Shown here: positions 1 to 64,000 of the stretch, one piece after another
Layout of the letters: every line of letters begins with the position of its first letter
Numbering within the stretch: the stretch's first letter is position 1
From: Sphaerolaimus hirsutus
Lineage: Eukaryota; Nematoda; Chromadorea; Monhysterida; Sphaerolaimidae
DNA length: 64,000 nt
Direction: 5' to 3'
NCBI GenBank assembly: GCA_964036195.1
Contig: OZ038455.1
Span: forward strand, 7,085,855-7,149,854
The notes under the pieces: generated by a model
Told to the model about the DNA's origin: nothing
Databases searched by the model: none
Seen by the model: the letters and a program-made list of their open reading frames with translations, nothing else
Translations under genes and position numbers: made by a program

Positions 1-116
1 GCAAGTTAAGCAAATCTTCTCCCATCGAAGATGCGTCAAGGATATGGATATGGAGAAGTTGAATTCCTGCCGCTTATTAATGCGGTTACCTATTTCTATA
101 GTTAGGAGGCTAAAGT

Positions 117-470
117 TCAAAGCGCTATAATGTTTGATTGGTAAGAAATATTGAGCAAAAAGAAAATTGCGTCAGATGGATTCTCTTTATCTAAAGTTGA
201 TGATAGCATGGTCAGAAACACAAATTTCTGGTGTTGAAAAACCGGGTCAAATCAGCATACGAAATTCAAACATCACTAATCCGACCACAAAAATGGAATC
301 TGCGGGTTTTACCGATCATTTTAAGAGTTGATCGATTCAAATCGGCCAAGAAATGGTCGATTTATGGAGCTTCAAAGTCAACGTCCCGATCGGCTATTCA
401 AAATGACCACCTTTTTATAGACCCCCCTTATCTCGGGACAGGGGGATTATTCGAGGAAACAAAAAGATTT
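117..470. repeat. Dispersed repeat, copy 1
   Basis: This stretch resembles 50587-50960. Shared landmarks in the same order are a 'gcgctataa' start, 'gatagcatg', 'ccgg.caaatc', 'catcattttaa', 'atcggcc.agaaat.gtcga' and 'tgaccacctttttatagacc'. No long open frame is conserved between the copies, so I read it as an interspersed repeat and not a gene. The first 116 bases of the window show nothing recognisable. Confidence 0.6.
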
Positions 471-580
471 CGTCATAGCCCCAACTCCAAACCCCAACAT
501 ACTTGAACGGCATTAATATCGTATGTACAACAGAATGGAACGCATGAATGTGAAATCGCAAAAAATTAAGGTTATTTAGT

Positions 581-1041
581 TTACAACCTAATATAATACT
601 GTAAATCAAATAAACAAAAATAAATAAATTTCACACACCATAACTTCACACTTTTCAACAACGTAATCATCTTTCAAATTTTCGACACTCCTCTGAAAAT
701 ATTTCGCACCATTGGAAAGTCTTTCTTTGTGGTCATTTTCCGAAAAATCGACAAAACGGACAACAATTTCATCAATCTTGCCGTTCAGACGGCAGCCAAC
801 AATCTACATGTTTGAAGTATTTCAACTTAACACAATTAAATACCTAAATAAAATATTTGAAACAAACTTCGGCATTTTCATAGTTTGTCAAAATCAAACG
901 CGTGGCATCACACATCTTCATTTTATCTAAATTTTCTCCACTTTTCAACCACGCACTCGGAGTGTTTCGAATCTGACCATCGTCCCAGAATTCGTCGCTG
1001 AATTTGTGCGGGACACGAGACGACAGAACGTCGTGCGCCAT
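581..1041 (-). CDS. Small three-exon gene, unknown function
   Basis: I do not recognise the family. Exon 1 (868-1041) starts with ATG as MAHDVLSSRVPHKF and gives 58 codons to a GT donor. Exon 2 (639-803) follows an AG acceptor and gives 55 codons (IVGCRLNGKIDEIV...). A short last exon (581-598) would add YYIRL and a stop. Both main exons are in phase 0 and join cleanly, giving about 118 residues: acidic and basic, no signal peptide, no membrane segment. It is divergent to the gene starting at 1422, so 1042-1421 probably holds a shared promoter, although I see no clear TATA box. The tiny last exon is the weakest part; transcription might instead read into the intron stop just after exon 2. Confidence 0.5.
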
Positions 1042-1421
1042 CTTTGTCAATGGAGAAACTGTAAAATAAATACAAATTTGACTGTAATATGCATTATTCT
1101 ACAAAACACAACAATCACTTTTCAATATCTTACCCATTTTATAAATTTGAATCTCCCGCCGGTATCAAATACACAAATACAAGTGTACACACGTATTGAT
1201 TTGGCACACGTCCAAAATTTTTTCCCTTTTAGTAAAAAAAAACAGAATTGGATACGGAAGTCAATATTCGACAAACGACAACTGGCTTCCATTTACCGCG
1301 TCTTTCCAATTAAAATCAGTGGCTAAAGAACATTAATCCAAAATAAAAATTGGCTCAATTAAATAAATCGCTTTGAAAAATAGCGGCATGGAAAATGCTA
1401 AATTGAGCCAACAAATATTTG

Positions 1422-1532
1422 ATGGGTTCTGTTTTTGGCAATCGGCCAAGTCATACGGATTTGGCTTTTCTGGACGATTTAGTGGACAAATTCAGCGTGG
1501 AAGTTACATCCGCCATGCGCGACCATCGAGAC
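1422..1532 (+). CDS. First coding exon of an unknown gene (partial)
   Basis: The ATG at 1422 opens 37 codons (MGSVFGNRPSHTDLAFLDD...) ending exactly at a consensus donor GTGAGT at 1533. The peptide has an amphipathic, acidic stretch (FLDDLVDKFSVEV) typical of coding sequence, but I cannot name a family. A possible next exon lies at 2501-2655: it is GC-rich, in phase 0, reads RDLHLSVRTALAAGG..., and ends before GTCCG. Its acceptor lacks a good pyrimidine tract. An overlapping reading frame from 1373 was set aside because it lacks this ATG-to-donor structure. The gene is divergent to the one at 581-1041. Confidence 0.4.
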
Positions 1533-3323
1533 GTGAGTTGTTGAATTTTTTGTTTCTTTTTTTTCCATTTTTTAACCGCTGCGGCTTTTGGTGACTGTGT
1601 ATGTAGATTGTTTTAAACTGTTTATAAAAATTGCAAGCATTTTTTTGGACTCATGCACGGTGAAATACAAATAAATCGAGCGCAAGCGCGCGATTTCACA
1701 CAAACAAACACACGCGCAGAAACCGTATTGCTTGTTTTCAGGCTTTCGCACAAATTTGGTCGTGTAGCATTATTTTCTGGTGTTCTGTATGCTTTAAAGC
1801 GTAAGCTGCAGGGGTATCTTTGATTTTGACCCTCCGAGTGGTTGGATAGATAGCAAATCGCTCCTCCGAAGGAATAGTTAGCTGAAAAAAATGGGGGGGG
1901 GAGGTGAGGGGTTGTGGTGGTTCAATTTATAGGCTATTTCGTGATGTGGAAGGAAGAAAAAGGAAGAAAAGTCGCTAAAAGTAGGTGTAAAATTGCTCAA
2001 AATGAGTATACAAGAGCATATAACAGTGAAAATAGATGAAAATAGGTAAATAGGAACAAAAACTCGTGATTATGGAGGTGAAAATCTATTAAAAAATGTA
2101 TGAAAAATAGTGATTTTGGGCGAAAACTGGGGTGTAGTTTATCGAAAATCGCTCCAGATAGGTAGATAGCTGAGCGATGGGGGGGGGGGGTAGGGAGTAG
2201 TAGGTTAAAATTTTTCCTCCGGGATAGATAGATAGCTGAGCGGCCTCCGGGATGGATAGATTGCTGGGCGGTTTGGGGGGGGGTAACACCCTCCCCACGA
2301 AACCCCCCATTCGAGACCCCTGGTAAGCTGTGTTTCATTGGCGGAAGTACACACGGTTCTGCTTATATATATTAATATATATCGCCCTCAAATGTGATTT
2401 CGAAGAAAAAAATAAGAATCATTTTGACTAAAGCTGTTAAAAAACTCGATTTAATAAATAAATAAATAAACCCCCCTTAAAACTGAATACGCCCGCGCAG
2501 TCGACAGCGCGGTCTGCGGCGGGGTTCCCCCGAGATCTGCACTTGTCCGTTCGAACTGCACTCGCAGCTGGAGGAGGCTGCGAGAAGCGCGTCGCCGCCG
2601 TCGACGTCCAGCCCGTGCTCGAACAGCTCAGGGCCCAGCTCGCTAGGAGGGCCGGGTCCGTTTTTTTATTTTTTTTGTGGAAAGGAAGGATTGGGATCGG
2701 ATTCAAAGGTTTGGTGGAATTGATTTTATTGAATGGTGGAATTTTGATGGAATATATATTTTCAATGTCGATTTCTCATATCATTTCAAAGATTTTGATA
2801 ACATGAATATACTCTGAAATTAGACATTCATTATCGCTCCATTTTCGATACCAGTGATGGTTCGATATCAGTGGTGATCAAGGACGTACGCAGGGGAGGG
2901 GGGGGGCGGGTGGGGCGGCCGCCCCCCCGTTCCCGGGCCGGTCATAAAAATTTGCCAGGAGTGGCACTTTTGTAAAGAGATTTTGTAGGTACTTTGAAAA
3001 AAATTTACCCCGTTGTATAATTTATAATTTCAGGAGTCCTAACAGTATTATAAAACTGCCCCACGTGGCCATAGTAACTATATATAGGTCTTAAAATATA
3101 CCTGTATTTATAGTTTACGTTGGCGCCAGCGCCAACGCCAATAATGCCATGGCGCTGGCGCCTACAAATGGCGCCAGCGCCATGGATTCATTCCTTTACT
3201 ATATGGCCAAATTTTAGGGGGGGTGGCGCCGCCCCCCCCCGTTCGCCTGGCTCCGTATACAATCCGCCCTCCGCCCCCCCCCCGCTCAAAAATCCTGCGT
3301 ACATCCCTGCCTCAGAGTATTTA
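1533..3323. other. Mostly non-coding stretch with low-complexity DNA
   Basis: Apart from the candidate exon at 2501-2655, this holds G- and C-homopolymer runs (about 1890, 2180, 2275, 2895, 3230 and 3280), AT-rich filler, and a palindromic GGCGCC-type cluster at 3119-3186 (alternating GGCGCCAGCGCC and GCCATGGCGC). No other gene is supported. The GGCGCC words recur much more strongly at 56325-56525. Confidence 0.5.
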
Positions 3324-3476
3324 ATGGCCACAATTCAGATGCGGCCAAATTCCAACTCTGGAGATGGGCGTGCTGGACAAAACGTGCATCGCGGCGCGAA
3401 CAACAATTCGAGGAGTTTCAAGCGACCTCGTATGGCGTCCAACAAAAGTAGTCTGGCTGTGGCAGGAAACAATGTG
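3324..3476 (+). CDS. Candidate first exon, basic Asn/Ser/Arg-rich peptide
   Basis: An ATG opens 51 codons (MATIQMRPNSNSGDG... ending ...AVAGNNV) up to a GTTGGT donor, the same donor word used in both paralogues downstream. The segment RSFKRPRM looks like a nuclear localisation signal. No partner exon could be fixed, so it may belong to the gene at 5378 or be an isolated fragment. Function unknown. Confidence 0.3.
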
Positions 3477-3810
3477 GTTGGTTTCCGTGTGTTTTTACTT
3501 TGGCCTTTTTTTGGTGTAGTTAGGGTTAGGGTTTGAAAAAAAAAGTTTTTTTTTAACTCGATGTTATTTTTAAAAAAAACGTTTTTTATAAAAAAACGTT
3601 GTTTTTTTTTAAATCTGCCAGATATGACCTAGTGTCAACATATATAGGTATATCAGACACTAGCAAAACTCTGTGATGTTAAATATGACCATATAATGGC
3701 TGTGGAGCCATGGGATAGCATTATAAGTGGTGATTTGTGTCAAAAATATCCATTTTTCGTCTACATATCGTTCGTATATCGCCTTATAGTCGAATGTTCG
3801 TGACTTCAGG

Positions 3811-4250
3811 TAGGGTTCAAACGGGATCCCGATCCCGGATCCCGTGAAATTCCGGGATTTACCAGTCCTGATCCCGATCCCGAAACCCCAATCCCGATCC
3901 CGATCCCGAAATCTTACAAATACCAATCCCGATCCCGAAAGTTTTCAAATCCCGATCCGGAGAAACTCTCGTGTCCGGGATCCCGATCCCGGAAAAATTA
4001 GTGGAAATTATGAAAAGTGAAATAATGACGTTTTTGCATGCAAAAAAGTGGATGCAAACCCCCAGCATTAATTTTATGCCACTTTTCTGGCATCCAACAG
4101 TGTTTTGAGACCTTTATGAACAACTGTGAATGCCAGAAAAATGGCCAAAATCTCTATCCCTAAAACCCAATCCCGATCCCGGAAAAATGCCTATCCCAAT
4201 CCCGATCCCGTGACCCCAATCCCGGCCAATTTTGCGGGGAACCCTTCAAT
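3811..4250. mobile_element. hAT-type minisatellite element, 3' end decayed
   Basis: It starts TAGGGTTCAAACGGGATC and continues through 'aatcccgatcccg' units, a unique segment ('ttgcatgcaaaaaagtgg...') and more units, in the same order as the intact copy at 4609-5146. The right terminus is degraded (..ggggaaccct) and no target duplication is visible. Sequence 4251-4608 holds unrelated short inverted words and no gene. Confidence 0.6.
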
Positions 4251-4608
4251 CCATGGAATTTTGTTCCCACGTGTCCCCGGTTTTCAAAATTGCACACATT
4301 AACCCGGGTAACCCTATAACCGAGGGAACCGTTAACCCGGGGACGACTGTACTTACGCATATTTCAAATTAAGTCACCAAAAATCACAGAAATCGCCCGC
4401 CCGAAGGACAGCATGCAGCTGATAAACAGCAGCAGATGTCAAAATGATAAATACAGAGAAATGTCAACTGATCCTCCAATTGTTCACGTCAGTTTGCTCA
4501 ATTTTAATTTGCGATCGGAATCAGTTGACATTTCTCCATGTCAACTAGCTATGCAACAATTTCTGGATCTGTGCTATTCATGCGTATTTATTTTTTCGCT
4601 AGTGTTGT

Positions 4609-5146
4609 TAGGGTTCAAACGGGATCAGGATCCCGTGAAATTCCGGGATTTACCAGTCCCGATCCCGATCCCGAAACCCCAATCCCGATCCCGATCCCGA
4701 AATCTTACAAATACCAATCCCGATCCCGAAAGTTTTCAAATCCCGATCCGGAGAAACTCTCGTGTCCGGGATCCCGATCCCGGAAAAATTAGTGGAAATT
4801 ATGAAAAGTGAAATAATGACGTTTTTGCATGCAAAAAAGTGGATGCAAACCCCCAGCGTCCATTTTATGTCACTTTTCTGGCATCCAACAGTGTTTTGAG
4901 GAGACCTTTATGAACAACTGTGAATGCCAGAACAGTGACGAAAATCTCTATCCCTACACCCAATCCCAATCACGAAAAAATGCCAATCCCGATCCCGTGA
5001 CCCCAATCCCGGCCAATCCCGATCCCGATCCCGAAATCTCAAAATACCAATCCCGATCCCGATCCCGAAACCACAATCCCGATCCCGAAATCTCAAAAAG
5101 TGAATCCCGATCCCGATCCCGAAAAGTCAATCCCGTTTGAACCCTA
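4609..5146. mobile_element. Non-autonomous hAT element with minisatellite core
   Basis: The termini are TAGGGTTCAAACGGG and CCCGTTTGAACCCTA, a perfect inverted pair. They are flanked by a perfect 8-bp target duplication AGTGTTGT at 4601-4608 and 5147-5154. An 8-bp duplication and this terminal sequence are the hallmarks of hAT transposons. The 538-bp element has no transposase. Its interior is built from 'aatcccgatcccg' repeats around a short unique spacer. Related copies lie at 3811, about 8975, 36735, 37990 and 41400. Confidence 0.85.
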
Positions 5147-5377
5147 AGTGTTGTTACATTTGATAATTTAAATTTATTTATGGAATAAAGCACATGAAAA
5201 ATTTGAATTGACAATACTAATTGAGACTAATGTACACTAATTGACTAATTGACACAAATTTGAATAATAGCAATGTATCTTTCAGCTTTCAGCTTTATTT
5301 TCAGAAATTACTCTTTCAGATTAGTTTTCAGATTTTTAGCTTACTTTTTGGTTTCGGCATATCCGGCAATTTCCACC

Positions 5378-6595
5378 ATGTCGTCTTCAACGTCGACCGA
5401 TTCGGTTTCCAGTTATGCTTCGTCGACGAATTTGTTTGACGTTTGTTTTTTCCCCCTTTTCGTTCCTTCTTTAGTGGTGAGTGCTATGTTGCTTTCTATC
5501 ATTATTTTATAAATTTACATTGAATTTTTTCCCTTTTTCAAATTTCTTTCCCTGACAACGCCTTGTATCCGTCAAATCTCATGTAACGTTTAGCTCGCCC
5601 AAATCCGTCATACCCCCCCCCCCCCCCCAATGCAGGAATTGCTCGGCAACTGCACCCCAGTCTATCGTGTAACAATATCTGGCCAGCGATTACAGGTGCC
5701 ACTCCCAGAACCTGTAAAATGCCGTGAAAAGTGTAAAATGTACTGTAAAATGTGAAAAGTCCGGTAAAAGACTCAATACATTATTTTGGACAATTAGCAT
5801 GACATTTAACACTTTACATGGCATTTTACAGGTTCTGGTAGTGCCATCAGATCCGATGCAAATACCCGCCGGAATTCAAACATCTCGCCGTGCATCCAGC
5901 GGTGCCCGACGAGGTCGTTTACATCCCCCTGAAGGCCTTGTTCGAGGGTGAATTACACGGGCAAAACCTTGGCGTGCGCTACGTCACGGTCGATGAACAG
6001 CAGTTGGTTCGGGAATTTAGATTTTTAACAGCAGTTGATTGATGGCAAGCGCTTTTTTTTAAAAACGACGACGCTTTTTAAAAAAAAAAAGCGCAAGGAT
6101 ACCAGCAATTTTTAAAACCTGTATCTGTATATATATATGGACTCTGGACCTTTTTTGGTAGCTTTTTAGGTAACTTCTTGACATTTTTTAAAATAAAACG
6201 AAAAAAACGCGTTTAAAAAAAACGCTATTTAAAAAAAAGCGTTTTTAAAAAAAAAGGGGGACAGTTAAAAAAGCGCTATTTTCCATTACTAAGCAGTATG
6301 AATCTACCCCCCCCCTTTGAATAACTTCCTTGATTCTTGAATAACAAAAACTCCCGTGTATTCCTGTATTTCCTTATATTGAATACTAAAAATACAAAAA
6401 CATTTCAGTGTCGTCTGTGTTGCCAGGTTCGACGGTGGGCACCAGCACAAGGATTTCAATCTGTGCATCGAACACGAGGATGATGGCACGAAAGATGGAG
6501 TATCTGATGTGTTTGTATACATAAACATGTTGAAAGTGGGACCGAGTCATTTCGCGTTTACAATTGCTCCGGAGCTAGATGGGCCAAATATTTGA
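5378..6595 (+). CDS. Paralogue A: four-exon gene of unknown family
   Basis: Exons 5378-5440, 5636-5695, 5851-6002 and 6409-6595 join in phase (0, 0, 2) to about 160 residues, from a Ser-rich start (MSSSTSTDSVSS) to a stop at 6593. The core has blocks GQRLQ, CKYPPEF, LGVRYVTV and YINMLKVGP. It aligns along its length with the gene at 7196-8704: GQRL, C.YP.E, the L.G.L...LG region, VCV..F.G, IN M..GP.H and F...AP. The intron before the VCV exon is shared. The second intron (5696-5850) is an inserted MITE and has no counterpart in the paralogue. No signal peptide or membrane segment is obvious. Family unknown; the exon model rests on phase and homology to the neighbour. Confidence 0.6.
5696..5850 (+). 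mobile_element. Introner-like MITE forming an intron of paralogue A
   Basis: The whole 155-bp intron is one inverted-repeat element. The left arm GTGCCACTCCCAGAACCTG is the donor, and the right arm reads CAGGTTCTGGTAGTGCC, followed by ATCAG and the next exon. CAG precedes the donor and CAG ends the acceptor, as a 3-bp target duplication would give. Internal words tgtaaaatg, gacattt and acactttaca are shared with the introns at 7349, 37157, 38576 and 44956. Confidence 0.75.
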
Positions 6596-6658
6596 TTGAT
6601 TTTTAGTTTTTCGCGCTGTTTTTTATAATTAGAACCGTTAGAAAGTCGCCCCCCCCCT

Positions 6659-6815
6659 TAGTTGACATGGTGAGTAATGTCATCTCTTTTGGATCGCAAT
6701 TCAAAGATTGCTCGGCAGCCAAATAATTTTGCTTTCGCCAAATTATTTCGAAATGCTGCTGAGCAAGCTTTGAATTGCGATCCAAAAGAGTTGACATTTC
6801 TCACCATGACAACTA
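6659..6815. mobile_element. 157-bp MITE with long inverted repeats
   Basis: The ends are TAGTTGACATGGTGAG and, reverse-complemented, TAGTTGTCATGGTGAG. The inverted repeats run about 60 bases (CTCTTTTGGATCGCAATTCAAAG in both arms). TA at both ends would suit a Tc1/mariner-like TA duplication. It lies between the two paralogues and encodes nothing. The rest of 6600-7150 is AT-rich and empty. Confidence 0.65.
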
Positions 6816-7195
6816 CAGATATGAAGTACCATTTTTAATTTTTTTATATAGTGTGCCTGAAAATGTGCGTGTATGTTTGCCTCAGTTTTGCTCAATCGTT
6901 CTTTTAATTTTTTAATACATAATGAATTGTTAGATTGTCATTTTTTACTTCTTTTGTTACTCGCAAATATGTCGTTGTTATGAAATTGTGTAGAGTGTAC
7001 ATTTTTGGCAAAATGAAATGAATAAAAAGAAAAAATGACTTTGTATTTATGTTGATTTTTTTCAATGTGTATATAATGTGACACAAATTGAAATACCTGC
7101 AATTTTTCCAAATTTAATTTTGTATAAATTCATTATCATGATATAATTGTTCATTTCAGCTGCTATTTACCGCCCCCCTGCATACCACACACGCA

Positions 7196-8704
7196 ATGTC
7201 TCGCAGAACTGTTCTTCCATTTACCATTATGGGTCAGAGGCTGAAGGTCACCTGCTGTTACCCCAGTGAGCTTGAGTATGTGGCTGTTGAGGTGGAGCGC
7301 ACGCCCGTTGAGATCTGCTACGTCGGCCTGACTGCAGTCAATCTCCAGGTGTCACTCCCGGACACTGTGAAAGGCATTGTAAAATGTCATGCTAAGTGTC
7401 ACTTAGCCCGTAATTTTGCCATTTAAAACGACATTTTACATGAATTTGGATAATTAGCATAACGTTTGACATTTAGCATGACATTTGACATTTTACAGGG
7501 CCATTTACAGGGTCCGGGAGTGAGTGCCCGCAGGGTAAACTTGAAGCGGGCACACTCGGCGACAAAGAAATAATGGTGGGAAAACCTGAGTTGGTGGGGA
7601 TTTTTGTTTTTTTTACATTGAATGTTTTAGTTTTTCAGTGAATGAACTTTGTTCCCACGAGCCCCCCCCCCAGAATATTTTCTAGCTATCTATCCCTCCC
7701 AAAATGTGTGCCCAGATGTAAATTTGGTTGGTAAAAGTATTGGTTGATAGTTGACGTTTGAATCAACGTTTTCCAACCTGAGTTTGTGATTTTGAATTAC
7801 AGGACCTTTGAATGAGCGAATGCTTGAACCCGCAAAATTTTTGTGTTGAAGAAATAACCGAAAAATATATTTGGTTAAATTTCATTGATAAATAGTACTC
7901 AAACAACGTTTTTTATCAGTTGACATCTGTCAACTGCAGTAATCAAAAGTTATTTTTTTTTTAGTTATGTTGAAAACCATGTCACCCTGTTAAACCTGGA
8001 AGAATGTCCTGTAATACCTCCCCCCTCCGATCACTCCCTAATAATAATCCCTGGTGTGATATTTGTTTTTTATTTTTTTATATTCAATGCGTAACATTCA
8101 ATACGTAACATTAAGGATTGTCTGCGTGGGCAAGTTTTCTGGCAAGCCCATCAACTTGGTCATGGAACATAGGGATGGCATGGACAAGTTGTGGCTGGAG
8201 AATGTGCCCGTGAAGATAAATATGATTAGGATGGGCCCGAAACATGTATTATTTTCGGTTTCTCGTAAATGATTGCTTGGTATTTCTTTAATTTGTTCGT
8301 TTTGGTGGGCGTTCACTACATTTTTAAATGACACTTTTCACGAATAATATGATAATATTATATTTTTAAATGTAGTGTGCCTGAATCGATTAACTTTTGC
8401 ATTCGTACATTAGTTTTTTGCTGAAATTTGATTGTTTTTCGCTCAATTAATTCATTCGATTCTGACATTCATAAATGAAACAAATAAAAAAGGAATACAA
8501 TTGTGTTTGCATTGTCGGCAAAAGTTCACAGTGTTTCTAATGAACACTAATCATATTTATGACCTATGATGCATTCATTCGTTTGATTTGATTCGTACAT
8601 TGGTTACCGAACACACACCCTCACCCAAAAAAAAATTTCCAGCCACCTTTCCGGAGTACAGATTTGCTATCGCTCCAACCATGGACGTAGCAAGTGTTTT
8701 TTAG
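7196..8704 (+). CDS. Paralogue B: four-exon gene of unknown family
   Basis: Exons 7196-7348, 7534-7589, 8116-8264 and 8643-8704 join in phase (0, 2, 1) to about 139 residues. The start is MSRRTVLPFTIMGQRLKV and the end is ...RFAIAPTMDVASVF. An acceptor at 7159 would allow a further upstream exon, matching the intron before the equivalent exon of paralogue A. Blocks GQRLKV, CCYPSEL, the GKLEAGTLG region, IVCVGKF and INMIRMGPKH match paralogue A. The first intron (7349-7533) is a MITE at a site where A is uninterrupted. A also lacks the last intron. If the third exon is not spliced, the protein instead ends VSRK at 8272. Function unknown. Confidence 0.6.
7349..7533 (+). mobile_element. Introner-like MITE forming an intron of paralogue B
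   Basis: This is a 185-bp intron bounded by CAG|GTGTCACTCCCGGACAC at the donor and, at the far end, TTTACAGGGTCCGGGAGTGAGTGCCCGCAG. The arms pair over CACTCCCGGAC.CTGT and again over GCATTGTAAAATGTC. The termini match the consensus of the element at 5696-5850 but it sits at a different codon position, so the two insertions are independent. Confidence 0.75.
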
Positions 8705-8759
8705 CGAGGGGGGGGGGGCAGGATTGTATACAGAGCGGCCGGCGGGCATACCGTACACG

Positions 8760-8905
8760 TTCAATTTTCCACGTGAAATGTTCGACGTGAAATGTTTTAC
8801 GTGAAATGTTCGACGTGAAATGTTTTACGTGAAATGTTCGACGTGAAATGTTTTACGTGTAATGTTCAACGTGGAATGTTCAACGTTAAATGTTGAACGT
8901 GTAGT
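8760..8905. repeat. Tandem repeat, about 27-bp unit
   Basis: Alternating 'gttcgacgtgaaat' and 'gttttacgtgaaat' words repeat about five times. They contain ACGT/CACGT cores and are not coding. The array follows the last exon of paralogue B. Confidence 0.7.
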
Positions 8906-8974
8906 GAGTGATCGTTAATTTGCTCCATTATAACTGGCTTTTAGGCGGCGGATATGATTTATCAAAAAATATAT

Positions 8975-9356
8975 GTTGTGAAGATTCTAGATCCAGATCC
9001 GATCCCGAAAATGTTCACTTCCTTCCCGGTGTCGAGAAATTCCAAATTCCAGGATCCCTATCCCGGAAAAATTAGTGAAAAGTATCATAAGTGAGAAAAT
9101 GACCTTTTTATGTGAGAATGTTAACACTAACCCCCTGCGTTCATTTCATTCAAATTTTCTGTCATCCAACAGTGCTTTGTGACCTTTATGAACAACTGTG
9201 AATGCCATAACATTGACCAAATACTCTATCCCAAGACCCAACTCCCGTTCCCGAAAAAATGCCCATACCCATCCCGTGACCACAATTCTGATCCCGATCC
9301 CGACATCTCTAAAAACCAATCCCGAATATTAAATCCCGTCTGAACCCTACTTATGA
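8975..9356. mobile_element. Old hAT-type minisatellite copy
   Basis: Degenerate 'gatcccgaaa' and 'atcccgatcccg' units surround the same unique spacer as the copy at 4609 ('catccaacagtg', 'gacctttatgaacaactgtgaatgcc'). The right end aatcccgtctgaacccta is recognisable; the left end is eroded. 9357-9627 holds nothing I can name. Confidence 0.55.
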
Positions 9357-9627
9357 GCAGGGACATACGGAGGGCGGGGGCCGGCGCTGCCCCCGCCCTC
9401 GTTCGCCAAGCTCCTTATACAATCCGACCCCTCCCCCCTCTAAAAAATTTTGCCTGAAAACAGTGTATAATTTTTCGTTCATTATTTTTGTTTTTCACAG
9501 CGCTTTTAAAAAAATAGTGTACTTAAAAAAATGTGTTGCACAAATTAATTATTTTATTCTTTTGTACAATATATTCAAAATTCAAATTCAGGTTGATTTT
9601 TTTAAAATGTCTAAAAACGTCGGCAAC

Positions 9628-9827
9628 NNNNNNNNNNNNNNNNNNNNNNNNNNNNNNNNNNNNNNNNNNNNNNNNNNNNNNNNNNNNNNNNNNNNNNNNN
9701 NNNNNNNNNNNNNNNNNNNNNNNNNNNNNNNNNNNNNNNNNNNNNNNNNNNNNNNNNNNNNNNNNNNNNNNNNNNNNNNNNNNNNNNNNNNNNNNNNNNN
9801 NNNNNNNNNNNNNNNNNNNNNNNNNNN
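9628..9827. other. Assembly gap (200 N)
   Basis: Exactly 200 undetermined bases, so probably a scaffold gap of unknown true size. It cuts the BEL/Pao fragment to its right. Confidence 0.95.
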
Positions 9828-10500
9828 AATTCCGGCTTTAATGCTAGATTGCCTGCCCTGAACCTCAGGAGTAGGCCCAGTGCTAATGGTGTTGTAATTG
9901 GTAATCTAAAAAGGCACTCGTTGAAACTGGGCTTACCTGCCGACCCATCGTACACGATTCTACATGATGTCGATTTGCCCGGCGTGATTACTGGCTGGTG
10001 TGGCAGGTAATGAATCCCCTTGTTGTCTGTTTTGTCGTCACAGATCTCAATTATTCCCTTTTCTAGTTGGTCATCCAAAACTTTCTGGTATTGTTCAAAT
10101 AAGTTTGGATCTTTGTTGAATCTTCTTATCAGTGATTTAAACCGCACCAAGGCTTCTGCTTTTCCCGTGGGCAGGTCACTGATACTCTCTTTATACGGCC
10201 AGTCAATATAGTATCATTTGTTGTTGTTGTTGAATTTTATGCTATTTATTATCATCTCCTCTGCAATGTTGTCATCAATTGCATAGGGGTCATCAGTGAT
10301 TCCCACTGCTTCTAGACTGTGAAATTGTCGTAGTGTTTCCTTTCCTATGGCCACTATGGCTACTTTTTGATGATTTTTTGTTGGTTCAGTTAAGCTTGAA
10401 CTACAAGTGAAGTTACAGGCATGATCCATAGTTGCAGAATGTACAGCTACCAGCATCAAAGCCAAACAGGCAAACCTGCATGCAGGTTTTCCTTCTGCAA
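9828..10500 (-). pseudogene. BEL/Pao pol fragment of a second family
   Basis: Reading leftward, one frame carries the linker after a retroviral-type protease (LEAVGITDDPYAIDD) and then the start of a reverse transcriptase: RFKSLIRRFNKDPNLF, KGIIEICDD, HYLPHQPVITPGKSTSCR, IVYDGSAG and LLLRF. In the intact BEL/Pao ORF here the matching blocks are FRYLTNRLKRDPELL, FHILPHQPVITPEK and REVYDASA, so it is the same superfamily but clearly a different family. An in-frame stop near 10213 and loss of the rest at the gap make it a relic. Confidence 0.7.
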
Positions 10501-10544
10501 ATTTGTCTATTACCGTGCTAATTTCACTTAATTTTTTTCCGTTT

Positions 10545-10783
10545 CCGTGAAAATTTTGCTTTCCGTTTTCCGTTTTCCGGCATTTCATTTTTCCGTTTTC
10601 CGTTTTCCGGCCGACAATTTTTTTTTACCTTTCCGTTTTCCGTTTTCCGCTGAGTGAAATTTTTTTACCTTTCCGTTTTCCGTTTTCCGGCAGAAATTTT
10701 TTTTTTACCTTTCCGTTTTCTGTTTTCCGTAAAGTGAAAATTTTTTACCTTTCCGTTTTCCGTTTTCCGTAAAAAATTTTTTT
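10545..10783. repeat. Tandem repeat of CCGTTTT words
   Basis: 'tttccgttttccgttttccg' triplets recur about every 55 bases, separated by 'aattttttttacc' spacers. The array abuts the broken left end of the Polinton and may mark the junction of the deletion or insertion that removed its left part. Confidence 0.75.
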
Positions 10784-10786
10784 TGA

Positions 10787-12886
10787 CACCCTACGTGTAA
10801 CCCATTGACAATTTGTCAATGTGTTCAATATTGTTTGACTTGTAAAAGGAAAATTGTTTTAGGTCAAAATCATGAAAACTGCGGTTTTACAAAGTGTTGT
10901 TATTGTCATACCTATGTACCTCGGGAGACGACATTTAGAAAACATCAATTTGAATGTGTGTTTGAAAAACCTATACCCTATGAAACTAGAAACCCTGGAA
11001 GAAAGTTTGAAATTTTATTTTATGATACGGAAACGTTTCAAAAACCAATAGTAGAAAAAAAGGTTCAAAAATGGGGTCAAGATCAAAATTCTGATTCTAC
11101 GGAGACCAACATACAACGTAAGGTGCATACAACCTATGCAGTATATTGTTTAAAGAGGTGTAATGATTGTATTTTCCAGCAAAAAGCGTGTGACTCTTGC
11201 CTAGATTGTACCAGGTTTTTTTATGGTTTAGATGCAATATCAAAATTTTATTATTATATTATGGATTACAAAAGACATGATAATTTGATGGTAATAGCGC
11301 ATAACCTAAGTTTTGATTTATGTGAAATTTTATCGATATTTATAAAAAATGGCCGTATACCAAATTTAATTCTTTCCAATGCTAGAAGAATTTTTTACAT
11401 GCGACTTAACAGTAAAATCACTTTTTTGTGTTCACTGAAATATTTTCCAATGAGTTTGGAACAAGTCGGAAAGGCATTCAATTGTACAAGTCGCAAGGGG
11501 AATTTTCCACATGGTATTATAACCCAGTATAATTTGGAAACTACATATGGATCATTACCAAATCCAGAGTTTTATGATGTAGATAATATGAATGTTGACA
11601 AGAGACGGGAGTTTATGGAATGGTATGAGCAAAATAAATTCAATGAGTTTGACATCAAGAAAGAATGTTATGAATACATAAAATCAGACACTATGGTTTT
11701 AGAAGAAGCATTTGTAAAATTTACAAAGGAAATTTACTATACCTTTAATATTATTCCACACCTCAACTCGAAAAGTCTAAGTAGTTTGGCAAATTTTATT
11801 TGGAAAAGTCAACATGTGGACACTTCCCAAATCGTTCACACTCCACCATATAATAGTTTTAATGTGCATGATAATCAAAGTAAATGGGCGTTGAAAAGTA
11901 TTATAGCTGTTGCCAAATATTTTGGCAATAAATATATTCAATATTCTAGATCTCATGAAGGAGAGAAGGTGATTCAATGCTACGATGAGGATATCAGGGG
12001 TTATAGAAATTTCAAAATTGATTGCGTTGTATACAAAGATGAAAGCAAAAAATAAATTGATTTTTTACGCGAATTTTGCGGATGCAGAGTGCATTCGTGC
12101 ATTCATTGTTTTCCAAATAGGTATATAAAATTTAGACAATCTCATTTAACTCATAAAGAAAATTATGATAATACAATGAGAAGAATAAATTTGATTGAAA
12201 AGCAAACAGGTTTGAAGGTCGAAGTTTGGTGGGAATGTGACATACAAAATTTAAGAAGAGATAGTTTTAATTTTTCAAAAATATATAATTCTGCAAAGGT
12301 GAGGGAACCTTTGAACATGCGTTCGGCATATTACGGAGGACACACAGAGTTATTTAGTTGTTACGCGTCTACTAACCTGAATGGAAACCTATTTGATGAA
12401 AATTTACCTTTGGAATTTGACCCAAATTACACAATTAATGCTGTAGATATATGCAGTCAGTATCCAGCTACTATGAAAAAATTCCCCATGCCTATTAAAG
12501 CACCCAGAGTGATAACACAAGAACAGCTAGAGTTTCTAACAGGTTACAAAAATAAACCTTTACCTTTCGTCGCTGGTGTTTTGCAAGTTGATATTCTACC
12601 ACCAACAAATTTATTATTGCCATGTCTACCAGTGAAAATTGATCAATTTTCAGTATATACATTATGTTATAAATGTGCGAGTACATATGCATCTGGTAAA
12701 GTAAAGTTACCTTCACCGGACGGTTCTTATCAGTGTAATTGTAATTGGAAACAAAGAAAAATTTTTGGAACTTGGTCAGTTAACTGTTTAAATATGGCTT
12801 TAGAGAGAGGATATCAAATTATTCGAGCATATGAGGCCCTCATTTTTGATAATGTTTCCGTCTGGTCACCAGATTCACCCAAGGAA
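10787..12886 (+). pseudogene. polB: Polinton DNA polymerase B, 5' part
   Basis: This is the N-terminal and palm part of a protein-primed family B polymerase, which would copy the element. The frame enters without a start codon near 10787, so the true N-terminus is lost. Visible are a Cys/His-rich segment (CQCVQYCLTC...), exonuclease motif I (YDTET), exonuclease motif II (HNLSFDL), the Y.GG-type motif (YYGGHTE) and palm motif A (DICSQYPATM). One in-frame TAA at 12053-12055 interrupts an otherwise continuous frame, just before a GC..HSC..CFPNR block. The frame ends at the retrotransposon insertion after 12886 and resumes at 25487. Confidence 0.85.
12881..12886 (+). repeat. Target-site duplication, left (AAGGAA)
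   Basis: AAGGAA precedes the left LTR and is repeated at 25487-25492 right after the right LTR. Removing one copy together with the element leaves the polymerase frame in register. Confidence 0.9.
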
Positions 12887-14200
12887 TGTGATGAAGCCAC
12901 CGAAGTCAGCGTCTTCTACCACCGAATCCAGCAGCCCAAGACCGTAGTGAGAAACGGCCTTTAGAGTGGTTGATTTCCCGTTGTAGCCGAACGTCCACTT
13001 GTCGACAGCCAAGTCGAGTTTATTTTGTAGTTGTGTGTTGAAAAAGGGGGTTCGAATTGTTCCAGGTACTTTATTTCGATCAGATACAGCGTGTTACAAA
13101 AGCGCAAAGTCTAGCGAGCTTCCTAATCGAAGTTTCTATCGCTAGCTTATTTTTCGTTCAATAGCTTGGGGTCCGCAGACTGAAGTAAAAACTTCCAAAG
13201 TAGCTAAGACACGGAAATCATGTATAGAAAAACAGCTACAGTAATTTCCTAATACAAATACACAAATAAGTCACAAATGCAACAAATAAACACATCTAGC
13301 CGAAACAGTTGCCTCATACTGCGCGTGCATACATTCAAACAATTATGGTAAAGAAATACCAGGTACAAATTGGGCTAATGGAAAAACTATTAATCTTGAG
13401 AGGCGCGAAGTCGGCAAACTCGGCCGATTTACTAATTTGCTTCAATTTGTCAGAAAACATTGACGCACATTGGAACTAATATAATAGGGTTCGAAACTGT
13501 AAATAGTAGTGCAAATGTTCCTAATGACGTAAATAGAGCAAGGTATATTCAATATAATAATAACAATCACTTCCTGGAAACGTATATTTCATAATGGACA
13601 AATTGGGGCTTACTTAAGTAAATGGGTATAATAATTGAGCAGGGTTTGTAATATATTCTTTGGTATAATTTGAGTAGGGTATTTACCATAATGACAAAGT
13701 AAATATAATATAACTTGTGAGCAGGGTTATAATAATTATGCCTACGCGAAGGGCTTCATAAATACGTACAGTAAATGCTAGTTGCACACAGGGCACTATT
13801 TCTCTATTAGGACGCTGGCCTAAGTACATACGTAGTACATAAATATTTACAAGTTTTGACTTTCCCAAATTGCAAGTAAACCATGTAAATGTATATATAA
13901 TAATGGTCAGAAAATTACGGCGAGTTGAATGAGCCTAATTTCATGTTAATACACCTAAAAATAACTTATTTGACCTTTAAACCTAAATATTCCACATAAA
14001 TGTTTCGATAACTTATAAAACACTTTCCTAATTAAATATTCTCCATGGATAAATAATATAGTGCAAGAAATATATTTTGCGTGGTAAATAAATATAGTGC
14101 ATGAAAAGTAAAATAGTGCAAATAAGTAAATGTGCGAATATGAGCCTAATTATCAATTCTCTGTATTTCTTTATCCATCCATTTTGCCACGGTCAGCACA
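12887..14200 (-). repeat. BEL/Pao 3' LTR
   Basis: This 1314-bp LTR is the 3' LTR in element orientation. Read on the minus strand it begins TGTGCTGACC and ends CTTCATCACA. It matches 24173-25486 nearly perfectly. The long ORF stops only 42 bases before it, so a polypurine tract would have to lie in that short gap; none is obvious. Confidence 0.93.
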
Positions 14201-14242
14201 CTCCGGGCGGAAGAGTTGCTGTACCCCGTTGTTGCGGCAACG

Positions 14243-17200
14243 TCACATGCTGGTGGTGGTGGGCGCCAAAGTGATGAGTGGCGTTTCCACAGTTGCCTCG
14301 GTGGTGAACGTGGTTGTGCGCGAAGTTGTAGGCGTGCGTGAAGTCGTAGGTCCAGTTGCTGGTGATGCCAACGCCGACCTAGCCTGATGATGAAGCAGGT
14401 AGTTGCCCGTGTCGCTTCCTGCGCGTTCGCGTGAGGTGAATTTGCGGATATCAGGCATGTGAACACTGTCTCTGTTCCTGGCTCTGACTTGTCCCTCATC
14501 AGCTGAACTTTCATCTGGCTGAACGTATGCTGATAGTGACTTTGCCATTCTGTCCTCGGTTTCTGCTCTCCTGGCAAATCTGACGGACTGTGTTGAGTTG
14601 GATCTGGCTCTCCTCTTGATTGCTGGTCTCAACTCTGTCTTGCGTACTTTTCTTTGTGGATAATTGGTCTCTTTCTGAGTTGATTTCTTGATAGTATATC
14701 TGATGGCTCTGAAGCATAGCCATATGCATTTGAACGGGCACACTATGCATTTCCATATGCATGTATATACGCATGGTGGAATCACTGGCTTCCCTGTGGC
14801 AATTCTCCAATTGTACCACAGGTATCCTGCAGCTACGATTCCAGCTATCAGGATTGTGATTCCCAGCAGCATTGCGATTGTGTTGATGATCACTTGAAAG
14901 GGTCCTTTCAACATTCCTCCCATAAAGTTAGTGTACCCTTTTGATACTCCAGATATATAGTGACCATATGCCTTGCCGATTCCTGCTGCCGTCTGTCCAA
15001 TTCCAGCTCCAATGCCTTCTATTGAATTTCTGATCACTCTGGGATCCAATGACATATCTGCTGTGTAATCAATCAACTGGTTCTGCACATGCTCCAAATT
15101 CTGTAGTCTCTGAATCTGGCCTCTGACATCCATGAAATTGGTCGCTCTGTTGACAATGTTGGTGAACAGGTGAGGCGCGTCAAACGTGAAGGCCTGCCAC
15201 TGTCCTTTCCATGTCATTTCAATTGGCGTCTCTGTGACATGCACCATTCCATGTGCGGACTTCCACTGTCCATGTTCATTTCTGTACAGGTGCGGTGTGG
15301 TGTGGCTGCAGTCCTCTTCTGGTGATTTCTCCACCAAGTCTCTGCTGCCTGGGCTCTTGAACCACAAGGGCCCATCTTTGTCTAATCTCATTGGTGTGTA
15401 TTTGTAGCATGTCTCTCCCACTTTTCCTGTCTGATAAATTATGTATGGCTGCACTTCCTTGCATTCCCAAAACATAATTGCTTCTCCAGCCCATTCTGCA
15501 TGAACATCCTGTCTTCCCAGCATGGCTCGAATCCCCAATGTTGGATCGATATGGAAAAGCTGAGTCAACATGTCCAGCTGGTTCTTGCGAAGTTGACATA
15601 GCTGATGCCATACAATCGCAAATTGTGCCTGAGTCATCTCTCTGACCACATGTTGCAGGAACTGAAACTTGGAGTTTCTGTCGTCCAATCTGGCATACAA
15701 TGTTCCACTGATTGTTGACTCTCTTGCCTCCACTATCTTTCCTGGCATTGCCCATTCCACAGGCACATCTTCTCTTCTGTCAAACTGGATGAATACACCT
15801 CCTTGATCGGTGTAGTACGTGTCTCCCGGGACACATTCTGAGCCAATTGGCCTCTTTGTCTTGTTGCTGTGGGAGTATGCTGCTTGCAATTTTGACACAA
15901 TAATTGTCTGGCCAGATATTTCTGATTTGAATCTGCCAATTCTCTCATATGCACATTGATGCTTGAAGTTCTCTGTATCCCACACTGTGATTCCATAATT
16001 GTGGTCTCTGCAATGTCCCATCATGGCTCTGCACTGGCTGAAATCTTGCAAGTCGCTGATTACAGTCTTTCCATCGAGTGAAGCCACGGTTCCTTCTTCC
16101 ATGTAGAAGTTACTGACGACATTCTCTTTGTCATGGCAACACCATGAATATTCCACATTCAAGGTTTGATTGGTTGTCCACACTCTGGGCTCCATTTCCA
16201 CCAAAGGTGTTCCTCTGAACATCTTGTGAATTCTTGCATAGTTACAGGCTACCACGCCAACTTGCTGGTATTTCTCAAAATTGCCTGTAATGCCTTTCGC
16301 TCCCCAGAAACTGGTGTGTGTGATGATCTCTTTGATTCTGATGTAGCATCTGTATGCTTTCTCTTTCTGTGGAATCTGTCTCTGTGCGTAAAGTGTAACT
16401 TTCATTGCCTTGACAAAATTCCTTGGTGGGATATGGCACTGCACTTCTTCAGGAACTGTAAGTGCATGTCCATGCCTCCCACTGGTACAAATTTGGTACT
16501 TCTGGCTTTGTGAACTGATCACCTGTTCCACAGGATGATCCTTAATTGCATCCTTGAATCTCTCATAAGTCTGCATTTCTCTGACAGATTTTGGTGGCCA
16601 TTCTGAAGGCAAAGGCGGCAATCCATGATGCGCTGCCAATGATGGTGGCCTTACTGTCGAGGTTTCTAGAACGTATGTTCTGGAAAATACTTCGCTGTAA
16701 GCTTTGCCAGCTTTTCTCAGCGTTGCTGACTCTGACATGCCTGTCAGCATCAATACCATGCACAGCATTCCAATCACCAGACTGCTGGTGGTTGCTGTGG
16801 CTTTCCCTGTTGCATTCCTCAGGACTCTATCTGGTGCTGAGTTCCTCTGAGCAGGGTTTGGTACAGAGTCTCTGTTCGAGCCCTGATTTCTGACATGTTT
16901 CTGGACAATTGCTGGGTCCAGTAAATCCACTTTGACTGTCACTGCTGTCTCTGGGATATCCATTGTCTTTGAATTGATTTCCAGCGGATACAATTGATTG
17001 AGTGGTCTGCTGACCACATTTCTGTTGGCAGTTCTGACTTTTGCTGAGCGAATCTGTCCATCTTTGCTGGGCTCTAACTGCTCGATGCGACCCATCCTCC
17101 ATGCACCTCTGGGCATGTTTTCTTCATAAATCAGCACAACTTCATTCACTTTGGGTTCTTGAGTCGCTGTCAATCTGCCTTGTTTGTGTGTCACCTGAGT

Positions 17201-20200
17201 CCTTTCCCTCAAGCTCGGGATATACTCTTGATGCCACAAGTCCCAGAACTTATCCAAAGTTTGCTGGGTTGTCTCCCAATATTTCTGCAGTTTCGCTGCG
17301 TTATCCATTCTGGGCACAAATTCTTCATCTTTGTCTGCGTCAAACTGTGGTGCTCCAATCTGACCTTCCCCTGTCAGGATGTCCTTTGGCGTCAGCACTC
17401 TGAGGCTCTTTACATCACCATAGATGTAAGAGATTGGCCTGCTGTTGATCACTGCCTCGACTTCTGGCAAAAGTGTCAACAATTCTTGCAGAGTTAACAT
17501 TCTGTGCCCCACAGCTGCTTTGAAATGTTTCTTGGTGATGCCCACCATTCTTTCATAGACTCCTCCCTGCCATGGTGCCATAGGAGTAGTCATGTTCCAC
17601 TGGATTTGTTGCTGTGAGCAGTAAGTCTGTACTGCTCCACTTTTGACCATTTCTGACCATTCCTTTCCAGTATTGATGGCCTTGTCAGTGCTTGTGCTGA
17701 GCACTTTCTCTGTCAATTTGAATTGCGTAGCATTGTCTGAAATCACTGCCTCAGGCTTTCCACGCCTGGCGATGAATCTCCTGACTGCGTTCAGGAATTC
17801 CTGTGCTGTCATGTCCAGCACACTTTCCAGGTGAACTGCACGTGTCACCATACATGTGAACAAACAGATCCACATTTTCCTGTGATCTTTGTCCATTTTG
17901 TACCAAACTGGTCCCAAATAATCCAAGCCCGTGTACTGGAACGGTCTGACTCTCTGAACCCTGGTTTCTGGCAAATCTGGCATTGGTGGAAGCTGGTACG
18001 GCTTCGCTCCCAATTTCTTACAGGTTGGGCAGGTTCTGGTCACATTGTAGATCACCCGTCTGCCCTGTGTAATCCAGTACTTTTGTCTGATCGCTGCCAA
18101 TGTGTGTTGCACTCCTGCGTGCATCAATTTCTCATGCTGGTCTCTGACGATCAGCTGAGTCACTGTAGCCATTGCTGGCAACAGTATGAGTGGCACTGTG
18201 ACCTCCTGTGGGTCTGTATGCTCCATTCTGCCGTGGCACTTCAGGATTCCATCCTGATGCATTTGCACATTGAGCCATTTGATCAACTGCTGGTCTGCAG
18301 CTGTTTTCTTGCTATTCTGGCTGCCTCTGCTGTGGCCTGTTGCCAGAATCTCTGCCACTCTTTTGTAATGATTTTGTTGCGTCACTTTGATCCAATATTT
18401 CAACGCAATCTCTCTCTCTTCAATACTGATAATTCCCTGTGGTTTTATTGTACCACAGATACTTTTCATGATTTCTGACAATCCATTCTGACTGTCATTT
18501 TTGCTGCGCTTTTTGTGCATCTGTCGCACAAATCTCATCACGTATACTGTTGCATCCAGTAATTTTGTCAGTGATGAGAATCTCTGAATCTCAATTCCCA
18601 ATGGGTTGCTGTGCTTGCTTTCATCAGCTTGCACATTGCTGGCATCTGGGTCACTGACCACTTGCTGTGTGGCGCCCAAGTAAATTGGACTGGCTTTTGG
18701 GAACTTGAGCTCTTCTTTCTTGATTTCTGCCATTACTTCTGGCGTAACTGGCTCCACTTTCGGCTCTGGCCATTCTCCAGTCATTAGCCATTCTGGCCCC
18801 TTCCACCACAGGTTACTGCCTTCCAACTCTGACATATTCATGCCTCTTGTGGCCATGTCAGCTGGGTTCTCCAGTCCTGCGATGTGTCTGATGTGCATGT
18901 TTTCTGTCTCACTCTGAATTTTCCTGATTTCATCCAATCTGTTCTTGACAAAACATGCCAGTGGCTTCGCTGTTGTTAGCCACTTCAGACAACAGGTTGA
19001 ATCTGACCATACAACTGTTTGACTGAATTTGACGTCCTTGAGCTCTTTGTGAATAAACTTTGACATTCTGCTGCCGATCAACATTGCTAACAATTCCAGC
19101 CGTGGAATTGTCACTTCTGGTTTCTTTGGAGCGAGTCTCAATCTGGAGTACAGCAGGCTTGATGTGCCGCTGTCATTTTCTGTTTTCTGGCATATGTATG
19201 CCGCTGCGCTGTATGCCATTGCTGAGGCATCAACGAAAATGTGCAGTTGTGCATCTGCACCACTCTGATAATTCAAATTTCTGTTGAACTTGATCCGTCC
19301 AACTTTGAGCAACTCTGTCTCCAATTGCTGCCAAATTGCTGTCTGTTCCTCAGACAGGGGGGTATCCCACTCTTTGGCACTTGGTCCTGAATGCCATAAC
19401 GTCTGCAAAAATCTCTTTGCTGGCAGTAGGACAGGACTGACGAGTCCCATTGGATCAAAACATCCCGCAGTCACTTTTGCAACTGTCCTTTTAGTGGGAA
19501 ATTTGATTTTCTGGTCAGTTTCTGATAATTGTGATTGCTGGACTGTCTTTGGCGTTTTCAGCCACATCTGGTCGCTTTCTGTGTCCCATTTCATTCCTAG
19601 GACTGTTGTGACAATTTCCTTGGCTACATCTGACTCTGCCAATTGCCAAGTAAAGTTCTTATTGTTGCTGTTCCATTCTCTCAGATTCATCTGTGCCTCT
19701 GTGAACAGCACTTTGGATTCCTGGTACAATTCGATTGCTTTCTGCTCTGTGTCCACACTGAGGATCAAATTATCCACATACAGATTTTCATCGATCAATT
19801 TTGCATTTTCTGTGCCAGCTTGATTCAAGTGGTATCTGACTGTCAGCGCCAGCAGCGCTGGGCTGCAGATTATACCAAATGGTACTCTGGCAAATCTGTA
19901 AATTTGAATGTTGTCCTCCATAGATGGTTTCGTGGGATCCTTGTACCACAGAAATCTTGTCACATTTCTGGCACTGTCCTGCAGACTAATCTGCAGAAAC
20001 GCTTTCTCTATGTCTGCGACCAGTGCAATTCCATGCAATCGGAATCGCATCAGCATCCCTACCAGCTGTGGTAGTATAACTGGACCGCGGTACATGCACT
20101 CATTCAAGCTTGGCATGCCTGGCGGTTTCGCTGAGGCATCATATACCTCTCTGACCTTTGTGGTAGTTTTCTCTGGCGTTATCACTGGTTGATGAGGCAA

Positions 20201-22945
20201 TATATGGAACTTTCTGCCATCCATAATATCCTCTTGGACTTTCTCAATTACTTCTTGCTCCTCTTGTGCTTTCATGATTGCCTGAATTTTCTCCAGTAAT
20301 TCTGGGTCTCTCTTGAGCCTGTTGGTGAGGTACCTGAACCTCTTGAACGCCATTGCTTTGTTATCTGGGAGTTCATGCAAATTTGGTTTGTACATGAACT
20401 TTACAGAGTACCGTCCATCTGGGTTTCTCTGTACACTCTCATTGAATTGCTTGATGGCCTCATCGTCCTCGACGAGGTCTGGCTGGTCCATTATGCCAAT
20501 GGTATCCAGTCTGTCCATGTCTTTGACATTTGGTACAGGAGCAATTGACAACGGTGCTTCCTCGTACCACTTTTCTCTCTGAATTTGATGCACAATTGTG
20601 TTGACCACCACCGGATATGCGCCATCCGTGGTCCATTGATTTCTGTTGCTCGTCAGCTGCCCACCTCCCATCAGCAATCCCAATTCTGATGGAATGACAT
20701 ACAATCCTGACGGAAGTCTGGTGGTGCTGGTGTTTTTGGACATCAAGTCCCAGAAATAATTCAAGCCTACTATAATGTCTGGCTTGAACTTGCACTCTGT
20801 CCCTTTTTCCTTGGGAATTCTGTCTGCAAAGTAACTCTCATCTGGGAAGTACTTCTGCAGGTACTTTTCGTCCTGTTCTGACACAGGCACTTTGACTTGT
20901 TCTGTGGTCAACGTCGGGACCACATCAGCCACCATATCAACTTTCTGGCCATTTCTGAGCCGCATTCTGAATTCCACTTGCTGTACTACTTTATAGTGCG
21001 GCTTTTCATTTCCGAATGTGTACACCTGGATGTGGTGTTCACCTGTACTCTTCAAATTGAGTTTCTTGGCCACTTTCTCTGACATGTACGTTCCCTGGGA
21101 TCCTGTGTCCAGGAACGCTTGAATCTGTAGTGGTGGCTGTTCAGGCTCCATCTCTGTATCCATTTCTGAAGCCTCAATCACGGTTCTGGCTGTCATCAAC
21201 ATTGACATATTCCTGTTTACTGACAGGTTCACTGACGTATTTTGTTGCTTTGTATTTGGTTCTGTAACCACTGTGCTGGATATGGTTTCTGTCTCTACCA
21301 CTTCTGGTCCAGCTTCTTCCACAGTGACACAATTCACTGTGGCCTTTCTCTGTTGGCTCTGTGCTGGTCGACCGGCCATCGGCACAGACTTTCTGCCATT
21401 GTTTGCTGATTGCTGGCCACTCTGTTGACCATTTGCTTTGAATGCTGGAATTTGCCGTCCAGCGTTTCCATTGCTATTGTCACCAAATTTCTCTGGGCAC
21501 ACCGAAGTGTGGTGCCTATTGGACTTGCAATAGAAGCAACTTCTCGTAAATTGACATTGATTCATGTAATGCCCTTTCTGCAGGCATCTCAGGCATCGCT
21601 CTGCCTTTGACAAAATCACTCTCCTTTCTCTGGCAGTTTTGAACTTTGGACACTTATCATTAAAGTGTAATTGCTGTGTGTCATTGCAGAACACACACGG
21701 CCTCCCAGGATTCATGAATCCAGCCTGTGGTGCACTCTGACCATTCTGGATCACAGACATGCTCCCTGTGCTGGTCCTTGGGTTCTCTGGCCCTCTGAAT
21801 CGATTCCCATTGCCTTGGAATCGATTATTGAATTGCTGTGCGCGTGGATTATTCCCGAATCCTTGGCGCGATTGCTGAACTGGTGCCTCAGTTTGCTGTG
21901 CGTGCTGTACAGCCTCACTGAGCGCTAGCTGCTTGCCAAACAGCTTTCTGAATATTTCCACCGTCAAGGCTTCCTCAGTTCCCTGTTCCTTCTGGATTTC
22001 TCTGAGAACCTCGGGTGGCACTTTCTGTTGCAGCAGGCTCAACAGCATTGGATGTTCTACTGATTCACCCAGTGACTCCAACTGCTGGAGCAGCCTTTCA
22101 ATTGCATCAAACAAAATTCTCATATCCTGACAGGTATTCCTGGCCTGTCGCAACTTCATGATATTACTCATCAGCGTGTTTCTGACCACAACTGGCTGGT
22201 CATATCTCTTTTTGAGCATTGCAATTGCGGGTGCATAATTTTCTGCGGTCACACTCAATCCACTGATCATGCCAAATGCTGAACCTTTCAGCAAGCTCCT
22301 CAAGTATGAGAACTTGGAAATGTCCTCCAAATCTGTCCGATTGTGGATGTGGGATTCGAACATTTGCCACCATGATCGAAATTTGACAATTTCCCCAGTA
22401 AACTGTTCCACTTCCAGTTTCTGTAATTTGACACTTTTTGCTGTGGTCGCATTGGTTGAACTGGCCCCCGGAGCAGCTCCCTGAGCTGTCAGAGCCATCT
22501 GGGCAGCCATCTGCTGTATGAATGCTGTATTGACTTCATACATGGTATTTCCGCTCTGTTGCTGGATCATGTCTTGCAACTCTTCGATGTACACATTCAT
22601 GGCTGCAATTTTCTGTGTCACCAAGTCTGACATATTTGCATATTCCTCATATGAGTCTTGGTATATCTTTTGTTCTTGTTCCATCTGGTCGGGTTCGTCA
22701 ATGTCCTTGACGACATCCCTCCATGCGTCAAATTGAGTTCTCACTGCAGTCATTGCACTTTGCAACTTTGCACCCTCCTGTTTGACAGATGCAATCACTC
22801 TTCTCATTTCTGTTCTCTTTTCTTCCTTTGTTGCTCCCGCAAATATCTCTGGGTCATATTTGGCATATTCTCTTGCCAATCTGCTGTCCACCCTGTGCTT
22901 TGCTGGCCCCAGGGTCTTTCTGATGTGACCCGTTGGTGAAACCAT
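14243..22945 (-). CDS. BEL/Pao Gag-Pol-envelope-like polyprotein, single ORF
   Basis: About 2900 codons without a stop. I chose the ATG at 22945 (MVSPTGHIRKTL) because the second family copy begins with the equivalent ATG at 59943. Order, approximate residues: Gag with a DUF1759-like part (170-330); two CCHC zinc knuckles (451-464, 470-483); aspartic protease DTGS (613); reverse transcriptase with VADIEKAF (978) and YVDN (1056) in place of YVDD; RNase H with FVDAS, RLELLA and WSDST (1239-1315); integrase with an HHCC region and catalytic D1675, D1737, E1798; DUF5641-like tail to about 1990. Then comes a hydrophobic, signal-like segment (2053-2072), a Cys-rich ectodomain of about 600 residues, a membrane anchor near 2690-2715, a Cys-rich juxtamembrane stretch and a basic Ser/Thr-rich tail. 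The last part is envelope-like by layout. Which viral glycoprotein family it derives from I cannot say. Confidence 0.9.
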   Translation of the reverse strand: MVSPTGHIRKTLGPAKHRVDSRLAREYAKYDPEIFAGATKEEKRTEMRRVIASVKQEGAKLQSAMTAVRTQFDAWRDVVKDIDEPDQMEQEQKIYQDSYEEYANMSDLVTQKIAAMNVYIEELQDMIQQQSGNTMYEVNTAFIQQMAAQMALTAQGAAPGASSTNATTAKSVKLQKLEVEQFTGEIVKFRSWWQMFESHIHNRTDLEDISKFSYLRSLLKGSAFGMISGLSVTAENYAPAIAMLKKRYDQPVVVRNTLMSNIMKLRQARNTCQDMRILFDAIERLLQQLESLGESVEHPMLLSLLQQKVPPEVLREIQKEQGTEEALTVEIFRKLFGKQLALSEAVQHAQQTEAPVQQSRQGFGNNPRAQQFNNRFQGNGNRFRGPENPRTSTGSMSVIQNGQSAPQAGFMNPGRPCVFCNDTQQLHFNDKCPKFKTARERRVILSKAERCLRCLQKGHYMNQCQFTRSCFYCKSNRHHTSVCPEKFGDNSNGNAGRQIPAFKANGQQSGQQSANNGRKSVPMAGRPAQSQQRKATVNCVTVEEAGPEVVETETISSTVVTEPNTKQQNTSVNLSVNRNMSMLMTARTVIEASEMDTEMEPEQPPLQIQAFLDTGSQGTYMSEKVAKKLNLKSTGEHHIQVYTFGNEKPHYKVVQQVEFRMRLRNGQKVDMVADVVPTLTTEQVKVPVSEQDEKYLQKYFPDESYFADRIPKEKGTECKFKPDIIVGLNYFWDLMSKNTSTTRLPSGLYVIPSELGLLMGGGQLTSNRNQWTTDGAYPVVVNTIVHQIQREKWYEEAPLSIAPVPNVKDMDRLDTIGIMDQPDLVEDDEAIKQFNESVQRNPDGRYSVKFMYKPNLHELPDNKAMAFKRFRYLTNRLKRDPELLEKIQAIMKAQEEQEVIEKVQEDIMDGRKFHILPHQPVITPEKTTTKVREVYDASAKPPGMPSLNECMYRGPVILPQLVGMLMRFRLHGIALVADIEKAFLQISLQDSARNVTRFLWYKDPTKPSMEDNIQIYRFARVPFGIICSPALLALTVRYHLNQAGTENAKLIDENLYVDNLILSVDTEQKAIELYQESKVLFTEAQMNLREWNSNNKNFTWQLAESDVAKEIVTTVLGMKWDTESDQMWLKTPKTVQQSQLSETDQKIKFPTKRTVAKVTAGCFDPMGLVSPVLLPAKRFLQTLWHSGPSAKEWDTPLSEEQTAIWQQLETELLKVGRIKFNRNLNYQSGADAQLHIFVDASAMAYSAAAYICQKTENDSGTSSLLYSRLRLAPKKPEVTIPRLELLAMLIGSRMSKFIHKELKDVKFSQTVVWSDSTCCLKWLTTAKPLACFVKNRLDEIRKIQSETENMHIRHIAGLENPADMATRGMNMSELEGSNLWWKGPEWLMTGEWPEPKVEPVTPEVMAEIKKEELKFPKASPIYLGATQQVVSDPDASNVQADESKHSNPLGIEIQRFSSLTKLLDATVYVMRFVRQMHKKRSKNDSQNGLSEIMKSICGTIKPQGIISIEEREIALKYWIKVTQQNHYKRVAEILATGHSRGSQNSKKTAADQQLIKWLNVQMHQDGILKCHGRMEHTDPQEVTVPLILLPAMATVTQLIVRDQHEKLMHAGVQHTLAAIRQKYWITQGRRVIYNVTRTCPTCKKLGAKPYQLPPMPDLPETRVQRVRPFQYTGLDYLGPVWYKMDKDHRKMWICLFTCMVTRAVHLESVLDMTAQEFLNAVRRFIARRGKPEAVISDNATQFKLTEKVLSTSTDKAINTGKEWSEMVKSGAVQTYCSQQQIQWNMTTPMAPWQGGVYERMVGITKKHFKAAVGHRMLTLQELLTLLPEVEAVINSRPISYIYGDVKSLRVLTPKDILTGEGQIGAPQFDADKDEEFVPRMDNAAKLQKYWETTQQTLDKFWDLWHQEYIPSLRERTQVTHKQGRLTATQEPKVNEVVLIYEENMPRGAWRMGRIEQLEPSKDGQIRSAKVRTANRNVVSRPLNQLYPLEINSKTMDIPETAVTVKVDLLDPAIVQKHVRNQGSNRDSVPNPAQRNSAPDRVLRNATGKATATTSSLVIGMLCMVLMLTGMSESATLRKAGKAYSEVFSRTYVLETSTVRPPSLAAHHGLPPLPSEWPPKSVREMQTYERFKDAIKDHPVEQVISSQSQKYQICTSGRHGHALTVPEEVQCHIPPRNFVKAMKVTLYAQRQIPQKEKAYRCYIRIKEIITHTSFWGAKGITGNFEKYQQVGVVACNYARIHKMFRGTPLVEMEPRVWTTNQTLNVEYSWCCHDKENVVSNFYMEEGTVASLDGKTVISDLQDFSQCRAMMGHCRDHNYGITVWDTENFKHQCAYERIGRFKSEISGQTIIVSKLQAAYSHSNKTKRPIGSECVPGDTYYTDQGGVFIQFDRREDVPVEWAMPGKIVEARESTISGTLYARLDDRNSKFQFLQHVVREMTQAQFAIVWHQLCQLRKNQLDMLTQLFHIDPTLGIRAMLGRQDVHAEWAGEAIMFWECKEVQPYIIYQTGKVGETCYKYTPMRLDKDGPLWFKSPGSRDLVEKSPEEDCSHTTPHLYRNEHGQWKSAHGMVHVTETPIEMTWKGQWQAFTFDAPHLFTNIVNRATNFMDVRGQIQRLQNLEHVQNQLIDYTADMSLDPRVIRNSIEGIGAGIGQTAAGIGKAYGHYISGVSKGYTNFMGGMLKGPFQVIINTIAMLLGITILIAGIVAAGYLWYNWRIATGKPVIPPCVYTCIWKCIVCPFKCIWLCFRAIRYTIKKSTQKETNYPQRKVRKTELRPAIKRRARSNSTQSVRFARRAETEDRMAKSLSAYVQPDESSADEGQVRARNRDSVHMPDIRKFTSRERAGSDTGNYLLHHQARSALASPATGPTTSRTPTTSRTTTFTTEATVETPLITLAPTTTSM

Positions 22946-24156
22946 TTTTGCTGATGAATTTTCCTTCACTGATTCTCTTTATAGTGCGTCTCCTGTGACG
23001 CCTGTGACGCTTCTCTGCGTCTTTCTGTGTAGTGCTCTGTGCACCACGGATTTGTTGTGCCACGCACAATACCAATGCAGTCCTACAGGCCCCTGACGTG
23101 TTCTCACGCGTTGACCTTTACTGCACTGGCACCAGGTGTGTTCCTAAAGCCCCTGACGTGATTGTTTACACGCGTTGACTTCAACACACCGGTCAAATCC
23201 ACCTGGACAATAAACAATTTATTTGCCCAGCAGTGTGCGCCCAAAGAGGGTCCGTACACACTTTTCCTGAGCGCTCTGGCGCTCTTTCTGGCACGCCTGT
23301 GTGCCCCGTGACCTCGCCGGCCACTTGCTTTCCTGAGCGGCTCCTGTGCCGCTGTGCGCAGTGCTGCGCTTGCCGTGTTTCTTGTGACACGTTTCTGTGC
23401 ACTCTGGTGCACTTTCTGATTCTGGGCAGTGCACTGTACACTGCTCTGCAATTGCGCCTGTGCAATGCAGAATTCTGGCACTTTTGTGCTGTCTGATCTG
23501 ATGGTACCGAGCAGGCACAGCGTGTATATTTGATGGGAGCTCCGCAAAGCCCCTACACGCTACCAAGTATCCTAATACTTGGTTTTCAAATCCACTCTCT
23601 GTCAGCTACAGCCCTCTATCAGCTACAGCCCTTTGTACACTGATACCCCTACTTTTGCACTTCCGAGGTATGAGTCCACTCTTACCCAGTGGAGCGAGGG
23701 ACCTCCGCGAATGCCCAAAAAACAGCCCTTTGACTAGCGTGGCTCTGTGGCGATCCTGTCTCCGTCAGGTCACCCTCCCTTGGCATAGGAAGGACGTGCG
23801 AGCGGTCACTGGCGTCCGGATGTCCAGGAGCGTCCAGCGAAAGTTTGACCACCGTCCGACAATGACTCCTTGTCAAATGCCGGTGCCGCCCAGCGTCTAG
23901 CACCTTGCCAGAACACTGGTGAAAGCTGCCTGAAATCCTGACAGGCTTGTCAGAACTCCAGTGTCCTCCGCGCGTGAGCGTAGAACCGCTCCCAAGATGT
24001 AGACAGGAGTGCCGTGACTTTGGCACAATGCTGTCTGCAAATCAACAGCCAACGCTCAGCCAAGGCCAATTGATGTTCAGCAGGACTTTTGAAGTTCTGC
24101 CAACTGCCGCACAATGTCCGTTCCGGCTTGGTGATAGCACAATGTCATGCAATCAC
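22946..24156 (-). other. BEL/Pao untranslated leader
   Basis: About 1.2 kb between the primer-binding site and the gag ATG. It has no stop-free frame in line with gag, and the short antisense and sense ORFs over it are not conserved as proteins. The second copy keeps most of it (58979-59942), so its sequence is probably functional RNA (packaging or translation), but that is inference. Confidence 0.6.
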
Positions 24157-24172
24157 CCTGCTCGCTGCGCCA
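24157..24172 (-). promoter_or_regulatory. Primer-binding site, probably for tRNA-Ser
   Basis: On the minus strand TGGCGCAGCGAGCAGG directly follows the 5' LTR. Its complement ends ..CTGCGCCA, as expected for the 3' end of a serine-type tRNA with CCA. The tRNA assignment is inferred from memory of tRNA ends, not from a search. Confidence 0.65.
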
Positions 24173-25486
24173 TGTGATGAAGCCACCGAAGTCAGCGTCT
24201 TCTACCACCGAATCCAGCAGCCCAAGACCGTAGTGAGAAACGGCCTTTAGAGTGGTTGATTTCCCGTTGTAGCCGAACGTCCACTTGTCGACAGCCAAGT
24301 CAAGTTTATTTTGTAGTTGTGTGTTGAAAAAGGGGGTTCGAATTGTTCCAGGTACTTTATTTCGATCAGATACAGCGTGTTACAAAAGCGCAAAGTCTAG
24401 CGAGCTTCCTAATCGAAGTTTCTATCGCTAGCTTATTTTTCGTTCAATAGCTTGGGGTCCGCAGACTGAAGTAAAAACTTCCAAAGTAGCTAAGACACGG
24501 AAATCATGTATAGAAAAACAGCTACAGTAATTTCCTAATACAAATACACAAATAAGTCACAAATGCAACAAATAAACACATCTAGCCGAAACAGTTGCCT
24601 CATACTGCGCGTGCATACATTCAAACAATTATGGTAAAGAAATACCAGGTACAAATTGGGCTAATGGAAAAACTATTAATCTTGAGAGGCGCGAAGTCGG
24701 CAAACTCGGCCGATTTACTAATTTGCTTCAATTTGTCAGAAAACATTGACGCACATTGGAACTAATATAATAGGGTTCAAAACTGTAAATAGTAGTGCAA
24801 ATGTTCCTAATGACGTAAATAGAGCAAGGTATATTCAATATAATAATAACAATCACTTCCTGGAAACGTATATTTCATAATGGACAAATTGGGACTTACT
24901 TAAGTAAATGGGTATAATAATTGAGCAGGGTTTGTAATATATTCTTTGGTATAATTTGAGTAGGGTATTTACCATAATGACAAAGTAAATATAATATAAC
25001 TTGTGAGCAGGGTTATAATAATTATGCCTACGCGAAGGGCTTCATAAATACGTACAGTAAATGCTAGTTGCACACAGGGCACTATTTCTCTATTAGGACG
25101 CTGGCCTAAGTACATACGTAGTACATAAATATTTACAAGTTTTGACTTTCCCAAATTGCAAGTAAACCATGTAAATGTATATATAATAATGGTCAGAAAA
25201 TTACGGCGAGTTGAATGAGCCTAATTTCATGTTAATACACCTAAAAATAACTTTTTTGACCTTTAAACCTAAATATTCCACATAAATGTTTCGATAACTT
25301 ATAAAACACTTTCCTAATTAAATATTCTCCATGGATAAATAATATAGTGCAAGAAATATATTTTGCGTGGTAAATAAATATAGTGCATGAAAAGTAAAAT
25401 AGTGCAAATAAGTAAATGTGCGAATGTGAGCCTAATTATCAATTCTCTGTATTTCTTTATCCATCCATTTTGCCACGGTCAGCATA
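24173..25486 (-). repeat. BEL/Pao 5' LTR
   Basis: 1314 bp, same length as the left LTR and nearly identical. Its element-orientation start is TATGCTGACC, differing from the other LTR by one base. It would hold the promoter; I cannot place the start site. Confidence 0.93.
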
Positions 25487-26297
25487 AAGGAAGGTGTATT
25501 TAGTACCTTCATAGATAAAATTTTTGCTTTAAAAGTTTTGTCAGCAAAACACGATTTCAAAAACGAGCAAGAAAAGTTTCAATTTTGTCAAAAGTTTAAT
25601 GAGATTGAAAAATGTGAGTTAGACCCAGATAAATTTCAAGAAAATCTGGCCAAGAGTAAAGTGTGTAAACTATTATTGAATAGTGCATATGGACAATTGG
25701 GTTTGAATAGCCAAAAATCAAAATTCATGTTTATCAAAGATCCAAACAAATTTATGACAACCGTTTTTTCACCCATGAATGAAATTGAGGAGATTTTTAT
25801 CATGAATGAGAATATAGCCAGGGTAAAATTGAAAACAGCTAATGAATATGTTACTAATTCACCAAATTCATGTCTAATTTTAGCGCTTTACATCACATCA
25901 CAGTGATGTACCAAAAGATCAATTTGCATCAGAATTTATCGGGATTGCCAATAAATTTTATTCCATTACATTCAGGAAGAAGGATGATTCACATAATGCC
26001 TATACAGTACTCAAGGCGAAAGGTGTTCGAATGACGAATAAAAATAGTTATTTATTACAAAGCAATGAACTGAAAAAACAACTCATTTCATATTTTTCCC
26101 CCTTAATATATTCACCACAATATATAAATACCGAAAATCTTCAATTTAGACACACTCCAAGCTTATTATCAATTAAAACAGAAAATGTTGTCAAAAAAGT
26201 TCATTTTCAATTGAAAAAAAGGTATCATTATTGGCACGGCGATAGACCCTGGTCAGTCCCCTGGGGTTTCTCTGGAAAAAAGCCGCATCATGGCTGA
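25487..26297 (+). pseudogene. polB: Polinton DNA polymerase B, 3' part
   Basis: The polymerase frame resumes after the retrotransposon with KEGVFSTFIDK and reaches palm motif B (KLLLNSAYGQLG). It then runs into a stop at about 25904. A few bases on, a shifted frame carries the downstream thumb-like sequence (DQFASEFIGIANKFYS, LKAKGVRM) to a stop at 26295. The expected motif C (YxDTDS, the metal-binding aspartates) is absent between these blocks, so a deletion has removed the catalytic core. The end overlaps the ATPase start by eight bases (ATGGCTGA). Confidence 0.85.
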
Positions 26298-27048
26298 AAA
26301 ATATTTTACAGAAAAGGATGTCCAATTTGCAGATTATGGTCAGTCTTACTTAATTATCGGTCCTAGTAAATGTGGTAAAAGTTCGTGGTCTCTGCAGTTT
26401 TTACAAAACGCCCTTAGGGGTCAACTCAATTTGGATAAAATTCCAGATAAAGTTTTGATATGTTCAGGCAGCAATCAACACAATCATCCCGTATATCAAA
26501 AGTTACAATCAGAGTTTCCAGACAAAGTGGAAATGTTGGAACGCAATAAAATACCTGAATTATCGTCATTGGAAGATAGCGATTTGGCACAAATTGTAGT
26601 ATATGATGACATGCAGTTATTAATGCCACACTGGTACACAAGCAGGCTAATTACAAATTCAGTTAGTCATTCAAAAAATTTGATAATACTTATACAATTG
26701 CACAACCCATTTTACAGTAGTTCTCTACGCATTTTACGTAGATGTTGTACATATTTGGTAATTTTTAGATATCCAACTGAACAAGTTATAAATTCATTAG
26801 CTTCAAGCTGGTTCGGTAAAACTGAACAAAAGCGCAAGTTTTTACTCGCCTACAGCGATGCTGTATTTATACCCTACGGTTATTTAATAGTCTCATTCCA
26901 GCACATTTATAATCCTATATTTCAGGCAAGGGCTAACGTATTTAACGAAAACAACGGTGACCAAATACTGTACGACTTATCATCAAATTTCAACAACTCT
27001 GCAGCATCTAATTTATTAACAATTTCCGATCAAGTGAGACAGCAATAA
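26290..27048 (+). CDS. Polinton packaging ATPase (FtsK/HerA, A32-like)
   Basis: 252 residues, intact. Walker A is GPSKCGKSS (residues 24-32) and Walker B is IVVYDDM (about 101-107), with a sensor-like LIILIQLHNPF downstream. In Polintons and related dsDNA viruses this ATPase pumps DNA into the capsid. It starts inside the end of the polymerase frame and its TAA overlaps the next ATG (TAATG). The length suits the family and no break was seen. Confidence 0.9.
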   Translation: MAEKYFTEKDVQFADYGQSYLIIGPSKCGKSSWSLQFLQNALRGQLNLDKIPDKVLICSGSNQHNHPVYQKLQSEFPDKVEMLERNKIPELSSLEDSDLAQIVVYDDMQLLMPHWYTSRLITNSVSHSKNLIILIQLHNPFYSSSLRILRRCCTYLVIFRYPTEQVINSLASSWFGKTEQKRKFLLAYSDAVFIPYGYLIVSFQHIYNPIFQARANVFNENNGDQILYDLSSNFNNSAASNLLTISDQVRQQ

Positions 27049-27386
27049 TGCAGCATGTCCCCAGAGTGAAAAAGTATGCTAAAAAGTTGGAAAGAGCGAC
27101 AACTATAAAAAGTGATAAAAAACTTCGTCACTATTTAAGTCATGCAAATGGGCATGTGATTTCATCCATTTTGGATATTGCTTTTAATGTCAATTGCAAT
27201 AAGGATTTAAGAAAATTACTGAGTAAATCTGTGAATAACTCACTTGATTATTTTACTCCAGTAATAAGTTTATTAGCAAATTGCCAGTCTATTAAAAGTG
27301 GCAAAAAATTTTTGGCAAAGCACGCATCATCATTGTTGATTAAATTATTGATCAAATCAGTAGCTTCGAAGGTCTTTGATACTTGA
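27048..27386 (+). CDS. Small basic Polinton protein
   Basis: 112 residues, strongly basic, starting MQHVPRVKKYAKKLERAT, with a middle helix-like segment HVISSILDIAFNVN and a hydrophobic C-terminal helix LLIKLLIKSVASKV. Small proteins of this type (basic start, 'disEIAyN'-like middle) commonly sit beside capsid and ATPase genes in Polintons, where they may be minor virion proteins. That match is from memory and tentative. Confidence 0.6.
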   Translation: MQHVPRVKKYAKKLERATTIKSDKKLRHYLSHANGHVISSILDIAFNVNCNKDLRKLLSKSVNNSLDYFTPVISLLANCQSIKSGKKFLAKHASSLLIKLLIKSVASKVFDT

Positions 27387-27391
27387 AACAA

Positions 27392-28414
27392 ATGGATAGC
27401 CAAAATAAATCTAATATAAGTGTAAAAGATTTCAAGTATGTATTAAAAAAGTTTGTCGATGAACAGGTAGGCGAAGAACAATTTCAAAAGCTCATAGATG
27501 ACATATTGAAAAGCAAATGTTTGACACCTGAACAAAAATATCATTTACTTTTGGCCGCCAGGAATAAAATTTCCCTAGTATTGAAGTCAACTAATAATAA
27601 TTCTGCAATTCAAACAGCTTTGCAGCAATCTTCATACCCTAATTCGGAACAGAACCCGCAACAACCAAATTCCCCACACAATTATTCTCCCCCGAATACG
27701 CCCCCCGCAAATTCTACAACATCACCTGAACCTAAACACACCCCAGAACAAAGTAATTCATCATTTTTTCCAGTTGATCTTTACCCAACCGTTCAACAAC
27801 CCGCATCATCCAAACCATCCACACCAGCAACCAATAGAAAAAGTACTCCTCATCATTACAATGCCAAAGAATCTGCTAAACCTAAGAGACTTAGTTTCCA
27901 CCAAGAACCAGCTGTGGAAAGTGATGACAATAGCGACAAAATTGATGATGATGATGATGATGATGATGACGATGGCGAAGATAGCCCCCGTAGATTTTTG
28001 AAAAAAGGTGTCCCAAAAATTCAAATCAAAGATAACGACCCACCTATATTGATAGATAAAATGAGGGAGACACACAGAAGATTTATGCATAGAGCGTGGG
28101 TGGACAATAAAAATCAAATTATCAATGAAGTCGGGAAGCCGATCAAAAATTCCGATTACGCAAAAATAGTACGATACTTGGCTCAAATTACTTTAAAAAA
28201 CCTAGGTGAATTAGGTTTTTCTCGATCAGTTGAGCAACCATTAGGATTCAATGAATTTTGGCATCACATGCAAGTGATGCGGCAAAATACTCGTGCGGAC
28301 CACAGACAAAAATTAGCAGACCTAGTGGGCAAAGGCAAAAAAAGAAGGAAAAATAAAAAGTCTAAGCGGATATCACGTAAAGTACCATTTCATTGGCTTC
28401 AAAATACTTGGTAA
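27392..28414 (+). CDS. Polinton protein with Pro/Gln/Ser-rich middle, unknown
   Basis: 340 residues from the ATG at 27392 (an upstream TTG is less likely). Residues 1-75 look like a helical domain (KDFKYVLKKFVDEQV, EQKYHLLLAARNK). Residues 80-165 are rich in Asn, Pro, Ser and Gln. An Asp run of about ten follows. The C-terminal third is helical and ends in a basic patch (GKGKKRRKNKKSKR). No enzymatic motif. The stop overlaps the integrase ATG (TAATG). In Polintons genes in this place are usually uncharacterised (PX/PY-like). Confidence 0.6.
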   Translation: MDSQNKSNISVKDFKYVLKKFVDEQVGEEQFQKLIDDILKSKCLTPEQKYHLLLAARNKISLVLKSTNNNSAIQTALQQSSYPNSEQNPQQPNSPHNYSPPNTPPANSTTSPEPKHTPEQSNSSFFPVDLYPTVQQPASSKPSTPATNRKSTPHHYNAKESAKPKRLSFHQEPAVESDDNSDKIDDDDDDDDDDGEDSPRRFLKKGVPKIQIKDNDPPILIDKMRETHRRFMHRAWVDNKNQIINEVGKPIKNSDYAKIVRYLAQITLKNLGELGFSRSVEQPLGFNEFWHHMQVMRQNTRADHRQKLADLVGKGKKRRKNKKSKRISRKVPFHWLQNTW

Positions 28415-29482
28415 TGACTAATACTAAAAATAAAGAAGCAATATTAAAGTACTTGTGGTATGGGAAATACAAAAAAGGTAAATTAACAGCAAAAAAAATT
28501 ACACAGGGTCTTTTTTCAACAGCGCGAGCCCTTTACAATGAAGCCCGCAAATATGACAGTAGCATAACACACAAATTTGTTAATGAATACTTGAAAAAGC
28601 AAGCCGGATATGTTTTAACCAAACAAACTAAAAGATCAAAAAGAAACACTAGACCTGTCATCAGCACGGGTATATACGACTGTCTGAGTATAGATTTAGC
28701 ATTTCTAGGACCACCCAAAACAAATTATGGAAATAGAGCTGTATTGTTAGCCGTAGACACATTCTCAGACATGATACATTTTAGAATTTGCAAAACAAAG
28801 GCAGCCCCTCATGGGACCAAAAAATTTGAAGAAATTTTGCGTGAAATACAAGCCAGAGGAGGCAGTGTTGAGACAGTATTTTGCGATTTTGCCGCCGAAT
28901 TTTTGAGCAAGGAATTTACCGAATTTTTGTCAAATGAGAGAATAACATTAACGCCATTAGCAAGTTATCAAAAGAACTCCCCTGTCGAGAAGGTTATCTC
29001 AACTATTCGCCTTAAATTAGCCAGATTTTATGCAACTACAAAACATAGAAGATATTATTTTGCTCTACAATCTATTGTAGATGCTATAAATAGAACGCCG
29101 CGCAAATATTTAGGCAATAAAGCACCTATTCAGTTGAATATTTTACATGATCGTGAAATATTTAAAAAGAGATTCCGACCAAAACTCGAAAGAGGGTCAC
29201 TCAAGAAAATACCCATAAAAAAAACGACCAAAAGTCAAGTTTTCCATCAACGATCCAGTAAGGGCCCGTATTCACAAAACTTTTGCCAAATCTACAGATC
29301 AGAAATTTTCATCAAATATTTATTACATTGCAAAAATCAAACCTAATTTTTGGCCTTATACTTATTACATCGCCAAACAGAAAGACGCCCCCGATTCGGA
29401 AATTTTACCCAAAGTTTATTACGCTGAGGACCTCATAAACGTTGAGGAAACAGCCTCACCCAAAAATGATGACGAAAACTGA
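28414..29482 (+). pseudogene. Polinton retroviral-type integrase, frameshifted tail
   Basis: The DDE core is intact: first Asp in LSIDLAFLG, second in FCDFAAEF, Glu in NSPVEKVIST. An N-terminal helical region rich in Lys precedes it. The frame ends at 29346, but from an A8 run at about 29223-29230 the next frame encodes the expected SH3-like C-terminal domain (FSINDPVRARI, FWPYTYYIAK, KVYYAEDL) to a stop at 29480. One extra A explains this. It could be mutation, an assembly error, or less likely programmed shifting. Integrase would cut and join the element's ends. The true end overlaps the next gene by 17 bases. Confidence 0.8.
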
Positions 29483-29822
29483 TTCTAATACACCTCCTAT
29501 AACTAGAAACAATTCTAAAGTAGAGAAAATGGAACCCCTTTTATTATCACCACCTACGAATGAAGGCGTAGTCATGTACCCCCATAAAAGCGTTAGCTGC
29601 AATATAAATAAAAAACTTTTTGTTCAAGTCGGCGTAACATTGGTTCAATTATTGACCATAATCATAATTTTGGTATATATTACTACGCGTTTACCGCCAA
29701 ACATCATTGCTGAAAAATCCCCTGACATATTAAGGGCTTTTTTGAGAATTTTTGACAAAACTTCTGCTCAAGAACAAGTTTATGATTTAATTTTTGCTAA
29801 TCATAAAAATTACAGCTTGTAG
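29466..29822 (+). CDS. Small single-pass membrane protein of the Polinton
   Basis: 118 residues from the ATG at 29466, with one strong membrane segment (LVQLLTIIIILVYITT, about residues 58-75), a polar N-terminal half and a charged C-terminus. No family recognised. It overlaps the restored integrase end and touches the penton-like gene (2-base gap). Membrane proteins in this position of dsDNA virus-like elements may act in virion maturation or entry; that is inference. Confidence 0.6.
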   Translation: MMTKTDSNTPPITRNNSKVEKMEPLLLSPPTNEGVVMYPHKSVSCNINKKLFVQVGVTLVQLLTIIIILVYITTRLPPNIIAEKSPDILRAFLRIFDKTSAQEQVYDLIFANHKNYSL

Positions 29823-29824
29823 TC

Positions 29825-30865
29825 ATGGAACCAAAATCTAACGAATATCATATTGATTTAATTCTAGAACCCAATAATTCTGATGGCACGGCATCAGACA
29901 TGGTTTATGATTTTCCCAGCAATATACAATTTAATTTATCTCAACATTGGGAAATATGCATGACATCATTGTCATTTACACATTTAGACAGATCACAAAA
30001 CCTTCTTGAACATCATAATCAAGGTAAATATTATGTAGTGTACGATTTCAATAACAATTTTTATTACGGTGAGTTAGACTTTTCAAAGTTGGCAGTTGAT
30101 GGAAGGTTTCTCAAAATACCCAGTGCGAGTGACATGAATAAATGTATGAAAGAAGCATTCAAAAAAGCAGAACCATGCGAAACTCTAAAAGAATTGAAAG
30201 AAAAAATACCATACTGGCATAATCTCTTTGACTCCATAGAAGCATATCAAAAACCAGGGACCGTATTTTTCCTCCCACCCCCGGCAGAAGGTAATAGAAA
30301 ACGTCGACACGCACCTTTTGAAGATTTAAAAGATTACGATCATGGACTGTATAAGGTAGAAAATTCTATGCATTTGTTACAGAATGAAATTTTGACCCCG
30401 ATATCAAAAAGTGAACCAAAAATTAAACCAACCCTAGATTTTCAAGAATATGGAAAAGATGTTTTTATTGCGAAAACAAATGCATCAATGATTATTCTAT
30501 CAGAACCTGTGAGAAATTTATTTTCAGCAAAAAATCATTTACTTAATGATGGTACTTTAGTATACCCATGCTCTGGGTTTTTTCGCGGGAGTCAAATGGT
30601 ATATATAGCGGAAGTTTCATCACTTCGAAAAACTTTATTTGGCTGCAATAAAGTCTCATTGGGAAACGTTTTCCTGGATAGTTCAAAAATAATTCAGAAT
30701 ATTGATTGTCACCCAAACTTGCAAAAATTTTACTCTTTCGACTCTGTTTACACCAACAGGTTAACATTTTCATTTTTCTATGAAAACGGTTCTCTCGTTA
30801 AATTAGCCCCAGATACAAGGATTTTTATGTCGTTAACATTAAGAAAGCGCCCGATATTGCAATAA
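29825..30865 (+). CDS. Polinton minor capsid (penton-like) protein
   Basis: 346 residues, intact. The N-terminus YHIDLILEPNNSDGTASDM followed by FNLSQHWEICMTSLSFTHLDRS has the feel of the Polinton penton protein, a single jelly-roll that sits at capsid vertices. The end (YENGSLVKLAPDTRIFMSLTLRKR) looks like its last strands. Position just before the major capsid block supports this. Assignment rests on context and general resemblance. Confidence 0.65.
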   Translation: MEPKSNEYHIDLILEPNNSDGTASDMVYDFPSNIQFNLSQHWEICMTSLSFTHLDRSQNLLEHHNQGKYYVVYDFNNNFYYGELDFSKLAVDGRFLKIPSASDMNKCMKEAFKKAEPCETLKELKEKIPYWHNLFDSIEAYQKPGTVFFLPPPAEGNRKRRHAPFEDLKDYDHGLYKVENSMHLLQNEILTPISKSEPKIKPTLDFQEYGKDVFIAKTNASMIILSEPVRNLFSAKNHLLNDGTLVYPCSGFFRGSQMVYIAEVSSLRKTLFGCNKVSLGNVFLDSSKIIQNIDCHPNLQKFYSFDSVYTNRLTFSFFYENGSLVKLAPDTRIFMSLTLRKRPILQ

Positions 30866-30870
30866 TAAAT

Positions 30871-31326
30871 ATGGATCACCCCGAATCTGAAAAAGAGTGT
30901 GCAAAAATTCATAAATTTAATTATGGAGTATATAAGACACTCGATGCGGCATTTTACGAAAAGAATATAATGCAAAAAGCTAATTTTACTGGGTTAGTGG
31001 GATTAGGACCACCCGATATAATTTCAACTAGATCACTCTCTGAACCGCTCGTCACTAGTGAAAGTCAAACATCTGTAAAGCAATCAACACCGGAATCTAG
31101 TGAAAAAAAGAAAAAAAGACGAAATCGTGTTAAAAAGAAAATTGGCAAAGGCAAGCGGCGATCTGCTGGAGCAAAAAAGGGAAAGGGTAAACGACGCAGA
31201 AAACGCGCCGGCTTACCCCCGTGGTTGAAAAAAGCAGGCAAAGGTAAAAGGGGTTTGGGGAAGGGTCGCAAACAGAAATTTAAAAAGAAAAAGTACCCGG
31301 TATCAATTCCAGTTTTTCCACGTTAG
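30871..31326 (+). CDS. Highly basic Polinton protein (core-like)
   Basis: 151 residues. The N-terminal 75 are mixed polarity. The rest is Lys/Arg/Gly-rich (KKKKRRNRVKKKIGKGKRR, GKGRKQKFKKKKY), a composition suited to binding packaged DNA, like core proteins of adenoviruses. No motif proves it. It begins five bases after the penton-like gene. Confidence 0.6.
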   Translation: MDHPESEKECAKIHKFNYGVYKTLDAAFYEKNIMQKANFTGLVGLGPPDIISTRSLSEPLVTSESQTSVKQSTPESSEKKKKRRNRVKKKIGKGKRRSAGAKKGKGKRRRKRAGLPPWLKKAGKGKRGLGKGRKQKFKKKKYPVSIPVFPR

Positions 31327-31346
31327 CTAAAAATTTCACTCAGTCC

Positions 31347-31354
31347 TATATAAG
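31347..31354 (+). promoter_or_regulatory. TATA-like box upstream of major capsid gene
   Basis: TATATAAG lies about 48 bases before the capsid ATG in a 75-base gap, the longest gap in this gene cluster apart from the one before the protease. Confidence 0.5.
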
Positions 31355-31401
31355 TAACTGCTAAAGGATTAATTTATTCATTTTCATTTACTTTGTGCAA
31401 A

Positions 31402-32757
31402 ATGGCTGCTTCAACAGCAAATATAGATGGGAGTACTTTTTACGCACCTGAAACATCCTTAAAGCAGAAACCTGATCCGAGTTCAAGTTTTGTGACAAGT
31501 GATGAGATCCAATACTGGTCAGCACCAGATATTGATACAACTTTTGTTCAATCTCTACTTTTTGAGGTACCATTAACAATTTTACACTCGGATTATAACA
31601 CATCCTGGACATGGACAATTGATACTTCTCAGTATTACATTGACTTGTCCAATATTTATGTACGCATGCTTTTTAAAGTAGTTAAAGCTGATGGCACCCC
31701 CATACCATCTAACTTCACAACAGGGGAAGGGGCAACGGCAACGTCAACTACCATAACAGATAAAGTAGCCTTGATACCGGGTTTTGGGTCAACGTTTTGG
31801 CGTAGTGTGAAACTTTTTAGTCGTGACAGCCTTTTGTTGGACATTACGGATTCATACGGGTACATGACACTTTTAAAAAATAAATTATTGCAAAACATGG
31901 ATGACATTTACAAAGAGAAAGAAATTGCTGGATTTTACAACGAAGAGTACAACAACAAAATACAACAAGATGATAATGCAAATTTCAAAAATAGAGCACT
32001 TCAAATTGGGGGTAGCAATGATTGCGTCATGTATTCAAAGCTAGCATTAGATATGTTTACAACCAAACCCAAATGGCCAGCAGGTTACCCATTAACTATA
32101 GAATTGGTGAGGCACAGTGATCAGTTCTGTATAGAATGCTTTGATGAAACTATTGCAGATCAAGCTAAAAATTATAAAATAAAAGTAATGAAAATACAAA
32201 TGTTTGCACTGCACCTTCAACCTAGCGCGCAATGCGCTGTTGCAGTGGAAAAGGCGGCAATAAAAAGACCATTAAAACTTCATTTTCTCAATACCCGAGT
32301 AGTTCGGGTAAATGTGCCAGGTAATTTAAAACAAACATCACAGCAAGCTATTTACTCGGGAAAGTTACCAAGCTTTTGTCTAGTCCAAATGATTGGCGGA
32401 GACCGATACCTATCACAAGATGTAACAAAAGCAAAATTTTGCTTCAAACCACACAATATTGAAAGGGCGGCAATGTTATTCGGAGCTGCTAGATACCCCA
32501 TGGTACCCTATTATTTTGCACGTAACGTAACTAATGCTCCAAAAGTAGGATTTCCATTGGCGTTCACAGAGTTGTATAGATGTTTGAAAAAAAAATTTAA
32601 TGTAAAAAATTGTTTATCCTATGATGAGTTTAAAGAAAACATGTTTGTTTTAGCTTTCGACCCAGCCGTGTGTCCAGTAAGTGCGGAAAAAAACCGATTT
32701 AATGTCAATAGGTTCACTAGGCATAGATTTTTCATTTCACGAACCAATTCCTGCTGA
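31402..32757 (+). pseudogene. Polinton major capsid protein, frameshifted C-terminus
   Basis: 451 residues from the ATG at 31402. It resembles Polinton double-jelly-roll capsid proteins: an N-terminal block EIQYWSAPDIDTTFVQSL, then IYVRMLFKVV, VALIPGFGSTFWRSVKLF, YGYMTLLKNKLL and, in the second barrel, RPLKLHFLNTRVVRVNVP. The open frame ends with an unnatural Arg-rich tail. From an A7 run at about 32687-32693 the +1 frame carries on to a stop at 32843-32845 with strand-like hydrophobic sequence, as expected for the end of this protein. One base is therefore gained or lost, by mutation or assembly error. About 50 residues are affected. Confidence 0.8.
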
Positions 32758-32850
32758 AGGATTGGTTATATTAGTGTATTGTTTTTCGATTGCATCACTG
32801 CATTTACACCCCAATCGAACCATTTTGTCCAATGCAAATTACTAAGCTTG

Positions 32851-32957
32851 GTTTTTGGAAAGGTCGGTACATGGTTTTTGGAAAGGTCGGTACATGGTTT
32901 TTGGAAAGGTCGGTACATGGTTTTTGGAAAGGTCGGTACATGGTTTTTGGAAAGGGT
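32851..32957. repeat. Tandem 23-bp repeat ahead of the protease gene
   Basis: Just over four and a half identical units of gtttttggaaaggtcggtacatg fill the gap between the capsid stop and the protease ATG (32963). They are open in several frames but not coding. They could be a promoter-like array or simple expansion. Confidence 0.85.
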
Positions 32958-32962
32958 AGAAA

Positions 32963-33475
32963 ATGGATGTGACAGATATCAAGGTGATTATTAAAGGTGA
33001 TGAGACATTGGACAAAAATGGTGTTCGATGCATAAATCTAAGTGATAGCAATCTAAATGACGATATTTTAGTAGGGAAATCCGCAGTGTGTTTTTTACAG
33101 TACCCCGATCTGAATTGGGGTCACTTCATATCTATATGCAGGATAACTTACAATCATGTGTTTATATTTGACTCGCTAGGTAGAGAAAATTTATCTCAAA
33201 GGGTGATCAGTGATATAAAGACACAATTTGATAAAAATTGTATTTTTTCTTTTAATCAGGTTGTGATACAAAGGAAAGCCGCCGACACGTGTGGCTTGTA
33301 CGCACTAATTTTTGTGAAATTAATGTGTTTGTGTAAACAGACAAACAATAAAAATGTCATTTTGCAAGTTATATCTTTAATTTGCAAACATGATGTAAAA
33401 CTCTTATTTTTCACTTTATTTAACAAGACGACAACAACCATGTTGTCAGATGGTGTGAAAAATGTTATATTCTAA
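32963..33475 (+). CDS. Polinton adenain-like cysteine protease
   Basis: 170 residues, intact. The catalytic set fits the C5/C48 Ulp1-like fold: His54 in NWGHFIS, Asp70 in FIFDSLG, Gln103 in the VIQRK segment and Cys110 in ADTCGLYAL. In Polintons this enzyme matures capsid proteins. It has no terminal break. AATAAA at 33474-33479 overlaps the end and may be the poly(A) signal of the cluster. No paired terminal repeat marks the right end of the element. Confidence 0.85.
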   Translation: MDVTDIKVIIKGDETLDKNGVRCINLSDSNLNDDILVGKSAVCFLQYPDLNWGHFISICRITYNHVFIFDSLGRENLSQRVISDIKTQFDKNCIFSFNQVVIQRKAADTCGLYALIFVKLMCLCKQTNNKNVILQVISLICKHDVKLLFFTLFNKTTTTMLSDGVKNVIF

Positions 33476-33547
33476 TAAAAAATTAAAAAATCACTCAATA
33501 ATTGACTTGTCATCATTACTAAATCGCTTTGCGCTTAATCACTTTGC

Positions 33548-33853
33548 TTAAATCCATTCTGTACATCCGGTACTTTTGTCATAACCTTCTTCTTCTTCTT
33601 CTTCTTTTTCGCTGCAGTCCTCTGTCCTCGTTATCGTCGTCTTGAATGGTTTATCCCACGGCAAATACATGTCGCCCTTTGTTTGAGCTTTCATCCTGTT
33701 GAGGTCGGGATCCGTCACGCAACTGGACAAAATCGGAGGTTTTGGCAAGCAGAAGCTTTGGTATGCAGCCCAGTCTTCCAAACTTTTGGCGCCCGCGAAT
33801 GACCCCTCTGGACACTTGGGGGGGTGAGGAGTTTGTTGCTGAGCCATGTTCAT
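33548..33853 (-). CDS. Small ORF, 101 residues, unknown
   Basis: Begins MNMAQQQTPHPPKCPEGSF, has a Pro/Cys-bearing middle (CLPKPPILSSCVTDPDLNRM), an LPWDKPFKTTI block and a Glu run near the end. The composition is coding-like and it is not repeat-derived except for the GAA/TTC run. It points away from the gene at 34283. It may be a host single-exon gene or a Polinton gene on the opposite strand. No family recognised. Confidence 0.45.
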   Translation of the reverse strand: MNMAQQQTPHPPKCPEGSFAGAKSLEDWAAYQSFCLPKPPILSSCVTDPDLNRMKAQTKGDMYLPWDKPFKTTITRTEDCSEKEEEEEEGYDKSTGCTEWI

Positions 33854-33879
33854 TGAGTAAGTAATACCATTCCTTAAAT

Positions 33880-34215
33880 ATTATGCATTTTTACACTGTG
33901 CATTTTACATTGTGCAACGTTACACTGTGCATTTTACATTTCGCAACGTTACGATGTGAATCTGTTACACTGTACACAAATACACTGCATTTTTACACAG
34001 CACCTTGTTACACTGTACATTTTACATTGCAACGTTACACTGTGCATTTTACATTTCGCAACGTTACGATGTGAATCTGTTACACTGTACACAAATACAC
34101 TGCATTTTTACACAGCACCTTGTTACACTTACACTGTGCATTTTACATTTCGCACCACCGTTACGATGTGAAATTGTTACACTGTACACAATTACATAGC
34201 ACCTTGTTACACTTA
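33880..34215. repeat. Tandem repeat, about 110-120-bp unit
   Basis: Roughly three imperfect units built from 'acactgtgcattttacatt', 'tcgcaacgttacgatgtgaa', 'ctgttacactgtacacaaat' and 'acacagcaccttgttac'. The last unit is shortened. It lies in the divergent interval between the ORF at 33853 and the TATA box at 34225, so it may act on either promoter. Confidence 0.8.
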
Positions 34216-34224
34216 CACAGTAGG

Positions 34225-34232
34225 TATAAAAA
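34225..34232 (+). promoter_or_regulatory. TATA box of the OTU-like gene
   Basis: TATAAAAA lies 58 bases before the ATG at 34283, the right spacing for a core promoter. Confidence 0.6.
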
Positions 34233-34282
34233 GGTATTAGCACGATCTTGAACGCACAGAATCAGCAGAAATTGACACCATC

Positions 34283-35190
34283 ATGGCCGCAAACCCAGAC
34301 AGACCGACTTCACCCATCAGCAGTTTAGTATTGGGGATGCAAAAAATGGACACAGTAGGTGAGGAAGAGGCCTGAGCAGTCACCCCAACAGACCAAGACA
34401 ATATAGACGTTGTCGACTGGGACTATGGGGAGACTAGTTGGAAAGCAATGGAAAATATAAAGCGTAAGTTAATCGACAACCTCCACGTGCAATTGTCAAG
34501 CTCTAAATTTTTTCAGGATGTTTCCCAAAATTTTGGTTCAATATTCCATTTCTGGACCAAGCTGACCATCAGGATCTGTATCTTCGTGCTGACATCACGC
34601 GCGACGAATTGGACTGTGTGAAAAAGCTGGTTTACATTGTCGTCAACGGTTTTCTAAATATACGAGTCATGTCTTTACAATGTCTCATGGATCTGTATTT
34701 GGCAACACGCATTGAATGCTTTCATGCAATACGACACTACTATAGGTGGTATCAAAAAAACAAGCATTGTCCGTATTTGGGCCGCCCTGGTTTTTTCCTG
34801 GCGCAGCGGTTTCTGCATCTGAATCACGCCCTACGTCCATTTCAAGATGCCTACTTGATGGGTGCTTCTTCGCCAGAACAGCTGCAGAGCATCATAAGGT
34901 CATGGCCTGTAGATGAAGAGAATTTAAATGTGGCCAGAAATTATGTGGCAGACAAATTCAAGGCCCTGGGTGCAGATGATATCACCAATGGAATTTATCA
35001 TTTTTGGCCCAAACATGAAATCGACCTCTACAATGGTAGAAAGGCCATAATCAGGTCTTGGCAATTGTCTGGCCACTCGTGTCACCCCCTATTCGTTAAG
35101 AGATTGCATGAATGCCTACCCATGGACCCAGAAGAAGAGTCGATCATGTCTTGTGATGGAAATTGCCTCTGGCATAAAGCCTGTTTGTTT
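34283..35190 (+). pseudogene. Two-exon gene with start of an OTU-like protease domain, broken
   Basis: Exon 1 (34283-34463) starts MAANPDRPTSPISS. A 53-bp intron (GTAAGT...TTTTTTCAG) joins in phase to exon 2 at 34517 (CFPKFWFNIPFLDQADHQD). The protein then runs to DGNCLWHKAC at codons 35155-35184, which matches the catalytic-cysteine motif of OTU deubiquitinases, especially the A20-like DGNCL.HA form. The remaining ~230 upstream residues match nothing I know. Two defects: an in-frame TGA at 34373-34375 (codon 31), and loss of everything after the motif, where T-rich and hairpin DNA begins. A further exon beyond the window's recognisable part cannot be excluded. OTU assignment rests on one motif. 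Confidence 0.5.
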
Positions 35191-35560
35191 TTATTTTGTT
35201 TTGTTTTTGTAAAAAATGTAAAAAATGTAAAAAAAGGCCCGCCCTCCTATTTTCCTATTTTTTACTTTTCCTATTTTTTACTTTTCCTATTTTTTACTGA
35301 AAAAAAAACCCATTTGCTCTGTCAACAGCCCGTGGCTGTTGACAGAGCGAAAAGCAAAAAAGTCTTGGCGCCCTTGGCGCCAAGCCATTTTCACCGCCAT
35401 GCACCTCCTCGTCGGAGGTGCGTGGCAGTGAAAATGGTGCAAAAACTGCCACCAAACACTTTGCAGTCAGCCGCTCATGCTTAGAAGCTTCCGACAGAGT
35501 CAATGACAGGCACCTGACAATCCCCATGCAACCTGGGAATAAACCACGCTTGATTAGTTG
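35190..35560. repeat. Hairpin cluster replacing the end of the OTU-like gene
   Basis: After T-rich words and a 'cctattttttactttt' triplet come three consecutive stem-loops: GCTCTGTCAACAGCC/GGCTGTTGACAGAGC near 35319-35350, CTTGGCGCC/GGCGCCAAG near 35362-35385, and a 21-23-base stem CATTTTCAC.GCCA.GCACCTCC with its complement near 35387-35440. No protein is conserved. It looks like an inserted structured element, but no terminal repeats or target duplication were found. Confidence 0.5.
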
Positions 35561-36735
35561 TACCGAGTGGTATGCGTGATCTGTTTGCCACGCACGCAGT
35601 GATTTTTGTGATTTTTTGCATCAATTGTGGTGGGGTTATCAATGCATTTGTATCCGTTTTCCGCAATGTGTCTACGTTACACCTTTCCATTTCTGATGCG
35701 TAAATATGAGTTGCGCATTGATAACCTTGTTGACGAAAGATATTTATCTGAATTCATATGATAATCTGAAGGCAGGTCGGCACAAAATAAAATGTCCTCA
35801 AAATTCAACAATAACAACAACAACAACAACAACAACAACACCATGGTGTAATGAGAAATGATTCAAGTGGTAGCTTTTCTGAGTTTCATGTGAAAGGAGT
35901 TCTCAATATACCATGGCGTGAGCATGATCACTTTAAAGCTAAAAAAATACGGTTGATAATGCACTGGTTCCAAAAAATTTGGACAGGTGGGGAATGCCTA
36001 AACTTGGGAATGGCAAGTGAATATGGAAAAAATCGATGAGGTACATAGCACCAAATAATGGGGTGGATAGGGTTCAAAAAAATTTCAGTTTCCAAATTTT
36101 GGTTGCGGCAACTTTTTCTTGGAGGACAGTCATGAAGAGATGGCGTGAACCCTACCCACATGTGAAATTACATCAAGGCAAATCGTTGCCATACAAAGTA
36201 AATATGCGCAAAATTTTTTTGGATTTTTTCACACAATTTTTTTGTGTTTGCATCAAAAAAGAATAGCACGCGATCCGCAGAGTATACAACCGCCCGCAAA
36301 TCATAAATGTGTGCACACAAATGATGTCACTCGCTGGCTATTATGCATTAAAAGTTATAACCGAGTGCATACATTTATGATTTGCGGGCGGGCAGGCACG
36401 ATAACACAGATATTGGACATTTCACATTACTCAACCAACCTAAAAGTATGTGCAGAATCCTACCATAATTTTATGAATTTTGTAATTAATTATTCCATAG
36501 TAAAATGAAATATTCAGTTGGGTTATGGTAGGTTTCCATACAAAGTGCTATCCGGCGCTAATCTATAAAAAAATCGCGCAAAAAACATCCAACTGCCGCC
36601 GCCGCCGCCTCCTTCTCTGCCACACACCGCCGCACACCGCCGCAAACTACAGCTCTACTGCGTTGATGTTTTTTTTGTTGGAGGGTGTAAATGTGGGGTC
36701 TGATTACGAATGCTAGAATTTTTTTGGTATTTTTC
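35561..36735. other. Intergenic, repeats only
   Basis: Contains an (AAC)n microsatellite at about 35806-35838, an inverted-repeat MITE at 36288-36390 (arms gcccgcaaatcataaatgt), and a CCG-rich run near 36590-36640. ORFs here are short and lack splice structure. The 36.3-kb MITE core resembles the middle of the intron element at 37157-37447. Confidence 0.4.
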
Positions 36736-37015
36736 AATCCTGAAAGCCCAATCCCAATCCCAAAACCCCAATCCCGACCCCCAAAACCCCACTCCCAATC
36801 CCAGTCCCACCCTAAAAAAGCCAATCCATGTGCAATTTTGCAGACACCTTTCTACAGACCTTTCTAGGTATTTTTCAACTTCCCCCCGAAACACCAATCC
36901 CGCCCGATCCCAAAACCCCAATCCTGACCCCGAAAAATGCCAATCCCGATCTCAATGCCAATCCCGACCCCAAAAAATGCCCCACTCCTGATTCCGATCC
37001 TAGTCCCAACCCCCC
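36735..37015. repeat. 'aatcccgacccc' minisatellite, hAT-related
   Basis: Degenerate 'caatcccaaaacccc' and 'aatcccgacccc' units resemble the core of the hAT elements, without their termini. It lies just downstream of the 13-exon gene's stop. Confidence 0.6.
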
Positions 37016-37068
37016 AAAAAAAAGTCAATCCATGTGCAATTTTGCACACACCTTTTCTACACACCTTT

Positions 37069-40000
37069 CTACACACCTGTCTCGAAATCGCCCATGCTGT
37101 CCACAGTTCCATCACCGGGGGCTGCACCACCGCTGCTAGACTGATAGTAGCGAGGTCTGGATCAATCACAGATCCTGTAAAGTGTCAAATATCATGTCAA
37201 ATGTCAATTGTCATGTTGTTTTTTTGCGCAGTGTGGTGAATTTTTTTTGCTGTCGGCTGGTAAATCATAAATGTATACACTCAGTCATAACTTTTCATGC
37301 ATAATAGCTAGTAAGTGATAACATTTAAATGCTCACATTTATGATTTACCGACCAACAGCAAAAAAATTCACCACACTGCGCAAAAAAAACATGACAATT
37401 GACATTTGACATGATATTTGACACTTTACAGGATCTGTGATTGATACCTGGAGCCTCGGCCCACAGGGCGCGTTCCGGGCGCGGCCACGTATGCAGGTCG
37501 GCTGAGACTGCTAGATGCCACGCCAGAAAACGATCGCTGAATCGTGCGGTAATTATTCACGGCGCCGGGGATGAGGGACGGGTTGTTGGGGTTGACGCGG
37601 TCCGTGCACAATGCCTCGTAGTTAACCTGAGACAGTGCCAAACTTATGATAACATTGAACACTTGACAAAGTTTGGAACTGTTACCTGCTCCTGCGAACG
37701 GTTCGAAGCGCGGCTACCGCGGCCCGCCATGCGGCTGCCGATGCTCATATCCATCACTTCGTCTGCAGTAAATTTGGAGTAAAATGTGATTGGAAATTGT
37801 AACAAATCTTTGCATAATCTAGCAAACCTTGAAGCGATGTGACAGCCCCGCAAATGTTGCCGTGTTCTTTGGCCAAAGAGTCAATGCATTCGCGCAGTTG
37901 CCTCAGCTCCAATGCCGTAGAATCAGCTGCGGGTGTGCTGGCGTGGCCACCTTGTGCACTTTTCCCTGAGTGAACAAGTTACAAGAAAATAGGGTTCAAA
38001 TGGGTCTGACTTTTTGGGATCGGGATCAGGATTGGAGTTTTGGGGTCGGGATTGGATTTGAGATCGGGATTGGCAATTTTTCGGGATCGGGATTGGGGTC
38101 TAGGGGTCGGGATTGGGGTTTCGGGTTCGGGATTGAGGATTTGGGATTGGGGTTTCGGTACTGGAGTTTTGTGGTCGGAATTGGAATTGAGATCGGGATC
38201 GGCAATTTTTCGGGATCGGGATTGGGGTCTAGGGATTGGGATTGGGGTTTCGGGTTCGGGATTGAGGATTCGGGATTGGGGTTTTGGGATCGGGATTGGG
38301 GTTTCGGGATCGGGATTGGGCGATCGGGATTGGGGTTTCGGAATCGGGACTACAAAATCCCGAAATTTCTCGGTAGTCGGGGCCCCATTTGAACCCTACA
38401 AAAAAATCGGTATCGACATTAAAAATAGCGCACTCGGTGTTGGGTTGGCAAACGTAATCATCTCCATGGATTCAGCACGCCCGCCGGCAACGACTACAGG
38501 GGGGTTTTGAGGCAGAGAGGGGCGCGTTGGTTCCTCTTGCGGGTGCGGTTCCTGCCGAACGCGATGGTGCGCCACCTGGGTACAGTTTTAGATCATGTAA
38601 AGTGTCAAATATCATGTAAAGTAAAGTGTCAAATATCATGTAAAGTAAAGTGTCAAATATCATGTAAAGTAAAGTGTCGAATGTTGCCCAAGTGATAATA
38701 AACAATTATTACTGAACTTTCTGTGACATGAGATTTGACACTTTACATGATCTGGGATTGGTACCTGCTGAACCTGCGGCTCGGACACCTGCGGCCTGAC
38801 TGCTTGCGGCTCGGCCGCCTGCCGCCTAGCCGCCCTGGGACCACAGCAGCAGCCGCGGCCGTTTTTTTGGGCGCGCTGCAAAATATGCAAAGAATTCTTT
38901 GGAGAAATTTTGTGTGTTGAAGTGAATTTTTCAGTTTTGGTACTCACCAAAACCAAACACCGGAGAAAAATAACGATGCCGACGGCGAAAAGGTTGCTGC
39001 CAGTTTGGTATCCAGCATCCGTGATTTTGTAATACCAGCTGTCCAGAAAATTGACAATGAGTCTCAAAAGGGAGACAATCAAATCAACCTTGGCATTTAA
39101 TTGCTGGATGGCGATCTTGATTTCCTCCAGCTGTAAACATGACAGATTTGTTTGATGATGTAATGATATTTACTAGGGTTGACTTTTGTTTTTTAAATTT
39201 TAAATAAAATATATTTAAATTAGGGGCATTGAATGCTTTTCAAACTGGTTTTTGAGTTTTATATTTTCAATTTTTTGCCAACCCTAGCAATTTTATCAAA
39301 AACTTCCACCAAATAAAAATTCTACTTTTCTATTCTACTTTTCTATTCTACTATTTATGTACCTGTTCCAGCATGTTCTCATCCGTGAGGACATGACCAC
39401 CATAATCATCACCCACAGTAGGCACATCACCAGAATCAAAACCGTCCACATTGTATTTGGCACTTTTCCTGCTTATCACTGAAGCGACATGAACAGAATC
39501 AGTGGGGGCAGTAAGTGCACTGGTTGGCGCAGCTGTGGTGGGTGATGGAATAGAGTTAGTGGTTAGATCCATCACCACTGAAGACGTGACCGGTGGTGCA
39601 GAGCTAGAACCAAAAAAATTAATAACCAAATGTGTTATTTATTCTTTATAATAAAAATTCAACACTGATCAACTCACACTGTAGTGGATGGTGAGTAGAA
39701 TTTTGGTGCAAAATCATGACACAAGTTTTGAAAATATGCCTTGTCCTCCAGCAAGATGCGTGCAGCCTCTTGCAAACCACATTTCATTGGTTTGAGGGGG
39801 GTTGGGGTGGGGGGTTTTGGTTCAGGGGTGGTTGCTGAAGTAGTGTCAGGTTGGGTAGTGGTGAAAGGTGAAACAGGCGCTGGCGTAGTACCATTGGGTG
39901 GTGAAGGGGATATCTAAAAGGGTGGATAGATAGCTATTTTTTCACATTATTTGATAGATAGCTTACGAAACACACCCAAATTATTTCCGGAGTACAGCGC

Positions 40001-41269
40001 TTTTCAGGACAAGGCTGTGGAGTTGCGCAAGGGCAGCTCTTTGCACACGCGTCACATTCACAATGAGCTGATTTAATTCTGCACCAAGATTCATCACCCT
40101 TTGGTGATTTCTTCACCACCATCCAAATAGGTTTATTGATCGTTGTTGTGACAGTACTGGTTCCCACAGTGACTGACATAGTAGTGGAAGCAGTAGTAGT
40201 GTCAGGTAAATTAGTGCTAGGTTGGTGAGTAACAGGGGGTAAGCTATTCAACTCACCACTCAGCGCTGGTGGCTGCGTGTCATTAAACACCGTATATATT
40301 TGATATATACACATAATATTGTAAAATATAAAAAGCAAACTTTGTATTTTTTGTGTGTATCAATTAAATATCATGTAAAATGTCATGCAAAGTGTCAAAT
40401 GTCATGTAAAATGTCATGCAAAGTGACAAATGTCATGTAAAATGTCATGCAAAGTGTCAAATGTCATGTAAAATGTCATGCAAAGTGTCAAATGTCATGT
40501 AAAATGTCATGCAAAGTGTCAAATGTCATGTAAAGTACTTTACACTTGACGCATTTCTATTTCGCACCTATACACACAAAAAATCAATAGATGCTTTTTA
40601 TTCAAAAAAATACCACCATGACCAACCGTCTGAGTGACATGTTGCACGGCTTCGGTGAGCTGGCGTTCATTCAGGGTGGTGCTGGTGCCAGAGCTGGCGC
40701 CGAAGCGCTTGACGGCGACGGAGCGGTCCTGAGTTCACAACATGTTTTGATGACAAAAAATTGCAAAATCTTGGCATTCACAGGTAGGATTCAAATGAAA
40801 AATATCCCAAAAAATTACCATTTCACCAATTCCGAAATGTGAAAGAATTTAAGTGCCAATCCTAAAAACAATACCAAACCCTGAGCACATTCCCGATTGA
40901 ATTAACTTAGATTTCACATGAAAACAAACCTTCGGAATGCATTCGAAATTTTTTGCTTTGCGAAACTTTCTTTTGAGCTCCAGACACCTCGGCGTGTTGG
41001 GCGCGATGATGTCGACCTGCTTGATTTTGGTGTTGATGCTGATGCTGCGTGTTATTTTTGTTGAGTCAGACTTTTTTTTGGGGGGTGTCAAAACTTTAAA
41101 AACAAAATTTATCTCACTCTGACAAATCATAGTGATCTAACAGCTCGCACACGGCCGTGGTGCCAGTGCATTTGCACATAATTCCATCGCAGGGTGGGTA
41201 CCCCGAGACAGCGCCCAGCAAAATGGAAGCCATAACAGCGCCAAACAACAAGGTGCGGTGTACAGTCAT
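37069..41269 (-). CDS. 13-exon gene for a type I membrane protein, unknown family
   Basis: Exons (high to low): 41118-41269, 40930-41044, 40627-40728, 39976-40272, 39678-39913, 39363-39603, 38948-39130, 38765-38875, 38434-38575, 37828-37965, 37686-37762, 37448-37626, 37069-37156. All phases agree and the sum, 2061 bases, gives 686 residues. A signal peptide (MTVHRTLLFGAVMASILLGAVSG) is followed by a Cys-rich segment (PPCDGIMCKCTGTTAVC), a second Cys cluster (HCECDACAKSCPCATPQPCPEKRC), Pro/Thr-rich mucin-like stretches, one membrane segment (NLFAVGIVIFLRCLVL) with a basic and Cys-rich inner flank (RGCCCGPRAARR), and a polar cytoplasmic tail. Introns at 37157 and 38576 are MITEs and the one at 37966-38433 is filled by a hAT element. 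The donor at 38433 (GTGCGC) is the weakest junction. Confidence 0.65.
37157..37447 (-). mobile_element. Introner-like MITE, intron 12 of the 13-exon gene
   Basis: On the gene strand the intron starts GTATCAATCACAGATCCTGTAAAGTGTC and ends CACTTTACAGGATCTGTGATTGATCCAG. The arms are near-perfect inverted repeats over about 55 bases. CCAG precedes the donor and CCAG ends the acceptor. The centre holds a second palindrome (gtaaatcataaatg...), probably a nested MITE. Confidence 0.85.
37990..38398. mobile_element. hAT minisatellite element within an intron
   Basis: The termini TAGGGTTCAAATGGG and CCCATTTGAACCCTA are inverted. Flanks CAAGAAAA (37982-37989) and CAAAAAAA (38399-38406) are an 8-bp duplication with one mismatch. 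The core is 'gggatcgggattggggttt' repeats. It occupies most of the intron 37966-38433. Confidence 0.8.
38576..38764 (-). mobile_element. Introner-like MITE, intron 8 of the 13-exon gene
   Basis: On the gene strand: CAG|GTACCAATCCCAGATCATGTAAAGTGTC ... CACTTTACATGATCTAAAACTGTACCCAG. Its donor end matches that of the element at 37157-37447 at most positions. One arm carries a threefold tandem expansion of 'tcatgtaaagtaaagtgtcaaata'. Confidence 0.8.
40376..40545. repeat. 31-bp tandem array of MITE-end words in intron 3
   Basis: Five to six units of 'aaatgtcatgtaaaatgtcatgcaaagtgtc'. The flanks pair as inverted repeats (attttttgtgtgtat at about 40345-40360, atacacacaaaaaat at 40569-40584). It looks like an introner-family element whose subterminal repeat has expanded inside a longer intron (40273-40626). 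Confidence 0.65.
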
Positions 41270-41303
41270 TCTGCAATTTTTTGTCAACTCATGTAAAACA
41301 TGC

Positions 41304-41952
41304 ATTGGAAAGTGCGGGTGAAGCGAGTTGACATATTTGATTCAAATTGTGACTGTCAACCCAATTTCTTGACTCTGATTCTGACACTATTAGTATCTAA
41401 ATCCCAGTCCCAAAATTTTTCAAATGCTATCCCAATCAATCTAAATCCCGATTCTGAAAAGCACAGCCCCAATTCCAAGATATCGATCCCAATTCCGAGC
41501 CGTGACCCCCGAATCCCGCCCAATCCCGATCCCGAAAAATTGCCAATCCCGATCTCAATTCCAATTCCGACCCCAAAAATCCAGTAGCGAAACCCAAAAC
41601 TACAGCCCCAAATCCGAGATATCAATCCCGATTCCGACCCGTGACCCCCGAATCCGGCCCAATCCCTATCCCGAAAAACTACTAATCCCGATCTCAATTC
41701 CAATTCCGACCCCAAAATCCAGTACCGAAGGCCAAAAAAACAGTCCCAAATCCGAGATATCGATTCCGATTCTTACCCAATCCCGATCTCAATTCTGATC
41801 CCAACCACAAAACTCCAGTCCCGAAAACTCAATCCCGATCCCTAGACCCTAATCCCAATTCCAAATCCAAAATCTCAAAAAGTAATTCACGTTTGAACCC
41901 GGCTAGCAAATTGAATCAAGTACGTCAACTCGCTTCACACGTACTTTCCAAT
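41304..41952. mobile_element. Foldback element carrying hAT-like minisatellite
   Basis: Arms of about 45 bases are inverted: ATTGGAAAGTGCGGGTGAAGCGAGTTGAC on the left, and ATTGGAAAGTACGTGTGAAGCGAGTTGAC when the right is reversed. Inside are 'aatcccgatctcaattcc' repeats ending near tttgaaccc, so a hAT-type minisatellite seems to sit within the foldback. It starts 34 bases upstream of the 13-exon gene's ATG, so it may affect the promoter. Confidence 0.7.
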
Positions 41953-44396
41953 AGATATAGAATAATTTGAGTTGCCGCGGTTTATTTACTGTACTCTCCC
42001 CAAAAAATATCGCCCAAAAAAGGTATATTTGGGTAGTTTCATTCTAAAAATGCATATATCCAAGTTTTTCGATTTTTTTTAAAATCACATTTAAAGGTTT
42101 GATGCCAGTCTGATGGCGCTATGTTTGGGGGCGACGCTTACTCTTTCAGATACTTTTCAGGGCGTACTTTTCAGATAGATCCGACATTTCTCTATAATTT
42201 TTGTTGGTCGGGAAATATAGATTTGGAAATTCATGTATGCATTTTTGGAAATGAGACTTTTATCTCTTTGCAGTCGCACGGAAGAACGCGTGCATTTTTG
42301 GAATATCGAAAAATTTGGATATGTGCACTTATGAAATGAAACTTCGTTGGTCTGAGCTGGATATGTGCACTTACGAAATGAAAGTCCTGTTTTTCATAGG
42401 GGTTCTGAGATGGATATGTGCAATTCCTATGTGAAAATTGTGATTTTTCTGAAAAACGGTACCACTGTATCTCGGGGACAAAATGGGTTATAATGCTGAT
42501 TTAGTTTCAAGAATGTGAAAAACTATACGTGGAGGTTAAATCCACGCTTAACTCGATTTTTCTGGATTTGACGCTTGTGAACTACCCATTTGTCCTGCCC
42601 CCCCAAAAAATACCACCCAAAAAAACAAACTTCTAAAAAAGCCGCGGTCCTTGTCTTTGCCCTTGTCCTTGTAATAGATTTGAAATTAAATTTTAGCAAA
42701 AATATTGAATTTTTTAAAATTTTCGAATGTATTTTAGATAATCGGGCGATAAAGCGACGCTATAAATGTGGGGGAAAACTTTTTGAAATAAATTTTTAAT
42801 TGTAGAGCGTGAATGTGGGGAATTTTTGGGTCGGGTATGAATGATTTGTGGGAAAAAAATAAATAGAAAAAATGAAATGGGAAAAGGCAAAAATTGGCTG
42901 CAAAAATGATCTCAATTGCTTAGAGAGTGAGCAGAAAAAACTGTAATGTTTTAGGTTTTTGTGAAGATAAGAGAGTACAGGATGTCGATTTGACATTTAA
43001 AATGATTGCATTCGATACTGATGTGAGTGAGAAATCCAACCTTGGGTGACAGGCACACAAAACTCTTATTTTCTTTTTTTGTGGGTTGTGTATACATTCG
43101 TTCCAGATAGTTCACTCTGATAACTGTGTACTATTGGCACAGGTCCACGTTTGTATTGGATGCAGTTGGATACAATTGGAATGTGTTATTTCTATCTGCA
43201 ACATCGATAATGATGCCCGCGCAACAATTTACACACATATGTGGCGCGATTGTACGAATGCGATTCTTTTGGCACTTTTCCAAAGTTAATTTAATTTTCA
43301 ATTTCTGATTATGCAAATTACGTATAGGTAAAATAAGCAGACAAAACATTTCGCATTGTAAAACGTGAAATACAATCAAAATTCGGCCCCTATCAATGTA
43401 TTTGCACCAGCGGAAAACATTCACTATGCATTTTACTGTTATGTGAGTGGGTGCAGTATTTACTTTACAACGTTAAAAGTCACTCTACCTATCTATTAGG
43501 TCTTGTATTTTACCACTTGCATAAATATATTTAGTAAATAGATTCTGATTTGATAGATTACACCTTGACTTACGGAATTCTATTTAGGTTTTTTTAACGT
43601 TTCAATTTACAGAATTTGACTTATTTTTTGGTGTTTTCTCATTTTTTCTCCTTCTACTTATTTTTTTGACACCTAACATGCGTAATTAAACTTTTTAAGA
43701 AACTTTTCCACTTGCGGAATTCATTCCCCTAGCCATTTACCCCGCGCCACAGCCAGCGTTGTGTGTATTTATTTACGTGCTGCATTTACGTTTTGGAGGG
43801 TCGGAGCGTTTGAACGTGTATTTATTTTTATAACTAGGTAGCTTAATTTTTTACTAAATAAATATACTCCGGTTACTTTACACCCTGCACGCGTGGTTCC
43901 CGCTGGAAGTTTGCCAACGGTGGTTAACGCGTCCGAGTTTCATTTTTTTTATGGAAATCGCATGATTTAATAATCATTGGCATGCTTCCAACACGAGACA
44001 TAAATCAGTGTGAGGGCAGAGTATCACGTACGCCGAGTATACTGTATTTACTTGAATATTTTCTGCATTTAGATTAATAAAACAATTTTCCTTTAAAATC
44101 CCCATCCCTTGAATATTTCTTCCAAAATTTATGGCAAATTCCCAGTGAAAATATTCAAATAAATACGGTATTTATGTTTATTTTATGCATGCGTGCGGTG
44201 CGTGCGGTGTGCGTGCGGTTCCCCATCCACTCGTGGTATACATGTAGAGAAAGATTTTTTCACACATTTTTTTCACTGCCAGCGTGCGTAACTTTTTTCC
44301 ATGACTATGCATTTGTAAAAAAGATAATTTTTTCTTTTGTTTGCCAAATAACCATTAATCACAATAAAAATTTATTTTTTCAATCACATAATTGTA
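41953..44396. other. No gene recognised
   Basis: AT-rich sequence with scattered short ORFs but no exon with convincing splice sites, no tandem array and no paired terminal repeats. Near 42330-42430 the word 'ggatatgtgca' recurs three times. Confidence 0.4.
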
Positions 44397-46371
44397 TTAA
44401 TTCAATCTTGGTTGATTCATGTAGTAGTTTAAAAATACATGAATGAATAGAATCATAAGAAAATGTTCTCCTGAATTAACATCAAAAAGTGCTGTTTGAA
44501 GAATACTTTTCATCCTAAAAAAGCCCTGGGAAAAATTTCCTTGCCTCAAAAAATTATTCAAAACATATGCATGTAAAATAGGTGCACCGTGTAAAATGAA
44601 AACATCATTCATAGATCTTACAAAGCCATTTGCCACGTTCCCCATTGCCAACATGTTTGTAAAAATGAGTCCTCTCAATACAGCGCTCATGTTGAAGGTC
44701 AACATAACGTCGTGAATGAACTGCTCATTTGTAAACCCTTGTAGACTACCATTTACACCCATAAATTTTCCAAGGCCCACCATACATAGAAAAGAAGCTA
44801 TGGTGTTTCCAAATGACATCTGAAATATAATTATGTGTCAAAAAATTTTTTATTTGTAGACATGTAACATACAAAAATTATCAAGATTGCTGCATCATCC
44901 AGGGTGAGTAAGTTGCTCATATTTGGTGCCCAAAATGTGAATCTATCCATCATTCCTGGGAGTTCTAGCCAATGTAAAGTGTCATGTAAAGATTCAAATG
45001 TGATACAATTCTTTTGACATTTTGTAAGGAGACAGTAAAATTGCTACTTTGATTAACTACATTTTATAAGACTTTTTAGACTTTGCATGACATTTGACAC
45101 TTTACATGACACTTTACATTGAATAGAATGTAACTGGATCGCACAAGCTGGCCGAGAGTCCTGTGAAATTAAATTTTTGAAATTTTGAAGAAAAAATATG
45201 TATATTTAAAATTTTACCTAAAATTACTGAAGGTGTTAAATTGCCTAGAATCCATGTCTCGTAGAAATGGGTGTGCTTCTGTATTCACCACTCCGCTCCC
45301 AACAGTAACAATTGGTTGTAATAATCTGTACATCCTAAGAAAACAATTTCCCGTCCTTGAAACTGCATAACCATTGGTATTTTGTAACATTGGTTGATAA
45401 TATTGCGCTCCATTTTGATTAATTTGGGGCATGTAAAAAAAGTTATTTACAAATTTTTTATTAAAAATGTAAAGAAATTACACATTTAATACCATATTTC
45501 TTATAATAGAATGACATAACTCCTATATAAGGGTGAATTAAAAAGTAATTTTTGCAATGGTTAATATATAACAGGAGTATTCTATTAGAAGAAATATAAT
45601 ATACATAAACAAACTGCTGTGTTGGGGGCTGCATTCTATTTTGAGGATTGAATTGCTGTAATGGGGGGTTTGTTTGAGGGAGGGGTTGTTGGGTGCCGGC
45701 TTGTGTAACCACAGGACATGTAGATGAAACAGAAGAAGCAACAACGTTTGATTGTGTTGGGATCTGAATTTTGGGATAATTTATAGAAAATTTTCATAAA
45801 AAATAGATTTCAACTTTTAAAAAACCTGGGCATTTTGCTGTTGTGTAGCCCAAAATGTATTCATCACTTGTGGTGTATTTTGTCTATTAGGGTCATTCTG
45901 TTCTACATTGACTTGATTATTCACACCATGCTGTAATTGGTGTGAAATAAAATTTACATTAAAAATATAAAAATTGAGTTTCAAATTTAAACCTGATTTT
46001 GTTGAGTATTCAATGGTTGGGGATTTATTTCCACATTTGTTACAGTCCTATTTTGACCAGTGCCCACTACATTAGATGTCGAAGGTTCATTTGGGTTTTC
46101 TTCATGGCCGTGATCTTAAAATAAAAAATTAATGACTTTTATTCAATAGAGGTGTGTGATAAAATATAAAAACCTGAGTCGAAGTCTCTGATAAATTTGT
46201 CAAGGTCAAAACTTATTTCATTGTCGATGTTGTCTCCTCCGATGTTGTCCCCAGGTCTATAAAAATAAAATTTTTAACAAGGAAATAAATAAATTTGTAG
46301 TATACAGACCTTTTAGTTGCATTTGCAAACAAAAATGCAGACAAAATAGTGATGTATAAACTCATATACAT
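44397..46371 (-). CDS. Nine-exon gene, Gln/Asn-rich protein with hydrophobic C-terminus
   Basis: Exons (high to low): 46310-46371, 46174-46256, 45993-46114, 45826-45930, 45611-45763, 45218-45432, 45135-45160, 44873-44955, 44397-44819. Phases agree and the sum is 1272 bases (423 residues). A signal-like start (MYMSLYITILSAFLFANA) leads to an acidic stretch, then Gln/Asn/Pro-rich segments, then a hydrophobic C-terminal domain (SFGNTIASFLCMVGLGKFMG, VLRGLIFTNMLAMGNV, EHFLMILFIHVFL). An AATAAA lies just past the stop. The acceptor of exon 6 reads AC, not AG, so either it is non-canonical, mutated, or two genes meet here. Intron 7 (44956-45134) is MITE-derived. Family unknown. Confidence 0.55.
44956..45134 (-). 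mobile_element. Probable introner-like MITE, intron 7 of the nine-exon gene
   Basis: Inner arms CAATGTAAAGTGTCATG and CATGACACTTTACATTG are perfect inverted repeats. CCAG occurs both at the donor side (gatCCAGttac) and at the acceptor (ctcCCAG|GA). The donor is then CCA|GTTACA, which is weaker than in the other elements, and the outer termini have diverged. Confidence 0.55.
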
Positions 46372-47102
46372 ACTGACACTTGATATTTTTCTTGAAAATT
46401 CAGCAAATGGGTGTCTCAACTGAATTTGACTGTTTCTATTTAAGGCATTTTCAAAGACTAATTAACCTACATACCTGTTTTGCTTATGTCGTCAATATTG
46501 CCTTTGAATAATCTAACTCAATGAGCACTAATGATCTTACAATAATTTTATTGTTGCTAGCAGTTCGTAAAATGGCCACATAATGCTATTAGTTTTATTT
46601 CCCACAGACGTTCTGTTTTTACGACTTACCTGACCCACGTGCCTAAATAAAATTAATCACAAATGACACTTACTCAATTTTTATTTCCCCCCCAGCTCAG
46701 TCGATGACGGCTCCATGAAAATAAAAAATTACAGCACGCACTAAACTTTTTCTGTTGTGAACTTGAACGGTTTTCTGCCGGCTGCGCGGTTTTCTGCTGG
46801 CTGCGCGCATGCGTTTTTATCCTTACCTGTGTAAAAACTCAATGTAAATAATCATGGAAATAAGTCAGCTCATTGTTTTTTAATTTTGTGAAAAATACAG
46901 GGTGGTCTAAACGTACACTAGAAGGGTGATAAACATCACAGAAAATTGTTATGTGTGTAAAAATGATATAATTATCACTAACTTTTATAGATATTACAGT
47001 CTATTGTAAAAATTTTATCAGGGAGTATATAAGACTGTGAATTTGCTGGAAATTTCATTCACTTCACTTTCATTCAAAGGAAGTTGACTAGAATAAACAA
47101 AA

Positions 47103-49925
47103 ATGGACTCTTCCTCTGAAAATAGGTAAATTTTTAAACATATAACAATTGTCTCTAAAAAATGGTGTGCACCATTTCAAAAATTTCACATTGCGTAGTT
47201 CCCCGCCTACATCGCCGCCTACATCGCCGCATTATGCGCCAGCGTCGCCGCCATGGCCTCTGTGGCCTTGGCCTGCAGGTTTTTCCCCCGTCGGCTCGGC
47301 CGCATCTACTGACACCACTGACACCACGGAAGACAACCGCAGACGATTTGCTGGGTCTACACCTGGACCGGGGCAGACACCTGGAGTACCGCCACCGGTA
47401 ACAGTGCCTACAGATGGGTTGGTCATGGTCCCTGAGAGTGCAGCGGTAGCGGCGCCTGGTTTGGCAGCTACTCCCAGTTCGGCGGTGGCGTTGCCTGGTT
47501 CGGCAGCGCCACCTGGTTCGGCAGCGCTACCTGGTTCGGCAACGGCGGCACCTGTTTTAACAGCGGCCACACATACTGAGACTAACTGCGCGCTCTGTGA
47601 GTCATTAGCTGCAGGAATACCGCTGGATATAAGAGTTGGTGTGCTGCGCTATGTAACGCATGGTGTAATTAGCTGCGCTCTTTGTGATGTGATGGCGGAT
47701 GGAATGACTCTAAGTAGAGCGTTGCCTGTGTCAGCATCGATGCGTGGTTCTGCGGTCAGACCTGGTTCGTTAGCCGCACCTAAGCACCTAATTCGGTAGC
47801 AATGCCTGATTCATTAGCGGCACCTATTTCAGCAGCGGTGTCTGGTTCGGCAGCGGCGCCTGGTTCGGCAGCGGCGCCTGATTCGGCAGCGATGCCTGGT
47901 TCGGCAGCGGCGCCTGGTTCGGCAGCGGCGTCTGGTTCGGCAGCGGCGCCTGGTTCGGCGGTGGCTTCTGGTTCGGCAACGGCGCCTGGTTCGGCAGCGG
48001 CGCCTGGTTCGGCGGCGGCTTCTGGTTCGGCGGCTGAGGCGATAGCACCTGCAGCTCCGGAGACACCAGATACAACTCTAGCTGGAGCTGATACAACGGC
48101 GGAAAATGCAGCGGATGCAGATACAACGCCCGAAGACATGTGGCCTGCTGCACCTGGTCTACTTTTGCCGGTGCTCACAGAGGGACTTATCAAATGGATG
48201 GTTCAATTCCCCCCACCGGGTGTGGAGCCATTGAAGCATTCCCCACAGCCGGTGATAGTTGAATCATCGGATAGAGTGCCAGATGAATATTTGATTGCAA
48301 AGACAGAGTTGGTTAATTAACAATTACTGTATTTCTTCTAATAGAATGTTACCATTATATTTTTTGATAACTTTTGCATACAATTCTATTGGTGTATGCA
48401 ATTATATTTTGACACATTTATTTATCAAGTTATATTGGAAATTACAATTCTACTATTTCCCTGAATAAGAAAATTGACCATTCTAGATGACATTCTTCTA
48501 GAAAAAAATACAAAATTATTAAATTTTACAGAGCTGGCGTGTTATCTGCAAACGCTGGATTTGTGGTGCCTCCTGTGGTCATCACTTACGAAAATGTCGA
48601 TGAAATGATGGCGTCTTTCATGGACGAAAATGGGTATGTTAGGGAATGGTTTTGCATTTATAAATAAATTGTAAATGACATTTGACACTTTGCATGACAT
48701 TTTACATGACATTTTACCAATTCTAATTTTTTTAAATTGACATTTCCAAATTTTAGTCAGTGCGATGGTGAGCCTGAATCAAAAAAATCAAAAATTGAAA
48801 CCGATGAGGAAAGCACTGATAGTTCAAACAGCAGTGGGGGGTATGATGGGGAGGTGGAGTCTGAACCTGATGATCCAATGGATGTAGATTATGAGTACGC
48901 TGAGAGTTTTGATAGTGACTCGAGTGCATGCTCATATGTGTCTGTGGAATGCATGAAATTGAGAATGAGAGATGCATTCAAAGTCATGAACAAAATTTAC
49001 TCAAACTATGACTTGTTGTTGGAGAATGGGGAGAGAGAAAAAAAGGTGAATTGTATATATGAATGACTATTTGACATTTTTAACAATTGAAAAGATCACA
49101 TTTAACAAATAAATATTATCAGGAGCTTTCAATTCTGGAATTGGCGGCGGGCGATTACGTTCCTCTGGAGCTGTACTTGGATCTGTTGGAAAAATGCCGG
49201 GCGAAAATGGTGGACAATCTGCTTGATTTGAAAGCGGATAGCATGAGGGACATCATGTCTATTGTGCAAGTCGGGCAACGCTTCTGCGACTTGGAAATTG
49301 TGAGAGATAACCTTGTGTCAGAGGTCGGTTGGGGTGAAAATTCGATTTTGAAAAAAATATATAAAAAATATTAATACTCAGCTGCAATCTCTGAAAAAAA
49401 GGAATGGTGATAGGGAGAAAGATTTGCAGCATCAAATTAAATTTTTCAATTCACAAATTGAGACAATGGTGAAAATTGATGTGGCTAAAAATAGTGGGGA
49501 CAATGAGGAACCGACAATTCCACAATGGTTCAATTCATGTGCGGCTAGCGTGGATTCGTTGTGCAGTGTGGACTATAGATTGGAATGCGCTCCAATCAAA
49601 TTCATTTTGGCGAAATGTAAAATGAATAAATCGAATCACAAAAAAAGTGTTGAAAATGGGAACATTCACTGCAATGAGTGCAGCCAGGGCAAATGCTGTA
49701 CGGTATTGAGAAAAAGTTAGAAAATGATGTTTGATAATTTTAATTTAGGAAATTTAGGAAAATTAATATTTCACTTTTGCAGTTGAATTGGACACCGTGA
49801 CTGAAATCAAAGAACACAAGAAAATGGTGTTCTGTGGTTACTTCAGTTGCACCGTTTGCGAAGACAATCACGTGACCGACATTGATATGACTGAAAGTGA
49901 CACGGAAGATGAAATGGATGAATAA
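47103..49925 (+). CDS. Seven-exon gene with Ala/Pro/Gly/Ser repeat exon and Cys-rich tail
   Basis: Exons 47103-47125, 47199-48307, 48532-48633, 48757-49045, 49123-49323, 49382-49715 and 49783-49925 join in phase, except for one shift inside exon 2. Exon 2 is GC-rich and encodes repeats of about six residues (AAPGSA, AASGSA), plus a CALC..LA..IPL and CALC..MA duplicate pair. The frame breaks at about 47783 where 4 bases of a repeat (ttcg) seem missing; without that, exon 2 fits both splice phases. Later exons encode an acidic Ser/Asp-rich stretch, a coiled coil (EREKKELSILELAAG to LKKRNGDREKDL), and C-terminal Cys pairs (CNECSQGKCC, CGYFSCTVCED). Probably a nuclear or cytoskeletal scaffold; family unknown. 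Confidence 0.6.
47450..48045 (+). repeat. GGTTCGGCAGCGGCGCCT coding minisatellite
   Basis: Units of 18 bases (cctggttcggcagcggcg) repeat about 25 times in exon 2, with a less regular left half. GC content is far above the surroundings. Slippage here can explain the 4-base frameshift near 47783. Confidence 0.8.
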
Positions 49926-50176
49926 TTTTGCTGATTTGTGATTTTTGAGAAGAGACTGATTTTGCATACTTTTGCTTTTTTACTTGTGACGTAAAACTTG
50001 ATGGAACATTGATTGTTCACATTGTACGGTGATCGTGAAGATTTCAATAAATGATTTGAAATGGAAATTTGATATAAAAATTAAAATTTAAAAAAATTTT
50101 AAAAATTTTACAGTGTTGCTCAACTGGAAAAAAAATTGAAAAATGTTGCTTTTTTCTTTAGACTAGCACTACTAAT
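49926..50176. other. 3' flank, no gene
   Basis: AT-rich DNA with AATAAA at 50046-50051, a likely poly(A) signal for the seven-exon gene. Confidence 0.45.
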
Positions 50177-50627
50177 GAGATCGATATCTCTTTCCCATCA
50201 AAAGTTATAGCGCTTCAAACTTTTCCCTCCTATCCACATAAATAACCACATGCATGCAACTTCAAAACTCCATATCTCGGCCATTTCTCTGCCTATTTGC
50301 ACCAATGAACAGTTAAAATGATCAGAATGACATGGAGATATCGTTTTTATTCACAGTCTAATTGTATGCATTTTTATTATGACAATTTAATTCAAGAGTT
50401 CGCATTAATTTCTTGTATGGGAAATCTGCTGAAATATACGGATAGTCTAGTACTAAAAACGATATCTCCATGTCATTCTGATCATTTTAATTGTTCATTG
50501 GTGCAAATAGGCAGAGGAATGGCCGAGATATGGAGTTTTGAAGTTGCATGCATGTGCTTATTTATGTGGATGGGAGGGAAAAGTTTGAAGCGCTATAACT
50601 TTTGATCGGATCAGGAAGCCCTATCTC
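50177..50627. mobile_element. Foldback element with ~170-bp inverted arms
   Basis: The left arm (50177-50347) and right arm (about 50456-50627) are inverted copies over nearly their full length: 'catcaaaagttatagcgcttcaaacttttccctcc' and 'gcaaataggcagag.aatggccgagatatggag' pair. The loop is about 110 bases. No coding capacity. The right arm merges into the dispersed repeat starting at about 50587. Confidence 0.75.
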
Positions 50628-50960
50628 ATTTTTGTTTCATTGAGTTTCTCTCGATCAGGAGTTTACGATAGCATGTTCAAAAAGAAAAATTTTCCGTAAA
50701 TTTCGCATTTCGAAATCCGGCCAAATCGATATATACACAATATTGTATCGCCTATTTGACCTAAGAAATGAACTCTCCAAACATTTGTCATCATTTTAAA
50801 AGTGAAATGACTAAAATCGGCCCAGAAATAGTCGAGTTATTGATGTTCAAAGTTTGCATGTTCTGAGCGACACGCAAAATTTTCGCAAATGACCATCTTT
50901 TTATAGACCCGCTCTATCTCCGGTCTGGGGCATCGTAGCGAAATTTCCTCGGACTTGTAA
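50587..50960. repeat. Dispersed repeat, copy 2
   Basis: Matches 117-470 in order and orientation (gcgctataa, gatagcatg, catcattttaa, atcggcc.agaaatagtcga, tgaccatctttttatagacc). Its start coincides with the end of the foldback arm, so both may be parts of one larger element. Confidence 0.6.
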
Positions 50961-51551
50961 CTAGCCCCGACCTGAAACCATATTATATTAAAAAATCAAC
51001 AATTTTCACCGAGCGGTTCCCGAGATATAAACACGTGCCGGCAGGCCGACCCCCCCCCCCCGTCGAAATGCTACCCTCGATTTCAGCTATGATTGGTACC
51101 CATCATTTCAGCTATGCCAAATTGATGTCTGAATGAATGACTTTGAACCATTATACTTAGCTTTGACTGTCGAATGCACTTCTATTTATGTAGCTGTCCA
51201 GTTGTTCACCCCCTGCCATGAGTAACTGAGTAATCGCGCCACACTCGGGATCGACCATACCAAAAAACAGTGTGATTTTCATTATTTTGACAACAAAATA
51301 ATGTGTGGAGTGAAATTAATGAAGCAAAAAATACCGATTCCATTGTTTACTGCGCCTTTCAGTGATAATGCGCCACCTCCAATAATGCGCCATCATCGTA
51401 TGAAACCAAACGGGAACGAACATAAGACGCAACAAAACATTCTCTTTAATTGGAAACGCATTTTCAAAACGTCTGCCACAAAGTATTATAGAAAAACCTC
51501 TCGAACACGTTTCCTTTCGTTTCGAACCCAGATTTGGCAACAGAATATACA

Positions 51552-51994
51552 TACCGTATTTCCCCGAAATACCCCCCGGGGGTGATTGTTTCATAGTGCT
51601 CCCGAGAGGGGGGGGGGGGGGTTAAACGAGGGGGGGGGGGTTATTATTTCGCCATAAATTTTTTGAAATCGTAGTACAGAATCGTTGTTTGTGATGTGCG
51701 CTGGGGTAGAAAAATGCATCAATAACTGACATGTATCAACTCCTGTATACTAACATTAGTACGTAGATGGTATAAACACTGCTCTCACGTGATTCCGACA
51801 TTGTTTTAACGTGTGTTCTGCACTACGCAGAACACAAACTGCAGTATTTGTCATGTACGTTCTCTTTAAACTCAATTTGGGGGGGGGGGGGTATTTCGAG
51901 GGGGGGGTGATTGTTTCATAGTGGTCTCGAGAGGGGGGGGGGGGTTAAACGGGGGGGGGGTATTTCGAGGGGGAGATTTCGAGGAAATACGGTA
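51552..51994. mobile_element. TACCGTATTTCCTCGAAATA MITE, copy 1
   Basis: Inverted ends TACCGTATTTCCCCGAAATACCCCCC and GGAGATTTCGAGGAAATACGGTA. G-runs (aggggggggggg) follow each arm. An inner segment has 'gtgttctgcactacgcagaacacaaactgc', itself a hairpin, also seen at 58350. No ORF is conserved. 51061-51551 and 51995-52950 show nothing further that I can name. Confidence 0.7.
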
Positions 51995-53029
51995 AACCTA
52001 TGCTCACCTCTCTGGCAACCCTTCGAATATTTTCAGGAGAAATCTAAAAACCTCTTGAAACGTTCATGGCTAAGTTGGACATACATTTGACCGGCAAATC
52101 ATGCCCTACAAGTGTAGGTATATAGTTCACGTTTGTCAACTAATTCTCTTGTGCATGCTGTGCACCAGAGAATTTTTTTGTCAATTTATGGTCGCTCACC
52201 GCGGTTACAACCTTGACTTGTTTTCTGCTATAACCCCTGATTTGCAAGGTCGAATTTCGCGCCATTGGCCTAGAATGTGTCCCCTGGCTCGTTGCCAGTG
52301 CACACATTCAATTGAATTGCTCCATGAGCGATTTAAGGTGTTTTTATTGGCATGTCGTTTGCGCTGGTTGTTTTTTCGTTGATGTGCCATTTTCAAGCCA
52401 TTGTGACATCAAAAATGACATTTTCAGTCACTATCGTGATTCGTGACTGACGGGCTGAGCTTGGGCCTGTACATGCAGATTTTTGCCCTGCAGCATGACG
52501 ATGACATATTTAAGCAATAAGCATAAGAATGTAATTATATTTCTCCTGTGAGATGTGTATTTACATGAAGAATAAGATCAAAATCATAACAAAGAGAAAG
52601 TATAATATTTAAGTATGCTGTCTTTGAAAAATAAAAATGACAAAAATGAGAAAAATAAAATGAAGTTCATCACAAAAGAAGATACTATATTTATCCATTT
52701 AAGCCGGCCCATAAATGATAATGTAAAGTTACTCACAAGAGAAATTATGTGGATAAGCTTTTAAAACCTAGAATTGGGCAGCAGCTGTTCCAAAAATTTT
52801 CATAATTATTTCTCTTTTGTGTGATGTTTTTCATTGTTATTTATGGGTCTGGTTAAGGGGATAAATATTGTTATTTTCTTTTGTGATGAACCTGTCATTG
52901 TTATTTATGGGGGAGACCATACTTTAATATCATAAATATATTCTCTTTGTGATATTTTGGCCATATTGTTCCCTTATTATTACCCACCTACTGTATTTCT
53001 ACACATTATCCCCACAACAATTGACCCCC

Positions 53030-53350
53030 TCCCTCAAAATACCCCCAGTTTTGAATGATCATGAGGAAAAATACCCCCCCCCCCCAAAATACCCTGGTCT
53101 GGAAAAATGGTCTACATCATGTATGCAATGTGTTGACACCTATTTACATTAGGTATAAATTTCTACCAATTTGCATCACAGCTACACATATATGTGGAAA
53201 TATATCGAATTTTGTTACATTTATTATCTGTTTTGGGTATGTAAATATATATATTCTATATGTATGATCATTCACACAGATTTCTATTATAAATCCCCTC
53301 TCGTGATAAAATAAAAACATGCCCTCTCGAATTAGCCCCCCCCCCTCAAA
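53030..53350. repeat. Remnants of the TACCGTATTTCC MITE family
   Basis: 'ccctccctcaaaatacccccag', 'aaaataccccccccccccc' and 'aaaatttgctgatgaaaaaataaacccccag' are fragments of the interior of the MITE family at 51552 and 57640. Termini were not found. Confidence 0.45.
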
Positions 53351-53551
53351 ATTTGCTGATGAAAAAATAAACCCCCAGAGTTGTTTTAAAACATGGTAAC
53401 TGGACAAATACAATTCCTTTCTGATACTTAGGCCACCGTATGTTATGGTGGCCTTGATAGACATAAAAGCGTGCCGACAACTGAATATCTCGAACATAAC
53501 AAGACATTTTGATATCCACCACAAAACAAAACCCAAATCAATTTGCTCAAA

Positions 53552-53689
53552 AAATGCACAAAGTTTGCCTACTTCTAGTTGTGCTGCTGGCTGCCAGATC
53601 AGTCTCTGCTAATGTTAGTCCCAATATGAGCTATCAGGAGGTCAAATCAACGACATTGTTCAAGGGGAAAGTATTGAAAAATTGGATGT
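53552..53689 (+). CDS. Short ORF with signal peptide, possible first exon
   Basis: 45 residues starting MHKVCLLLVVLLAARSVSA, a clear secretion signal, then NVSPNMSYQEVKS. It ends at TAA, or continues by splicing from GTATTG (53671) or GTAAAT. Short Cys-bearing candidate exons lie near 53807-53900 (KCSYYSECSHSLGKC) and 57780-57868 (GCPPSSMNSNCSKN), but phases do not prove a link. It may be a secreted peptide gene. Function unknown. Confidence 0.35.
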
Positions 53690-54286
53690 AAATGTTTACT
53701 TGCCGTTTATCACTTGAGTTGCTGCAAATAAGGTACCTGCAAATTTCAGGTCCTTACTTTGAGAAATGCTAAAAACTCTAAACTTCATAAACTTCATCGT
53801 TAGGTTACTTCACTCCTGACTCCAGTCTTTTAATGCAACATAAATGTTCGTATTATAGTGAATGTTCTCATTCATTGGGAAAATGTCATCCATATGACTA
53901 GTAAGGGATTGTCTTTGTGCTTCATTGGGGTCGGTTCCTTTTAAAGATAATTAGCATAACATCCATTGAGTACGTTTGCATTTACAAAACTTCACTGGGA
54001 TGCACCATCCTGCACACAAATGTATTAATTTTAAAATATCACATAAATTTATTATACCGTATTTGCTCGAAATACCTCCCCCTCGAAATACTCCCCTCAA
54101 AATACACCCCACTAAATACCCCCCCTCCTCAAATGGGCACTGAATAAATTAGCCCCACTCAAAATACCCCCCCCCCAATTGAGTGTAAACAGAACGTTGA
54201 TGACAAAAGCTGCGGTTAATGACCCGGGCAATGCATAACACACGCAAAAAACAATGATTGAGTTACGTTAGAACATGGTTTATAGG

Positions 54287-54457
54287 TACCGTATTTCCTC
54301 GAAATACCCCCAAGGGGTTATTTTTTCAGAGTGGAAATTTTGAGGGGGGGTATTTCGAGGGGGGGTTTTTTTTTTCCTCAGCTCGAAAACACTGGGGGTA
54401 TTTTGAAGGGGGGGTTAATTCAAGGGGGGGGGGGGGGTAAATCGAGGAAATACGGTA
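54287..54457. mobile_element. TACCGTATTTCCTCGAAATA MITE, copy 2
   Basis: 171 bp, inverted ends TACCGTATTTCCTCGAAATACCCCC and GGTAAATCGAGGAAATACGGTA. Interior is G-rich. A one-sided relic of the same family lies at 54056-54180. Confidence 0.75.
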
Positions 54458-54524
54458 TATAAAGTGGCTGTAGACACTGATACATACTGTTTTTTTTGTT
54501 GCATTTTTCTACGTCTGCGTCAAC

Positions 54525-54720
54525 GATGGAAAAAACACAGAAATTGAACACAGAAACTCATTGAGTTTCTGTGTTTTTGTTTTACACAGAAACACGGAAA
54601 CTCACAAATTTTGAAAAACTCAAAACTCAAATGAGTTTTTTTTGGAGAACACAGAAACACAGAAACACGGAAACACAGAAAAGTTTTTTGAGTTTTTGTG
54701 CTTTTTCAGTGAAGTGGTTG
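54525..54720. repeat. 'acacagaaac' repeat, copy 1
   Basis: Words 'cacagaaactc', 'cacggaaacacag' and 'actcaaatgagtttttttt' with internal palindromes. Similar sequence recurs at 55706-55800 in the same orientation and at 56690-56890 inverted. Confidence 0.65.
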
Positions 54721-54889
54721 AATGCACATTAATTAAGTTTAACTAAACAAGATAAGACATGTATAGTATGTAAATATGTACCTAATGTATTCATATTTTA
54801 TAATGGTGCAAAAAAGAAATTAAAGATGGCATGCACATCTCATGGTATTTAGATTTGACAATTTACATTTTGACATTTAAGTATACCTT

Positions 54890-55240
54890 ATATCCTCGAA
54901 TAAACCCCCCCTCAAAATGGACTGGTGAAATAATAAGCACCCCCCCCCCCTCGAAATACCCCCCTCCGGGATGATGTACATCATGTATCCAATGTACATT
55001 GTCTATTCATTACTGCTAATTTGCATCGCAGCTACACATAGACTGTACTATGTTGTTTATCTATCTACATGTTCATTTCAAATATATCCTGTTTGTATGC
55101 ATTTATAACCTGTTTTTTATGTATGTAAATGCCTAGTATTTACTACGATCCTTGTGAAATTTTCAGACAAAATAATTAATGCCCTTCAAATAAGCCCCCC
55201 CTCAGAATTTGCTGGCAAAATAATAAACCCCCAGGGGTAA
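54890..55240. repeat. Decayed MITE interior
   Basis: 'cctcgaataaacccccc', 'atgatgtacatcatgtatccaatg' and 'ataagccccccctcagaatttgctggcaaaataataaacccccagggg' match interior parts of the TACCGTATTTCC family at 53030-53350 and 57400-57721. Confidence 0.5.
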
Positions 55241-55505
55241 TATGGTAGTTGTACAGGGGTGGGCATCTTCAGTTACCGCTGGAAAAACGCTATAGCTTGA
55301 GCTACGGTTGAGCTATCACAGTGAAATTTTAACACAATGGAGTAGACTCCATAGGACACCTATTATGAAGTTAACAACCCAAACGGCCACATTTTGGGTG
55401 AGTTGAGGAACACACAGTTTTTAGTGTAATTTTGTGACTTGGCATCATCCACAGGATAAATCGAGGGTGGCATTTTAGGGGAGGGGCTCACCGGTCTTTG
55501 GTGTG

Positions 55506-55705
55506 NNNNNNNNNNNNNNNNNNNNNNNNNNNNNNNNNNNNNNNNNNNNNNNNNNNNNNNNNNNNNNNNNNNNNNNNNNNNNNNNNNNNNNNNNNNNNNN
55601 NNNNNNNNNNNNNNNNNNNNNNNNNNNNNNNNNNNNNNNNNNNNNNNNNNNNNNNNNNNNNNNNNNNNNNNNNNNNNNNNNNNNNNNNNNNNNNNNNNNN
55701 NNNNN
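55506..55705. other. Assembly gap (200 N)
   Basis: Exactly 200 undetermined bases. The right edge begins inside an 'acacagaaac' repeat, which probably caused the gap. Confidence 0.95.
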
Positions 55706-55800
55706 ACTCAAATGAGTTTTTTTTCAGAGAACATGGAAACACGGAAACACAGAAAATACGGACATGTTTTTTGCGTTTTTTTCAGGCACATGATTTGAAC
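55706..55800. repeat. 'acacagaaac' repeat, copy 2 (truncated by gap)
   Basis: Starts actcaaatgagtttttttt and continues 'acatggaaacacggaaacacagaaaa', matching the end of the 54525-54720 copy. Confidence 0.6.
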
Positions 55801-56324
55801 TGAACAATGTGAGTATGAACATACATAACGTATGGGTGTATAGTATTTTTATATTTATTGTATATTTATTTACACCCCCCCTTGAATAAACCCCTCCCTC
55901 AAACCCCCCCTCTTGAATGATGTACGTCATGTATGCAGTGTATTTACATGATGCATTTTTTGATGCCAGTTAGCATCGCAGACACACATATACCCTAAAT
56001 CCTAGAATAAGGACCCCAGGGACGAGATTTAATTCTCACATAATGCACCCTACGTGCATGTAATGCAGAGTTGTTAAAAGGTGGGTAAGTTTACTGGCAA
56101 AATACGCGTATGTGAGTACGCGGTAAATACATTTACATATACTTTTCAAAAAAATACTGTACGCACTTGTACGCGCGCACTTTCAAAGCATACGCGTACG
56201 GAAAATGTATTTCTGAAAATTCAATGCGGGACATATTTATAAAGTAACTACACTGCTATGAAGTGACTGCAGTTGACATCTATCTTGCGCCAAATGGCCG
56301 CATATATACGAAGCAAAATTTTTT

Positions 56325-56525
56325 TGGCGCTGGCGCTATTGGCGCTTGGCGCCAATATCCTCTGGCGCCATTGGCGCTTGGCGCCGTGGTCTAGAAAAGC
56401 GCCATGGCGCTTTTGGCGCTTGGCGCCATTTTGCTCTGGCGCCATTGGCGCTTGGCTTGGCGCTGGGGTTCGGAAAAGCGCCATGGCGCTTTTGGCGCTT
56501 GGCGCCAAAGTCCTGGCGCTTTTTC
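56325..56525. repeat. GGCGCCA palindromic cluster
   Basis: 'attggcgcttggcgcca' and 'aagcgccatggcgcttttggcgcttggcgcc' words are repeated about twelve times. All are near-palindromic and can pair with each other. The same words occur at 3119-3186 and 35362-35385. Open frames through it are a by-product of the repeat. Confidence 0.7.
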
Positions 56526-56689
56526 CATCACTAGTCCCTAATATTGTCGAAACCACCGGGAGATGCAGACACCATTTTTTGGATACTTATTTCATCGTTA
56601 AACTTGGATACTATGTACATATTTACACACTACACATACATGCATACCTTATGTAAAAGCACATACACACATTGTTCAGTTCAAATCTT

Positions 56690-56890
56690 GTGCCTTCAAT
56701 TGCTTGGATAAAAAAAACTCAAAAAACATTTCCGTATTTTCTGTGTTTCCGTGTTTCTGTGTTCTCCAAAAAAGAACTCATTTGAGTTTCCGTGTTTTTC
56801 AAAATTGTTGAGTTTCCGTGTTTCTGTGTTAAACAAAAACACGGAAACTCAATGAGTTTCCGTATTTAATATGTGTGTTTTTGCCATCGT
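56690..56890. repeat. 'acacagaaac' repeat, copy 3 (inverted)
   Basis: Reverse complement of the 54525-54720 copy, including tttttgagtttccgtgtt and aatgagtttccgt words. Between 56890 and 57400 nothing is recognised. Confidence 0.6.
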
Positions 56891-57399
56891 TGTGTACATC
56901 ATGTAAACTCGGCAGACATGAAAGGAATCAATCGTCTGACGGGCTGTGTGAATGAGCGCCGCCCAGACTTCGCACTCCTCGCGTAGGGGCGTACAAATAG
57001 AAAATTAACAATAGTTAAGTGAAATCTAATAGATTAAATTAGAATTTAGTAGTTACATTTAATAAATATTAGGTAAGTTTTTTATTTATTATAACTTAAA
57101 TATCTATATTATTATATCGACAGCAATTTCAAGAGTCACCAATTGACCTAAATTCGTAGTGATGTATTTACAATTTTGATTGTTTTGTACACGTACGTAT
57201 TTTCCAGGGGGGAATTTGTCCGCAGTGTTACTGTAATATTTCTCACAATTCAAACTTTATAGAACTATGTGTCTGTCAAATAAATTTTATTCCTACATTA
57301 AAAAGTCTTAATTGGATAACACGAAATTGAATTGAATTCCGTTAATTCAATTGAGTCAACTGATAAAATATTTTATTCAAGGTGTGCGCTATTTCGCAC

Positions 57400-57722
57400 C
57401 TATCTTTGAGATCACTGATGTTTCATGTCTGCGAAGTTTATGCAATGTACCTGATGTATATATTGGTCGCAGTTTGCATCGCAGCTACACATATACTAGT
57501 TTGTGTAGTGTTGGATGTTGACATTATCCAAATATACCCTACTTGGACACGTTGATTACCAGTTTTGGGTATACAAAAGCGTACTCTTTACTATGAATTT
57601 TGTGAAAATTTCTGTCGAAATAATAGACACCCCGTCAAATAAGCCCCCCCTCGAAATACCCCCTAAAAATATCCACTCTAAAAAAATAAACCACCTGGGG
57701 GTATTTCGAGGAAATACGGTAT
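57400..57722. mobile_element. TACCGTATTTCC MITE, right half
   Basis: Ends 'gggggtatttcgaggaaatacggta'. Interior words 'gcatcgcagctacacatata', 'aataagccccccctcgaaatacccc' match the other copies. The left terminus is missing. Confidence 0.6.
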
Positions 57723-58116
57723 TAGGATGCCCTCTCTTCTAGACTTGTTTTATACCACAATCTGAAATCAATTGCACACAGATGGGCTGTCCACCTAGCA
57801 GCATGAATTCCAACTGTTCCAAAAACATTGGGAATATTGGGGACACGTTTTTGAAGGGCCAAATGTAAATAATTTGTCACAATGAAGAACTGAAAGTGAT
57901 AATGTAATTTTCATTGATTCTTTGGTTCTGAACACATTTCAATGTCTAATTACATCAGATGGGTAGAGTTTTTCAAATCTGGATGCATGCATTTTTGATC
58001 TATGAATAGCAATTGGTAACAACAATAAACATCTTAAATAGTGAAGAAAAAGTGGAAACAAAAACAATAATGAATACTTCACAGCTTCGCTTGCTAAAAT
58101 ACAGAGTTGTTAAAAT

Positions 58117-58544
58117 TACCATATTACCTCGAAATACCCCCAGGGGGTTTATTATTTCGCCAGCAAAATTTCAGGGGGGATAATTCGAGGGGGGGTTTAT
58201 TCGAGGGGGGGTCTATAATTTCGCCAGAAATTTTCAGAAATTCCGCATACTCAGACGTAGAAAAATCAAGCGTTTACATAGATGTATATGTGTTTTTAGG
58301 CATATATAACTGTATATAAACATAAACCCTTCCCTAACATCACGCAATCATCAGTCTTAACGTGTGTTCTGACTTGTACAGATCACAAACTGCGGTATTT
58401 GTCATGTACGTTCTCTTTACACTCAATTTTAGGGGGGTATTTCGAGGAGGGGGGGGGGTTATTTTTTCCTCAGCCGAAATTTAGGGGGGGTATTTCGAGG
58501 GGGGGTTAATTCAAGGGGGGGGGATAATTCGAGGTAATACGGTA
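58117..58544. mobile_element. TACCGTATTTCC MITE, copy 3
   Basis: Inverted ends TACCATATTACCTCGAAATACCCCC and GGGGATAATTCGAGGTAATACGGTA. Interior includes 'aacgtgtgttctgacttgtacagatcacaaactgcggtatttgtcatgtacgttctcttta', matching copy 1 at about 51809-51870. Confidence 0.75.
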
Positions 58545-58678
58545 ATCAACTTTTTAAAATGTGTATGTAAACAACGTATTTTTTACACATCACAAAGTAA
58601 AGAAAACAATGCTTTTTTACATGTATGCATGCGTAAATGGGCTATTTACAGAGGCCCCGGCTGGGGAAAGTGTATTAT

Positions 58679-58978
58679 GAGTTATTGATATGTTTATGTG
58701 GAATATTTAGGTTAAAAGGTCAAATAAGTTATTATTAGGTTTATAAATATGAAATTAGGCTCATTCAACTCACCGTAATTTTCTGATCATTATTATATAT
58801 ACATTTACATGGTTTACTTGCAATTTGGGAAAGTCAAATCTTGTAAAATATTTATGTGCAACGTACTTACTTAGGCCAGCGTCCTAATAGAGAAATGGTG
58901 CCTTGTGTACAACTAGCATTTACGGTACGAAGCCCTTCTCGTAGGCATAATTATTTAACCCTGCTCACTGTTTATTAT
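58679..58978 (+). repeat. LTR fragment of a second BEL/Pao copy
   Basis: About 300 bases match the reverse complement of the LTRs of the 12.9-25.5 kb element (for example ggaatatttaggtt.aaaggtcaaataagtta and gaaattaggctcattcaactc). It breaks off and is joined directly to leader sequence (ccggcatttgacaaggagtc), so roughly 1 kb of LTR and primer-site region is deleted. Confidence 0.8.
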
Positions 58979-59942
58979 TTACCGGCATTTGACAAGGAGT
59001 CATTGTCGGACGGTAGTCAAACTTTCGCTGGACGCTCCTGGACATCCGGACGCCAGTGACTGCTCGCACGTCCTTCCTATGCCAAGGGAGGGTGACCTGA
59101 CGGAGACAGGATCGCCACAGAGCCACGCTAGTCAAAGGGCTGTTTTTTGGGCATTCGCGGAGGTCCCTCGCTCCACTGGGTTAGAGTGGACTCATACCTC
59201 GGAAGTGCAAAAGTAGGGGTATCAGTGTACAAAGGGCTGTAGCTGACAAAGGGCTGTAGCTGACAGAGAGTGGATTTGAAAACCAAGTATTAGGATACTT
59301 GGTAGCGTGTAGGGGCTTTGCGGAGCTCCCATCAAATATACACGGTGTGCCTGCTCGGTACCATCAGATCAGACAGCACAAAAGTGCCAGAATTCTGCAT
59401 TGCACAGGCGCAATTGCAGAGCAGTGTACAGAAACACTGCCCAGAATCAGAAAGTGCACCGGAGTGCACAGAAACATGTCACTGGCGACACGGCAAGCGC
59501 AGCGCAGTGCGCACAGCGGCACAGGAGCCGCTCAGGAAGCAAGTGGCCAGCGTGGTCACGGGGCACACAGGTGTGCCAGAAAGAGCGCCAGATCGCTCAG
59601 AAAGAGTGTGTACGGACCTTCGGGCGCACACTAGTGTGTACGGACCCTCTTTGGGCGCACACTGCTGGGCAAAGAATTGTCCAGGTGGATTTGACCGGTG
59701 TGTTGAAGTCAACGCGTGTAAACAATCACGTCAGGGGCTTTAGGAACACACCTGGTGCCAGTGCAGTAAAGGTCAACGCATGAGAACACGTCAGGGGCCC
59801 GTAGGACTGCATTGGTATTGTGCGTGGCACAACAAATCCGTGGTGCACAGAAAAGTGCACAAGAAGACGCAGGGAAGCGTCACAAGCATCACAGGCGATG
59901 CACTATAAAGAGAAACAGTGAAAGAAAAGTTCATCAGCAAAA

Positions 59943-61523
59943 ATGGTGCCTTCACCAACAGGTATTTTCAGGAAGACCCTGGGCCCAGCAAAGCACAGGG
60001 TGGAAAGCAGATTGCAAAGGGAATATGTAAAGTACAACCCAGAAATATATGCGGAGGCATCAAAGGATGAGAAGAGAACAGAAATGAGAAGGGTGATTGC
60101 ATCAATCAAACAGGAAGGTGCAAGATTGGAGAGTGCAATGACTACAGTGAGAACTCAATTTGACGCATGGAGGGATGTCGTCAAAGACATTGACGAACCC
60201 GATCAATTGGAGCAAGAACAAAATATGTACCAAGATTCATATGATGAATACGCAAATATGTCAGACTTGGTGACACAGAAAATTGCAGCCATGAATGTGT
60301 ACATTCAAGAGTTGCAGGACATGATCCAGCAACTGAGCGGAAGTACCATGTATGAAGTCAATACAGCATTCATACAGCAGATGGCTGCTCAGATGGCTCT
60401 GACAGCTCAGGGAGCTGCTCCGGGAGCGAGTTCAACCAATGCAACCACAGCAAAGAGCGTCAAATTGCAGAAACTGGAAGTTGAACAGTTTTCTGGGGAA
60501 ATTGTCAAATTTCGATCATGGTGGCAAATGTTCGAATCCCACATTCACAATCGGGCAGATTTGGAGGACATTTCCAAGTTCTCGTACTTGAGGAGTTTGC
60601 TGAAAGGATCAGCATTCGGCATGATCAGTGGATTGAGTGTGACTGCAGAAAATTATGCACCCGCAATTGCAATGATGAAGAAGAGATATGACCAGCCAGT
60701 TGTGGTCAGAAACACACTGATGAGCAATATCATGAAGCTGCGACAGGCCAGGAATACATGTCAGGATATGAGAATTTTGTTTGATGCAATTGAAAGGCTG
60801 CTCCAGCAGTTGGAGTCACTGGGTGAATCAGTGGAGCATCCAATGCTGTTGAGCCAGCTGCAACAGAAAGTGCCACCAGAGGTCCTCAGAGAAATCCAGA
60901 AGGAACAGGGAACTGAGGAAGCCTTGACGGTGGAGAAATTCAGAAAGCTGTTTGGCAAACAGCTAGCGCTCAGTGAGGCTGTACAGCAGGCACAGAACAC
61001 TGATGCACCAATTCAGCAATCGCGCCAGGGATTCGGGAATAATCCACGCGCACAGCAATTCAATAATCGGTTCCAAGGCAATGGAAATCGATTCAGAGGG
61101 CCAGAGAATTCAAGGACCAGCACAGGGAGCATGTCTGTGATCCAGAATGGTCAGAGTGCACTGCAGGCTGGATTCATGAATCCTGGGAGGCTGTGTGTGT
61201 TCTGCAATGACACACAGCAATTACACTTTAATGATAAGTGTCCAAAGTTCAAAACTGCCAGAGAAAGGAGAATGATTTTGTCAAAGGCAGAGCGATGCCT
61301 GAGATGCCTGCAGAAAGGGCATTACATGGCTCAGTGTCAATTCACGAGAAATTGTTTCTATTGCAAGTCCAATAGGCACCACAGTGCAGTGTCCCCAGAG
61401 AAATTTGGAGACAATGGCAATGGAAACGCTGGATGGCAAATTCCAGCATTCAGAGCAAATGGTCAACAGAATGGCCAGCAATCAGCAAACAATGGCAGAA
61501 AGTCTGTGCCGACGGTCGGTTGA
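59943..61523 (+). pseudogene. BEL/Pao gag, second copy
   Basis: 526 codons from ATG, matching the N-terminal part of the intact polyprotein almost throughout, with both zinc knuckles region (CLRCLQKGHYMAQC, then CFYCKSNRHHSAVS, where the last Cys is Ser). The stop TGA at 61521 replaces a CGA Arg codon of the intact copy, a typical CpG transition. Downstream the frame continues open from 61524. Confidence 0.85.
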
Positions 61524-63029
61524 CCAGCACAGAGCCAACAGAGAAAAGCCACAGTGAATTGTGTCACTGTGGAAGAAGCTGGACCAGAAATGGTGGAGAC
61601 AGAAACCATATCCAGCACAGTGGTTACAGAACCAAATACAAAGCAACAGAATACGTCACTGAACCTGTCAGTAAACAGGAATATGTCAATGCTGATGACA
61701 GCCAGAACTGTGATTGAGGCTTCAGAAATGGATACAGAGATGGAGCCTGAACAGCCACTGCTACAAATCCAAGCGTTCCTGGACACAGGATCCCAGGGAA
61801 CGTACATGTCAGAGAAAGTGGCCAAGAAACTCAATTTGAAGAGTACAGGTGAACACCACATCCAGGTGTACACATTCGGAAATGAAAAGCCGCACTATAA
61901 AGTAGTACAGCAAGTAGTACAGCAATTCAGGATGCGGCTCAGAAATGGCCAGAAAGTGGATATGGTGGCTGATGTGGTCCCGACGCTGACCACAGAACAA
62001 GTCAAAGTGCCTGTGTCAGAACAGGAACAAAAATATCTGCAGAAGTACTTCCCAGATGAGAGTTACTTTGCAGACAGAATTCCCAAGGAAAAAGGGACAG
62101 AGTGTACGTTATACCAGACATTATAGTGGGCTTGAATTATTTCTGGGACTTGATGTCCAGAAACACCAGCACCACCAGACTTCCGTCAGGATTGTATGTA
62201 ATTCCATCGGAATTGGGATTACTGATGGGAGGTGGGCAGCTGACAAGCAACAGAAATCAATGGACCACGGATGGCGCATATCCGGTGGTGGTCAATACAA
62301 TTGTGCATCAAATTCAGAGAGAAAAGTGGAACGAGGAAGCACCATTGTCAATTGCTCCTGTACCAAATGTCAAAGACATGGACAGACTGGATACCATTGG
62401 CATAATGGACCAGCCAGACCTCGTCGAGGATGATGAGGCCATCAAGCAATTCATTGAGAGTGTACAGAGAAACCCAGATGGACGGTACTCTGTAAAGTTC
62501 ATGTACAAGCCGAATTTGCATGAACTCCCAGACAACAAAGCAATGGCGTTCAAGAGGTTCAGGTACCTCACCAACAGGCTCAAGAGAGACCCAGAATTAT
62601 TAGAGAAAATTCAATCAATCATGAAAGCACAAGAGGAGCAAGGAGTAATTGAGAAAGTGCAAGAGGATATTATGGATGGCAGAAAGTTCCATATTTTACC
62701 TCATCAACCAGTGATAACGCCAGAGAAAACTACCACAAAGGTCAGAGAGGTATATGATGCCTCAGCAAAACTGCCAGGCATGCCAAGCTTGAATGAGTGC
62801 ATGTACCGCGGTCCAGTGATACTACCACAGCTGGTAGGGATGCTGATGCTATTCCGATTGCATGGAATTGCACTGGTTGCAGACATAGAGAAAGCATTTC
62901 TGCGGATCAGTCTGCAGGACAGTGACAGAGATGTGACAAGATTTCTGTGGTACAAGGATCCCACAAAACCATCCATGGAGGACAACATTCAGATTTACAG
63001 ATTTGCCAGAGTGCCATTTGGTATAATCT
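61524..63029 (+). pseudogene. BEL/Pao protease and reverse transcriptase start, second copy
   Basis: Aspartic protease DTGS is intact. The frame stops at 62124 because one base is lost near 62108, and resumes in the shifted frame at once (PDIIVGLNYFWDL) through the RT domain to ADIEKAFL and FGII, where a MITE interrupts it at 63030. After the MITE, 63334-63580 carries the YVDN segment and then ends. Confidence 0.85.
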
Positions 63030-63333
63030 CACAGCAAATAATGCGCTGGTGATCTGCCGTGATCTGCGGTGAAGTGCCTTCACGCACATGCTTGCAGGCA
63101 CTTCAACGCGCTTCACGAATTTCAGATTTTTTATTTCTGTAAACAATTTAGTAATGAGATTCGTGAAGCGTCGGTGAAGTGCATTCCAACGGTGATCAGG
63201 CTTGATCAGGATCTGAAGTGTGATCATGAGCGGTGAAGTGACCGGTGATCAGGCTTGATCAGGCTCTGAAGTGTGATCACAAGAGGCACTTCCAACTGCT
63301 TCCGTGCACTTCACGAGCGTTTTATTTGCAGTG
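63030..63333. mobile_element. 304-bp MITE with CAC ends and 3-bp duplication
   Basis: Ends CACAGCAAATAATGCGCTGGTGA and, reversed, CACTGCAAATAAAACGCTCGTGA. TCT at 63027-63029 is repeated at 63334-63336, and removing the insert restores the BEL/Pao RT sequence. CAC termini and a 3-bp duplication suggest a CACTA/Chapaev3-like element. The interior has two direct 'gtgatcaggcttgatcagg.tctgaagtgtgatca' blocks and a central inverted repeat. Confidence 0.85.
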
Positions 63334-63580
63334 TCTGCAGCCCAGCGCTGCTGGCGCTGACAGTCAGATACCATTTGAATCAAGCCGGCACAGAGAATGC
63401 ATAGTTGATCAATGAAAATCTGTATGTGGATAATTTGATCCTCAGTGTGGATACAGAGCAGAAAGCAATCGAATTGTACCAGGAATCCAAAGTGCTGTTC
63501 ACAAAGGCACAGATGAATCTGAGATGGTGGAACAGCAACAACAAGAATTTTACTTGGCAATTGGCAGAGTCAGATGTAGC

Positions 63581-64000
63581 TAGCATTGAAAAAACCTCTG
63601 AGAGATTTATATTTAAAAAATCTCAGAAAATCTCAGAAAATATAAGATTTTCTGAGATTTATTTTTTTTCCATGATTTTCCAGAGAGATTTAAATATATT
63701 TTCTCGTGATTGAGAAAATCTCTCAAGAAAATCTCTTTATATTTGCCCAGTTTTACCTTCAAATTCACTAGTTCATGTGCTTTTTTTATAAATTTTCATC
63801 TATTTTTTACTATTATTTGCTTATAACCCATTTTTGGCTATTTCCCCCCTATTTGTAGTTTTTCCTCCCCTTCTTCTGTTATATGGCATGAAAGAGCCAA
63901 TAAAAAAGTTATCTGGAATACATTTTTTGTACTCAAGTACTTTCAAGAAGTATACATAAAAGAGAGTACTGGTACTTTTTCACAGGAAATTTAGATGTAT
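63581..64000. other. AT-rich flank with inverted 'aaatctcagaaaa' words
   Basis: From the truncation point, 'ctctgagagattta', 'aaatctcagaaaatctcag' and 'ttttctgagattt', then 'aaaatctctcaagaaaatctct', form overlapping inverted repeats to about 63745. The rest is AT-rich and shows nothing more. It may be the element that truncated the BEL/Pao copy. Confidence 0.4.

Follow-up and report, generated by a model that had tools for sequence, protein, structure and literature searches.

The window, a 64,000-nucleotide stretch of the Sphaerolaimus hirsutus genome, carries two neighboring plus-strand genes, A (5378..6595; exons 5378-5476, 5636-5695, 5851-6002 and 6409-6595) and B (7196..8704; exons 7196-7348, 7534-7589, 8116-8264 and 8643-8704). 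Gene A has an open spliced frame that aligns with B. The first-pass annotation had taken the two for paralogues, and this holds: 44 of 109 residues are identical in the spliced proteins, and the local score of 201 compares with a mean of 28 and a maximum of 55 in 1000 shuffles. The first exon of A is unsupported by B, and an alternative model of B reads its third exon through to a stop ending at 8272. Identity by codon position (54, 75 and 42 of 109) and a dN of 0.57, far below a dS of about 1.9-2.8, indicate that the protein is under constraint. Protein searches with A, B and a minus-strand gene of the window found no relatives; Pfam returned nothing above cut-off for the three, and the PDB returned one match at chance level.

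Each paralogue contains an intron that the other reads through, as had been proposed. Intron A (5696..5850, plus strand) is 155 nt long and intron B (7349..7533, plus strand) 185 nt; both are predicted phase 0 introns with GT..AG ends, and their sites lie 32 codons apart counted in A and 34 counted in B. Both introns are whole inverted-repeat elements with matching termini, again in agreement with the first-pass annotation, and represent two copies of one MITE family, the arms of these copies diverging by a JC distance of 0.12-0.13. With slashes at the exon borders, intron A reads CAG/GTGCCACTCCC...GTAGTGCCAT CAG/ATC and intron B reads CAG/GTGTCACTCCC...GAGTGAGTGCCCG CAG/GGT. The inverted repeat starts 1 nt inside intron A and 3 nt inside intron B, and finishes 4 nt and 10 nt, respectively, short of the intron ends. 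Other genomic copies confirm the earlier claim that the first base of the element, the G of GT, is the first base of the intron. Target-site copies of CAG lie on the 5′ side (5693..5695 in A, 7346..7348 in B) and on the 3′ side (5848..5850 in A, 7531..7533 in B), all on the plus strand, and the 3′ copy is the predicted 3′ splice site in each gene. Flush inverted repeats were found at 4 donor positions in 2620 pairs at AG/GT..YAG, compared with 461 in 919685 in other donor contexts. Because this enrichment is only about threefold, the statistic was set aside as main evidence, and weight was placed on the reading frames, a third paralogue and the genome-wide family.

Neither intron length is divisible by 3. 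Retaining either intron, or using the internal acceptors at 5831 (A) or 7499 and 7510 (B), truncates the frame and lowers the score to 33-92. A further in-frame acceptor in A, at 5841, adds 3 codons and scores 188 vs 201, so the predicted 3′ end of intron A is the best choice rather than the sole one. The element donors, GTGCCA and GTGTCA, lack the G at position +5 that is usual in the 5′ splice-site consensus, and acceptors of better appearance occur within the element. The weak donors and the alternative acceptor lend some weight to the view that the elements interrupt these genes without clean splicing, with A and B decaying or other acceptors, such as 5841, in use; an extra copy of A on contig C16 is also partial, its protein match stopping after GELH. 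Against this, both MITE introns are kept in segmental copies of the A/B pair on contigs C1, C281 and C16. In these pair copies the exons beside intron A are open on all three contigs. C1 and C281 also have open exons beside intron B, and for C16 a translation was made of the exon preceding that intron. Together with the constraint on the protein, this makes unclean splicing unlikely, although it is the strongest of the alternatives considered.

A third paralogue, represented here by two copies in the same genome (L041 and L042; intron-free relatives nearer to B may have been missed), contains both insertion sites within one open exon. At the site of intron A it reads CTG CAG TTT CGG, with a single CAG where A has CAG-element-CAG. 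At the site of intron B, GAG stands in place of CAG both in A and in the third paralogue, a point against the proposed mechanism. Since the third paralogue is uninterrupted at both sites, introns A and B are best read as gains, and their presence in the segmental copies indicates that these gains are not recent. The first-pass annotation had also described the remaining intron as shared, which is correct for a phase 2 intron with a GTTGGT donor (6003..6408 in A; 7590..8115, with an AAG acceptor, in B; both plus strand) that is ancestral and lies at the same position in L042. However, B has an additional last intron (8265..8642, plus strand, phase 1) that is absent from A, is read through in the third paralogue and is not a copy of the A/B MITE. 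A model that gave the shared intron a GG donor was discarded; the phase 2 GTTGGT donor suits A, B and L042.

The proposal of two independent gains after gene duplication thus stands as the best reading of the site pattern and the third paralogue, with the qualifications that the gains are not new and that the third intron difference does not involve this MITE. At a probability of roughly 0.86, a MITE inserting at CWG with a 3-bp duplication gave A and B separate predicted introns after they had split from each other and from the third paralogue. Two gains suffice for the observed pattern, whereas under differential loss every possible tree of the three genes requires three losses or more. An ancestor with both introns, one or both of which were later lost in each gene, would be in keeping with a passage of PMC9169325 in which loss is generally commoner than gain in nematodes. 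The number of losses, the unbroken CAG target at A's site in the third paralogue and an arm divergence far under the paralogue dS make this history very improbable. Entry of the MITEs into older, ordinary introns whose own sequence was later trimmed off is the least credible account: several fragments of related elements do occur at other places in the window, including one at 48.7 kb within a likely ordinary intron, but no leftover intron sequence is present, the few nucleotides outside the arms (1 + 4 in A, 3 + 10 in B) belong to the element ends and target copies, and neither site holds an intron in the third paralogue.

The separate gains in A and B involve a family that is abundant in this genome. 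Exact left ends number 4635, compared with 0 for a reversed control, and the preceding 3-mer is CAG in 2068 and CTG in 1757, together 3825 of 4635 (82.5%). Of 45 sampled copies, 26 had identical 3-mers at the two flanks (mean 13.6 and maximum 23 in 10000 shuffles of the pairing), and in 24 the flanks were CAG/CAG or CTG/CTG. Copies are mostly about 140-200 bp long, with one terminal repeat starting GTGCCA and the other usually GGGGCA. The right end is GGG in 30 of 45 and in 21 of 29 copies, and the left end is GTG, a motif fixed by the search pattern in the 45. CAG exceeds CTG by 311 copies, with a z of 5.0 for independent copies and of 2.9 under threefold clustering; retention of the spliceable orientation in genes would be expected to give such an excess. 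In a sample from C1, the CAG/CAG copies (n = 15) showed no general excess of open frame (medians of 87 sense and 89 antisense), whereas 9 CTG/CTG copies, which should be unspliceable, had higher medians of 130 and 118; most copies are therefore not demonstrably introns. Viral contigs did not contain the repeat end as an exact match.

Four copies within the window, A, B and two others, provided the seven arms from which a terminal profile was built. Within the window its positions 1-4, at the outer end, are matched only by arms of these four copies, which do so by construction; matches at other places are confined to the inner part of the profile or have E-values of 0.3 and more. Copy C (38576..38764, minus strand) is a predicted phase 0 intron of the minus-strand gene, reading CAG/GTACCAATCCC...CTGTACCCAG/GTG; its 5′ arm fits the family and its 3′ arm has been partly replaced. 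Copy D (37157..37447, minus strand), a predicted intron of the same gene, reads CCAG/GTATCAATCAC...GATTGATCCAG/ACC, has arms that differ by a JC distance of 0.028 and contains a second palindrome. A further intron of this gene, H (37627..37685, minus strand), is 59 nt long, carries an inverted repeat of 14 bp with 13 matches and is a different or decayed element. The element at 44963-45128 is flanked by CCAG at either end but was rejected, since by eye it does not fit a GT-AG intron.

Outside the window, removal of the element from L051 on contig C7 gives a frame with a Peptidase_M13_N match (E 2.6e-8) over residues 16-99, spanning the junction at 44. Comparison of this peptide with the PDB gave chance-level matches only, so the M13 label derives from Pfam alone. 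The same MITE family therefore forms predicted introns in unrelated genes, namely the A/B pair, the minus-strand gene with copies C and D, and the M13 peptidase gene. L082 is a copy of the MITE that probably forms a predicted intron of an LRR gene: LRR_6 matches two stretches (E 4.5e-12), the best of which (73-95) is downstream of the junction at 40, and support on the upstream side comes only from a weak LRR_1 match to residues 23-34, short of the cut-off, and from what can be recognized by eye. The idea that CTG/CTG copies act in reverse as GG-AG introns, for which a passage on Eurytemora affinis (PMC5714493) offered a comparison, was unsupported; 13 junction-spanning peptides from nine copies (seven on C1, L058 on C4 and L044 on C13) had no Pfam match.

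The left-end counts, the CWG preference and the matching 3-mers suggest that the element brings the GT donor and that a CAG target duplication brings the acceptor. A non-autonomous DNA transposon (MITE) would insert at CWG (CAG or CTG) and duplicate these 3 bp. Where the GTG end comes to lie downstream of CAG, the product would be CAG/GTGCCA...CCCC CAG/, with the 5′ splice site supplied by the element and the 3′ splice site by the second target copy when this is CAG. Splicing would then restore the old coding sequence, and folding of the arms may conceal the internal acceptors. A and B would each have received one copy, at different codons, after separating from each other and from the third paralogue. 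The MITE may be moved by a NuwaI-type (PIF/Harbinger) transposase, and the GT may have arisen when one terminus of a GGG-type repeat changed. In its widest form, this becomes a tentative picture with slightly less than even odds: a NuwaI-type PIF/Harbinger MITE with thousands of copies would serve as an intron factory, in which the CAG target is the acceptor, the end changed from GGG to GTG is the donor and about half of CWG insertions are ready-made introns. The CAG excess suggests that some 300 of the 4635 copies with exact ends may have been kept as introns.

With 150 of 306 candidates scored, the genome shows at least 163 DDE_Tnp_4 matches, and no autonomous partner or transposase with the ends of the MITE was found at the one locus of one such family that was read. 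A transposase-bearing partner can be expected to have the ends GTGCCANTCCC or GGGGCANTCCC, with CWG duplications. In CACTA/EnSpm transposons, the terminal inverted repeat starts with CACTA directly at a 3-bp target-site duplication. This class was rejected for the present family, in which a four-base stretch, GTGC at one end and GGGG at the other, separates the target copy from CANTCCC, whose third base is variable.

Clean records of intron gain are scarce. In this case a single genome contains occupied sites in two sister genes, vacant ones in a third, a target duplication and thousands of copies of the element, suggesting that the ordinary target choice of a transposon can provide a splice signal. 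It also becomes possible, in an animal-like genome, to count how often new introns arise, in which orientation they are favored and what becomes of them. Should the superfamily assignment be right, introners would be tied to an already described group of transposons, in which the duplicated target can serve directly as a 3′ splice site. In the literature covered by the search, no introner tied to Harbinger was found; one paper there contains both terms. A 2025 paper reportedly describes horizontal transfer of introners.

The predicted MITE introns of A and B are introners, a known kind of element: similar sequence makes up whole predicted introns in unrelated genes, the site is empty in homologues, and terminal inverted repeats and a target-site duplication are present. 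The introners characterized in the relevant passages of Gozashti et al. 2022 (PMC9860276) share these features, with similarity coextensive with the intron, and the Chrysochromulina example in Fig. 2C likewise carries one splice site and takes the other from the duplicated target. The present case differs from the introners in those passages in that CWG is duplicated over 3 bp and the two ends are unlike (GTG and GGG), and in the tandem pair with one gain each alongside an intron-free third paralogue in one genome. The CWG duplications are consistent with the NuwaI group, part of the PHIS (PIF/Harbinger) superfamily, for which the defining passages of PMC4482050 give a 5′-CWG-3′ target duplication and terminal inverted repeats usually starting GGG. 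Further likenesses are the inverted repeats, 12-61 bp long in that group, a GGG terminus on one side and occurrence in animals, whereas the other end here is GTG. Amoebophrya introner elements, as portrayed in part of PMC7789003, are also inverted-repeat introns with predicted hairpins and have comparable direct repeats of 3-5 nt over the exon borders; their splice sites are mostly non-canonical, in contrast to GT..AG here. Fungal introner-like elements with parallel gains (PMC4457414) similarly provide new introns from a multiplying family, traced by comparing related genes, although according to PMC9860276 fungal introners are without the target-site duplications and terminal inverted repeats found here.

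Genes A (5378–6595) and B (7196–8704) are neighbouring plus-strand paralogues, with corrected exons at 5378–5476, 5636–5695, 5851–6002 and 6409–6595 in A and at 7196–7348, 7534–7589, 8116–8264 and 8643–8704 in B. Their spliced proteins align with a score of 201 (1000 shuffles: mean 28, maximum 55), bearing out the first-pass annotation's description of well-aligning tandem paralogues. Identity by codon position (54, 75 and 42 of 109), dN of 0.57–0.58 and dS of 1.9 (LWL85) or 2.8 (NG86) indicate that both are maintained as proteins and that the duplication is old. Between the genes lies another foldback element (6659–6815; 61-bp arms, 92% complementary).

Introns A (5696–5850) and B (7349–7533) are copies of one MITE family. 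Intron A directly follows the GQRLQ codons; intron B comes after VNLQ, with 32 codons separating it from site A upstream when counted in A, and 34 when counted in B. Each gene is uninterrupted at the other's site, and frames and alignment agree with the proposal that each paralogue has its own predicted intron. Retaining either element, or using the internal acceptors tried, truncates the frame and lowers the alignment score from 201 to 33–92; an in-frame alternative acceptor in A at 5841 scores 188. The single common intron claimed earlier is present: it is in phase 2, has a GTTGGT donor and no MITE (A 6003–6408, B 7590–8115). The remaining differences had been understated, since B's last intron (8265–8642), not a MITE, also has no counterpart in A. 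An alternative B ending, reading through to a stop ending at 8272, scores 196 in a provisional model. A small inverted repeat with CACTACATTTTTAAAT arms is visible by eye within this last intron (~8320–8383).

Two further copies, C (38576–38764) and D (37157–37447), and a short hairpin, H (37627–37685), can be read as introns within a single minus-strand gene. All three are predicted purely from reading frames, as a protein search with part of that gene, joined across H and D, found no relatives. Arms match at 40/45 positions in A (JC 0.120) and 44/50 in B (JC 0.131), with JC divergences of 0.047 in C and 0.028 in D. Folding z scores are −10.4 (A), −8.7 (B), −7.1 (C), −26.4 (D) and −4.5 (H), compared with −2.7 to −1.0 for four ordinary A/B introns. 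The predictions pair those YAG acceptors that fall within arms, TTTTACAG for example (unpaired probability 0–0.2), but not loop YAGs, which reach 0.53. A contribution of the fold is only a suggestion, because the terminal AG (unpaired probability 0.34–0.98) exceeds the ordinary range (0.47–0.59) only in H, and the GT donor is predicted to be paired in A, B and C.

The element's ends are GTGCCANTCCCRGACCCT and AGGGTCYGGGANTGCCCC. The exact left, GT-bearing end occurs 4635 times genome-wide (2352 + 2283; reversed control, 0), preceded by CAG in 2068 cases and CTG in 1757, together 82.5%. A genome search with the A element turned up 1336 candidate places; scoring 40 of these yielded 77 matches. 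A first set, picked by similarity from these matches, holds 35 copies outside A genes, 30 with both ends within limits and 29 analyzed further (one was left out for length). A second set, from C1, covers the first 53 of 100 listed left-end places (50 loci, 45 with a recognizable right end). Flanking 3-mers are identical in 26/45 copies of the second set (15 CAG, 9 CTG, 1 CGG, 1 CAT), against a mean of 13.6 and maximum of 23 after shuffling the pairing, and in 14/29 of the first (7 CAG, 7 CTG). The right end starts with GGG in 30/45 and 21/29 copies. Mixed flanks with CTG at the GT end and CAG opposite (4/45, versus one of the reverse kind; 4/29 in the first set) may be CTG insertions where later mutation created AG.

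In one CTG/CAG copy (L103, C1:3.67 Mb), the joined flanks form a 176-aa open frame with no Pfam family match. Read on that frame's strand, the element would start with GA, making a non-canonical GA–AG intron possible. At L085 (C1:3.19 Mb), copies with CAG and CTG duplications, respectively, stand either side of an apparent exon reading AGRYLVAGADLPAGALVIRDTPF..CSQCF; it looks SET/SMYD-like by eye, and Pfam gave its peptide no match. A different inverted-repeat element in the window (52661–52891, minus strand) likewise ends CAG/GTTCATCACAAAAG and has no AG near its opposite end.

A ready GT–AG intron would arise only as CAG/GT...CAG/ (slashes mark element boundaries); the opposite orientation at the same site would start with GG. 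Keeping of spliceable insertions would leave an excess of CAG over CTG, and the excess is 311 (z 5.0 for independent copies, 2.9 for clusters of three). Duplication of copies could also produce it, as could transposase bias. Open spans reach at least 109 codons in 7/7 CAG/CAG copies of the first set and 63–116 codons in its 7 CTG/CTG copies; random flank positions have a median of 66 and a 90th percentile of 109. In the C1 sample, medians are 87 (sense) and 89 (antisense) for 15 CAG/CAG copies and 130 and 118 for 9 CTG/CTG copies, which counts against a general genic bias. Among 25 joined peptides (flanks with the element removed) sent to Pfam, two match above cut-off, and three others match weakly below it (E 0.01–0.08). 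In L051 (C7:25.818 Mb), the joined frame matches Peptidase_M13_N across residues 16–99, spanning the junction at 44, with an E of 2.6e-8 that clears the curated cut-off. L082, probably also an intron, matches LRR_6 (E 4.5e-12) in two places, the stronger of them downstream of the junction; upstream there is only a weak LRR_1 stretch. The family is a general MITE, some copies of which form predicted introns.

The window covers C7:7085855–7149854 of a 348.5-Mb assembly (762 contigs). Searching this assembly with the A protein returned 14 exon matches, locating A genes on C7 (the window), C1, C281 and C16, with an extra copy on C16; B genes on C7, C1 and C281; and a third paralogue on C15 (L041) and C16 (L042). 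Over the main aligned block, the pair copies share 98.8% (C1) and 97.7% (C281) identity with the window, and those on C16 share 92–93%; C281 could be an unplaced haplotype. Both MITE introns are present in all three, intron A with 155 or 169 nt and intron B with 185 nt; between window and C16, intron A matches at 150/155 positions plus a 14-nt gap and intron B at 180/185. The extra C16 copy retains intron A in a partial gene whose protein match stops after GELH. The third paralogue encodes YPVTISGQRLQFRCSYP...VVYIGLKGIEGDLENVTLGN...DRP in a single open exon, intronless at A's site (CGC CTG CAG TTT CGG) and at B's (GGC ATC GAG GGT GAT); L042 also has the phase-2 intron with its GTTGGT donor. 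The three paralogues are about equidistant (44/109, 48/117 and 48/111 identical). Had both introns been ancestral and later lost differentially, three or more losses would be needed whatever the branching order, so two separate gains, as first proposed, are the more economical reading. B's last intron was probably gained as well, being absent from the third paralogue's end too.

The window also holds a BEL/Pao retroelement (14243–22978, minus strand) with a single 2911-aa open frame that includes a Monjiviricetes-type fusion glycoprotein match, and a second copy (59.9–63.7 kb, plus strand) broken across several frames. Polinton-like pieces lie at 10.8–13 and 24.5–33.5 kb. Genes there match PF03175 (DNA polymerase B, E 2e-19) and, weakly, an integrase core (E 2e-4, below its cut-off), and look like those of a Polinton; further parts are guessed from frames. 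Together with the BEL/Pao retroelement, they point to an animal-like eukaryotic host.

DDE_Tnp_4 (PF13359) has at least 163 matches in the genome, many with near-equal scores and most containing in-frame TGA codons or unspliced introns; the one locus read lacks the element's ends and so supplies no transposase link. CWG target duplication marks the NuwaI group (PMC4482050), to which the element may belong; one of its ends fits that group's GGG start and the other does not. The family has the introner features tested, with splicing predicted. It is unusually well documented as an introner within a single genome; introners that bring one splice site themselves and obtain the second from the duplicated target are already known (PMC9860276).
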